Origin: Rosa chinensis
Taxonomy: Eukaryota; Streptophyta; Magnoliopsida; Rosales; Rosaceae
DNA: 64,000 bases
Assembly: GCF_002994745.2 (NCBI RefSeq)
Contig: NC_037092.1
Location: 72,639,823-72,703,822 of the forward strand
Reading direction: 5' to 3'
This document shows positions 1 to 64,000 of this stretch, one piece after another. Made by a program: the position numbers and the translations under genes. Each line of letters opens with the position of its first letter. Position 1 is the first letter of the stretch. The notes beneath the pieces are model-generated. The model was not told where the DNA came from. It was given only the letters and a program-made list of their open reading frames with translations, and made no database searches.

Positions 1-330
1 GCAAGAAACAAGAATGATGATGAAAACTCGAGGGCGAGAGAGAGAGAGAAACGATTCTGCAATGCAATTTTACATTCATGGCAGAAAGAGAGCTTGGCAG
101 CAACTAATGAAAAGAGCAAATAGATAATGTCCTTCTCAACCATATTTCCTCAGCAACTAATACAAGAGACAACATAGATATATTCTCAGCGATATAAAAG
201 AGAGCAATGAAAAGACACACATATGGCATACCCTTAATAGGACAAATTCGGAATAACATACAAAACTAATGGCTGCAAGAGAGTGGATAGAGCAAGGAAG
301 CATTCGATTACATCATTTTTCTAAAACTTT

Positions 331-2450
331 TCACACAAGTTTTTTTAAATCCTGTAACCGGTCCATGTCCTGCTCACTCAATATCTTACTCTGTTCACCG
401 ATACCAAGATTTGCCATGAGAAGGGAGACATGAGTAAGAAGCTCTCCTCCACGCCTAAGTTGTTGACCGTGCTCCGTCCATCCACATTGGCTTGCTGCAA
501 AACACAACATTTCTATCCACACTCGACTTATCATTCCCCATTTATCTTCATTAGTCCAGCTCTCCTCCGTTTCCAGGGCCTGCAACTTATGTGCAAGCAC
601 ACACCCTTCAAGCAACACTACATTGTTTAGTTTTCCTCCATCTCCTGACTCAAACTCATCTAGCCATGGATTCAACTCTGACTTCATCTCGTACAACACC
701 TGACTGGCACTTTTTCCAACCAATCGCTCTGTCTTACTTATGGTTTCCCTTCTCTCATAAAAAAATGTTGTGGCAGACTCACATATTTGTCGAAACAAAA
801 TCTGTCCAATCCCTTGGGGTAACATGAAAGGGCAGATGGCAAGAATATACATCATATAATCTGACAGCAACTTGCTCACCTTGGATTTGGAATTAGGATC
901 AGAAGCCTTCTGATTTTTGACTCAACATCATTATAGAAGCATATATCTGTTGCTACATGCCACAAAGCAATGCTGGTTTCAAACGGTACTTCATTCGCGG
1001 CACAATGTTTGATATATTTGTCAGTACATCCACTCTTTTGTACCGCATGTTCACCTCTCCAAGTCAAGACTTGACTACGTACTTGAAATTTGGAATTCTG
1101 CTCTGCATTATCAACAACTAGTTTAGCATCTTGAAGGTGCTCAAAGATAAGTTGTTTCATTTTGATTGGTACGCCCTTCAAAACTGTGTGCTGATGTTTA
1201 GAATACATCTCGTAGATAGCCAGGAACCTAGGAATTCCAGTACACTTTGGCGGTTTCAATTTGAAACAAAACTCTATGACATTGAATTGGCCCATGGATT
1301 CAGACCACCTCTTTTCAAGGCTCAGATTTGATCGAAATGAAGAGATTGCTTGGTAGATAGTATACGCCAGTGGTCGCTCTTGCTTGCTTAACCAGTACAA
1401 TGTCCAATCTGTAGAAACTTGTACAAAGATGGCATAGATCTCAAGTGCAATTGCTCCAGCACACAAGAAGTAAGTCAAATCTACATCAATGGTCAAATAA
1501 ATCTTCTTATCAATGATGAAACAAAAGACCGTAAATGTGGAAATGTAGCAAACCAGCGAGATGGCTCGGAACATGACCCCCGTGAGAGAATGCACTACGA
1601 GTGCCTTGGTGTACAGCACATCATACATAAAACCAATCTCAATCTCAATTAGCTTGAAGACATCTCCAAATGAATGGTCCTGAATCATAGTATCGGAAAG
1701 TTGAACATCCTTTTGTTCAATGATCTGATCTGTGTAAAAATGCCTGAACAACTTGAATAATGCATGACCTTCTTGGATATGTGTGGCTTTACGAATAGCA
1801 GCAGCATAGTTTAGTCTAACACGACCACTACTCTCATGATTCTCATTTTTAAAGGGAGTCAGAGCTGCAGTAATAGGGGGCAGAGATTCCCTAAGTCTCT
1901 TACTGCTAGCAGACCAGAGGGCCCAAGTCCTCTCTCCATATTTGATGATTCCGACAACAAACATTGGAATTGCTAGCAGTGAGAGGGGTAAGGAGCTGGA
2001 TGTCCATGATCTTAGAAAGATGTATAAAGCGGCACTAACCTGAACAAGTAAACCCAAGAGGTGCCTTAGCCACAGCTCGTTGTCCTCCAACGAGTAAGCA
2101 GTGATGGTGTCCGGGCCACCAAGGTGCACCAGAAGAAACGGAGCCCAAAAAGCCATGATCGCCGGGCTGTTTGGATTTGAGGAACTTCCTTGAGCGCTGT
2201 TTGGAGTTAGTGAGTTCTGCAGACCATCTCCTTGGAATGTAGAGATCATTCCAAGCGCGACTGTAGCGAACCAATCTGCCGATAAGTAGGCCGTCCATGT
2301 GAGGATTCTCACCCAGCTTTGAGTACTGAACTTTCGCCGGCTTCCCAATAGGATTAGGACTATTTGTAAGCAGAGACTACTTAGCACCATTACCCGGACG
2401 TCCCATTCGTTCCATAGTTTGTCCACACTTTGTGGAATAATTTGCACCAT
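331..2450 (-). pseudogene. DUF4220-DUF594 membrane protein gene, split by a 1-bp frameshift
   Basis: Two minus-strand reading frames, 876-2450 (524 aa) and 331-879 (182 aa), together make the usual ~700-residue, single-exon plant DUF4220-DUF594 protein. The N-terminal part has hydrophobic segments near residues 18-40, 48-70, 98-113, 130-170 and 300-350, as in DUF4220. The second part (SKLLSDYMMYIL..., then NPWLDEF and LEGCVLAHKL) is the DUF594 C-terminus. The second frame is open upstream of 879, through a stretch encoding SDPNSKSKVSKLL, until the T5 run at 914-918. One extra base there would join the frames, so a single-base deletion is the simplest lesion. The start at 2450 gives a sensible N-terminus (MVQIIPQSVD). 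Family function is unknown; these are predicted plant membrane proteins. It could be a true pseudogene or a homopolymer sequencing error. No neighbour on the same strand suggests co-regulation. Confidence 0.85.
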
Positions 2451-2954
2451 CTTTCTAATGGAGGTGGGATGCCGGCAAACACTAAATCCCCACTGTGTCT
2501 AGTGTCTATAAGAAGTTTTCAGGGGAAAGACAAGGGATATTGGACAAGATAAACAATGAAGCCTCCTTAAGTCAACAATATATCATAATATGCGAAGTTC
2601 GAACCCACGTTGTTGATGGCAATCGTAATGTTCTTCATATGAAACGTTCAAATTATTCTAGCTAGCTACATTTCACTAGACAAGGTTTTGGCTAGTAGTC
2701 ATTGTTAATTAGTTTGCCGTAATCATGTCCGAAACACACCGCATTAAACAAAGATGAAAGACTTTTGCCCTGTAATTAGTAAATTTCATAGAATACAATA
2801 GACCATAGATTGGTGCTTTTGTTCACATGCTACTATAGAACACAATAGACCATATACTTTGACTAAATTTTGTTTTTGAAGGGAGACTTTGACTAAATTT
2901 AGCTCCACTTCCATAGCGGCCAATCAACCATTTTTTGATGCAACTATATATATA
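2451..2954. other. AT-rich upstream region of the DUF4220 gene
   Basis: No coding region or repeat was recognised here. It would hold the promoter and 5' leader of the minus-strand DUF4220-DUF594 gene. Confidence 0.4.
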
Positions 2955-3281
2955 GGACCGCGAGAGATTCATTTTTAGGCCATTTAAAGGGATCGCTTAA
3001 TAGATTAATTTTTCGATCACATATATGCATCTCGATCGTTCAGATTTTAGGTCTATATGAGTAGATGACTTATGTAAATTTTCAGCCAAATTGATAATCG
3101 TTAAAGACTTTCAAAACTGTGATTTACAATTATAAACATGAACAAGTTCAAGTTTGACAGATTTGGTTCGTTCATGGATTCCTAGAAACTGAATGGTCGA
3201 GATGTCCATATGTGATTGAAAAATAGGTCCCACAAAGAATCTTTTAAATTGGGCAAAAATAGGAATCTCTTAGTGGAAGGG

Positions 3282-3282
<1 letters not shown>
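2955..3282. mobile_element. MITE with ~100-bp imperfect terminal inverted repeats, flanked by TA runs
   Basis: The left arm (about 2955-3055) and the reverse complement of 3180-3282 align along nearly their whole length. Shared blocks are GAGATTC, ATTTTT, CATTTAAA / CAATTTAAA, GATCACATAT / AATCACATAT, CATCTCGA and TTCAG. The element is about 328 bp, has no coding capacity and lies between TATATA tracts, so a TA target site is possible but cannot be proven inside the microsatellite. It is a non-autonomous DNA element; the superfamily is not certain. Confidence 0.7.

Positions 3283-3315
<33 letters not shown>
3283..3315. repeat. (TA)n microsatellite
   Basis: Uninterrupted TA dinucleotides of about 33 bp directly abut the MITE end. 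Confidence 0.95.
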
Positions 3316-3316
<1 letters not shown>

Positions 3317-3399
3317 CATGAAATTATGCATTATCTTCTAAAAACCACTCTTTAAATAAAAAATTATTTATTCATTTTTCTTTTAAATTATGACTGGTG

Positions 3400-3560
3400 C
3401 AGCTAGCTTTAAGTCTTCATTAATAAAAATGCTGAATACAGTGGAGGGACACAAAGCTTAAACCCCAAATTCTAATCAATATTGAGAGAACAACCCGAAT
3501 AATAATAGGAGTATCCAGTAATCCTATGTATTCAAACATGCACCAACTAGCAAGAGTTGA
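3400..3560 (-). mobile_element. Probable LINE 3'-end fragment
   Basis: The order of short motifs (cttcattaat, a 'gggac..aaagc...aacccc' block, then 'tatccag' and 'tatgtattc') resembles the better-defined LINE tail at 52141-52359. It is a 5'-truncated, minus-oriented fragment without coding sequence. The call rests on this within-window similarity only. Confidence 0.4.
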
Positions 3561-3943
3561 CATATCAAAAAACTAGCCAACTCCATTTGTTTCACAACAG
3601 TGACATCCTGGAAAGATAATGCTCATACAAATCCGCATTAAACAATTAAACATGCTTTCCCACCATACTGCCGACCAAAACTAACTCAGGCGACACTTTG
3701 TTTTATCCTGTCACTAAGAGGTTGCATCCATTTGATAATGATTCGCTTCATCTAGGACAGACAATGAACTTTAAGTGCATACACATGTATTCAGCTTGAC
3801 TCTGTCTACACGCCCGACTCTGTGTACACGAACTTTATAGGGACTTATAGTAATCAAACACTTAACAACTATAAAATAACAGGAGTGAAATTTGCACTCC
3901 CCTTTCTAAAACCACACTCCTCTCAATATTTTAATACTTTTAG

Positions 3944-4994
3944 TTGATTGACTTTTTTTTCTCTTCTGAAAATATCCCTGCCCAGTCACTTTATTTTCCC
4001 CTGCTCTCTAATCTCTCTCTCCAACTCTATAGAAAAGAACCCAGCAACAAGGCCAAAATTATGAATACAGATGTTCAAAAGCCTCCAATAGAGCCATCAT
4101 GGTTGAAGAACTGGAAAAGCCTAAAAGCTTTCTTCTTCCTCCACCCTACTCAAAAAGACTATGTTTTTGTAATACTGCAACTCATTTGGAAGAATTTCAT
4201 TGTGGAACAAACTAGGTCTTGCTTGGTCTTACAAATTGGTATTTTTGTTGAATATATATTCACTCAATTTCTCAATATCGATTCACCTAATTTTTCTTGT
4301 GTTGCTTTTCTAATGTTGGTCTTTGTTTGTGGCAAACAAATATGGAAAATTTGGTTGGAGTGTATAATTTTAGGCTTAGGCTGGTTACATAATGAAGGGC
4401 AAGAAATTACATTAACTTCAAGATCTTGCAAAACCCACTTCTTATTAGTTTCAGGATATGAAAATAAACAAACCAAATCGAATAAAGATCTCATCTTTAT
4501 CGTTTTCGGTATCCGGATGATTCTGTTTTCTGCTATATACAAGATTTAAGTGGCTCTAATGTAAGCTTTAGGTGCCAAACAATGTTGTGTCGGTCCACAT
4601 TTTCCAGAACCGAAAACTTTTGGCTTGAGAATCTGGGCCTCAACGCCGTTTCTTTGATCGGAAACTTGTGCTTCAAATTTTTTTTTTGGGGTACTAATCT
4701 TCACCATTATTGCCACCACTTATGAAGCTGAAGACCCTTTGTTTCACCCATCAACCAAGATCAGCAGTTTCCTCATGTCGAAATCCAATGCCACTTTCAT
4801 ATATGATGGCACTGAGGCCAATTGGCGAGAATTTTCTTGCTCCCAATCAAACTAAGTTTGAAAGCTTCATCAATGCAACTGATGTTGCTTACTTGAAGTC
4901 AGCTGTGACCGTGGTGGTGGAAGAGGCTGAAGTGGTGGTCGGCGGCTCTATTGTGAGGGTCCCATTGATTGCAGGGACACGGAAGTGTTCCATT
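3944..4994 (+). pseudogene. Unrecognised gene remnant, cut off by the Athila-type LTR
   Basis: I do not recognise this gene. A 201-codon frame (3944-4549; a likelier start is ATG 4061, MNTDVQKPP) is followed by pieces in other frames: an open stretch from about 4500 to 4690 containing RCQTMLCRSTFS, then 4710-4997 ending VVVGGSIVRVPLIAGTRKC. Codon use looks coding-like in patches, which suggests an intron-containing or frameshifted gene. The last frame ends a few bases into sequence that belongs to, or immediately precedes, the retrotransposon starting near 5036, so the insertion probably truncated it. No domain was identified and no function is proposed. Confidence 0.35.
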
Positions 4995-5035
4995 TGATGA
5001 TGACAACTATTATAGAAAAGTTTGAGGATATATAT

Positions 5036-7074
5036 TGATATATAGGAGCATTTTAATGCGACGTTTTAAGTGTTATTTCTGCATATTTACTTAGTTATTT
5101 CCTTCAATAAATCCTTTTGGTTTAGGAAAGTTTCTATTTCCTATTTTTAGAAAGTTTCTATTTTTAGTAATAGTTTATATTTTCAGGTCCTTGGTATAAA
5201 TGAGCTCAAAAGTGGAAAGATAAGCTAGAGAACGTTGGAGGGAGTTAAGACAAGACACAAAGGGCTGCATAAATGAGCTGAAATGAAGAAATGAAGTTTT
5301 CCTGTTTCAACCAGGAAACCTGTTCAGAAGAGGAAACTTTGACAAAGCAAGACTCCTAAGCTGTCCAAGAAGTATGATCGAAATAATGAAGAGAAATGAC
5401 CCTTGGAACCGTTAGGAGGCATCAAGGCTTGAAGGTGACGCAACAAGGCCCAAGAACCTTCTAGGTTAACTTGGATTTTCGGCAAATGGATTAAGGCCCA
5501 TTGGAATTAGGGTTTTGTGGCGTCAAAGAGATATTTTTGGGAGACTTATGTGTTGTTGCCGTGAAAAGAGAGAGAGATGGCGTGAAAATCAAGAAGAAAC
5601 TAAAAGATTACGTAAAGAGATATATATTCAAGGGAGAGTTTTAAGGAAAGAAGAAGTGTGGACAACAAGAAAACGCTCAAAACAAGTCTAGGTTCGTCCC
5701 TATATTTCCTAAAGGAATTTTGGCCGAAATATGTGAAGGAAATCAGAAATAAATCTTATATATTTCAGCATAATATATTTAGACTTAATTTGGAGAGTTT
5801 TGATTGGTTGGATGACACACCAGGGCTTACATGGCGTTACGTGATTGGTCGAAACTATGCAGAATTATTAAATAATTCTTTGGAAAAATACTTGAAGATT
5901 CATGAAGACTTGGAGACCAAGGCCAACGTCCCCTATATAAACTCCCTTATTCTTGACGTTGAAACACACCCTTTAATTCAGAAAATTAGTCTATAACGTG
6001 AAAGCTCTCTCTCCATTCTCTAGTTCAAGTTTGCGATTTCAAGCAAGGAAGGAAGAAGGAAGAAGAAGCCGTGAGCATCCCTTCATAATCCACCTTGAAG
6101 CTGTGAGTTTTGAATCTTGCTTTCAAGATTCAATAGTTCATCGTTCAAATTCTTTATCACCATCTCCATTCACGGTGTAATTCAACCTTTTTCCTTGTAA
6201 CCTCTTTCGGTTTTCCTTGCTTGAATTTGTATGATTTTGTTCTAGTTAACATATAACGTTTAGGGCAAAGTTAAAGCCAAATTTCCATGACTAAATAAAG
6301 TTTTTGATTCCTATACTTGTGATTCTAAGTTGCTTTTGTGAGATTGTTCGATTGAATTTACTTGATTGATATCTTTTATACGTTTATTTTAATTGGTTCG
6401 AAACTTTTAGGGTTTATGTATAATTGGTGCTAGATTTAAGTTAATGATTCACCTAATAGTTTTGTGAACTTAAATCAAAAGTAGTAAAGGTTTTGGGCAA
6501 AAATCGAATTCAATTGGCAAGGATTGCAAATAGACGAACTTATTCATACTAGGTTGTGCACTTAAGTTGATAACCTTTCTCTATGTGTTTTGCGTTGAAC
6601 ATGTTTTGATTAGCTAGCTTTCTAGACTTTGATTGCATGTTTGATAGGATTGATCTATGTGCTTTCACTTAGGTTAATTAGTCAAGGAAAGTAAAATATG
6701 GAAAATCATTTGCTTCAAATGTTTTACATGATCAACTTCTTTCTCATGACTTGGAAGAACAATTGTAGGGTTTGAATCGAATTTGATGTTTGGAATGGGT
6801 TTGATCTTTGTTTCTTGCGTTCCACTTGTGTATATGTGTTTTTGTGTTTTAATTTTATTTATTTTAATTTTCGGAATCCTAAAACCTAAAACCCCCCTTA
6901 TTTTCGTAAGTTGTAAATATTTGTGTAAATATTATACTTTATTTTTATTTTAATTCTTTAATTGCTTTACAATGACAGGTGTACCCTCAATCCCCGGAAT
7001 AGAACGATCCCTATTTACTATATATTAACGATGACATTTCTAGGGTTAAATTATATGCTTGCTAAAGCATATCA
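5036..7074 (+). mobile_element. LTR of an Athila/Tat-type Ty3-gypsy retrotransposon
   Basis: The right edge is set by ...GCATATCA followed after five bases by a tRNA-Asp primer-binding site. The left edge is less certain: TGATATATAGGAGC at 5036 mirrors the right end (reverse complement TGATATGCTTTAGC), giving an LTR of about 2.04 kb. No partner LTR is present because the element is truncated 3' of gag, so neither the target duplication nor the exact start can be confirmed. No coding function is proposed for the small open frames inside it (for example 5658-5996). Confidence 0.7.
5933..5941 (+). promoter_or_regulatory. Putative TATA box of the LTR promoter
   Basis: CTATATAAA lies in the middle of the LTR after a GC-richer stretch (aacgtcccc), the usual place for the retroelement promoter. 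Transcription would start about 30 bp downstream. Confidence 0.5.
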
Positions 7075-7079
7075 ATTTT

Positions 7080-7098
7080 TGGCGCCGTTGCCGGGGAT
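7080..7098 (+). other. Primer-binding site, tRNA-Asp type
   Basis: TGGCGCCGTTGCCGGGGAT is complementary to the 3' end of plant tRNA-Asp(GTC), the primer used by Athila/Tat Ty3-gypsy lineages. It starts five bases after the LTR end. Confidence 0.9.
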
Positions 7099-8182
7099 TG
7101 AAAAATCACTTGTTAAATTGTGAATATATGTTGTTTATATTGTTTTCGAAACATAGATTAATTAATTTACTTAGGTTGTTATTTTTATTGTTGAAAACGA
7201 GTTTTAATTGTAAGTTGTAATTTGAGAGGAATAGGTGAAGTCGCGTTTGTTAATATTGGCCTAAACCCATTATTGGTGCCTAGTTCAGGTCCCTTAAGGT
7301 TGAGGGCGGCCTTTATTAACACTTGTTGAACTATCTTCACACTTAGGACCTTTTTCATCTTAGTAAGTATAGCCTATGTGGGATGGTGTCTAGGAAGGGG
7401 ACAACGTTCATGATGGGTTTTGGATCCAGAAGTGCTTACAAATGGTCCTAAACCACTATGTGAGAGTAGCTCATGCCAAAATGGATTCTGCCTCTTGTGG
7501 TCGCCCTCCCCTACCTGGCCATTTCAGTAAGGTTGCCCAAAAGATGCTTAAGGGACTTTGTGTCTAGATGACTATACTTAGGCCGCACGTCCACTTGATT
7601 TACCGCTTGGAATTTAATTCGATATCAATGATATTTATAACAAAAGAAAATGTTGTGATACACTAAGGTATATTGGATTAAACATAGTCTGGAAAAGGGT
7701 AGCTGTTTCAGTCCCATTGCACATCAAGACTCCATGTTCCCGTACCTGACTGTTGAAAATAATTGTAAATAAAAGAAAAGAAAAGAAATACTTGTACTTA
7801 TTTTTTAGTAAAAATTGTTGTTTGTGAGAGTAAAAATTTTATTATGAGTTTTTAACCATAAACAGAATAGGTGAAGGACTTTATCTTTAACGTTAGTCAT
7901 GCGACTAGTGTTAAGGGTAGAGCCCTTGGGCCGCACGTCTAAACCTTGGTTAAGGGCTTATAATAGAATTCGAGCTTTTGTAAATTACGTAACTCACCCT
8001 TTTACTTGTTTAAATTTGTGATGTTTTGAACTCTTGGTTTGTGTGAAAATTTTGTACATTATACTTCTAATTATACTTGTAAAGATTGTGATATTTTATT
8101 GTACAAAATATCAAGTTGTATTTATTTTATTGTATAGTTTACTCATTTATTTATTTCTTAATATTCTTCAGGAACTTTATGA
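7099..8182 (+). other. Untranslated leader of the Athila-type element
   Basis: About 1.1 kb between the primer site and gag has no long open frame. A motif 'ggccgcacgtc' occurs twice (about 7582 and 7930). This fits the long leaders of this lineage. Confidence 0.6.
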
Positions 8183-9006
8183 ATGTCCAAGTCTTCTAAA
8201 ATACCTAGTGCACAAGAAATTGAAGAAAGACTTGCACGTTCGTAGAATCCTCCACGACTTGAGTACAGAAAACCTTCTCCTTTGCAATTTAAGGAATACA
8301 TATTTAACGAGCAAGGGAAGAGGATTTTACAGTCTTCTGAGGAGTCTACATCACCTACACCAACTCCCTCTCCACCTTCACTTACGCCATCACCTTTTGT
8401 TTCCTCCAATTCAATCTCAACTCAGATTACACCACCTCTTTCACCTTCACTACCCTATTCACCATCCCCTGAAGAAGAGGACGCAGAAATGTGATTAAAT
8501 GCTAATCAATCCATTAGGAAACTTTCCTCATCAGTGGTTCAAGGAGGACTCCCAACAAGCATTGTGTTTCCTGTTGCTGCTGAAGGAAGGTCTGCAGACT
8601 TTGAGCTCAAAAGTGGACTATTGCATAGACTTCCTGTGTTTCATGGCCTATCTATGGAGGATGCCAACAAGCATCTCCATGAGTTTCTGTTTGTCTGTTC
8701 AAGCATGATTCCACAAGAAGCTGATGAAGATATCCTTAAGTTGAAGGCCTTTCCCTTCTCACTAGCTGATAGAGCCAAGGACTGGCTATTTGAACTTCCT
8801 GCTGGGCGTATTACATCATGGGACTCAATGATGAAAGTCTTCTTGGAGAAATACTTCCCAACGTCCAAGGTAATCATGCTCAAGAAGAAGATAAGTGGTA
8901 TTGAGCAAGCACAAGACGAGTCTTATGCTGCCTACTATGAGAGGTTCAAATCCCTACTTGCCCAATGTCCTCAACATCAGATGAAGGACGAGAACCTCCT
9001 TACATG
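8183..9006 (+). pseudogene. gag of the Athila-type retrotransposon, truncated and with two in-frame stops
   Basis: Translation from ATG 8183 (MSKSSKIPSAQEIEERLARS) stays in one frame to about 9006 but contains TAG at 8243-8245 and TGA at 8492-8494. The part after 8534 is the retrotransposon gag core: ADFELKSGLLHRLPVFHG, AFPFSLADRAKDWLF, FLEKYFPTSK and YYERFKSLLAQCPQHQMK are hallmarks of Athila/Tat capsid proteins. A proline/serine-rich linker (residues ~55-95) precedes it. The frame breaks off after ...DENLLTCF, where the sequence changes to a BAHD acyltransferase 3' end. Protease, RT, RNase H and integrase are absent. The element cannot move on its own. Confidence 0.9.
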
Positions 9007-9263
9007 CTTCAGCATCGTCATCAGGATATGTCAAGCCTTGCTCATGGTACTCATGTCGGGTGCCCTAATTTTGGGATAACTAGCTGGTTTATGCTGCCCC
9101 TCTATAAAATGCTAATTTCGGGTGAGGACGACCAAGTTTCATGGGAGGTGCTGGAATTCCAAGTGAAGGGAAGGCTTACACCGATTGGAACTAATGATGC
9201 GAGTTTATAGCTGTTCTTTGATCTGCATTCTCAGCATATGAAATCATTTTCTGAGTTGGTTTA
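9007..9263 (+). pseudogene. BAHD acyltransferase copy A, 3'-terminal fragment
   Basis: From 'cttcagca' at 9007 the DNA matches the last ~250 bp of the BAHD genes at 12721 and 54291: [23 protein letters not shown] and LPLY, then a damaged DFGWG region, the 'EFQVKGRL' area and a terminal stretch QHMKSFSELV ending TAA 9261-9263. There are frameshifts around 9030, 9100 and 9210. The 5' four-fifths of the gene is missing; gag sequence takes its place with no recognisable LTR between. Its downstream flank is duplicated after copy C, so it is a relic of a tandem copy and not a free retroposed fragment. Confidence 0.85.
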
Positions 9264-10640
9264 ATGGTTTATGACACATAACTGATTAGTCCGGAATACC
9301 AATCAGAGAGTTGTTTGTGGTAATGGGTTCCACTTTGTGTCTTGCATGTTAATTTGATGAAGTATTGATGTAAGCTTTGTTGTGTATGGTGTCTCTTCAC
9401 ACTGTGTTGGCTGTATTTTGTGACTATTTTCAATTAAATAGGGATATCTTCCATGTTATCAAAAAATTAATTAGATGGTTAATTTTATTTCGATCAAATT
9501 TTACACTTAATTTGATTGTGCATTAGGATTTCTAATTTAGTCATAATATGTCAATTTCTCTATGAATCGCTGATGTAGTGAGTCATGTCAAGTTTTAGCA
9601 TTCGCCATGTAAAAAACGGTGTTTCTGAACCAAATATCAAATATTACTTTGAACAGGCTCAGTATATCAACAATTCTTGAAGAATTTGATGGATTAGATA
9701 ATAATTAGCTATGATCGATCAAATTGAAGAATACAAGGACACATATAATCAATCAAAAGGTTTGAACATAAATAATTTTAGGTTTAGAGTTCATAGAGTT
9801 AAAATGATTTTAACCCTAAATAAATAAAAAATAACACCCGCATGTTACATAATCATGCTTTTATATATGATCAAAGTTATAGAAACTGCTCAACTTTGGA
9901 ATGTTATTTATGAAAACTAGAATCCTATATGTTGGGCCAATTGGCGGTGGAGGCTATAGGCGTAGAGAGTAATTCTGGGAGTAGTCTGGTGGCCCCAAGA
10001 AGGGCTGTGCTTGCCTGCTTGGAGCGTACCGCCCAGAGGTTGCTTGAATGTCGTATCAGTTGCTTGAATATTGATTTGATATATAGCACAATCGGTGGTT
10101 TGTGATTATTGAATCGGGGTGGATCAGCTACAACTCTCTTCATTCAATCAATGCGAATTCGTCCTTTTCCCTAGTTCTTACAGAGCTCACATCGTTTTTC
10201 ACTTTTTCTCAGTATTTCCCAAAACGATGCACCAATAATTGTTATCATTCAGGTCTGGTGCCTATTATGGATATATCCGATGAGAGAGTGGGTCTAGTAT
10301 ATCTGTATGCTATTATGGTCCAGCTAAACAAGGAAAATATACACCCCATACTTCAGATCAGCCCATGCTATTGCTCGCTGCTTGTGTAAACTGTGACGCC
10401 TTGAGTAGAAGTATTGGGCATTATAAGGCATGCAACCCAATCATCATTGAGCGTACAATACAGAGAGCTAGTTCATCTGGCTGGGGTGCATTTCCTGGGA
10501 CTGAGAGGTACGTATTTGTTCCCAACTACTATAACCTGTTGGTCCCATTCTCAACTTTTCTTCATTTTCTAATTTCTATACAATTTGCCATTGGTCTAAA
10601 GATATTTTGGTCTATTAAAATTTAAAAACGGAATAGATCT
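9264..10640. repeat. Duplicated BAHD-cluster flank, containing an old MITE relative (about 9475-9823)
   Basis: About 9395-9870 aligns with 52020-52760 (ttggctgtatttt, tttctaattt, caccatgtaa-like, 'aacacccgc' blocks). About 10130-10600 aligns with 53430-53880 (cagagctcac, gatgagagagtggg, gctgcttgtgtaaa, gcatgcaaccca, gcgtacaatacagag, gtgcatttcctgg). These are segmental copies of sequence between tandem BAHD genes. The stretch 9475-9823 has the right arm of the MITE family seen intact at 17807-18202. No gene was identified; the short frames at 10102-10625 have no recognisable product. Confidence 0.75.
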
Positions 10641-11558
10641 ACCCACTCCATTGAGATTTCATTTCAGTTAGGAGGAAAGACACACACAAGGTAAAAGTGA
10701 AATAGCTTGTATACTTACTGTATCAGTGTATACAATAAAATGTTGACTTTGGAGCGGTTTTACAATTTTTAGAAATTTGATTTTTCATTTGTTTGGTTTT
10801 GAAATCATGCACTTTATTTTTATTACATCAAGACCTGACACAACAATTAGTGTTCCAGAGTCAAACATACAACATTTCATTTACAAATGAGAGACTTATA
10901 TCACTACATCAAATGATATTGGACAAATCATACATTTTCTTTTTGATAGAATTATTTTAAGCAATCAGTATTTTGTTTAATTTGGAATATAAAATTAAAA
11001 AAATAACAATTTGGATAAAATGATTGATAATTTTTTTTTAGACAATAAATGATTAAAAATAATTCGGACACGATGAAGGAAAATTCAATTCTTAGTATAA
11101 TTAGACAATAGGTCGATAAAGTTGAAATCTTGTATTTCATTCTAATAATTAGTATTCACATTGCATTCCAAACATAATATTTCGTGCTGTGATTTCATAT
11201 CTCTATCAACCAACTCTTTCAATAGAGGAGAAATTGTCAAAACTTTTGGGAATGAAAAAGTAAAAGTTGCAGACATTCTAGCAGCAAAGCACAGTAAGAA
11301 TGCTCTATCTAATTACCCTTGAAAATCTACTAAGAATTTCTATTACAAAGTACAAACTTATCTTTAGTCAACCCCAATATCTATCTCTAGTCCACCCCAA
11401 TATCTTACACAATTACACAAATGAATTATTAAGATATCTAAATCAAAAAAGTACTTGTCGGAGCATATATATATTTGGTTGACAGGTTGATGAGTAATTT
11501 TTTCATTTCATGGTTACGAAAGCATGACTTAAATTGTCACACATTTTATTTCATCTTT
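10641..11558. other. AT-rich intergenic sequence
   Basis: Only short frames occur on either strand and no repeat was recognised. Confidence 0.4.
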
Positions 11559-12370
11559 TGCTCGGCATTAAATCCTCTATCCCAAAACCCCTATCTCCTT
11601 CCTTGTCTCCCCATTCAAGATGCGACACCTGTCCCACTATTTAACAGAATCTAAACTCTGTTAACTCGTTTCATTTATTGAACTGTTAACTCTAAATTAC
11701 AACATAAAACCGAAAGAAAATTAATAAAAGTAAATTTAGAGTTCTTATCTTCTTCTTCTCTTGCCCAGTCCATACCAACTCTCCCTCCCAAAATCCTCAA
11801 TCTCATATGCCCAGTAGTTCTCATCTATAAATTTTAATATATCAAATCCATGATTTGTGATATCAAAAAGAAACTTCAGTAGTCTTTTGATTTCAAACAA
11901 AGTCCAAAGAACCCACATGATATGGGCATGAGAGAAGCAAAAGAATCTAGAAACTGAAATCGATTAAGGCTATTTTGCCTCTCTAAATCTAAAAATGCCA
12001 TGATTCTTCTACTATGAGCAATTGAGCAGAAGGTGAAGAAAGAGAAAGACCAGATGTTATGCATACTTGCTTTAGTAGAGGTCAAAGATTCGGAATTCAT
12101 ATGGGTCAGTTTCTATGGTGTTGTCAATGATCTAGTCTGGATTCTAATTCATATCAATAGGTTTGCTTTCCATATTGACATGAACTGGTCTCTTGAGAGA
12201 GAGAGAGAGAGGGAGATGTAGAAATCTGCTTTTTGCGAGGGCAAAGACCTAGGTTAACGGAGGCAAATGGCTGTTAAGTTTTCTTAGGTGGCAGGACAGG
12301 TGTCACAACTTGAATGGAAGACAGGGAAGGAGACATTTTTGGGACAGAGGATTTGAAGCCCTTTTGCTCA
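11559..12370. mobile_element. Inverted-repeat element, probable non-autonomous DNA transposon remnant
   Basis: 11559-11674 and the reverse complement of 12250-12370 align along about 110 bp: AAATCCTCT-TCCCAAAA, TCTCCTTCC, TGTCT-CC, CATTCAAG, GACACCTGTCC and TTAACAG are shared. The arms enclose about 575 bp of non-coding DNA with a (GA)n tract near 12199. Exact ends and a target duplication were not found, so the outer limits may extend further. Confidence 0.6.
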
Positions 12371-12717
12371 TATTTTGTGTGTTTTTGTGGGTTTGCTCGA
12401 TTGATGTTGTTTTGCTCAGTTGACACAGTATTCAAGCGTCATGTGTTTTATTTTTACATTTTGATATTTTTATGTATATTTACAAAATGAATTTGTTATA
12501 AGTTTTTATTTATCATTGAACAAAAAAGAAAAATATTTGTCATTCAATTAAAAATTTCATGTTTTTATTTCATTCGATTAAAAATCATTTCTACTCCCAA
12601 ATGATCAGCTCTACGCTAAACGTACCCTCTACTATGTTTTAAAAGTATATTTGATTAAAAAAAAAATCTTAACAGTTATCTCAAGTTCAATTTTCGTGCA
12701 GGACATATAAGTTATAG

Positions 12718-14790
<2,073 letters not shown>

Positions 14791-15021
14791 ATATCAACAT
14801 ATGAAGTCATTTTCCAAGTTGATTTATGAAATATAACAACAGAACCAAAATCTTAATTATGTTTTGGTGATGTATATTTAAGATTTCGGAGGGTTTGTCT
14901 CTTTTTCCATTCAGTGATGTTTAGTGTATCTCCTCTTATTAATAAATAAATAAATAGGGGAGAATTCTATGTGTGCTTGTACTCTCTCTTTTAGAATTAG
15001 AAAAGGTTTGCATTACATGTA

Positions 15022-15282
15022 GGGCACGTTTACTTACTTGAAATGTGAATGATTACGGCGTAAAAGTAATCATGCATTTACTAACACATGAAAGAATCAG
15101 AATGAGTGTAGTTCTCACCTCCTTGTCAAGAATCAATTCCTGAATACTCAGGAATTTGATTACGAAGGAGGGAGATGGGTTTAAGAATAAAAGCCTCCTG
15201 AATCAAGACCGATTCATTTATTCTATCATTTCAGTTGTCTCTGATTCATCATTATTTTCCATTCCAAGTAAGTAAACATGCC
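15022..15282. mobile_element. MITE with GTTTACTTACTTG termini
   Basis: The left end GGGCACGTTTACTTACTTG and the right end (reverse complement GGCATGTTTACTTACTTG) form terminal inverted repeats of about 24 bp including GAAATG / GAATG. The element is about 261 bp and has no coding capacity. The target duplication is not clear, so the superfamily is left open. Confidence 0.75.
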
Positions 15283-15449
15283 AGTAAATTAAATGATTGA
15301 TTTCTTGAATAGTCATATCCTATTACTACTTGTAAATATCACGCAGGACTTGGAACTATATTTAATTTTAATTTATTCTCCTATTTCTTCTCCACAATAT
15401 CAATTAAAGTTCTCCAAGTTCATAAAGTCAGTGACTCTGCTATGAATAC

Positions 15450-15951
15450 CAGTGTTACCGGGATCGCTCGGTTTACCGGCGACCCGCGATCCGGATCGCA
15501 CGACCCAAAAACGGTGCATTTGCGAACTAGATCGCAGATTCCGATGATCCGATTTGAAACTCGAGTTCTAATGATTCTAAATACCAAAAGTGACGGGATA
15601 CCATTATCAGTCGTGCGAAACAGTTGCAGAGTTCTACAACTCCTCTTTCTATCTATTAAAAATAATTTTTAATTCCTTCCTTCTTTTTGGATAAAGCCAA
15701 GGAGAAAAAGCTATTTTACTTTAAATTTGTTTTAATGCTTAAACTAATTTAATTTGATAGATTTGACCATTGTAAAAAGATTAAATTCATTTTGATGGTT
15801 TTATCTTCATTAAAAATTACTTAATGAATTTTACTTTTACAATATATCAATTAAAATAAATTGAATAAGGTATACCCTAGCGTACCACGTACCTAGATAG
15901 CTAACGTACCGCGTTCTCGTACCGAAATGACCCGCGATCCAGGTAACACTG
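15450..15951. mobile_element. hAT-like non-autonomous element, related to the one in BAHD copy B
   Basis: The ends are CAGTGTTACC and GGTAACACTG with an inner CGGGATCGC / GCGATCC match. The flanking 8-mers are ATGAATAC and ATCAATAC (7 of 8 identical), a slightly decayed duplication. The interior near 15870-15930, read in reverse complement, matches 14085-14140 in the other element (GAACGCG-TACG, ACGCGGTACGTTAG, GGTACGCTA). Length is 502 bp and there is no transposase. Confidence 0.8.
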
Positions 15952-16003
15952 ATCAATACATCTGAATCGTTTTGAGAAACCGCCAAATTAAAGATAATCA
16001 ATC

Positions 16004-17333
16004 ATGAACTTTCAAGATCTTCTTGATGATCTTTTAGATGAAATCTTTTGTCGACTTCCTTGCAAATTGGCTGTTCATCGATGTAGGTGTGTGTCCGAGC
16101 GTTGGCTCCGTATTTGATCTCATCCTTTTTTTATTTGTCGATTTCTATCGCATCCTAAACGTAGTATAGATCCAATATTATTGTTCTCTATCTACGTAGA
16201 GAAAGACATCAAATGGGAAAACTTCACCATGTCCACGCTATCAGCCGGGAAAACACGCTCTATGTTTAGTTTGCTCCCTTTGGATGAAGAACCATATGTG
16301 CTAGGGACGTACAATGACTTGGTCTTGTGCTGTGCATACCACTTTAGATATGATCCTATTAATCGTTGCTGTTATTACTACATCTGCAATCCATACACCA
16401 AACAGTGGGTTGTTCTTCCCCACACCCCGGATCCCCAACACTACATTCACGAAACGATATATGTTGGATTGATCTGCGACCACCCATACTTTTACTGCAA
16501 AAAATTAGAAGGAAGTAAATCCGGTTCCTACCTCCCGCTTAATACTGAGTATAGGTGCAATTCGTGCAAAGTTGTGCGAGTTCTGGAATATGAAGATGAC
16601 TCCTTGGAATTTAAGGTGCAAATATTCTCTTCTGAGATTGGGAATGGAAAGAGTTAGTTGTATCATCCAGACCCGGTATTGAATATTATGCTATCACTAC
16701 AGAGAGCGTTTCTTACAATGGAACAGTGTACTGGTTGGCTTACCAGGGCATTCTTTTCGGGTAGGAACTGTTCAACAACAATAGCACAACAACTAGTATT
16801 AGTAATGACACTATTGGTTATACGTGCCGTTACATTGAATTTGACAAGCCTGCAGAGAACATTGAAATGGTTGAATGCCTAGGTGTGCGCCAAGAGTCTG
16901 CGGATGTACAATATCGAGGGTAACTGCTATTGTCGACCCGGTGCTTTGTTTCTCTGCTGATATCCCACTCTGTGTGTTTAGGAATTGAAAGAAGTAGAAA
17001 AGCAGGTTGAATGTAACAAGCTAATGAAATGGTGTTTGATGAAAAGGGTTTCCTTGGACCAAATATTGGTTCCAGATCGAGGATCCATTGTTTGCTGAAT
17101 GGGCAAAGACAAACTGCTGGATGTGGCTTCGGGTGTTGTCTTTCGACCCAAACTATGAGGATATCTTGTATCTACGTATGACCAATGACATTGTCATGTG
17201 CAACACTCATACAAGAACCTCTTCAAAGATTGCAATAGAGAGGCCACAAAGAGATAAGTCTGACATATCTGAGCCTCATATGCACGTCTTCCCATTTGTA
17301 AATCCACAGTGGCCAACAGGTACCAGTTCCTAG
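16004..17333 (+). pseudogene. F-box protein gene (F-box associated type), multiply disrupted
   Basis: ATG 16004 opens an F-box: LLDDLLDEIFCRLPCKLAVH, then RCRCVSERW. An in-frame TGA stops it at codon 38 (16115-16117). The same frame continues to TAG 16655-16657 with the plant F-box-associated pattern (LCCAYHF, YICNPYTKQWVVLP, YKVVRVLEYE-like VVRVLEYEDD, LEFKVQIFSSE). A missing base near 16645 then shifts to the frame reading WKELVVSSRPG and NGTVYWLAYQGIL, which stops soon after. The C-terminal part returns in another frame at 17088-17333 (LRVLSFDPNYEDILYLR, HVFPFVNPQWPTG). An intact family member recruits substrates to SCF ubiquitin ligases. Here at least one nonsense change and several shifts make a functional product unlikely. 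Confidence 0.85.
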
Positions 17334-17806
17334 ACAAAAGTAGTCATGCTGAATTGTTGATCAGGTTGCATTGTGTTTTGTTTTTCTTGTGTGTGTGTTG
17401 AAGGGTTTGGGACACATAGGTGGACGAACTCCTACATCCATGCCTGGGTATGTTTTTAGCTATTTTCTCCCCTTTTGCTAATCTCTATTTGTTCTTTAGA
17501 AAATTTTCTTCTCCTTTTACAAATTTTCTTCTTTAAGAACTTAAATCTATAGTTCACTCTTATTTCCTCTACTACATCCTTTTGATTATGGTGAACTTTT
17601 TCAGTATCCCTAGGAGTAATCTCAGTTTTCCTGTGATTAAGCACAAAGTGGAATCTCAATTCCACAACAAGCATTATTTCTAAATCTCATCACTAGTACA
17701 TAACTACATATCATGTCCTCAATTCTATTTACTTACAATTATTGCAATCTCCGTTTACATGATGCTCAGGCAAAACGTGGATAGGTACATATCATGTTAT
17801 CAATTA
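17334..17806. other. Intergenic sequence; its end duplicates the upstream flank of BAHD copy D
   Basis: No gene was seen. From about 17740 the sequence (ttacatgatgctcaggcaaaacgtgg, then tatcatgttatcaatta) matches 53880-53935 upstream of BAHD copy D. It belongs to the same segmental duplication. Confidence 0.6.
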
Positions 17807-18202
17807 GAGCTAAAATCATTTTACCACCCTAAACTTTACACCTAAAATTATTTGTGTTCCCAAACTTCTAATTTGATCACTATGCCCTTATACTCTCCAA
17901 TATGATCAACTAAAGCCATTAGTAAAATAATTCATCAATTTCTTCATAAATTAGTGATGATGAGAGTCCACTTAGGGTTAGTTTTTAGCTTTGGAAATGT
18001 AAATAGTGTGTTTTTTTGCATGATTGAAGGCCAAAATCTAGTTTGAGTGGGCAACACTATATGAAGAAATTGATGGATTAGTTAAGGATTGGCTATAATC
18101 AATCACATTGGAGAGTACAAGGACACAAGCGATCATATTAGAAGTTTAGCGACACAAATGATTTTAGGTATAAAGTTCAAGGTGGTAAAATGATTTTAGC
18201 TC
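17807..18202. mobile_element. MITE with long terminal inverted repeats and 9-bp target duplication
   Basis: The ends GAGCTAAAATCATTTTACC and the reverse complement match. The match runs inward for about 120 bp with shared blocks ACTTTA-ACCTAAAAT, ATTTGTGTC, AAACTTCTAAT, TGATC and TACTCTCCAAT. TATCAATTA flanks both sides (17798-17806 and 18203-18211). A 9-bp duplication with long inverted repeats fits a Mutator-type MITE. The unfilled version of this site occurs upstream of copy D near 53925-53940. Confidence 0.85.
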
Positions 18203-18286
18203 TATCAATTATATATACTTACAATTATTGCAATCTTGTTTGACATGAACGCTAAGCGCCATAAGAAAATTATTGCAACCTCCTAA

Positions 18287-18415
18287 TGACCACGATCAAC
18301 ATGAAAGCACCGGGGCAGAAACAGTAGTCTCGGTTCTTACATTTACTAGGGAGCAGCTCAACATCTTGAAAGCTATGTCAACCACGACTAAGGATGAAGA
18401 CAATGATATGAGTAC
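18287..18415 (+). pseudogene. BAHD acyltransferase copy C, central fragment before the 33-kb insertion
   Basis: The segment encodes the region preceding the conserved F-AGHVWR block: 'gaaacagtagtctcggttcttacatttac' followed by REQLNILKAMSTTTKDEDND. It matches residues ~235-265 of copy D. The 5' half of the coding region is deleted: promoter-like sequence shared with copy D (to ~18270) joins this fragment directly. The fragment ends ATGAGTAC, the AGTAC being the target duplication of LARD-1. The reading frame resumes at 51547. Confidence 0.85.
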
Positions 18416-18883
18416 TGTAGATACCTCCATTAATATGGAGAAATAACTATGTCACAAGCATATGTAACACCCTCTTTGGGGGGCCCACAAGCCATGGTGA
18501 GACCCAACCTCGATATGCATCCCGTAGCCCGATGTCCAAGCTACGCCGTGGTAGTAGGAAGTGCTCAAGAGCTTGCTGGGAAGCCAACTTCCCAACCATG
18601 ACAACTTGCATCCACAACATGCTTTGAAGACTAGAACTGGGACTCTTTGTCCCACATTGAAGAAAATGTAAAGGAGAGTGGCTTCCTTCCTTAAAAAAAG
18701 GACCACTCCTCCCACTTAAACATCCATCCCATTACAACTTACTTTTGTAATCAATAGTTAAACATTTCAAGTGGACGTAGTTTCCCGCTATGGCGGGAGA
18801 CGAACCAGTTCTATACATCGTGTTCTCTCTTTCTCTCTATCTTTTCTAACGTTAATTAGAGCATTCGGTTTCTAACATTAACA
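18416..18883 (+). repeat. LARD-1 5' LTR
   Basis: 468 bp, TG...CA. It aligns end to end with 51090-51546. I count roughly 20 differences by eye, including small deletions (for example a 5-bp gap in 'accagttctatacat' and loss of 'tctctatc'), several percent divergence. Confidence 0.95.
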
Positions 18884-18884
18884 T

Positions 18885-18902
18885 TGGCGCCGTCTGTGGG
18901 AA
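18885..18902 (+). other. LARD-1 primer-binding site
   Basis: TGGCGCCGTCTGTGGGAA starts two bases after the 5' LTR. Its first nine bases equal the tRNA-Asp-type site of the Athila-like element, then it diverges. Similar sites occur in plant Ty3-gypsy elements. The exact primer tRNA is not certain. Confidence 0.8.
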
Positions 18903-19110
18903 GCTGATACAAAAGGCTTCATCACTTACCATTCGTTAAGTCATTTTAAGGGAGCTTAAGAAAACTTCTTTTCGTTTCTTCTTTGAATTATCAATCATCT
19001 TTGATCAACAATCCTCTTTTTCTTCTTGGATTATCATCAGCTCCCAGTGGCTTCCTTCATTACCGTTAACCATCCTTAGCGGTAACACACAAAAGAATCC
19101 AAAATTAAGT

Positions 19111-19286
19111 TGTAGGAGAATAGAATTGTGTTTATTATTGATAATAGGAGCCCTTTATATAGGGAGTTTACAGAGTACACAAAAGGTAACAGAATCGGAA
19201 TACAATTAGCATACCTAGGGTACTTTCCTATTACAACTCTAAACCCTAGTTTGAAGAGGCACACATTATGTCGATATCCTTCAACA
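19111..19286 (-). repeat. Copia-1 3' LTR
   Basis: 176 bp. On the minus strand it holds CTATATAAAGG, a plausible TATA box, about 20-50 bp from one end. It pairs with 26243-26418. Confidence 0.9.
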
Positions 19287-21300
19287 CTCCCCCTTGTGCC
19301 GCTCAAACTTGGTGATGACGCTTTAATTGTTGCCTCGTTAAAAACCTTGCCAGGTAACAAAAACCCTGTGGGACAAAAATAACCCTGGTCGAAGGACAAA
19401 AAGAGCACAACACGTCCTTCACTCTTCGAGATCGAACATGTAGACATCATGCCTCCCCCTGATGTCAATATCTCCCCCTGATTGCTACAATCATGGGAGT
19501 TCGGATAACTTTTTCAATCCGATGCTCTTCACATGTTTCTCGAAAGTGGATTTTGGTAACGACTTAGTAAATAAGTCTGCTACATTATCCTGTTATCGGA
19601 TTTGGTTCACTTCAATATTTAGAAATGCTTGTTGTCATTTCGATGGAGGGGAGGAGGAGCACGGAAGGTGGCATTTTGCCTTGTGGGGTCCGATCCCACA
19701 CTTCCGTCATCTCTTTTCTCTGTAGAGATAGAACAAGTCCATATCAATCGTACCTCTCAAATATCGAAAGATTGTCTTTATACCAATCTAATGGTGTTGC
19801 GTTGGCGCGGGGCTATATCTAGCCAACAAGTTCATAATAATTGAGGTGTCCAGTCTTGTATTGTGCTAAGTACAATAATGCGCCTATTGTACATAAGTAA
19901 GCACTTTCGCTATTAACACGTCTTCGTCATCATCCCTGGGACGAAACGGATCCCTTTTAGGGCTAAGACTACAGACGACCATGGTGCATCTTTGACTTTA
20001 TCAAAAATGTCTATTGACACGGTATACAAGTTCTGAATCTAGACAAAACCGTGGTCTCCCAAGGTCATTCCTCTCAAACTCGGATTTCAGGTGTTCAGCG
20101 GTTTCCCTTAACTCTCAAGGGTTCCAATTATGTTTATCAACATAAACCGCGACCATTGCAAATCCAGAACTTGTCATGGAAACGCGTGGGCATAGTTCAT
20201 CATATCCCTTCCCAATCAAGTAGTCATTTTAGTGAGCATTTCAACCTCGTTGCAAATGCGCTCCGTGGTCTAGAGCCTCTTGACTTGGGTAAATGAAGTC
20301 CACAAGAACCTTCATTATATTCCGTATCTAGATCCCCATAAAGATACGTAGTGACCACATTCGTAAGCTGCATGTTCAGTTATTTGGAAGCTACCAAACT
20401 GACAAGGTAGTGGAGTGCAATGACATCCATTACTAGAGAATATGTCTTCTCGTAGTCGATTCCAGGGCGTTGTGAGAAACCTTGCGCCATAAGGTGAGAT
20501 TGCCATCTCTTTTTCTCATCACGCTATCTAACGAAGACCTATTAATGTCAATAGGTTTTATGTTAGGAGGTGTTGGCATCTCAGGCACGAAATCCTTCCT
20601 CTTCGTTAGTGAATCCAATTCAACCTGGATCCTATCTTTCCATTTAGGCCAATTTTCTCTACGTTGGCATTCTTCAATGGAGTAAGGTTCAATGTCATTG
20701 GTCTCAATAATTCCACGTCCTCATGTACACTAGTGTAGTTCGTAGAGATCTCTATATTTTCAGGAATTGGTTCTATCATTGAGGCGTCCCCCAACGATGT
20801 CTCTTGGACATAACCACAATCCAAAATATTCTCATGAGACGAATTATGAGTATCAATGATCAATGGATCAAGTTGTGCCAAACTCGCTCTCTTCTTAGGG
20901 CGAGAATCCATCGAACCTATGGGTCTCCTACTCTCTCTAGCGGAACCCATGGCCTATGACGCCATTATGCCACCTTTGTGGCGTCACGATACTACCATCC
21001 ATGGTAGTGGTGCAGTACCCATCTTTTCTGGGTGGCACCATGTCCTCTTGTGGGGACATCAATCCTTGCAGGCATGTTTGCAGCAGATATATGTGATCTC
21101 GTCACTTTTAGGGGATCAAGATGAGACATAGTGGGGACAGACCACGACAATTCCTGTCGTTCCTGTTGAACATTGACGTTCTAATCTCCCCCTAACGACG
21201 GGAAGACTGTCTCATCAAAGTGACAATTCGCAAATCCAGCGAAATAGAGATCGCCTGTCAAGGGTTCTACATAGCGGACTTATAGTTGGAGACTCATGTC

Positions 21301-21337
<37 letters not shown>

Positions 21338-22740
21338 TTCGTTGCAATGACTCATGTTGATGCGCTATGGCGACGCAATTGGCACATGAACCGCACACTC
21401 AAATATGCATAAATACGAGATATTAAACTCGAACCCAGTCACTAGCTGTAACGCAAATAAAAGTTGAGTGGCTGCTATGAGTCGTAGACGAATTAGCATA
21501 GCTGCATGCGTTATTGCATAACCCAAGCGGAAATATTGGTGCGCATTACCAATGTCCGGGCTACCATTGTAGTCGTTTAATGGTGGCTTTTCCGCGAGAC
21601 CAATTGGGTGTGTACCTGGGAATATGATACTTGATATCAATACCCAATGATATGCAATAGTCATCGAAAACTGTCGATGTAAACTCTCTAGCATTATCAA
21701 GTCAAATTGACTGAATGGGATGATCTGGGTAGTGAGCCCGTAGCCATATGTTATGTGCTAGGAGTGTAGTATAAGCAGCATTACGAGTGGATAATGGCAC
21801 AACACGTGACCAGCGTGTTTGCGTATCAACCAACACCATAAAACATCTATATGGTCCGCAAGTTGGTTGATCAAATCCATAGAATTCCCTTAGATTCTTT
21901 GTGAGAATGGAATTATTTCCTCAATCTCCTTTGCATAGGATGGTCTCAATCCTAAATAACAGGCTTTACAGAACGAAACATGGGCTTTGGTGAAGCCATA
22001 GTGTCACAATAGACTTGAGAAGTAGATAGAGGAGTTTATGGCGTCAATGCCATGTATTTGCCGCAGGGGGTAGGCGGCACTGGCCATGTATGGCCGGTCT
22101 TTGCACAATCATGGCGCCATGAGGCCCATGTGCAGCTCCTCTAACCAATTCTTGGTTCTTACTTTTCTTCGTTCTGAAAATGGATGTCCGTGTAAAGTCT
22201 TTAATACACAGATCATCATGTCAAAGCCTATATGTGTCAAGATCCCATAAGTCGTCTCTCATGACATAGTTGGATTCAATAACTCAAATAGTGGTTGCAT
22301 ACAACCCACTAGAGCGACACATAAGTTTCTCTAATACTCGTTTATGTTCGTAGTCATTAGAGGTGATGCAAAGGAACTCTGTCCATTCTCATAATGTGTT
22401 TCCACATGAAAACCATTGGCTCTTATAATAAAGTTCGAATTAAGGTATGTCCAAGACATTAAGTAAAAGAATTGACACTTTATTAATAGCCAATGATTAC
22501 ATCAAAGTTTCCAAAGTCTAATCCAAAATAAAATCAAAGTAAGACACATTGTAGTCACTCTATCCGTTTGGTAACTCCAATCAAATATGACCAGGAAAGT
22601 AGAGAGAGATGTTGGTGGAGCGAGGCTCTCTTAAGTACCAATAATCTCAATGACTTTCCTAGACATCATATTTTATTGGGTCTGCCACATAAGAAAGAGT
22701 TAAGACAATTGTCATTTATTGACTAAGGCAAATTGCCATT
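19287..22740 (-). pseudogene. Copia-1 pol remnant (integrase, RT and RNase H traces)
   Basis: Only scattered fragments remain on the minus strand. 20606-20950 encodes the linker between integrase and RT (SARESRRPIGSMDSRPKK, PLIIDTHNSSHENI, SEPIPENIEIS-like). 21365-21700 has the end of the integrase region (ALQLVTG, CIFECAVHVPIA). 19480-19580 encodes the end of RNase H (DNVADLFTKSLPK, FEKHV). The catalytic RT motif was not found. Frames are broken by many shifts and deletions, so no protein is made. A (TA)n run interrupts it at 21306-21334. Confidence 0.75.
21306..21334. repeat. (AT)n microsatellite
   Basis: About 29 bp of uninterrupted AT dinucleotides within the Copia-1 pol remnant. Confidence 0.95.
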
Positions 22741-23782
22741 ACAAAAGTTCTTGGAAAAAGAAAAAGGACTAATCTAATCAAAGTCTGTTGCATCAATGTG
22801 CACTTCGTCTTCAGCTTTGAAGTCCTCTATGGTGAGATTGACATCTCCACCATCTTCTTCTTCTTTTGCAAGGTACACTTCTTGCTCTCTCAGGTCCCTA
22901 TATGCCCTGTATCTTTCAGCTAGTTCCTCACTTGCCTTGCATTGCTTGAACCAATGCTCAATTGATCCACATTGATGACACTCATCATTGTGGTTGCCTC
23001 CCTTTAATTGAGGTGCACGTTGTGCACGTTGCGGGCGTTCCCTAGGAGGGTTGGTGCCACCACCACGACCCATTGAGCCACCATTACGGCTAGGGATACC
23101 ACGACCCCCTCTCCCACGTGTGGCATTACCACCACATGTATCCACACCAAACTTGCGGTTTCCTTCCTGGTTAGGGCGGTTATATGGGCTCATACGTCCC
23201 TCATGTCCCCCATTCTTAGGGTACCGCTCCTTGCGCCATCCTTTGGGCGCATTATAATTCACCTCATGAACGCTCTTAGTTCCAATGGGCCTTGAATTAA
23301 AATTCCTCACGAGTATGTTATCATGTTTCTCGGCTACAGATATAATATTGCTAAGCTGATGAAACCTCGTGATCCGTCCAGCATTGACTTCAGTACGGTA
23401 TTGCTTTGATACCACAATGGCTGAAACGGGGAAAGGTGGAGAGAGTTTTCTCAATTAGCTCTTGCTCTGTGACAGGTTGTCCACAAAACCTCAACATGGA
23501 CTGTATGCGAAGAGCTTCTGAATTATATTCAGCAACAGACTTGAAGTCAGCAAAGCACAGATTGTTCCATTGAACCTTCAAGTCAGGGAGGAGGGAATCT
23601 TGGACATTGCCAAAGCGCTCTTCTAGCGCTACCCATAGCTCTCTTGCATTCTTGATCGACATATACTCCAATCTGAGTGCCTTATCCATATGGCGTCGCA
23701 TCAAGATAACTGCTTGAGCATGCTTTGTAGATGTTCTATTGAACTCAATATCCGGGTTAGGTGCCTGGATTATGGGTAATAT

Positions 23783-24903
23783 TAGGGCTGGGTTCGGTTC
23801 GGTACCGAAGCTTACTGGCCGATACCATGTACCGTACCAACTTTTACTGGTATGCAAAAAACTATACCACTACCGGCCACAAAATCCGATATACCGAGAA
23901 GTCGGTATACCGATTTAATCGGTCGGTTCGGTACGGTTGGGCTTGTAACCAAGTTTGACATTGGGCCACAAACCAGTCACCAGTACATCACCGATCCCTT
24001 CTTCTTCTGTTTTCTCCTTCTGAGAACTTTTCGACCCACATGGTTATGGATCTCTCCGGTCTCCATACCACACACAGTGATGGAAGAGTGATTGTGGTGA
24101 AGCAAGAAGCAACCTCGGATCTGCAACCTCTGCTAAAATCAAACAGAAGTTTCAGACTTTATTCAACACCAACTACACCCAAAACCAGATTTTTCTTCCC
24201 AGTAAAGAAAATCAACATAAGCAAGAAAAGAAACTTACTTGAAGTAAAAGAGAGATCCAAGGCCGAGTTTGATTCAGATTCTGGGAAGAGAGCAGAGAGA
24301 AGAACTTTACAGGTTGCTATTTTTCAAGAAGAAGAAGAGAGACAGAAGAGACGGGGAAAGAAAGAAGAAGAAGTAAGAAGTAAGAAGTAAGAAGTAAGAA
24401 GAAAGAAGAAAGAAGAAAGAGAAGAGAGAAGAATAAAAAAGAAGAAAGAGAAGAGAGAATTTTTCAAGAAGAAGAAGAGAGACAGAAGAGACGGGGAAAG
24501 AAAGAAGAAGAAGTAAGAAGAAAGAAGAAAAAAGAAAGAGAAGAGAGAAGAATAAAAAAGAAGAAACAGAAGAGAGAAGAATAAAAAAATAAAAAGGAGA
24601 CAAGAAGAGACAGAAAGAGATGGCAAAAGAAAGAAAAAGAAGAAAGAAGAAAGAGAAGAGTGAAGACGTCAGAAAGAAGAGAAGAATAAAATATTAAAAA
24701 AATATGAGTATTATACATAAGTTCGGTACGGTACGGTATACCATGTATATATGAAAATCAAAACCACTACCGTACCGTGTATGTGGAGTCGGTACGGTTG
24801 TACCGTACCAAGACTTCGGTTACCGACTTTTCGGCTACCAATTCACTTGGCTCGGCTCGGATGCGGTTGGTACGGTTTGGTTCGGGAGAATTTGCCAGCC
24901 CTA
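23783..24903. mobile_element. hAT-like non-autonomous element in Copia-1 gag
   Basis: The ends TAGGGCTGG and CCAGCCCTA are flanked by the 8-bp duplication GGTAATAT (23775-23782 and 24904-24911). Removing 1129 bp would rejoin gag in frame at ILP/IIQAP. The subterminal regions are packed with GGTACGGT / TACCG motifs, typical of hAT binding regions. The middle is a long purine array. No transposase is encoded. Confidence 0.9.
24330..24700. repeat. GAAGAA/GAAAGA polypurine array
   Basis: About 370 bp is almost purely purine on the plus strand. A 24333-24390 block (from 'gaagaagaagagagacagaag' on) is repeated at 24465-24520, showing local duplication. The serine/phenylalanine-rich minus-strand frames across it are artefacts of the composition. 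Confidence 0.9.
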
Positions 24904-25013
24904 GGTAATATTCCCTTGGAAGTGAGATGATTCTCAACATCGGTTACCCAACTGTGGTAATCCGAGCCTGTTGAGTCAAGCATGGGAAAGTCGAGTCTAG
25001 GTTCATTCGACAT

Positions 25014-26242
25014 CCTGAAAATAAGAAGAGAAGATATATTAGTTTCGGAGTTAAACTTCCACGAAAACTAAAATAATGAGATTTCCGAGCTATGCTACCA
25101 AGAAATCAATTTCCAAGAATCTCTTTTGGATTAGACCAAACAATGATGTTTTAATATGGTCACAATTTGATGCTTACGGACGCTCTTAGTCCAAGCATTG
25201 TGAACGCTCTTAGTTCACACGAACACTCTTAGTTCGTTTAATTATGAACACCCTTAGTTCATACGAACACTCTTAGTTCGTTAAGCGTGAATCCCCACAA
25301 TTCCGCTTTGTTAAATACTCAAAATCATTTGGCAACATATATTCTAATATTATGTAGAAAATAAAAGGAATTTAAATATAAGAAAACAGGAACTTTAATC
25401 GTAAAAACTTACTTGATAATTTGAAGTTTTGCTTCACAATTCTTTATACACGCGCGTGTTGATGCATGCGTGTAGCTAAATTAGAATTGCTGTAATTTGG
25501 TTGGAAATTGGCAGTTGGTGGGCTGCCCTTCTCCCTTCCTCCTTTTTTTCTTTTTCTTCCTCCTTTTTTTTTTTTTTTTTTTTCTTCGGGCCCAGCCCTT
25601 CTCCCCTTTTTTTTTTCTTTTCTTTCCGAGTCCCTCCTTTTTTCTTTCGGGTCTTCTTCCCCTTTTTTTTTTTTCTGGTCTTCCTCTCTTTTCTTTCTTC
25701 TGCTCTTCCTCTCCTAATCTGCAGGTGGCGGGGCAGGGATGCTGCGGCGGCGGTGGTGCGCGGGGGAGCGAGCAGCAGGCGGGCTGGTGCGCGGGGCTTG
25801 CAGGCGGGCTGGTACGCAGGCGGGGCTTGCAGGCGGGGCTGGTACGCTCGGCGGGCTGGTACGCAGGCGGGGCTTGCAGGGGGCTGTGCTGCAGATCTTT
25901 GCTGGGTGCAGTAGGAGGCCTGTGAGTGGAGGAGCAGGGTGAGCAGCAGGGGCGTGCTGGGCTGCGGGCTGGTGTGTGGGCTGCTGCAGGCTGGTGTGCA
26001 GCAGGGAGATGCAGGGGCTTGCGGTTTGCGGCAGAAGGATGGGGTAGAGAGTAAGGCTGCTGTGGGAGGCTGGCAGGAGCAGGTGCGGTGTTGGGTTTGC
26101 AGTTGCTGCTGGTGAGGTTCGGCCTCTCCCCCCTTTTTTTTGTTTTTTTTTTTGTTTTGTTTTGGGTTGGCGGCAGAGAGGAAAAGGTTTTTTTTTTTTT
26201 TTTTTTCTGAAGCTAGGGTTAGAACTCATGCTAATAACGTGT
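25014..26242 (-). other. Copia-1 leader with pyrimidine-rich and GC-rich low-complexity blocks
   Basis: Between gag and the 5' LTR lie 'gaacactcttagttcg' repeats (25190-25285), T/C-rich tracts (25540-25720, 26120-26210) and a GC-rich 'GCAGGCGGGGCTTG / GGCTGGTACGC' tandem region (25770-25890). The open frames at 25497-25942 and 25714-26229 follow this composition and have no recognisable domain. Confidence 0.6.
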
Positions 26243-26418
26243 TGTAGGAGAATAGAATTGTGTTTATTATTGATAATAGGAGCCCTTTATATAGGGAGTT
26301 TACAGAGTACACAAAAGGTAACAGAATCGGAATACAATTAGTATACCTAGGGTACTTTCCTATTACAACTCTAAACCCTAGTTTGAAGAGGCACACATTA
26401 TGTCGATATCCTTCAACA
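26243..26418 (-). repeat. Copia-1 5' LTR
   Basis: 176 bp, TG...CA. It differs from 19111-19286 at a single position that I can see. Confidence 0.9.
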
Positions 26419-27014
26419 GTCCCATCCTTGGTGGTAACACATTTGGCGGTAATTTGCCCAACCATGATCAACATTATCCCATCCTTGGCGGTAGTCACAA
26501 AAAAAAAAAAAAAAAAAAAAAAAATTTGCATCAACATCAACTTGTGCCAAGTGTTTGCAAAATTTCAAGTGAAGGTGAAGTCAGCGTCATGCTCCAACGC
26601 TAACTTCATGAAGCACCGGCTCTAGTATCGTCCCACCCTTGGTGGCAACGTAAAAAAAAGTTGGGGTGGACATTTACTTTGGACACCCAGAAAACTTCAC
26701 TGTGCCCCGTCAAGGTTGGGTGCTGCTATACCGCCAGCCACAAGAAGCTCATCCGCTAAGCTTGGAGCGAAATGATGCTGCTCTAGCGCCAAGCCCCACT
26801 GCCAAGCTTGATCAACGCAAGCATAAAAATAAAAATAAAAAGCCAGCGCCAAGCACAGGCCCGTCAGCACTGAAGCTGCAAACTAGACACCCAGAAATAC
26901 ACTCTGGGCACCCAACAGTAAAAATTGAAGATCAAAAAGTGAAGATTACGGCTCGCTTCATCATCTGCTCTCCGTCAGTGACAACAGTCATCAACTCACT
27001 CCTCTTCTCTTCTT

Positions 27015-27095
27015 GACGGAGCATCAACTCACTTTAGTTGACGGAGCATGAACTCACTCTAGTTGACGGAGCACCAACTCACTCTTCTTGATGGA
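27015..27095 (+). repeat. Three 25-bp tandem repeats
   Basis: Units start GACGGAGCA(T/C)(C/G)AACTCACT and run back to back with 1-4 changes each, followed by a partial fourth (gatggag). Confidence 0.9.
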
Positions 27096-27473
27096 GGAAT
27101 CTCTTCATTGACTTGACAGAACCAGGCTTCTTCTTCTTCTCCGCCAGCGTTAGTCATCAACTCCCAATCTTCTTTTTCGCTCACTCACACATGCGGGCTC
27201 CATGAAACAGCCATCCACCATCGTTGAATGCCCAACGTTAAGCAAAGCCCAATGCTAAGCAAGCATCAGCGAGCTCCACTGCCAGCTCCAACAAGTGTGT
27301 CTGCCTCAGGATTTGTCCGCCAAAAGGACATACCGCCACACACACTCCGCCAACCGCCAAGCTCTAAGTTGCGCACAGCCAAGTCTTGGACTGCCAAGTT
27401 TCGTCTCGTTCATAAGGGATGACGGCAGACAAATTCCGCTACAAGACTCGTTACCGTCAACCAAACTTGACGT

Positions 27474-27635
27474 CGTCACCGAACTTGTCGGGGTCGCATC
27501 CGCCAACTGAAGGTGACGGGTTCGTTACCGTCAACTGAACTTGACCAATGACCAGGTCGCCGAACTTGTCGGGGTCGCATCCGCCAACTGAAGGTGACGG
27601 GTTCATCACCGTCAATTGAACTTGACGTGGTCGTC
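27474..27635 (+). repeat. ~80-bp tandem duplication
   Basis: A block starting 'cgaacttgtcggggtcgc' at about 27480 recurs at about 27560 with the same following sequence (ccgccaactgaaggtgacgg, then a gtcaa-tgaacttgac segment). Two near-identical units; a third partial unit flanks each side. Confidence 0.9.
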
Positions 27636-30600
27636 AAGCCTTGCGTCTGTCAGTCAAACAAAGCACCGCCAAGAACTCATCCTTATAATCAATTTCTTGA
27701 GCGGATTAACATCAGCTGCTACTACAATCTTGTAGCCACCGCCAAGGATCAATCCGACAGCGCATGTCGCCGCTACCATCCCCAATCCAAATCTGATTTG
27801 GACACCCATCGAACCAATGCTCCTTTCAATCTGGCTACACACACTGATTGAAAACTTTGCGATTGTTCACTCAATCTCTTAGTAGTGCTGGAAACCATTC
27901 CTACACTTGAGCAACTACTCTGAATAGCAAGCATCAACACACAGCTGATTTGCTCAGCGCACCCAGCAACGCGTCTTTAAGGCGCTTGTTCAGCTAAGAG
28001 CGAGCAGATAAGTTTCCTTAGCTTTATACCTGTTTTGTAAAGTCAAGGCATGATTGCTCACTAGCTATTATAACTTGAAAATGATATGGATACTTTACAC
28101 CCTTGTGCAAACGCACTTGTCATGTTATAAATATGTACATGGTCGGCTACGCTTTAGATAAACGCCACATATCACTGGCCTGCCTATACACATCTACAGC
28201 ACACTACTTAGCTGCTTTAAAAATATTCTCTATACATGACCCACTGCACAACCAAGGCATGTGATCAATATTCATTATCATGAATCCAAAGCAACTCTGT
28301 GGCAGCTCACAAAATCATGTTTTGTTTTTGTGTGCATACCATCTAATTGAAAATATGCACCTCTAGGGCTAGAGCTTATCACTTATCAGCATACCGTCTT
28401 ATTGCAAAATACAATACAAAACGTCATTGTCAAATTTGAAATTCAAGTCAGACATATGCATGAACATTTAATTAATTACTTGTTGCCTTGCAATACTTGT
28501 AATCATCTTTACCTCATGCATCTATGCCATGACAAAATTCATCTCAAATAGCATGAAACACCTTAATATTTTGTCTGTGCACATGCTACACATATGTGTT
28601 GATGCCCTATTCATGCTCTTTCATGGTCAATTTGCTAGCTACATACAAGATCCATATATGACCACAGACTTCTATCGGCCGCTTCCATATATAATCACAA
28701 AATATAGCACAAGCCTATCACTTGTCAAAGCATGCTAGCTCATTGAAAACTCTATGTTTCTGTGACAAGTTGAGATTGAAATTGAAAGTACACATCATTG
28801 GTATACTTCCTTTTCTCCTTATATGGTGCGTGTACAAAAAAACAAATTCCTCGTATTCAGTCAACTAGATTATGTGAATAAATTACTAATCACCTATTTT
28901 TGTTTTGACTTTGGAGGAAATCAATGAAAAACATTCCTATGTAAACAAGGCCAAAACAAGCTATTTGCTGTCATTCGCCGATCACATGAAGCCTCATGCT
29001 TTGGACAACTCCAATATGATTTGGGTACTTATGCCAATTCCAACTCCAAACTACTTTAAATCGGCATAAAATAAGTAAAATGCTATATCTCAATGCACGC
29101 TCTTGCAATTAGAGCTATTGTCATGTCTTTATATACTTTTACTACTTTTTAAGCATGCCTACAATATATCACACCTGATATGTATTTACATGCTTCTATG
29201 ACTTTAAGCTTGCTTACAACTCATACCAATTGTACTAGCACACCTACTATGCTTACACACTATTATCATGCCTTAACATGTCTCAATGACCCTTAAGCCT
29301 ACAAAAATGTTACTAGCAACTTTATTACAAGTATATGCTATACACATGCCATGCTTAAGTCAATTTAATATGACACTCACTTAAGAAAACTATGCCATGC
29401 TTAGAAGCTTGTGACATTTATGACTTAACTAAACTTGCTCGGATTACGACTTACTTGGGTTACGACTCGCTTGGGTATCGAGCATGGCCACGACTTGTTT
29501 GGGCCAAGACCCGCATGCTCGAACAGCGCCAACCCACTCAACTACACCCAACTCGCTCGAACACAACCCAACTCGCTCGAACATATCCAACATGGTTTAG
29601 CTAAGTCCTAATAGTTCACTATGCTTCGTACTATTCACTGGGCACTTACCCTCAAATTTTATATGGACACCCATTACACTTGCAACTATCTAATATGCAT
29701 GTTACATGGTCATAAAGATCTACATAATATTACTTGCTATGCTTGTTTGTTATTGTTCATACAATTACCAAACTTTACATGTACTCTATACGTAAGAATA
29801 TTTTGTCATGCCTCCGGGCACCATACTTTGTCAAAACTCTCCCTACAACTCTCCCTATCGGAAAAATGCCTAAATGCGTCTAGACTCCACAAATCTATGG
29901 TCCACGACCAACCGCCAAGCAGTAAGGCAACGCCTTATAATGACAATGTGACAGGACCCTCCCCGGGTTTCATCCTGAAACCCTAAGAGGCCCTGCGGGG
30001 CCCACCTTAGAAGGAATTCTACCAAGAATTTGGCAGAACTTTCCCCGAAAGTGGACTACCCACAACCTATAAAACGCACAAAACGCTTCAAGCAAACCAA
30101 CTTTATACTCCTGGAGCCACCCTGCTCCCAATTTACCACCAACTCCACTTTCACAAAACACAAAACTCAACTTAACAATACTAATCCCAAAGGTTATCAG
30201 AGCAATACTAATACACAAGGATATCAAAAGAAGAGTAAAGGATCAAGGGATCCTACAATGCGGAAGTATCGACAACTATGCCTCAAATGTCTTGTACGCC
30301 CGACCTCCACTAATTTGCCTGCAAACTGGGCATTTGAAACCGAAGGGCCCAAGGGAAAGTAATTTAAAACACGTTAGAGTGAGTGGACAAAAATAAATAA
30401 ATAAGATCATTCAAATGAAAGTAAAGCTTTAATACTTTCCCATATGTTCATCTTTTAAAAAAAAACCCTTGATGCATGCAACGTGGACAAAACATATTTC
30501 TCGCAACACAAAAATTCGTGAAAACATTCCAGCCCAGCTGGTCAAAAGAAATCGAGCTAGCCCCGCTAGCTGAAGGTATCAATCAAATATGGGGAAGAAG

Positions 30601-31417
30601 TTTTCACCATACAAATAAGGGAGCCTCCCAGGCTAGGGTCGGAGTGTCCCACACTCTAGAGCATCCCATGCTCTGCTCTACTCACCCACGAACACATAGT
30701 AAGCAGAGACACTACTAGAGAAAACCCATTTAGAGACAAAAATTTTCCAGACAGACCAATTTTTCGTCCCCCAAACACATGATTAGAGACAAAAAAAAAT
30801 ATTTTGTCCCCAAAAGTTTTGTCTTTAAAAACTCTCCATCAACGCTATTTATAGACAAATAAGTTACAATTAGAGACAAAAAATATTAGTCCCAAAATTT
30901 AATTGGGGACTAAATTTAATTTAGTCTCCTATGTGTTTCAGATTTTGCCAAAAATTGGTAAAATTTAAGCGGTGAGTTGCACCAAATTTCAAATTTTGGA
31001 CGAAAAAGAATTAGGGACAAAAAATTTCATCCCTAATTTTGTTAGCGGGCAAAAATAAATAATGTACTAGCAACTAATGGGGAGTGAAACGATGTAGTTC
31101 CGATCTCACATATAAATAGCTTTTCCATTTATCTTAGTTCTTCGAACTATTCGAGGATCACTACCCTGCGACTTCCCCATACAAACCTCCGAACACCAAT
31201 ACCTCCCAACAGCAGTGTCTCTGTCATGCAATCCCTCTCATCTATCTCCCCTCTTAGTTTCTCTTCTCCCCGTTTAGTACCCTAAATCTTGAATTAGGGT
31301 TAAGTTGTAGAATTTCAGTCTTTTTTTAGTTTTGTTACTGCTAATCTTTGTTTGTTGATGTCATAGTAAGGTTAGATGCTTGACTAGAAGACAATTACAT
31401 TGCTGGCTACTGCTAAG

Positions 31418-31501
31418 AATCTAATAGAACTTTTTTGAAAATCCGGATACTTGATCATAGATGATCAAGTATCCGGATTTTCAAAAAAGTTCTATTAGAT
31501 T
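31418..31501. repeat. Perfect 84-bp palindrome (41-bp arms, 2-bp spacer)
   Basis: The left arm 31418-31458 is exactly complementary to 31461-31501 with only AG between them. The arm includes GAACTTTTTTGAAAATCCGG. There is not one mismatch. It lies between the CACTA left end and the captured-exon region. Confidence 0.95.
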
Positions 31502-31820
31502 TTGTATCATTTTTATATGAATAGAGTTTAGTATATCATGATTCAGTTATTTTAATTATTTTATCTATTAAAATTTAAGTGTTTGTTAGCCAAAATATTA
31601 CTTTTACGTAATTACCCCTCATATACACACTATGAAAACCACATCAATGTATAAGGATAAACAAGTAAAATTACAAGTAATTAAAAAAAAAAAAAAAGAT
31701 ATATTTTGATCTTTTATTAAAGGTCATTTGTGTTCTTTGGTTGTTCTCTTTTGAACTAAACATCTTCGCGTTGCCCAGGACGGATAAACCCTAACCAGAT
31801 CTTCGCCGTGCTCAGGCCGG

Positions 31821-31996
31821 ATGGCTGGCTCTTCCTTCGGCAGCCACGCCGCTCCCCAGTTCCCTTCCAAGCTTTCCTTTTCTTCTCTGGTCGCCCCGGC
31901 GCAGCCTCCACCTCTCGGCTTCAACATTGACGAGCTTCCGTCGCCGTTCATGGAGAATGGTGTGGTTTCATTGGATTTGGGTCATATTTGGTAATA
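31821..31996 (+). pseudogene. Captured gene fragment in the CACTA element: GC-rich first exon
   Basis: ATG 31821 opens MAGSSFGSHAAPQFPSK, followed by LSFSSLVAPAQPPPLGFNID and a stop (TAA 31993-31995) shortly after. The segment is much richer in G+C than its surroundings and is preceded by a leader-like stretch. 'ttg|gtaata' at about 31990 could be a 5' splice site. It looks like an exon picked up from a host gene that I cannot name. A short PPR-like peptide (LDEMPHRT-type, 'HHLFDEMPHRT' at about 32258-32300) follows downstream. Confidence 0.45.
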
Positions 31997-32823
31997 CTTC
32001 CTTTTCATATGGTTAGATTAATTAGATTTTGATTCATTTTTAAATTTGCGGTTTCTAGAATTGAAGTACATATAAATTTGGGTCGTATATATGTGTGTGT
32101 CGAGTAGTGGTATCCTCTGTTAGCAAACAAGAATTGATCTTGGCTTATATGCATATTTAGAAACAATTGCATACACAATTTTGTAAGCTATCTTACTGTT
32201 GTACATACAAGTCTGCAGTAATTGAGAATTGGGTTGCGTTTAGGGCGGTCTTCTTGTTCTAATGCGCACCACCTGTTTGATGAAATGCCTCATAGAACCC
32301 TTCAATTTAATTTGGGAAAAGCAGTATCTTTTAGTTTCTTGATTAATTGGGTGCTGGAGATTGAGCATTTTGAGTGTGAAAGTTGCAATCTTTACATCAG
32401 CTTTTGGGTGGTGATGATATCAATGGTAACTGTTTCTTACCAAAAAAGCTATATAATTTGTTAAAGCATTCAAGCATTATGCCTTTGATTTTTACACCAG
32501 GTTTGTTGTACTTGATATTTCCTTGCAGGAGAGGAGCTGACTCCAACATAGATAGATGTTCCAGAGGCCTCCAACAGTATCATCTACTTTGTGGGATCCA
32601 TCTGATCTACTCATTCTTTCATTCTCTAGCTTGTATGTTTAGAAAATGGGAAATAACCTGTTTCCATTTTACTTTACTAGGTGCTTACTCAGTACCATTG
32701 ATTTCAAGCCGCCTCAATTATCAGCTGCAAGATCATATAATCTTGGCTTGAAGGTTTGATTACCTCTTGTCAGTTCCTTTCTGTTTCTTCTCTCTGTACA
32801 TTATTGTGAAGGTGTACTACAAA

Positions 32824-32877
32824 TATGCATATTAGATGATCTGGCTAAAATATGCATATTAGATGATCTGGCTAAAT
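32824..32877. repeat. 27-bp tandem duplication
   Basis: 'atgcatattagatgatctgg' with its flanks occurs twice back to back within the CACTA element. Confidence 0.85.
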
Positions 32878-33348
32878 TTTGAATATGGAAAAGACTTGTC
32901 TTATTTCCTTTTATTTTGCTGCAAAGTTGAATGTCAAGCTAGAAAATATAGAGAACATGTTACTCATTTATATTATCAATGTAAAAAGTAAAAAGACATT
33001 GGTACTTGTCAAGAATTTAAGTTAGAAAGAATTGGTATCCTTTTTTAGCAAACTAGAGTTGATCTTCGCTTATATGCATAATTTAGAAAGAATTGCACTC
33101 TTGCCAAATGGTTTACGGTTTATGGAAAGATTGAAACTTTGGCTATTTGTGATTAAGATAAGGTTATGTAGCTGGGTTTGATTTGGGAATGAGTTAGAAC
33201 TATGGTGCTTTCAATTTGTGAAACAAGAAAAGTACAGGAGTTATGTCATAAACAATTTTCTTATGTGTACTGTACTCAGTCATTTATGCACTTAACCTAA
33301 TATGTTATGCCCTTACTTATAGTTTCACGAACTTCTTATTGTGACCGC

Positions 33349-33474
33349 TGCAGCTGCTGCTGATAAGGTCATTGATGTAAAGAATGCTGCTGAGGTCATT
33401 GGAAAATGTCGTTGAAGTAAAGAATAGTGGCCACGACAGTCCTCCAGCTGCTGTAGATTTTGTTTCTAGTTGAA
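33349..33474 (+). pseudogene. Captured gene fragment in the CACTA element: possible last exon
   Basis: After a pyrimidine-rich 'ttattgtgaccgctgcag' (possible acceptor), open frames read KVIDVKNAAEVIG and then, one frame over, ENVVEVKNSGHDSPPAAVDF ending VSS and TGA 33472-33474. Two similar 'GTxGAxGTxAAGAAT' units suggest an internal repeat. The product is unknown. Confidence 0.35.
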
Positions 33475-35873
33475 GACTTATGAAGCTCAATTTGTTCTTG
33501 TTAGTTAGAGTTGAAAAATAGTTGATGTTATGGCTTTGTTTGTCACTACATTATTCATAATAAATTTGAACTTTTTGATAATTTTTTTGCCTACTGTCAT
33601 TCAATAGTTTACTGAAAATTAAAATTAATTTTGGAAATAATTTAAAATTTTAGAATAAATGGAGATGGAGTGAGTTTCTTCCCCTATTTATCTTATTGGT
33701 GCCATTAAATTTGAAAAAAAAAATTTTAAACTAGAAAATAAAAGAGACGGATTGAGTTTCGTTTCTTATTCCTATGATTGGCGCCATTTATAGTTAATTT
33801 TCCCGCCAATCTCTCAATGCTCAATGAGAATTGGGGATGAAATTTTATTGGATAGGGAGACCATTTGAATTTCTTCTCCAAATGCAATAGGAGACGGAAT
33901 TTATCAGTTGTTGCCTTAAACAATTAGGGACGAGGATTAGGAGACGACATTAGCCACAAAACGCTTCGGTCTCAAATATTTTTTAGGGACGAATTCTTAG
34001 CTTTAGGAGACAAAATGATTTCGTCCTTGAATGGGTTTTCTCTAGTAGTGAGAGGAGTACTAATAGGCTAGCTAGCAATAAATATGACAACCTAGGTATG
34101 GTGGTTTAAAACCATATGAAAACTCGAAAATCAGTAAGGCTTCCCCAATACTCACGAGAAAAGACATATTCCAACGACGCGGCCCCGCACGCCAAAATAA
34201 TCTCGAATTCATAAACCATTAGGCGAGAAATAATCGATAAATATAATTCCATCGAAAATCCCATTTTCGAAAAATATTCCAGAAATCTCAATATCGACGA
34301 ATAGAAATGTATTATAAATTTCCGGAAATCACCTCGGAAAATAATTCGTCGAAAATCATGATTTCAAATAAAAGCCATATATCGGAGATACTTATCGAAG
34401 GCTCAAAATCCATTTCTGAATCATAATTGAAAATAATTCATAATTAATCTCCAAAAATTAAATCATATTTCCGAAAATAAATCATAAATCCAAATCCGAG
34501 CATAATAGTTTCGTAACCGAAATTCATATGGAAAAAAAATGTCAAAATTATAATCCAAGGCAAAATATTATGCTCAATAAATAAAATGATAATTAAATTA
34601 ATCAATAATTTCAAAATAAATGCATGCATCATTATTTAAAACAAAAGTCCACTCACAGCATATGGCTAAGCTTGCCGTTTATTCGAAGTTTCCTCAAATG
34701 GCGGTTTCTCACGTCCTGTACAAAAATAATCGCGCGTAAACAAAATGATTACAGGACGGAAATTAACTTTACGATAATTAAAACGAATTTCTAATCGCTC
34801 CTTTAATCTCTACTCCTTCAATTCTCCTGAGATTTAATCCAAACTTCACCAACAAATTCTATTCGTCGATTTACAAATTCTAAGATGAATTCCAAAGAAA
34901 TCCGACGGTCGGATTCTCGTAAATCGATAACCGAAACTCTTAATTTTTAGAAATTCATAATCGATTCAAAACTCCTCCAATCTTCACCAAACTTCACATA
35001 TAATCTCTGCAATATTTATGTGATTTAACTAACTAAAAAAAAAAACAGTATTTAAATCACTGTTCATACACCGCACTATTCATCGTCGCACTATTCATGC
35101 GGCGACACTGTTCATGCGGCGGCCAACTCCTCCTCCGGCCACCAAATTTCATCCACAGCATCATCTCAACATTTCCAATAACTTTCTCAACTGTGACAAA
35201 GTCAGAAAATACCTTGAAGTGGCCGAACAATTAAGCACTCTGATCTGCAGTGAAATTTTCCAATTATGCTTTCTTCCTCCATGCTTCGATCTGGGTTATG
35301 AAACTTGGCGAGCATGAAGAGTGGCTCAAGGCGCTTCTAATGGACATGGGTTTATGACCGGAGGTGGCTGGATATCGGCGTTGACCAATACAGTAAAAAT
35401 GTTGGCTTCGATATCCACATTTCCGGCCGAATCGCAGTAAACAACTCCCACATGCGTGTCAAGGAGGAGGAGACGAGTCTATCGATGCTCGCAGCTCGCC
35501 ATTTGGTGGCCTAGAGGTGGAGAAAGAGAGAGTTGCAGAAGAGAGACAGAGAGAGCACGGGGAAAGAGAGAGAAAAGAAAGAAAAGTTACCCAGCCACAG
35601 TAACTTTTCAAATTTATACTAATCCACCATAAACAGTAATTTTTATATTTCACTTATAACTTTCGCATACGAACTCCGATTTTTACAAACCAAGTATGCA
35701 CACGCTCGGTTTAACGTCCTCTACGACTTTCATGAAGAAAAGTTTTTCAAATTTTGGCCCGAACAAAAAGTCGATTTTAGGGCCACCAAACTTATCGAAA
35801 ACAACTAAAATGTAACCAAAATCGTTAACTTTCATTTTTGTAAACAAATGACATTTTGGTTCGGGGTGTAACA

Positions 35874-35889
35874 ATCTCCCCACCTTATA
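35874..35889 (-). other. LARD-2 polypurine tract
   Basis: On the minus strand TATAAGGTGGGGAGAT directly precedes the 3' LTR start (TGTTACACC). Confidence 0.85.
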
Positions 35890-37909
35890 AAAATTTCGTC
35901 CTCGAAATTTCATACAGCGGAAGTAAATGTCGAGCACATACACTAATCCAAAATATAATATCCTCGTAAAGGAAATGCATCCAATAAAACAAAGTGAGGA
36001 TAACGATGTGTGAATCTGTTTAAAACATGCACAAATTTGCTTCAAAACTCATCCAAGAATCGGCTACTCAAAACTGAGAGATTAACACTTAGAATGAACA
36101 ATCCTTAAGGTGACATCTAGTTGATCACCATAATCTGATCGATTCCCTCAGTGTTCCTGTTGAATTCAGGAGATAGACTTACTTCCAATCGTTACTGATA
36201 GTCCTTATCAACTGAATGAGAAAATTTTCAAAGCATTAAGTTCAAAAGACTCATCCACAAGCAGGAAGAATCTCTTCCATAGTCTTCAAAAGACTTATCA
36301 AAGCAAGATTTCATTCACTATTCCCATGAAAGCTGTCTACTGATCCTTGGGTTAAGTTTTCTTTTACGACCTCAAGTCAAATACTTTAACAACCAACATA
36401 GTTTATGACAATTCTAACTGCCCAAGCAAATCAAAACATGCGTATAACTCAAAATTAACAACACCAAAGTCGAAACACTTGTCTTGCTTAGCAATGTAGC
36501 ATTGCATACTCGCAAGCATATGAAGCTCCGCATTACAAAATTCGTGTCAACTATTAACTTAGATGACTCAAGGTATCGGCACCACAAATCATTCGGTTGG
36601 AATAATAGCATTCATAACCGTTTCATATAAGTCGCACGGTGAGGAACCTGTCGTTCACCAACAATATGGTGATAATATATCAACCCATACTTAATACATT
36701 TTCTATTCGTATATGCCTTTATGGGGTGACCCAACCTCTATTAGAATATCACAAGATGGTCACAACTTACCAACGAGTCTAGAGCAAGTAAATTCCTTCG
36801 CTGCCACAAAATATCACCTTCCTTTCCCCACCTAGATTCCTGGCAAATGTCATTTCACGTAAAGGTCCCACTGCGACCAAGAGGATAACCTCGATCAAAC
36901 CGATATATACTATTCCTAGTTATATAACTTCTTTGGCTGCCATGAGGCATCACTCTTCGGTAGTGCTCACCTGTTCATGCTCAAATTCTTGTACAAGTAC
37001 TTCTATCATAATGTTTCACTCTTTTCTTCGTGTTCCATGATTGTAATATTCCAACAATCAATATCAAACTACAAAGTATTTTAGTCAACTTTTCCTTTCT
37101 TGACTCAAAATCGACATTCCCAAGCAACACTTGTCCTTTACTAAGCTGGGGATAAGGCAATTGAAAATTCGCTATCTAAACAACACTTATTTAATATGAT
37201 TCCAGCTATAACAACAATTTCAATGATCATACCACGTGAACAAATATTGCATCACAATTTCTCAAACGTCATCATGCCAAGAGTATACCAACCACACAAT
37301 TTAAACCATGGGAAACTGAGGATTCACACTCATGCTGTCCATTTAGACTTCCAATAAATCATAGGTATATGTCCAGGCATAGAACTCTAGGAATATTGTG
37401 TTGTGTTGCAGTTCACCCCCAAATTTTCTTTGAAAAGAGATTCAAATTCAACAGAAATAATGAGGTCAGAAAATTTTAGCATTGACCATTTCTTCTTCAA
37501 ATACTCACAACATGAGATAAAAAGGTCTCATAGATCGAGCTTTCCATCCATACAAAATAGGTTGCCCAATTTCCAATTAAAGAAAAATGGTAGCTTGTCA
37601 AATTTGATCAACTGTACTGTAAACTGCTGCAGACCTATAATTACTCAAACTATTATTCCTCTTAATCGAAGAGATTGAAAATGATGGAACCACCTGGAAC
37701 AGAAATTAGACACATTTCTTCTTCTTCATAAGAAATTCCACACTCCAAATAATTCTGAGTAGAAAACTAAAAGTCTGCAAAATCACATTTCTTGTAAACA
37801 AATTCTGATGTAAGCTAACTCCTATATTGGTTTACTTCGTCAACTATTGTATAAGCTAAAAAGCACCAATTAAAAATTGTTTCTCAGACATATATGAGAC
37901 ATGCATGTC
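35890..37909 (-). other. LARD-2 internal region (3' part), no coding sequence recognised
   Basis: AT-rich sequence with only short frames. No RT, integrase or chromodomain traces were found. Confidence 0.5.
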
Positions 37910-37914
37910 TAACT

Positions 37915-38390
37915 TGTTAGAACCATATACATGCTCACAACATATGCACACAATCATAAAAGGGATTAAGGCTTACCTTCAGCAATCACTGGCATGGATT
38001 CCATCTTATGCAGCTGCAAACACAATCACTGAATATGGTCTTCTGTTACTTACCAACTTGCTTCTCAATGGACAGAACAATATGCAAAACGTCGGTAGTA
38101 ATCAGGGACCAATTCATCTGTATATATAGGAGACTTAACCCTCAAGAAGCTTCCCATTAAAGCTATCCATATCGGTTTAGGTTTCCTAGTTAGATTCTTA
38201 ATGTAACACTTCATTGTAGTCTTTCTTGCAGACTAAGAATAGGATTACTTACCTTAATGAATAGATACACTGCTTCATTAAGTTACAAGTATTGATTTAC
38301 AGTTTGTATCCATGTTAAACTAGGATTGATATTAAGCTAATCATCAATTACTTTATGATGATATGTGTTATGTCCATATTTGATCTTACA
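37915..38390 (-). repeat. Copia-2 3' LTR
   Basis: 476 bp, TG...CA. A TATA-like CTATATATA lies on the minus strand near 38119-38127. Confidence 0.95.
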
Positions 38391-39007
38391 ATCTCCCCCT
38401 TGGACTTACACATATCATGCTCGATGATTTGCACCAGAGAACATCAAAACCTACTTAACTTACTGAAGTGCGCGCCAGATAACAAACTCAAATCGAAAAT
38501 CCATTCCAACATGGTCAGATCACAGTTACTTATGCAGAGCAAGAAACAGTATACATTTTAACAAAAATGCAGAGTTTCAAAACCACAAACATAAGCTCCT
38601 GCAATCCACATATGTCAAACCAGAAGTGATACAATATATGTTAATGTGTATCAACAAGTAAACATATATTAGGTCCTACTTTATGTTTCTAAAACCAGAA
38701 ACTCAAGCAAATTTACTGAACACTGATGGCTTAAAATTATTGCTTGAACCTCAACATCATGCTATACATGATTTAAGTCATCTGATAGCAAGCATGATAT
38801 TCAAAACAAGATGATAATTTCCAAAACAAAACAATAAAGCTGCAGCAAAATCATATTTGGAAATACCTCGAAATTTTATTGATAATAATAAACTGCCATT
38901 ACAAATAAGTTGTGATAAACAAAAGTCAAAAATATCACAACTGAAAATACAAGAACTCAAGAACCTTAAAATTTTAAATTGCTCCAATTGGACTAACTCT
39001 ACTGAAC

Positions 39008-40710
39008 CTAAGCATCTAGATTAGCTAAAACTCCAATGCTTGTTGTATGCTTCTGGAATGCTGCTACTGACAAGGCCTTGGTGAAAGGATCTGCTAGCTG
39101 TGAATTTGTGTCAATACTCAAAACAGCTATTTCACCATGCTTTACTCTTTCTCTAACACTGTAATACTTTAGATCAATGTGTTTAGAATTATTTGATCTT
39201 TTACTGTTCTTGCTAAAGAAAACTGCAGCCTCATTGTCACAATAAATCACAAGTGTTCCAGCCACAATGTGACTCAATACTTTGGTTTGCAAGAGAAAAT
39301 TCCTAATCCAAAGTCCTTCATACACAGTTTCATATACTGCAATAAATTCGGCTTGCATAGTAGAAGTTGAAACAAGAGTTTGCTTCATGGTTTTCCAAGC
39401 AATAGCACCTCCTGCAAGCATGAATACATATCCACAAGTCGACTTCTTGGAGTCTGGATAATTTCCTGCAAAATCCGAGTCTGAGAATCCAATGAGTTTC
39501 AGGTCCTCCACTTGCCTATAAACTAGCATGTGGTTTTTAGTTCTCTGCAGGTATCTCAACACTTTCTTCCCAGCTACCCAATGTTCATGGCCTGGATTAG
39601 ATTGGAATCTTGACAAAATCCCTACTGCAAAAGACAAATCCGGCCTAGTGCAGACTTGTGCATACATGAGACTTCCTACAAGTCTGGCATAAGGCTTTGA
39701 CTCCATATTTTCTTTCTCAACATCACTATTGGGACTTTGCTTCTTGGTTAACTTATCTCCTTTGGACATGGGAACTTCTCCAGCTGCACACTTCTCCATA
39801 CCAAATCTCTTTAAAATTTTGGTAACATAATTCTGTTGAGACAAACCAAGTAGTCTCTGTGCTCTATCTCTTTTAATTTCAATGCCTAGTACATAGGATG
39901 CTTCTCCTAAGTCTTTCATGTCAAAATTCTTTGACAGAAAACTCTTGGTATCTTTAAGCAGTTTAATGTTACTGCTAGCCAAAAGTATATCATCTACATA
40001 GAGTACCAGAAAAATAAAATTGTTCCCAACTGTCTTCAAATAAACACATTCATCAACAAGATTTTCTGTAAATCCAAAAGTAGAAATCACAGAATCAAAT
40101 TTCTTGTACCACTGTCTAGAAGCTTGTTTAAGGCCATAAATTGATTTTCTTAACTTACACACTAAGTTTTCACTTCCAGCTTGTACAAACCCTTCTGGCT
40201 GCCTCATATAAATCACTTCATCTAGTTCACCATTTAAGAAAGCTGTTTTAACATCCATCTGGTGCAGCTCCATATCAAAATGAGCCACTAAAGCCATGAT
40301 TATCCTAAACGAGTCTTTTGTAGAAACTGGAGAAAAAGTCTCAGTAAAATCAATGCCCTCCTTCTGTGTAAAACCTTTGGCAACTAATCTTGCTTTATGT
40401 CTCTCTACATTGCCATTTGCATCTCTTTTGGTTTTGAAAACCCATTTACAACCTATAGGCTTCTGGTTGGGGTCAGGTTCAACTAATTCTCAAACTGCAT
40501 TTTGATTCATGGAATTAATTTCTGCTTCCATTGCTTGCTGCCATTGATGAGATTCACTACTTTCAATGGCCTGATTAAATGTAGTTGGATCATTGTCCTC
40601 TGCACAATCCATTTCAATTTCTGCTTCTTGTAGATAAACAATGGAGTCACTCTCTTCCCCCCCCCATAAGTTGGTTTTCTTGCTCTCTGTGATCTTCTAG
40701 GCAGAGCCAC
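39008..40710 (-). pseudogene. Copia-2 reverse transcriptase and RNase H, with one stop and one frameshift
   Basis: The frame 39008-40489 encodes most of RT and RNase H. It includes MDVKTAFLNGELDEVIYM, YGLKQASRQWY, the catalytic YVDDILLA (residues 100-107 counted from Met 40297) and RNase H motifs (SDSDFAG, TMQAEF, YCDNEAAV, HIDLKYY, LADPFTKAL). It ends near 39008, about 600 bp before the 3' LTR. An in-frame TGA at 40490-40492 replaces an expected Trp codon. Further upstream a C9 run (40657-40665) shifts the frame so that the linker RRSQRARKPTYGG is out of phase with RT. The RT core itself is intact. Confidence 0.9.
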
Positions 40711-40727
40711 TGGAGGATTTTGAGGTT

Positions 40728-41035
40728 CAGTTACGTGGCCAGTTACTTGACCAGGTACAGTTACTTGGTCAGTTACATGGGCAGTGACTTGACCAGGTAC
40801 AGTTACTTGGTCAGTGACATGGTCAGTGACATGGGCAGTGACATGGGCAGTGACTTGACCAGGTACAGTTACTTGGTCAGTGACATGGTCAGTTACATGG
40901 TCAGTGACATGGGCAGTGACTTGACCAGTTACTCGACCAGATATAGTGACTTGGTCAGTGACATGGTCAGTTACTTAATAAGGGACAGGTACTTGGTCAG
41001 TTACATGACCAGTGACATGATCAGTTACATCTTGT
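40728..41035 (-). repeat. Copia-2 repeat block 1, in the integrase-RT linker
   Basis: About 300 bp of degenerate 12-bp units (GTNACxTGGxCA) encode, on the minus strand, a run of V-T-[D/G/A]-[H/Q] tetrapeptides interrupted by VPGQ. It lies between the end of integrase and the RRSQRARKP linker motif, in the same frame as integrase. A TAA (40975-40977) cuts the frame within the block. Confidence 0.95.
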
Positions 41036-43335
41036 TCTAAAGGCAATGCTACACTTATATTCTCATCTGACACAATTTCCTCAAAATCTGAGGTTAAATC
41101 CTCAAAATTTGTATTGTGAACTTTTTCACTTAGAAACCTTACTTGATGTGTTTCAAAAATTCTAGGTGAATGATGAGCAGAATATAATTTATAGCCTTTA
41201 GATTTATCTGGGTAACCTATAAAATAGCAACTAACAGTTTTGGGGTCAAGTTTATTCAAGCCTGGATTATAAATCCTAGCTTCTGCATGACATCCCCAAA
41301 CATGACAGTGATGAAGACTAGGTTTTCTGCCACACCAAAGCTCAAAAGCAGTATTTTCTATGGCTTTGCTAGGTGTCCTATTGCAAATATAATTTGCAGT
41401 TTTTAAAGCCTCACCCCACAGAAATTTAGGCAAACCCGTCGTACACATCATGCATCTAACCATGTTCAAAAGAGTCCTATTCTTTCTCTCTGCAACACCA
41501 TTCTGTTGTGGATTATAGGGTGTTGTGTATTGAGCTTTAATTCCATTGTCTTGCAAAAACAAGGCAAATGGACCCTTTTGTTGGCCGGATTCAGTGTACT
41601 TTCCATAGAACTCTCCCCCTCTATCTGACCTCACTGTTTTGATTTTCTTTTCTAGTTGATTTTCTACCTCAGACTTAAAGATTTGAAAGGCTTTCAATGC
41701 TTGTGCCTTTTCTGAAAGTAGATAAATATAACTGTATCTAGAAAAGTCATCAATGAATGTGATAAAATACACATTCCCACAGATAGTTTGATGCCTAAAT
41801 GGTCCACATATATCAGTGTGTATGAGTTCTAATAAATTTTGGCTTCTATATGCAGTTTCCTTTCTTGTGTTGGTTATTTTTCCTTTAAAACATTCCACAC
41901 AATCTGTTAGATCAGAAAAATCAAGTTCATTTAGGATTTTGTTTTTCACCAATATTTTCAGTCTCTCTTTTGAAACATGGCCGAGTCTTCTATGCCATAA
42001 AAATGCAGACTTTTCATTTAGCTTGGTTCTCTTAACACCTGTTAAAGTGCTAGTACTGTTTGTGTTATCTTCAACAAGTAAAATTTCTTGTTGAGCCATT
42101 GAACAACTTAACTTTAAATAATCATTCGAGATAACACCAGAACCAATTTGAACAGAATTTTTAGAAATAAGAATTCCATTACTATCAATAACAAGTCTAC
42201 AACCAGATTTTACTAAAAGAGAAACTGAAACCAAATTCCTTCTCATGGAAGGTACATAAAAAACATTGTCCAAAACTAACAATTTTCCTAATCCTAAATC
42301 GAGCTTTAAGGTTCCAATAGCCTTGACTGCCACTCTCATGCCATTGCCTACACACAAGTTCACTTCATCACTTTTTGGGATTCTCCTCCTTATGAATCCC
42401 TGCAAAGAATTAGTAATATGAATAGGTGAGCCTGAATCTATCCACCAAGACTGTGGTTCAACATTTATAAGATTAATTTCTAAAGAAAAAACTGTATTAG
42501 AAAAAATCTTACCCTTTTTGGCTAACCAATTTTTATAGCCAGTGCAGTCCTTTTTCATGTGTCCTACTCTTTTGCAAAAGTAGCACTTGAACCTAAATGG
42601 CCTATTTTCCTTGGCCACTGCAGCTGTTGAACTCTTAGTTATGGCTTTGATAGGCTTGAGCTTATTTTGGGGCTTTTTCCTTTTAGGCTTCTCAATGAGG
42701 TTAATGGTTGTAGCAGGTTCCTTTTCTTCCTTGATCCTAGATTCTTCATCCACACAGATGGATATAAGTTCATCTAGAGTCCAGTTTCCCTTTTGAGAGT
42801 TGTAACTGGTCCTAAGATGACTAAAACTGTTAGGCAAGGAATGTAGCGCATAATGCACTACCTGCTCATCCCTAACCCCCATCAAGAGCTCCCTGAGTCT
42901 GCCATTTATATTGATCATCTTCATAATATGCTCTCTAACTCCCCCTGAACCCATGTACTTCAAATCATGAAACTCATTGGTTAGCCTAGCAGCTTCTGCC
43001 TTTTCACTTTCTTTAAACTTAGCACCTATGAGTTCCAAAAAATCTGATGCTAGCTCAGGTTCTTCTATACTTCCTCTGACAGTCTTGGACATAGAGGTAC
43101 GAATGAGGTTCTTAGCCATTCTATTGGATCTATGCCACTTCTTATAAAGATCAGTTTCCTTCTTAGTGCTCTTTTCAGTTAACTCTGCAGGTTTGTCCTC
43201 AGTGAAGCAATAGTCTATGTTCTCATGCATTCCCATATAGTTCTCTACCGAATCTAGCCAAGCTCTATAGTTGGTTCCAGTTAGCATCAAGACACTGTTC
43301 AAGTTCATGTAAGAGTTACCTAAGGAGCAAAACAA
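40975..43335 (-). CDS. Copia-2 gag-protease-integrase polyprotein
   Basis: A 786-codon frame. Gag occupies residues ~10-290 (LTGTNYRAWLDSVENYM; zinc knuckle CYFCKRVGHMKKDC at 251-264). Protease has the active-site DSG at 300-302 (WWIDSGSPIHIT). Integrase has the HHCC zinc domain (LWHRRLGH from ~446, C479 and C482) and core catalytic residues D508 (HTDICGP), D571 (SDRGGEF) and E616 (GVAERKNR). The likely true start is Met10 (43308) rather than the first Met. The C-terminus ends inside repeat block 1 (...VTDHVTGHVTDQVPVPY) at a TAA, cutting it off from RT. Expression would start at the 5' LTR at 44624-45095. Confidence 0.95.
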   Translation of the reverse strand: MFCSLGNSYMNLNSVLMLTGTNYRAWLDSVENYMGMHENIDYCFTEDKPAELTEKSTKKETDLYKKWHRSNRMAKNLIRTSMSKTVRGSIEEPELASDFLELIGAKFKESEKAEAARLTNEFHDLKYMGSGGVREHIMKMININGRLRELLMGVRDEQVVHYALHSLPNSFSHLRTSYNSQKGNWTLDELISICVDEESRIKEEKEPATTINLIEKPKRKKPQNKLKPIKAITKSSTAAVAKENRPFRFKCYFCKRVGHMKKDCTGYKNWLAKKGKIFSNTVFSLEINLINVEPQSWWIDSGSPIHITNSLQGFIRRRIPKSDEVNLCVGNGMRVAVKAIGTLKLDLGLGKLLVLDNVFYVPSMRRNLVSVSLLVKSGCRLVIDSNGILISKNSVQIGSGVISNDYLKLSCSMAQQEILLVEDNTNSTSTLTGVKRTKLNEKSAFLWHRRLGHVSKERLKILVKNKILNELDFSDLTDCVECFKGKITNTRKETAYRSQNLLELIHTDICGPFRHQTICGNVYFITFIDDFSRYSYIYLLSEKAQALKAFQIFKSEVENQLEKKIKTVRSDRGGEFYGKYTESGQQKGPFALFLQDNGIKAQYTTPYNPQQNGVAERKNRTLLNMVRCMMCTTGLPKFLWGEALKTANYICNRTPSKAIENTAFELWCGRKPSLHHCHVWGCHAEARIYNPGLNKLDPKTVSCYFIGYPDKSKGYKLYSAHHSPRIFETHQVRFLSEKVHNTNFEDLTSDFEEIVSDENISVALPLEQDVTDHVTGHVTDQVPVPY

Positions 43336-43734
43336 AAATTCGTGTGAGTTCTCAATTTGTAAAGAAAATAACTTTAAGTTTTCTGTGTTTTATTTAGCTT
43401 TAAGCAACCAAAACAAGAACATACAGAAAACCTGAACAATCCATACTTGCATTCATATCAGTCCATAACCAAAAATAATGTTAAGCAACACTTTTGAGCA
43501 GAAGCATAACATCCTGGAGTTCTTTATCAATATACCATGTTCAATGAAAACAAGTTATCCAAAGAAATTTATCCACATCTTTAGACAGAAGAAAAATTTC
43601 TAAGTATCCGTATTTATTTTCATCAAGCACGCATATTGCTGTTTTGTATTCTAAAACCATACTTGATCACTTCTTTGGAAGATAAAACTGAAGCATAGTT
43701 TTAAAACACAAAACACAATTTCAGTTTTGTTACT

Positions 43735-43912
43735 CGATCAGTTACGTGGTCAGTGACCTGACCAGTTACGTGGTCAGTGACCTGACCAGTTACGTGGTCA
43801 GTGACCTGACCAGTTACGTGGTCAGTGACCTGACCAGTTACGTGGTCAGTGACCTGACCAGTTACATGGTCAGTGACATGACCAGTTACATGGTCAGTGA
43901 CCTGATCATTGT
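43735..43912 (-). repeat. Copia-2 repeat block 2, in the leader upstream of gag
   Basis: Seven or so near-identical 24-bp units (GTCAGTGACCTGACCAGTTA plus CGTG) lie 400 bp upstream of gag. On the minus strand they too can be read as V-T-D-H-V-T-G-Q. Each unit contains the inverted pair CTGACCA...TGGTCAG, which could fold as a 7-bp stem. Confidence 0.95.
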
Positions 43913-44430
43913 TTTCTGCCAACATCAATGAAGAATGCTTTGTGCATCATAATCACTTATGCCAACAGAAAACCACAAAACTCATGAGCTTTTAACTTTA
44001 TATTCTACCCAGATTCATCCTTGTAAGAAAATTAAGCTCTCGTATCTGTCAATTTTAATTGTGTAAACAAATTCTGGGAGATTTTTGTTCTTCATGCAAT
44101 TTTACACAATCACAGATACAATACCATATCATCAATCAATTCATCATGCATATTCAAGCACAATCAAAATTGTTTCGATTCCAAGAAACCACAGAACAAT
44201 CAAGAAATTGTAAATTTCATCCGGTCACCATCTACTCTAACCTAACGCACGCTGGGAATGCAACTAGTGTTCTTGAGCACAATCAAAATTCAATTATCAT
44301 GCTATGAATCGAAATCAATTTCCATAGAAAAACCTGTTTTTGCTTTTTCCCCAATTTGCTGCTAAAATCACAGCGGAAGCGTGAATTTGATAATTAACCA
44401 GATGCAGCAATCGACTTATGTAACTTACTT

Positions 44431-44511
44431 TGATCAGGTACATGACCAGTGACATGGTCAGTTACCTGATCAGTGACTTGGTCAGTTACCTGACCAGTTA
44501 CTTGATCCGTA
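44431..44511 (-). repeat. Copia-2 repeat block 3, near the primer-binding site
   Basis: About six 12-bp units of the same repeat lie within 200 bp of the 5' LTR. They translate on the minus strand as VTGQVTDQVTDQVTDHVTGH. Confidence 0.9.
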
Positions 44512-44609
44512 AAGCAAAAACCCTTTTTTTTTTTTTTTGTGTTTGTTTTGCAAAACCCTAAAACGATCTTGATGCCAAGCAAAAAGTTCATTCATATTTG
44601 TGAGCCTAT

Positions 44610-44621
44610 GCTCTGATACCA
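44610..44621 (-). other. Copia-2 primer-binding site (initiator tRNA-Met)
   Basis: TGGTATCAGAGC on the minus strand, two bases after the 5' LTR end, complements the 3' end of initiator tRNA-Met. Confidence 0.95.
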
Positions 44622-44623
44622 AT

Positions 44624-45095
44624 TGTTAGAACCATATACATGCTCACAACATATGCACACAATCATAAAAGGGATTAAGGCTTACCTTCAGCAATCATTG
44701 GCATGGATTCCATCTTATGCAGCTGCAAACACAATCACTGAATATGGTCTTCTGTTACTTACCAACTTGCTTCTCAATGGACAGAACAATATGCAAAACG
44801 TCGGTAGTAATCAGGGACCAATTCATCTGTATATATAGGAGACTTAACTCTCAAGAAGCTTCCCATTAAAGCTATCCATATCAGTTTAGGTTTCCTAGTT
44901 AGATTCTTAATGTAACACTTCATTGTAGTCTTTCTTGCAGACTAAGAATAGGATTACTTACCTTAATGAATAGATACACTGCTTCATTAAGTTACAAGTA
45001 TTGATTTACAGTTTGTATCCATGTTAAACTAGGATATTAAGCTAATCATCAATTACTTTATGATGATATGTGTTATGTCCATATTTGGTCTTACA
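44624..45095 (-). repeat. Copia-2 5' LTR
   Basis: 472 bp. Its partner is 37915-38390. Confidence 0.95.
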
Positions 45096-45100
45096 TAACT

Positions 45101-47228
45101 TCCTGCAAAAATTAGGCTCCATACTCCCGCTGGTTAAAGAAATATGAATTTCCAAAGTCAACCTACAGTAATTTCTTTCTGCTCTGACTCTCCAGTATTC
45201 CACTCAATAACTTTTACCATTCCAAATGCAAAATCCTTTTACAGGAGAATACTAGACATAGAGAAGTACAATCCCACAAAATTTCAGAGCTTATGCTCTT
45301 CTCAGGTGAGAGATATAGATTTTCAAAGTCAGTTGATACTTTGACACAAAATTGCACAGCACCCAATTTAATTTCCTAGTTCTATCCCTGTGCATGCCAA
45401 TAATTCCACGCCAACTTCAAACATCATATTTACATCATCTTGCTAGTAAGCATGTCACGGTGACCGTATATGAATTACACTAACTACTTCCTGTATTTTC
45501 CAATCAAGTGTCACCATACTATAAAAATGTTGATCAAAGCGAAAACCAATATCTCAACAGATTAATCTATTACTACCAATAATGACATCAAGGTAGTAAA
45601 ACTCACTCAATTTTTTCAAAACAACCCACTACATGTATTTTTACACAAACAACAATGCAAACAGATTCCAAAATGAAACAGCCTTCACCAATTTTTTTTA
45701 TATTGAACAATATCCTTGATAGGGAAACAAAAGACACTCGTCCAACACCTTGGCTCACACAAAGTGACACCCGAATTCGAACTTGGTCCCACCATGTAAC
45801 GATCCAATTTCTCAAATTTATCATCACTGAAATACGTCACTCGAAAGACAAACAACAATATGTCTCACCCAATATAACTAGAGTTCTGGTCAAGCCTTAA
45901 CTTGAAATATTCCCGGAGCCAATTGGAAAACTTATTTCCGTTAAGTTACTCCTCTAACTACTCTTATAAGATTACGACTCTCCTATCTAGCTAAAGCTAC
46001 ATCAAGAACCTATCACAATTCAACCTTCAAGGCTCCACTATTCAGAACTCGAATCATATTTCATGTTGCATAGTAATTCCGCTAGAATAACTAGAGATAA
46101 CCAACGATATCTCAACCAACAATCCCTTAAATTTCATTGAACCACATCAGAATCGAATAACCAAAGACTCTCACTTACACAAAATTGCATACGGAGAGTT
46201 GGAATCAACTCTCCAAACTAACAATTTGGACCAATGTCAAAACTTTATTGCAAGACTCCAATCATCCTTCTAATATATCAACTTCAAAAGCTCATTCTTT
46301 ATCCGTCTTTCTGCACGTTACAATTTAAATCAAAGTATTTAAAGCTCACTTTCATCTCTTCTGAACCGACTACGTCTAGATGCCATGGTCGGTTCAACGA
46401 CCCAAAAATGACAAATTTTGAAAATTTCATTCTACTTACAACTCTCATTTACTGTCATTACTTCCACTTCTCACTTACCTCCATCAATGACCAGAGTTAC
46501 TTGAAAACACAATATCTAGTCATAAAAATCTAAAATATTCATTTAGTTTTCTCTATTGCCCACAAGAAAGTGATACGTATATGACCCTGTCATAATGTGT
46601 ACAATTGGAAAAGTTTCAATCTAAATTTCTCTGCAAATAGTTTCCAACACTGAGATTCTCAAAGAATCTCCAACAAATTTCAGTAATTTTTCAAATGTTA
46701 CTTAACAACCGATCACATCACAAGACACATTTTCCGAACCTTGGTTTGAAGTCAGAACCACCATTATTACCAAATCTATTTCCACCAACAATCCTGATTT
46801 CAAAACAATTATAATATATAGAGATAGCCCAAAACTATGGTTGCTCATGTCCAACAATTAAGCATAAAATCAAACTGCGGTCTTGTATCTTAAATCCTGC
46901 CTTATTAGCATCGGGGAGAACTAATCACAATTTTCCTCGAATCACATTTCGCAGTACAACTCAATCATGTAGAGTACTCATGCTCTACCATCACCATGGA
47001 AAGGTAGAAGTAAGGTAAATGATCTGATACGACGTGAAATCCTATAAGGTCGGCGTACATGAGGCATAGTACCTGAAATAAAATCAACTAGACATGTACC
47101 TTGCACACTTGATGAGTACGTCAGCACCAAAGAGTATATGATGGGGAACCGCTGCAGTCGGGCCATCACTCGAGAGGTACTGAGTAACATCAAGCATAAA
47201 AGGTAACAAGTTATAGAATCTGACAACA
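45101..47228 (-). other. LARD-2 internal region (5' part), no coding sequence recognised
   Basis: This corresponds to where gag should lie on the minus strand. Only short frames occur (for example 45603-45827) and none shows a zinc knuckle or capsid motif. Confidence 0.5.
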
Positions 47229-47232
47229 TAAT

Positions 47233-47244
47233 GCTCTGATACCA
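47233..47244 (-). other. LARD-2 primer-binding site (initiator tRNA-Met)
   Basis: TGGTATCAGAGC on the minus strand, three bases after the LTR end (GTCCTGTCA). Confidence 0.95.
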
Positions 47245-47247
47245 AAT

Positions 47248-49798
47248 TGACAGGACCCACCCCGGGTTTCACCCTGAAACCCGAAGAGGCCCTGCGGGGC
47301 CCACCTTAGAAAGAATTCTACTAAGAATTTGGCAGAACTTCCCCCGAAAGTGGACTACCCACAACCTAAAAAACGCACAAAACGCTTCAAGCAAACCAAC
47401 TTTATACTCCTGGAGCCACCCTGCTCCCAATTTACCATCAACTCCACTTTCACAAAACACAAAACTCAACTTAACAATACTAATCCCAAAGGTTATCAGA
47501 GCAATACTAATACACAAGGATATAAAAAGAAGAGTAAAGGATCAAGGGATCCTACAATGCGGAAGTAGCGACAACTATGCCTCAAATGTCTTGTACGCCC
47601 GACCTCCACTAATTCGCCTGCAAACTGGGCATTTGAAACCGAAGGGCCCAGGGGAAAGTAATTTAAAACACGTTAGAGTGAGTGGACAAAAATAAATAAA
47701 TAAGATCATTCAAATGAAAGTAAAGCTTTAATACTTTCCCATATGTTCATCTTTTTTAAAAAAACCCTTGATGCATGTAACATGGATAAAACATATTTCT
47801 CGCAACACAAAAATTCGTGAAAACATTCCAGCCCCGCTGGTCAAAAGAAATCGAGCTAGCCCCGCTAGCTGAAGGTATCAATCAAATATGGGGAAGAAGT
47901 TTTCACCATACAAATAAGGGAGCCTCCCAGGCTCGGGTCGGAGCATCCCACACTCTAGAGCATCCCATGCTCTGCTCTACTCACCCACGAACACATAGTA
48001 AGCAGAGAGGAGTACTAATAGGCTAGCTAGCAATAAATATGACAACCTAGGTATGGTGGTTTAAAACCATATGAAAACTCGAAAATCAGTAAGGCTTCCC
48101 CAATACTCACGAGAAAAGACATATTCCAACGACGTGGCCCCGCACGCCAAAATAATCTCGAATTCATAAACCATTAGGCGAGAAATAATCAATAAATATA
48201 ATTCCATCGAAAATCCCATTTTCGAAAAATATTCCAGAAATCTCAATATCGACGAATAGAAATGCATTATAAATTTCCAGAAATCACCTCGGAAAATAAT
48301 TCGTCGAAAATCATGATTTCAAATAAAAGCCATATATCGGAGATACTTATCGAAGGCTCAAAATCCATTTCCGAATCATAATTGAAAATAATTCATAATT
48401 AATCTCCGAAAATCAAATCATATTTCCGAAAATAAATCATAAATCCAAATCCGAGCATAATAGATTCGTAACCGAAATTCATATGGAAAAAAAATGTCAA
48501 AATTATAATCCAAGGCAAAATATTCTGCTCAATAAATAAAATGATAATTAAATTAATCAATAATTTCAAAATAAATGAATGCATCATTATTTAAAACAAA
48601 AGTCCACTCACAGCATATGGCTAAGCTTGTCGTTTATTCGAAGTTTCCTCAAATGGCGGTTTCTCACGTCCTGTACAAAAATAATCGCGCGTAAGCAAAA
48701 TGATTACAGGACGGAAATTAACTTTACGATAATTAAAACGAATTTCTAATCGTCACCTTTAATCTCTACTCCTTCAATTCTCCTGAGATTTAATCCAAAC
48801 TTCACCAACAAATTCTATTCGTCGATTTACAAATTCTAAGATGAATTCCAAAGAAATCCAACGGTCGGATTCTTGTAAATCGATAACCGAAACTCTTAAT
48901 TTTTAGAAATTCATAATCGATTCAAAACTCCTCCAATCTTCACCAAACTTTACATATAATCTCTGCAATATTTATGTGATTTAACTAACTAAAAAAAAAA
49001 ACAGTATTTAAATTATTGTTCATACACCGCACTATTCATGCTCCTCCTCCAGCCACCAAATTTCATCCACAGCATCATCTCAACATTTCCAATAACTTTC
49101 TCAACTGTGACAAAGTTAGAAAATACCTTGAAGTGGCCGAACAATTAAGCACTCCGATGTACAGTGAAATTTTCCAATTATGCTTTCTTCCTCCATGCTT
49201 CGATCTGGGTTATGAAACTTGGCGAGCATGAAGAGTGGCTCAAGGCACTTCTAATGGACATGGGTTTATGACCGGAGGTGGCCGGATATCGGCGTTGACC
49301 AATTTGCTACAGTAAAAATGTTGGCTTCGATATCCACATTTCCGGCCAAATCGCAGTAAACAACTCCCACATGCGTGTTAAGGAGGAGGAGATGAGTCTA
49401 TCGATGCTCGCAGCTAGCCATTTGGTGGCCTAGAGGTGGAGAAAGAGAGAGTTGCAGAAGAGAGACAGAGAGAGCATAGGGAAAGAGAGAGAAAAGAAAG
49501 AAAAGTTACCCGACTACAGTAACTTTTCAAATTTATACTAATCCACCATAAACAGTAACTTTTATATTTCACTTATAACTTTCGCATATGAACTCCGATT
49601 TTTACGAACCAAGTATGCACACGTTCGGTTTAACGTCCTCTACGACTTTCATGAAGAAAAGTTTTTCAAATTTTGGCCCGAACAAAAAGTCGATTTTTCG
49701 GGCCACCAAACTTATCGAAACAACTAAAATGTAACCGAAATCGTTAACTTTCATTTTTCCACAAGTAAACAAATGACATTTTGGTTCGGGGCGTAACA
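47248..49798 (-). repeat. LARD-2 5' LTR, with the empty CACTA site
   Basis: 2551 bp, and nearly collinear with 29949-35873. At about 48000-48020 it shows the uninterrupted sequence agcagagaggagtac where the other LTR holds the CACTA element. Confidence 0.95.
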
Positions 49799-49803
49799 CA
49801 ATG

Positions 49804-51071
49804 ACCGCTACGCGGCATTGCAATCAAGCTTTTCTCCTCGGGGAAAGAGTAAAGGGACCGGTTAAAGCAACCTACTGCAGCCATTGATCCTATTGTTAAC
49901 CCCCGACGCTTGGGTATCAAAGATTAGGTTCGCTACCTAACGCCCATTGCTCAAACGCAGCTCCCCTCATCAAACAATTTTTCGACCATATGGAGGTCTG
50001 TAGCCAGGAGTGGGGGACTCCTTAGAGGGCCTAGTAGGGGCCCACCCGAAAGGGCATAAGCGTTCTCTTCGACAAATTCTAGATGGACGACGCACTTACA
50101 CTAATTATACTCGATATATGGCATAAAGCTACGCTTTGATATCAACCCCACAAGAAAGCCCTCTTTGACTAGGGACTTCGGGGACTTGTACATACAGCCC
50201 AGCATAATCAGTAACGGCTACGTTCATGCCTTAGGGCATCACCTTCGAGCTATCCGTTAATGCCTCATGGCATCCCCGAGCTTTTACGCTCAAGCCTTCG
50301 CGGCGATCCTGAGCATTCACGCTCGTGCCTTCGCAGAAATCCCGAGCTTTTACACTCACGCCTTCGCGGCAATCCAAGCTTTCACGCTCACGCCTTTGCG
50401 GCAACCCCGAGCTTCACGATTAAGCCTCCCTGGCATCCTCGAGCTTTCACGCTCTTGCCTTCCAGGCAATCCCGAGCTTCACAATCACGTCTCCTCGGCA
50501 TAATACACATTAATGGAATATTGAATTCTTCTACCATTTGTCGTTTGCAACAAATCGAATTTTTTCGCATTCTATTAATACGAGTAAAAACCAAACAAAC
50601 ACAAGCGTTCGCGTATTCATCATTCACGAATTACAAACGCTTACCTTCATGACACTCATGCAACGTACACCGAGCGTAACCTCATCAACTCGACCTCGTT
50701 CGTTCTCTTGCGAGCACCACGCGCATCATATGCAATTCATATGCTTATTCTTGATATGTTCACACAACCATATGTGTTCTCGAGTTTATATGTCATGATC
50801 GATCATACTCGGCCTCATTCACATATATACATCATAATGTATCACGCACCTCGTACATTCGTATATGCCAATGCATATAAATGCAACTCACGTGCGTTGC
50901 CCAAAACAACAAGCATGCTACGTGCGCATGTTCTTATATTTGTTTTACAGGTTGAAGAGTCCCTTCTTGCTTACTGAGTTCGAGGACTTGTAGGGGTTGG
51001 GAGCCTCCTGGATGTCACTTATGCTTGATAACATCATGTTTAGAACTCCCCAACCAAGAAACTCTTCTTAC
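49804..51071 (+). other. LARD-1 internal non-coding region (3' part)
   Basis: No gag or pol was seen. Motifs of the type 'cttcggggacttgta' occur at about 50176 and again at the LTR border (51080), and a variant 'gttcgaggacttgtagggg' at about 50979, so the purine-tract region is partly repeated. A 33-bp tandem array lies at 50236-50502. Confidence 0.6.
50236..50502 (+). repeat. 33-bp tandem array, about eight units
   Basis: Units have the form GCxATCCxGAGC-TTCACGCTC-GCCTTCGCG with substitutions and one- or two-base length changes. The overlapping small frames come from this periodicity (33 is a multiple of 3). Confidence 0.9.
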
Positions 51072-51089
51072 TTGGGGACTTCGGGGACT
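51072..51089 (+). other. LARD-1 polypurine-type tract
   Basis: TTGGGGACTTCGGGGACT directly precedes TGTAGATACC of the 3' LTR. It is G-rich but broken by pyrimidines, so it is an unusual tract. Confidence 0.6.
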
Positions 51090-51546
51090 TGTAGATACCT
51101 CCATTAATATGGAGAAATAACTATGTCACAAGCATATGTAACACCCTCTTTGGGGGGCCCACAAGCCATGGTGGGACCCAACCTCGATATGCATCTAGTA
51201 GCCCGATATCCAAGCTACGCCGTGGTAGTAAGAAGTGCTCAAGAGCTTGTCGGGAAGCCAACTTCCCAACCATGACAACTTGCATCCACAACATGCTTTG
51301 AAGACTAGAAGTGGGACTCTTTGTCCCACATTGAAGAAAATGTAAAGGAGAGTGGCTCCCTTCCTTATAAAAGGGATCATTCCTCCCACTTAAACATCCA
51401 TCCTATTACAACTTACTTTTGTAATCAATAGTTAAACATTTCAAGTGGATGTAGTCTCCCGCTATGGTGGGAGACGAACCACTATATATCGTGTTCTCTC
51501 TTTCTTTTCTAAAGTTAATTAGAGCCTTCGGTTTCTAACATTAACA
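51090..51546 (+). repeat. LARD-1 3' LTR
   Basis: 457 bp, ends ACATTAACA followed by the AGTAC duplication. A TATA-like TTATAAAAG is at about 51365, where the 5' LTR reads ttaaaaaaag. Confidence 0.95.
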
Positions 51547-52012
51547 AGTACTTTACTAATCAATTATACCTCATTTGAAGTTTTTTCAGGTCATGTATGG
51601 AGATGTGCCTGCAAGGCACTTGAACTTGCTAATGATCAAGAAACCAACTTATACTTTGCTATAACGGAAGGACCAGATTGCAACCCCCACTCCCACCTGG
51701 TTATTTTGGTAATGTGATTTTCAAAGCCGCAACAACAGCCTTAGGAGGCGATCTCAATCATCTCATATCAAAACCATTATTGTATGCCACAAGCTGCATT
51801 CACAATGCTGTGGTGCATATCAGCATATGGATGATGATTATATTCGATCGGCACTCGACTATCTTGAACTTCAGCACAGTCATCAAGATCTGTCATGCCT
51901 TTCTCATGGGACTCATGTTAGGTGCCCCAATCTTGGGGTAACTAGCTGGTTTACGCTTTCCCTCTATCTTGGGTGGGGGCGACCCAGCTTCATGGGACGT
52001 GCTGGAATTCTT
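51547..52012 (+). pseudogene. BAHD acyltransferase copy C, 3' fragment after the 33-kb insertion
   Basis: It continues the gene broken at 18415. [19 protein letters not shown] leads into [15 protein letters not shown], followed by a frameshift near 51662. The next pieces, in other frames, are [27 protein letters not shown], a small insertion near 51823 (catatcagcat), [20 protein letters not shown] and CPNLGVTSWFTL. The DFGWG region is damaged (GWGRPSFMGR remains). The last ~40 codons are deleted, with coding sequence joined to downstream flank at about 52012. Some of these lesions are independent of the LARD-1 insertion. Confidence 0.9.
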
Positions 52013-52140
52013 GTACACTCCACTGGCTGTATTTTATGACTAATTTCAATTAAAAAGGGATGTCTTGCTTCTTATGAACAAATAGATTTGAAGGTTAAAT
52101 TCATTTTATCTTCTTGAATTTTACCCTTAATTTTATTTAT

Positions 52141-52359
52141 TTATTTTTATTTTTTTTGAAAATGAGGTAGTGTAGCTGTCTTCAAACCTTGATTAATGGA
52201 ATTGCATAATACAAGGGGGGACGTAAAGCATGAACCCCTGATTACAATAAGTATAAAGAGAATATCCAGAAATAATACAAAGACTCTCCACAAAATCTAT
52301 GTATTCTAACAAAAAGTGCACGAATAACTACTCTATTTACTTTGACATAGGAGTGACCT
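52141..52359 (-). mobile_element. 5'-truncated LINE tail with long target duplication
   Basis: The plus strand starts with a T-rich tract (ttatttttattttttttgaaaa), i.e. a poly-A tail on the minus strand, then 'gattaatgg', 'ggggggacgtaaagcatgaacccc'-type LINE 3' UTR sequence. ACCCTTAATTTATTTAT-like repeats flank it (52123-52140 and 52360-52376, one T different). It interrupts the MITE relative in the copy C flank. Confidence 0.75.
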
Positions 52360-52849
52360 ACCCTTAATTTATTTATGCACTAGAATTTCTAATTTGTTCA
52401 CATATATGTTAATTTCTCCATGAGTTGTTGACGTGGTGAGTCTAGTCATGTTAATTTTTAACCTTGATCATGTAAAATGTAGTATTTCTTAACCCAATGT
52501 CAAACTAGTTTGAATAGGCTCATTAAGTAACCAATTCATGAAAAATTGATGGGTGAAATAATGATTACTTGATTAGTTATAATTGATCAAATCGACGAGT
52601 ACAATGGCACATATGATCAAACTAGAAACTTAAAGATAAATGATTTTATGTCTACAGTTTATAAAGTTAAAATGATTTTAGGTCTAGATAAAAATAAATA
52701 AAAAAAATGCAACACCCGCTTATTACGTAATCAAGCTTGTAGAAACCGCCTCAAAATGCCTTTTAATTTTTTTTTATTACACAAAATTTCTTTTAATTTG
52801 ATATTAAGGTAAATTTTTTGAAAAAGGGTTTGGAACCTAGTCAGGCTGG
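52360..52849. repeat. Duplicated BAHD-cluster flank (copy C side) with MITE relative
   Basis: It aligns with about 9520-9880 downstream of copy A (tttctaattt, gttaatttctc, 'agtacaa-ggcacatatgatcaa', 'gttaaaatgatttta', aacacccgc). No gene was seen. Confidence 0.75.
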
Positions 52850-52859
52850 GAGGCTCATC

Positions 52860-53435
52860 CCCACGCCCATATTATTATTTATTTCAATACGTAGCATAGG
52901 GGGGGACGTAATACCTGAACCCCTAGCACTCATATTATAAGAATCCTAATAGAGAACATCCTGTAAGAAACCAGGCGCCTCTTCTAAAGATAGATCAATA
53001 ACATGACCTAGACTAGCAAAGTGGGTCAATCTATCCGCCATACTATTTGCTTATCTATAGATATGCCGAATTACAGAAATATCAAATTCACGTAAATAAT
53101 CCTTGCAATTGTCTGTAATACGACTTACCTCAGAAAAATCCACCTCTTGACGGTTTAAGGCAGCAACCAAGACAGAGGAATCACTCTCTAATTCGATCTC
53201 CTTCCACCCTTGATGAATAGCCAACAATAGACCCGCTCTACATGCCTCTGCCTCACAATGAATGACGGAGTTAACATGGGGCAGAAAGCTGGACCATGCT
53301 CCTCTGAAAGCTCCAAACTCATCATGCACTATAACCCCAATTCCCCTTGAGACTCACTCCTGAAGGCCCCATCAACATTTATTTTAAGCCTTCCACGTGG
53401 TGGGCACACCCACTTAATTGCCCCTCTCCTCCTGC
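52860..53435 (-). pseudogene. LINE-type RNase H domain fragment
   Basis: On the minus strand 53435 to about 52950 encodes the plant LINE / non-LTR RNase H fold (RVT_3 type). An open frame at 53051-53329 reads EAEACRAGLLLAIHQGW, IELESDSSVLVAALN and, just before it, DEFGAFRGAW. The conserved E and D residues of the fold are present in EAxA and ESDS. Continuation past 53051 gives RHIYR followed, after a stop, by a region like 'NSMADRLTHFA'. The part upstream, near 53400, encodes INVDGAFR-like sequence. The LINE 3' UTR (ggggttcaggtattacgtcccc) follows on the minus strand. Reverse transcriptase and endonuclease are absent. Confidence 0.8.
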
Positions 53436-55658
<2,223 letters not shown>

Positions 55659-57107
55659 ATCCAATGCTGAAAATATTTAAGATGAATTGTTTTATTTTCC
55701 TCTGTTTAATTTACATCCAACGGCGATTGAGCATGGTTTTCATGGTCAGTTATTGACCAAATGAACACCACTAAATATTTTATACTGTGAGAATAATGAG
55801 TTGTGAAAGAGGATGATTGTTTGGTAATAGGAGCAGGTAAAAGAGTTGGCTGTTATTTTAAAAGTGCTAGTGTAAGAGTCAGGTAAAAGTATTCATATTG
55901 CTTGATAAGTTGATATGAGACGCGTGAGGCCTGCTCACTTAAATTTTAAAGGGACTAAGAGAAAAACAAATCCGACGGCTTAAAATAAATGCATAGTTTT
56001 AAGTTATTATAAATTTCAGCTTTTAAATTGAACAATGAATACATGTAATTAAAATGCATTTGTCCATCGGTCCCTTAAAATTGTCTCTGCGATGAACAAG
56101 ACTATGAAACGCCTCCTGCCTGACACAGTTTGACACGCGGTGATACCTGATTGGCACCAAAAACTTAAGTGTTGTAGTTGTGTCTAGAAGTGGCCCTTTT
56201 TAAAACAAAAAATGGATAACCCATAACCAACCGAACTCAATTGGATAAAAATTTAACCAAAACCAAACCATTGCGGAATGGACAATCAATATCCAACTGA
56301 ACTCAAGTGGATAAAAATTTAACCAAAACCAAACCAACGCTTGCACTGCAGTTCTCGGTTAATTCTTAAATAAACTGACAAAAACTAAACTAAAGCTGAA
56401 CAGCCAGAATATAATTAACTGAAACTTTCATATCTATTAAAGGTCATAAATCCTATTAGTTTTTCATTTATACTGATATATGTTTGCTTTCCTACTGCCA
56501 TCTTTAATGTCTTAGTTGTAACTTAAATTTAATTGTAGCTAATTGTAGCTTTAATCATAAACCTCATGAACTAAAAGTCAAGCTCTCGGCTAAAAGAAAG
56601 GAAGGAAAAAAAAACAAAAACCAAAAATCCTACATGCCATATGCATGTAAATAATTCACCTGCATATAAATAAAAGAACAAAGGCGACTGATTGACGGAA
56701 AAACCACTTGGTTTAAGATACCGAGAGCAAGCCTATAAATAAGATTTCAGTTCCTCAATTGAAATAGTCCCATCAGTTCTAATCATCATCTTAGTCACGG
56801 AATGCAGAGACAATGTACCAATTAATCTCTTAGAACGATGTATAAGAGAGATTTTTTATTTACAATAATGTATAAGAGACTTTTCATTTCTCCTCCAACA
56901 AAAAATGTAAAGAGATCTTTCATTTCTCACTATATTTCCGTAACAATCATTCTACATAAAGCTATTCAGTGAAGATTTGGATACCTTGTTTTGGCTAGTG
57001 AACATTTTGGTACATGAAGGATGCCAAGCACAATTACAAAAATTAGAGAATAAAAACGTGCTAATTCCACCAACTTTCTGAAAACAGGTAGTGCAAGAGT
57101 TTTGTAT
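55659..57107. other. Intergenic region with a 66-bp tandem pair
   Basis: No gene was seen. 'gataaaaatttaaccaaaac' with its flanks occurs twice (56219-56335) as an imperfect direct repeat, possibly the relic of a small transposon. The rest is AT-rich. Confidence 0.5.
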
Positions 57108-58512
57108 TTACCGCACTGTAACAGGGCCATCTTGTTTCATCTTAATGAGACTGCTTTCTATGTTTCGCAACACCGGTTTATAGCTGCCATACATTAGATG
57201 AAATTTATCTTATTACCGCAGCCTTGCATGGAATTTATAAAAACAAGATGAACAGAGAGATGGAGGAGAGAAAAATTACAGGCATGCAAGCCCATTGTAT
57301 GCTTGAGTGGTTTGTTGGAGTCTTGCAAAGAGCTGTAAAACCTCAGCTGATAATGCCTCTGCTTTGCTCTGTTCTTTTGCAAGTTGATCCTACAAAGAAA
57401 ATGCAACCCCAATGATACACCTTATCAGCAATATCAGCCTAAGAAATAACAAAGTGAAAAACTAATTGAATTATCATTTTCCTAGATAACTCCTTATGAT
57501 TATTCTACAACAAGTCGTTATACTGCACTTGCTGTTTCTCTACCTCTTAACAACCCGACATCCATATAGAATAGAAAGTTCAAGAGAACTCTATTGATTA
57601 TCAAATGTGACACTAAACCAACAGACTAACCTTGATAGACAGAACTTCAGGTGTATATTCAGCTAAACCAGTCTTGTTAGAGCCATTGCTATGGAAGTCG
57701 AGCAACCCCTTGGCCTGGTCAGTTCTAACTTATCTAAGATTCCTCGGAGCTCTTCATTTTGCTTAAGACAGTCTTTCACCTGCAATTTTACATTAGGGGC
57801 AATAAGGAAAACAAAATAGAGAAGCACGTATATAAAACTGATTTCTACTCCCGGAACAGAAGACTCTGCATTTATCATTAATTATTCCACATCAGCACGT
57901 TGTTTCATACTGCAAGCTCAGATTACATGGACTCACTACTATTCCAGCAAAAGTGTCAGCTTAAACAATGTCACCCATTTTCATGCACAACTGACAATTT
58001 TATTAACCTAGTGTATGGGAAACTAAACCGCCAAATAATACTACAAAAAAATAAAAGTAAAATAATTAATTGATAGATGCACAGATAGGCAATAGTAGAG
58101 TTCCTTGAACACAAGCTATATTCTGTCAATTCTCATCAATTGAGCCACCAAAAGTACCAGATTCTCCCAGTGCACAGCTATGCTCATAGCCTCCTGAAGA
58201 GAACTAGATAAATTAGAGTTTTTCTCAAAAAGCCTTTCTATCTCCGAAGATTGGGAATCAATCTGCCACCATTTACAAAAACTGAGTTTGTTGTGAAACA
58301 GCATATATACAAAGAAAGAAAGAAAGAAAAATGCCATTGGAGTCTATAGAAAAATAAATTTTCAGTAGAAAACAAATACACAAAAAAAAAATGCCAATAG
58401 AAAAATAAATTGACAAGACTACCTCCATTAAAAGCTTTTGTCTACTGCTTTCCAATTTCTCAATCACTACAGCCATGTCATGCATCTGCTTCTCGAGTAT
58501 CTCCTTGTCTTC
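57108..58512 (-). pseudogene. Last five exons of a coiled-coil protein gene, one carrying a 1-bp deletion
   Basis: Minus-strand exons with good splice sites are 58423-58512 (30 codons, EDKEILEKQMHDMAVVIEKL), 58158-58262 (35 codons, [18 protein letters not shown]), 57631-57779, 57280-57389 (DQLAKEQSKAEALSAEVLQL) and 57108-57183 (YKPVLRNIESSLIKMKQDG, stop TAA). Phases agree throughout except in 57631-57779, which is 149 nt where 150 is needed. Its two halves read VKDCLKQNEELRGILDKL and, one frame over, TDQAKGLLDFHSNGSNK. The residues are heptad-like, so the product is a coiled coil; I do not recognise the family with certainty. The more 5' exons are not in 58513-60175 and may lie beyond the Helitron, outside the window. 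The deletion may be real or a sequencing error. Confidence 0.75.
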
Positions 58513-60175
58513 CTGGCCATGAATGCATTAAGTAAATCATGTATCAAAACATAATTTTATAGGACCAACAAAACCGAGAGAAGGTACAGTTAATCAATCA
58601 GTCATACTATGTTCATAGTAAACATGCCTTTTATTATGGTCATAGCAAGTGGACTACCATAGGACCATGCTGAGAAACCCACTCAAAAGTTCTGTGCATT
58701 AACCAATTCACATTTTGATCAATTGTGACTGAGATTACACGCCATTGAGTTCTAACCTCTATGTATTCCATCCTTTTTTTTCCTTCCCCCATTCATAGAC
58801 AAAGACAGTACAAAATTTCCGTAAAGATGAACATCAGGCAAATTATCTATAATCTAAAGCGCGTGGACTGTTCACTGGGGCGTCACTGTTCATTCGAGCC
58901 CCAATTGAATGACGCTTTTGCCCTTATTTTTTTAGAAAATTACGGGTTGCCACGATCCAATTATATAGACACCGATTGACCGACTATCTGCAAATCTTCT
59001 CATCCTGTATCTGGAAATCTCTATGCTTTTATTTGCACCGACCAATTTCCACCGACAAGAGCCTTCTATCTACCCGATCTAGAAGCCTCTGTTACACCGA
59101 CAGAAGGCTCTATATATACCGAAATTATCTGACAATTTCGGGTTGCTACAGAGAGTCCAGAAACCCGTCAAGCAGAAAAAGGGGAGAGAGAGAGAGAGAG
59201 AGATAGATTCAGGAAATCTTGCAGTAGATCTTGCGTTGTTGTTGTGATTGAAAGAAACACCAGAGAGACGAAGGCGATAGGAAGTCTTGCAATAGTAGAT
59301 CTTCCATTTTTGGAATCAAAAGAAGAAGGAAAGAGGTGCGTAATGGGAGATGGTGTTCTAACAATATGTGTAGTTTTGTGGTTTTGAATGGATGATTTTT
59401 GTTGTGCTTGGGTTTTAATTGATGTTGGTTTCTATGGGTATTGATTTTGGTTTCCATGTGTTTGGGTGTTGTTCTGTGGTTTTCAATGGATGGTTTTTGT
59501 TGATGTTTTGATTTTTTGTTGTTATTTGGTGATCGCTATATTGGAATGATAGGATACTTTACAAAATTTTTGCATAATTGGTGGTTTAAGGATTGTGTTT
59601 CTATCAAAGTTGAGCTGAAGAAGAAGACAAAATTGTGTTCGTGTTTCTTTAATTGATTAGTTGATAATTGTGTGTGTTCTGAGGTTATCAAGGTCAGTCA
59701 CTGAGATCAACACTGATAAAATTATATGGTGCGGAACTATAGTATGGTATAAACTATCGGAGAAAGATTCTAACTCAATACAATCAGTACAAAGCAATAA
59801 AGATTAATCTCTTTGTCAAATACTTATGATCATTTGGTTTACTGATTTGTAGTTTTCCTTTTGAACAGCTGCCAATCTCAGATTCTGCTGATAATCTGAG
59901 AAAAGAAAACTAAAGCAAATATAGAAAATTTACTTTCCATGTATAATCCCTTATCGAACATTGTATCTCTATTGTCTATGCTTCATATCTTTAAGCTGTC
60001 ATGTGAATGTTGGATTTGTACATATTTAGCTGAATATATCTGTCTATCAGTTTATCTAAGTAATCGCTTTTTACAATCGTCCTACGTTCCTATATGTGTA
60101 TTGATTGATAAATTATAGTGGGTGAGGATTATTATGATCTAAAATTTTCATTGGATTGCACCTGTGAATACAGAG
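58513..60175. other. Intron/intergenic sequence containing the Helitron upstream region
   Basis: No exon of the coiled-coil gene was found here. A change to GC-richer sequence near 58855-59160 (cgtggactgttcactgggg...gttgctacagag) may mark the start of the Helitron, but I cannot place its 5' TC end. 59215-60173 could contain an untranslated first exon, because 'ctgtgaatacag' just before ATG 60176 looks like a splice acceptor. Confidence 0.45.
59181..59203. repeat. (GA)n microsatellite
   Basis: About 23 bp of GA dinucleotides. Confidence 0.9.
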
Positions 60176-61134
60176 ATGGCAGCTAAAAATGCCAAGAGAG
60201 GGATAAAGAGGTTCTTAGAACCATCTACTGGTGACAGAGTTGTTCAAGAAAAATCTGAATATGGTCATGTCAGATCAAAAAGATTGAAAAGAAGTGAGTA
60301 TAGCTTTTATGCTTTCTGAAACATTGATATTTATACGTAGTGTCAAGAAAAATAATTGTATCTGTGGAAGTGTAAACTAAATCATTTTGTTTCATTATTG
60401 GTCACAGTGTTTCATCCAGAAATTGCTGGAGGATCTAATGAATGTCGGAATGAAATGCAATTAAAAGGTGATGATGAAAACGCTGCTGAAGGTATAAATG
60501 AAGTTTTTGTTTATGGCCGAATTTTTAATTTATTCATTGTTGAAATTGAGTTTTGATTGCCATATTCAAATTTAGGTAAAGATGGAAAATTTTTGGGCTA
60601 CTTTGTATGTGGGGTGGGTATTTATTGTTGGTGTTAGTTTTTGGAGCTAGTATTGATAAAGTAATTTGTTGAAATTAGATTGAGCTTAATGGCTACCACA
60701 TAATAAAGTTTGGAACATCAGCAATCATGATTTTAAGTTCTTATGTTGTTGGTCTTTATTTTCTCTTCATCTATCAGAGTTAAAGACTTTCCTTGATTAT
60801 TAGGGCTATTTGCTTGGTGGAACAATGGTTTTAAAACCACTGTATATTATGGTTCTTTAATTTGGAGCATACATATTGGTTTGTATTTCTTTCTGTCATG
60901 CTTGATTTATAAATTAGTAGAGGAAGTTACTTGAGAATTATGAACTGTGTGAAGGCTGAAATATCAATGAGTTAATTGTGTTCAACTATGACGGGTATGT
61001 AATTTGGTGCCCTTATTAAACGTTTTCATTTCTTAGTATTAATCTGCAACCTGGACACGGAATGTTTCATGGTTGTTAAATAACATTGTGTTATCTCCAG
61101 ATATTGTTTGATAAAGCTATTGACAAAGGCCTGC

Positions 61135-61176
<42 letters not shown>

Positions 61177-64000
61177 TATTATTATTTTTTTTATATAGGA
61201 CTCAAACAAAACATATGAGTTATGAATTGAGTTTTATAATTCAGAATTTCATATTTTGTGTTACAATATACTGAATCAGTGTCCTATGGTCTTTATGTAT
61301 AATTCCGATTATTTTAGTAGTATGTGGTGTTTATGTTGAAGTTTAATGATATTATTATGCGTGAACATAGTGATTTAAAATATTAATTCGAGTATATGTG
61401 GAGTTACAGGAATGACAACTAAGGATGCCAATAGAGGAAAGAAAAGGTTGTTAAAACGACCTATTACTAAGAGAATTAATGAAGGAAAAACTGAATGCAG
61501 TCATGTTAAATCAAAGAGATTGAAAAGAAGTAAGTATAGCTTTTAGCCTTTTATGCTTTGTTAAATATTGGTATTTATGCATGTTTATAAAAATTAATTC
61601 ATATTATATGATTCTTTTATGACAGTGTTTTGCCGAGAGATTAATGAAAAAGATAATCAATGTCAGAGTGAGACCGAATTCAGAGGTAATGCTGAAAATA
61701 GTGTTCAAGGTATAAACGAAGATCTTATTTATGATTGAAAACGGTAAATTTTTTATATGATCATCATGGAAAATAGTTGATTGAATACTTAACAATGCTT
61801 CTGATGGTGACGTCTTCTTATATCATTTCTTCTTTTAGTGGTTAAAAAATGATTTAATGCTGTCAATGATTTTACATTTTGGGACTATGTTGAATGCTTA
61901 AACATGTTAAGTAAAGATTATGTTTGTTGTATGTTTTTGGCATAAAACTTTGGCAAGCATTCAGTAGTTCCGACATCAAATAGTGGAGTTTATAAAAATG
62001 AACATTTGAATCCGTAGGAATGGATGTCTAATTTAACTTTCAAAATAAAATTCTTCTGTGAAAAATTTTTCTTCATCGAGTTGATTCTGTTTGAAAATGT
62101 CATCAGAACATAATTAGTCACTCATTGATTTATAACACACTAGATTTTCATAGCATGTTTGGTTGGTTAAAAAAGTTTTACGAATGGTGGATGATTCAGA
62201 TGTAATGGTTTTTTTTTTTTTTTTTAATGGTTCACTCTTAAAACCACAATTTGGAATAGCGTTCATTCAAGTGTGTACAATTTTGATTTTAGATTGTTTA
62301 TTAGTCTATTGTTACTTTGTCATCTATTGGGTAGATTTAAAGATTAATTGTTTTGAGTTTGATTCAAAGATTTAATTTAATTTTTTATATTTTTTATTAT
62401 TGATAGATCAACGTTCGCGACTATTTGGTCAAGCGTCATATCAACAAAACAGACAAGGTAATTCTTATGAAATCTCTTTTAATTATAAGTTTCAAAAAAA
62501 TCAAGAAAATCACATGAAAAGTTATAATGAATGAGAAAATTTTGTTTGCAGGGTTAACTGTGAAATACGAAGACTCGGGGGATAATGTGTACTCATGTAA
62601 CCATTGTGATGCATGCTTTTGGCTTGGAGAAGCTATTAAAAGATCAACTTCAAATGCATCAATTATCTATACAAATTGTTGTAGGAAAGGCGAAATCAAA
62701 CTTGAAAGATCAAAACCAACACCAACTTTCCTCGAGCATTTATTGAATCCAGACAATGGTTCAGAAAGCAGATCATTCAGAGAAAACATAAGAATTTATA
62801 ATTCAATGTTTGCTTTCACATCAATGGGAGCAAATATTGACTACAAAATAAATAATGGTTTAGGTCCTTATGTTTTCAAAATTAGTGGTCAAGTACATCA
62901 TTTAATGGGTTCTTTATTACCCTCTAATGGAGAATCTCCTAAATATGCTCAACTATATATATACGATACAAAAAATGAAGTTTCAAATCGCATTAATGCA
63001 ATTGATCCGAATCACAATAATGTGAATATCAAATCAAATATAGTTGAAGGACTCATTAAAATGTTTGACCAAAATAATGAATTAGTAAAAGAATTTCGGA
63101 CTATAAGAGATAGATATGAAAATGGTTTCATTCCTACATTAAATATGACTATACTTAATCGTCAACCTACTGATAGCAAACAATATGAAACACCAACCAG
63201 TGAAGAAATCGATGGTTTAATTGTTGGTGATATTGGACAACATAATTCAAATAAAGATTTAATTATTGAATCAAAAAGTGGTTGTTTACAACGTATTTCT
63301 AAAATACATCCAAAATACATGTCATTACAATATCCAATACTTTTTCCATATGGTGAAGATGGATATAAACCGAATTTACCAATAGAGCAAATACCTGGAA
63401 ATTCTATAAAAAAAAGAAAACGAATATCTATGCGAGCATACATTGCGTATCAAATCCAAGACCGAAATAATGAAGTAAAAACTTTATTAAAAGGTGGACG
63501 TTTATTTCAACAATTTTTAGTAGATTCTTATGCAACAGTTGAAGAAGACCGTTTAGATTGGATTAGAAGAAATCAAAAGAATTTTCGTAGTGAAATATAT
63601 AAAGAACTTTGTACTTCAGCTACAGCAGGAATTAATAAAGCATCCAATTTAGGACAAAAAATAATTCTACCGAGTTCTTATACTGGAAGTCCTAGAGATA
63701 TGATTAATAATTATCAAGATGCTATGGCAATTTGTAGACAATATGGTAATCCTGATTTATTCATTACTTTTACTTGCAATGTTAAATGGATAGAAATTGA
63801 AAGATATTTTCAAAATCAACCTGAATATAAAATTGAAGATAGACCAGATATAATTTCAAGAATCTTTAAAATAAAATTAGAAGATATGATGACTTATATT
63901 AAATCTGGAGAACCTTTTGGAGAAATTGATGCATATGTGCATACAATAGAATTTCAAAAAAGAGGACTTCCTCATGCTCATATGTTATTTTGGTTAAAAA
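60176..64000 (+). CDS. Helitron Rep-helicase gene, 5' part (continues past the window)
   Basis: Six exons can be read: 60176-60293, 60408-60491, 61410-61529, 61626-61709, 62407-62457 and 62552->64000. All introns are GT-AG and all junctions are phase 1, so the chain is continuous from ATG 60176. Exon 6 is open for 1.45 kb. It carries the zinc-finger-like start of plant Helitron proteins (YSCNHCDACFWLGEA...CCRKGEI), the Helitron-like N domain (SLQYPILFPYGEDGY, LFITFTCN) and the Rep HUH motif EFQKRGLPHAHML, with the paired His codons at 63973-63975 and 63979-63981. The Rep nicks and rejoins DNA for rolling-circle transposition; the helicase should follow beyond 64000. Exons 1-4 encode Lys/Arg-rich nuclear-localisation-like peptides (KSKRLKR) and acidic peptides. 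No lesion is visible in the part seen. Confidence 0.9.
61137..61173. repeat. (TA)n microsatellite in the Helitron intron 2
   Basis: About 36 bp of uninterrupted TA dinucleotides. Confidence 0.95.

Follow-up and report, generated by a model that had tools for sequence, protein, structure and literature searches.

In Tat/Ogre elements of the Ty3/gypsy superfamily, hypervariable tandem repeats occupy the 3' UTRs (Macas et al. 2009, as cited in a passage of PMC7004042). For Sireviruses, excerpts of PMC2829016 describe repeated palindromic motifs, most of which have a CGG-CCG core; they are located in the LTR, upstream of its TATA box, and in two elements close to env. Splicing within gag-pol gives a Gag-only RNA in BARE1 and EVADE (excerpts of PMC3735527 and PMC12786077), and an intron separates the gag-protease and RT-RH-integrase ORFs of Ogre (cited in a passage of PMC6317226). 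The repeat analysed here in Rosa chinensis differs from the Tat/Ogre arrays in that it belongs to a Ty1/copia element, occupies three sites, one translated in the pol linker and two in the leader rather than in a 3' UTR, and appears to have arisen stepwise from the element's own linker. With the Sirevirus motifs, as those excerpts present them, it shares the repetition of short palindromes in a plant Ty1/copia element, but its core is TGRYCA and it lies in the leader and the pol linker, outside the LTR. To judge from the same parts of the sources, the splicing predicted for the rose element would resemble that of BARE1 and EVADE in producing RNAs with different roles in a plant copia element, and that of Ogre in that intron removal permits translation of the polyprotein. 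However, the predicted rose intron spans LTR, PBS and gag, unlike that of BARE1 and EVADE, so that the spliced RNA would be PBS-less, and, compared with Ogre, it sits elsewhere and in an element of another superfamily. Neither a PBS-spanning intron nor this three-site repeat in copia is described in the titles and abstract openings that searches of the open-licence literature returned, which we take as a weak sign of novelty.

The window, the whole stretch of 64,000 nucleotides that was analysed, contains a full Ty1/copia element on its minus strand (Table 1). Its LTRs are 98% alike, have TG..CA ends and are bordered by a 5-bp target site duplication (TSD). The primer binding site (PBS) lies beside the 5' LTR (44621-44610), and the Pfam domains follow the Ty1/copia order: PF14223, zf-CCHC, PF13976, PF00665, then PF07727. 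The PBS is presumably of the initiator tRNA-Met type. The copia element that carries the repeat is young and abundant.

Table 1. Features of the copia element, in positions of the window
Feature	Position	Strand	Basis or remark
Ty1/copia LTR retrotransposon copy	37915..45095	-	LTR alignment, flanks, Pfam order
TSD TAACT of the copia copy	37910-37914 + 45096-45100		flanks
5' LTR (element sense)	44624..45095	-	469/477 columns same as 3' LTR
3' LTR (element sense)	37915..38390	-	LTR alignment
PBS TGGTATCAGAGC	44610..44621	-	adjoins 5' LTR
gag exon 1, predicted, within 5' LTR	44686..44713	-	MESMPMIAE + first base of next codon
leader intron, predicted, 1366 nt	43320..44685	-	holds PBS, block 1, block 2
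gag exon 2-to-integrase ORF, predicted	40975..43319	-	stop codon inside block 3 closes the ORF in the window copy
reverse transcriptase ORF	39008..40489	-	frame differs from gag-integrase ORF in the window copy
block 1, ~6 units	44430..44508	-	followed by GTAAGT donor-like site, first base 44428
block 2, 24-bp dimers of TGACCA and TGGTCA units	43735..43908	-	
block 3, translated VT[D/G/A][H/Q] linker between integrase and RT	40735..41028	-	

An earlier note on this DNA had described one 12/24-bp repeat in three blocks of a single copia element, in coding as well as non-coding parts. This description holds: TGRYCAGTKACN occurs on the same strand in all three blocks, of which block 3 is coding and blocks 1 and 2 belong to the leader. 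The window has 46 matches to the 11-mer core with at most one mismatch, where 6.3 would be expected; 0 of 100 shuffles reached this number, and 40 of the 46 matches fall inside the blocks. The 23-bp dimer of block 2 has 398 exact copies in the genome, and its reversed control has 0. Block 3 is indeed translated as VT tetrapeptides (VTDH/VTDQ/VTAH/VTVPGQ). The leader blocks do hold an open frame for the VT peptide, as had been pointed out, but this frame is probably never read because both blocks sit in the predicted intron. The complementary neighbours (TGACCA/TGGTCA) on which the proposed row of hairpins would depend are a property mainly of block 2 (218 of 274 cases, 111.5 expected) and partly of block 1 (23/50, 14.2 expected); for block 3, where they are weak (36 of 228 against 26.0 expected), the row of hairpins was rejected. 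The degeneracy of blocks 1 and 3 had also been read as a sign of different ages. This is not supported, and we dropped the dating of blocks by degeneracy, as 13 of the 19 common unit types have at least 90% of their occurrences in a single block. The blocks therefore evolve apart, and block 2 is simply the most homogenised.

All three blocks are present at the same sites, with hypervariable lengths, in each of the 21 full-length copies read, which supports the earlier reading. Among the 34 leader places with exact flanks on contig C1, block 2 was found in 33: 21 adjoin an exact block-2 dimer, 12 of the 13 others have units, and L057 has none. This copia family accounts for all 24 dimer clusters on C1 (21 by flank, 3 inspected). 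The leader tree separates a clade of 7 copies with a mostly short block 2 (0.97) from one of 29 (0.90); block 2 measures 42-108 nt in the former (6 measured) and 60-348 nt in the latter, and the ranges overlap. Only 6 of the 44 copy pairs within 1% of each other in the leader have a block 2 of equal length. Measured up to the conserved stretch that follows, block 3 has a length divisible by 6 in 19 of 21 copies, and a frame of 1394-1442 aa runs through the block in 5 of the 20 copies measured. One copy, L066, is an interblock recombinant in which blocks 1 and 2 are fused and the intervening 0.5 kb is gone. Nearly all recent copies sampled keep their arrays, which would also be expected were the arrays useful.

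Family members without any of the blocks had been named as contrary evidence. One such older relative does exist (L057/L075, integrase 93% alike), and the three sister-family leaders examined contain no repeat blocks. The array-less state of L057/L075 shows the blocks to be a derived gain and does not count against them. The array-less integrase-RT linker contains GTACCTGATCAGG, the same sequence that forms the core of the earliest arrays in the leader; this linker shares 13 of 13 bases with block 2 of L059, a match equalled in 0 of 300 shuffles, and the array-less leader has at most 8 bases in common with the same block. This linker is ordinary and acidic, and resembles by eye those of relatives P0001 and P0007. 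The copies form a series from one palindromic insert through short arrays to long ones. In L067, block 1 is one palindromic insert with a perfect 18-bp palindrome; L058 and L069 have both the arrays and an old ~250-bp segment, which is gone in later copies. Because the array-less linker contains this core and the copies form such a series, the pol linker is the most likely origin of the repeat, the direction from linker to leader being judged from one array-less element and from outgroup proteins compared by eye.

Judging by the sequence, the Gag frame appears to begin within the 5' LTR and to continue, by splicing, beyond a 1.37-kb intron in which the PBS, block 1 and block 2 are located. The predicted join keeps the frame in all 19 copies that could be tested; the donor GCTGAAG/GTAAG is exact in 19 of 21 5' LTRs and the acceptor is found in 21 of 21. 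Sister families P and Q, each represented by one copy, show the same layout in frame. The predicted intron contains 37 to 46 AUGs. The GTAAGT after block 1, at first considered as the leader donor, is retained only as a possible additional one, since the donor in the LTR agrees with the frame of gag and with the sister families. Conservation of exon 1 (0.990) was discarded as evidence, not being above the best neighbouring LTR bins (0.921 to 0.991). In a second copy of family Q (L072), the end of exon 1 is joined to the PBS region, a structure in which splicing and a 3-bp microhomology deletion are indistinguishable, and this copy was therefore left out of the evidence. A genome search allowing up to 2 mismatches returned 0 copies of the spliced junction. 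This is no support for splicing, nor does it argue strongly against it, because RNA from which the intron had been removed would no longer carry the PBS. It is conceivable, although we consider it distinctly doubtful, that this copia clade parts the roles of its RNAs by splicing, Gag-Pol coming only from a PBS-free RNA and the unspliced RNA serving as genome only, and that one lineage then loaded this intron with palindromic arrays of its own making, which would mark the genomic RNA or give it a fold and would have aided the dominance of that lineage.

The three blocks are probably an element-specific minisatellite that was born in this copia lineage from its linker and has been tolerated. The palindromic stretch GTACCTGATCAGG of the ancestral integrase-RT linker would have been copied, with its inverted image, to two leader sites, strand transfer in the course of reverse transcription being the most likely route. 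Each site would then have grown and shrunk, in 12/24-bp steps in blocks 1 and 2 and in 12/18-bp steps in block 3, and the blocks would have diverged from one another. The leader blocks may be tolerated because both sites lie in the intron predicted to be removed from the mRNA, and block 3 because 6-nt multiples in the linker preserve the frame. The earlier reading of a single repeat family that spread inside the element is supported. Template switching, suggested there, is the explanation that best suits the stepwise series, and it agrees with the fusion in L066; the mechanism itself we infer.

The leader arrays might otherwise be a selected RNA structure that marks the unspliced genomic RNA for packaging, dimerisation or intron retention, which our analysis makes unlikely. 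Retroviral packaging signals sit downstream of the splice donor, and the PBS and blocks 1 and 2, lying in the predicted intron, would be present on unspliced RNA only. Array-bearing copies also outnumber array-less ones (274 leader-flank against 20 array-less-site places, counted with two unlike patterns), and block 2, with its many complementary neighbours, folds at -45.9 kcal/mol per 100 nt compared with about -30 for blocks 1 and 3. However, folding energy is little affected by the order of the units (mean z -0.97 for block 2, 0.09 for block 1 and -0.38 for block 3), and the selection for RNA structure raised by the earlier note is thus unproven. Moreover, block 2 ranges from 42 to 348 nt among copies, the predicted intron is free of arrays in families P and Q, and L057 also does without them. 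We favour a tolerated, self-propagating expansion of arrays that presumably have no strong function over a selected structure, any function of theirs being unproven.

Selection could also have acted on block 3 as a useful VT-repeat linker, with the leader blocks as by-products. The multiple-of-6 lengths, the long frames through the block and a unit variation largely at third codon positions would fit this idea, which is nevertheless quite improbable: the same unit positions vary in the non-coding blocks, relatives P0001 and P0007 have an unrelated acidic linker, and the 12- and 18-nt units alone explain the multiples of 6, which we rejected as proof of coding selection. That the units are regulatory sites at the DNA level, such as transcription factor half-sites downstream of the promoter, deserves very little credence. 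Sirevirus LTRs do have repeated palindromes, and excerpts of PMC2829016 call dyad symmetry common in retrotransposon transcriptional activators, but the rose blocks lie outside the LTR, the coding one 3.7 kb from the TATA-like box, and their number of units varies widely. A host satellite or another mobile palindrome captured three times could account for the perfect palindrome in the block-1 insert of L067; the confinement of all C1 dimer clusters to this family and the presence of the core in the element's own array-less linker speak against it, and we hold such a capture to be highly improbable.

Tandem repeats in retrotransposons are seeds of satellite DNA, and to our knowledge their birth has seldom been caught. 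In the rose, the array-less state, the first palindromic insert, and short and long arrays coexist in one genome. This series, together with a unit found in both coding and non-coding parts, makes models of strand transfer and slippage directly testable. As for the predicted intron, if real, it would be a simple means of separating the RNAs for translation and for replication.

The claim of the earlier note that one repeat sits at three separate places of a single copia element was confirmed. Near matches to the core of the 12-bp unit (sense, GTMACTGRYCAN) numbered 46 in the window versus 6.3 expected, a count equalled by 0 of 100 shuffles, and this enrichment is far above chance. All three blocks of the window copy lie on the same strand.

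The window copia element and its repeat blocks
Feature	Position	Strand	Remarks
Copia element, complete	LTRs 37915-38390 and 44624-45095	minus	LTRs 98% identical; TSD TAACT
PBS	44621-44610	minus	beside 5' LTR of window copy
gag-integrase ORF and RT ORF	within the window copia element	minus	expected Pfam domains present
Block 1	44430-44508	minus	leader array, 12-bp unit
Block 2	43735-43908	minus	leader array, 12-bp unit
Block 3	40735-41028	minus	integrase-RT linker array, 12-bp unit

Tandem arrays that have no relation to this repeat (33/65-bp, 81-bp, AAG-rich) also lie in the window, at 50269-50479, 27474-27633 and 24319-24666. Two ORFs with a Pfam Transferase domain, which we take to be BAHD-type acyltransferases, flank the repeat-rich stretch (12718-14121 and 54228-55658).

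P0014, a protein listed under Rosa chinensis, is encoded at 100% identity in this genome (515 Mb, seven large contigs), which makes that species the most likely host. Comparing block number and position in other family members, as had been proposed, bore out the pattern beyond the window. Using block 2 as query, we read 20 further full-length copies, and the three blocks occupy identical places in all 21, window copy included. These correspond to 19 independent insertions, L038/L039 and L033/L035 being likely duplicated places. L038 and L039 are near-identical, lie about 40 kb apart in opposite orientation on the 176-kb contig C40, and are probably an inverted duplication or an assembly artefact. 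With 0 to 7 substitutions separating the two LTRs of a copy over roughly 470 positions, the full-length copies are young. The leader flank outside the blocks matched 274 genome places at up to one mismatch; the 100 matches listed were all exact and extended into contig C4, the one-mismatch places lying outside these. Among the matches listed, the exact 23-bp block-2 dimer adjoins 21 of the 34 places on contig C1. All 13 others were read: 12 have units at block 2, counting L059, where the strict pattern gives no unit and units are plain by eye only, and L057 has none. Units were present in four of four further places hand-picked from contigs C2-C4 (L067-L070), and the three C1 dimer clusters without leader flank (L064-L066) are all members of the same copia family.

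Members without the blocks had been named in advance as evidence against the claim. One such relative was found, array-less at blocks 1 and 2 (L057) and in its linker (L075); allowing up to 2 mismatches, the array-less form of the block-2 site matches 20 places (3 exactly), of which L057 alone was read. The integrase sequence flanking the L075 linker is 93% alike to that of the window (584 bp compared); the linker itself is acidic and by eye similar to those of the relative proteins P0001 and P0007. This array-less linker contains GTACCTGATCAGG, and the shortest leader forms consist of that linker core and its inverted image: block 2 of L059 holds CTGATCAGGTAC and GTACCTGATCAG, and block 1 of L067 the perfect palindrome TGATCAGGTACCTGATCA. 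L059 block 2 shares a 13-base match with the L075 linker, a length that none of 300 mononucleotide-shuffled linkers attained; three other early forms match the linker over 11 bases (reached by 0, 0 and 1 of 300 shuffles), versus at most 8 bases in common between the early forms and the array-less leader. An old leader segment of ~250 bp is retained beside block 1 in L058, L067 and L069 and lost from later copies. For 38 copies, a leader tree with L057 chosen as root (L034, L065 and L066 dropped for want of an anchor) has a group of 7 (support 0.97), in six of which block 2 measures 42-108 nt, that of L067 being unmeasurable, and a group of 29 (support 0.90; 60-348 nt), with L061 outside both. 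L059, in the first group, already has block 3 with abundant TGATCA units (L076). Sister families Q and P showed no units in the leaders (L071-L073) or linkers (L074, P0014) read. The array-less relative marks the repeat blocks as a derived gain and does not refute them; they are traceable stepwise and present in every full copy read.

Once established, block 2 was equal in length in only 6 of 44 copy pairs at most 1% apart in the leader (two duplicates and three copies of unmeasurable length excluded); the median difference was 44 nt, and 24 of the 44 were multiples of 12, the six zeros counted. The proposed comparison of units across blocks pointed to little sharing: in 19 copies, 19 unit types occurred five times or more, and 13 of these had 90% or more of their occurrences in a single block, so there is little unit exchange between blocks. 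In L066, block 1 continues unbroken into block 2 (720-1009, sense) and the intervening 0.5 kb is absent. This copy, a recombinant between the two arrays, shows that blocks 1 and 2 can recombine and adds modest support for the proposed spread within the element.

The complementarity of units behind the proposed hairpins is strong in block 2, where 218 of 274 neighbouring units are complementary (111.5 expected in random order), partial in block 1 (23 of 50; 14.2 expected), and weak in block 3 (36 of 228; 26.0 expected); all 21 copies were counted, duplicates included. Per 100 nt the folding energy was -45.9 in block 2, -30.3 in block 1 and -29.4 in block 3, with mean z of -0.97, 0.09 and -0.38, in that order, against 60 unit-order shuffles per copy. 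Block 2 is thus strongly self-complementary, chiefly through composition; growth by 24-bp dimers would likewise give alternating units. As for block 3, a frame of 1394-1442 aa runs through it in 5 of 20 copies (L032 left out), the remaining copies being broken at one point or another, in the window copy by a stop inside block 3 and a change of frame ahead of RT. Informal inspection of the copies read gave no clear indication that purifying selection acts on the repeat peptide.

Judged from its sequence, the leader of the window element appears to be a predicted intron over the PBS. Of 20 copies (all except L043), 17 have no AUG in the 5' LTR from about 110 nt upstream to the AUG opening MESMPxIAE, which is the first AUG if transcription starts, as we assume, about 30 nt past the TATA-like box. 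The predicted exon 1 end, GCTGAAG/GTAAG, is exact in 19 of 21 5' LTRs (L036 and L048 deviate), the predicted acceptor CTCCTTAG/GTAAC stands immediately upstream of gag in 21 of 21 copies, and the predicted join gives an in-frame MESMPxIAEG-NSYxNLNSV in 19 of 19. The predicted intron is 1366 nt long in the window copy and spans the PBS together with both leader blocks; 37 to 46 AUGs fall inside it (19 copies). One copy each of families Q and P has the same exon layout, with joins MYSFGQTILDGIKSVDAG-LSVVTLGQIQ and MAGQSIDMQNN-VEVVTLGQIQ, the P acceptor having been selected for frame. In both, exon 2 offers its first in-frame Met only after 28-29 residues, and a 1- or 2-nt shift of the acceptor puts gag out of frame. 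Against the predicted intron, however, exon 1 is no more conserved than other LTR parts, and all 21 copies have a second donor-like GTAAGT directly after block 1 (first base 44428 in the window); the latter was not seen at the corresponding place in array-less L057. A genome search for copies of the predicted spliced join likewise came back empty. The family Q copy L072 runs from the predicted exon-1 end straight into the bases right after CAG inside the PBS, through splicing to an acceptor in the PBS or else a deletion at a microhomology.

Excerpts from PMC2829016 describe repeated palindromes close to the TATA box in Sireviruses. The repeat blocks here are real; retrotransposon-borne tandem repeats are known, and spread over three sites is unusual. 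According to portions of a review (PMC12786077), plant LTR elements are generally intronless apart from exceptions such as BARE1 and EVADE, whose gag-pol RNA is spliced (excerpts from PMC3735527 and PMC12786077); the text of PMC3059260 has no intron, splicing or start-codon terms. On sequence grounds, a gag start codon in the LTR together with a predicted intron spanning the PBS appears to be common to at least three related copia families of this genome, Q (L071) and P (L073) among them.
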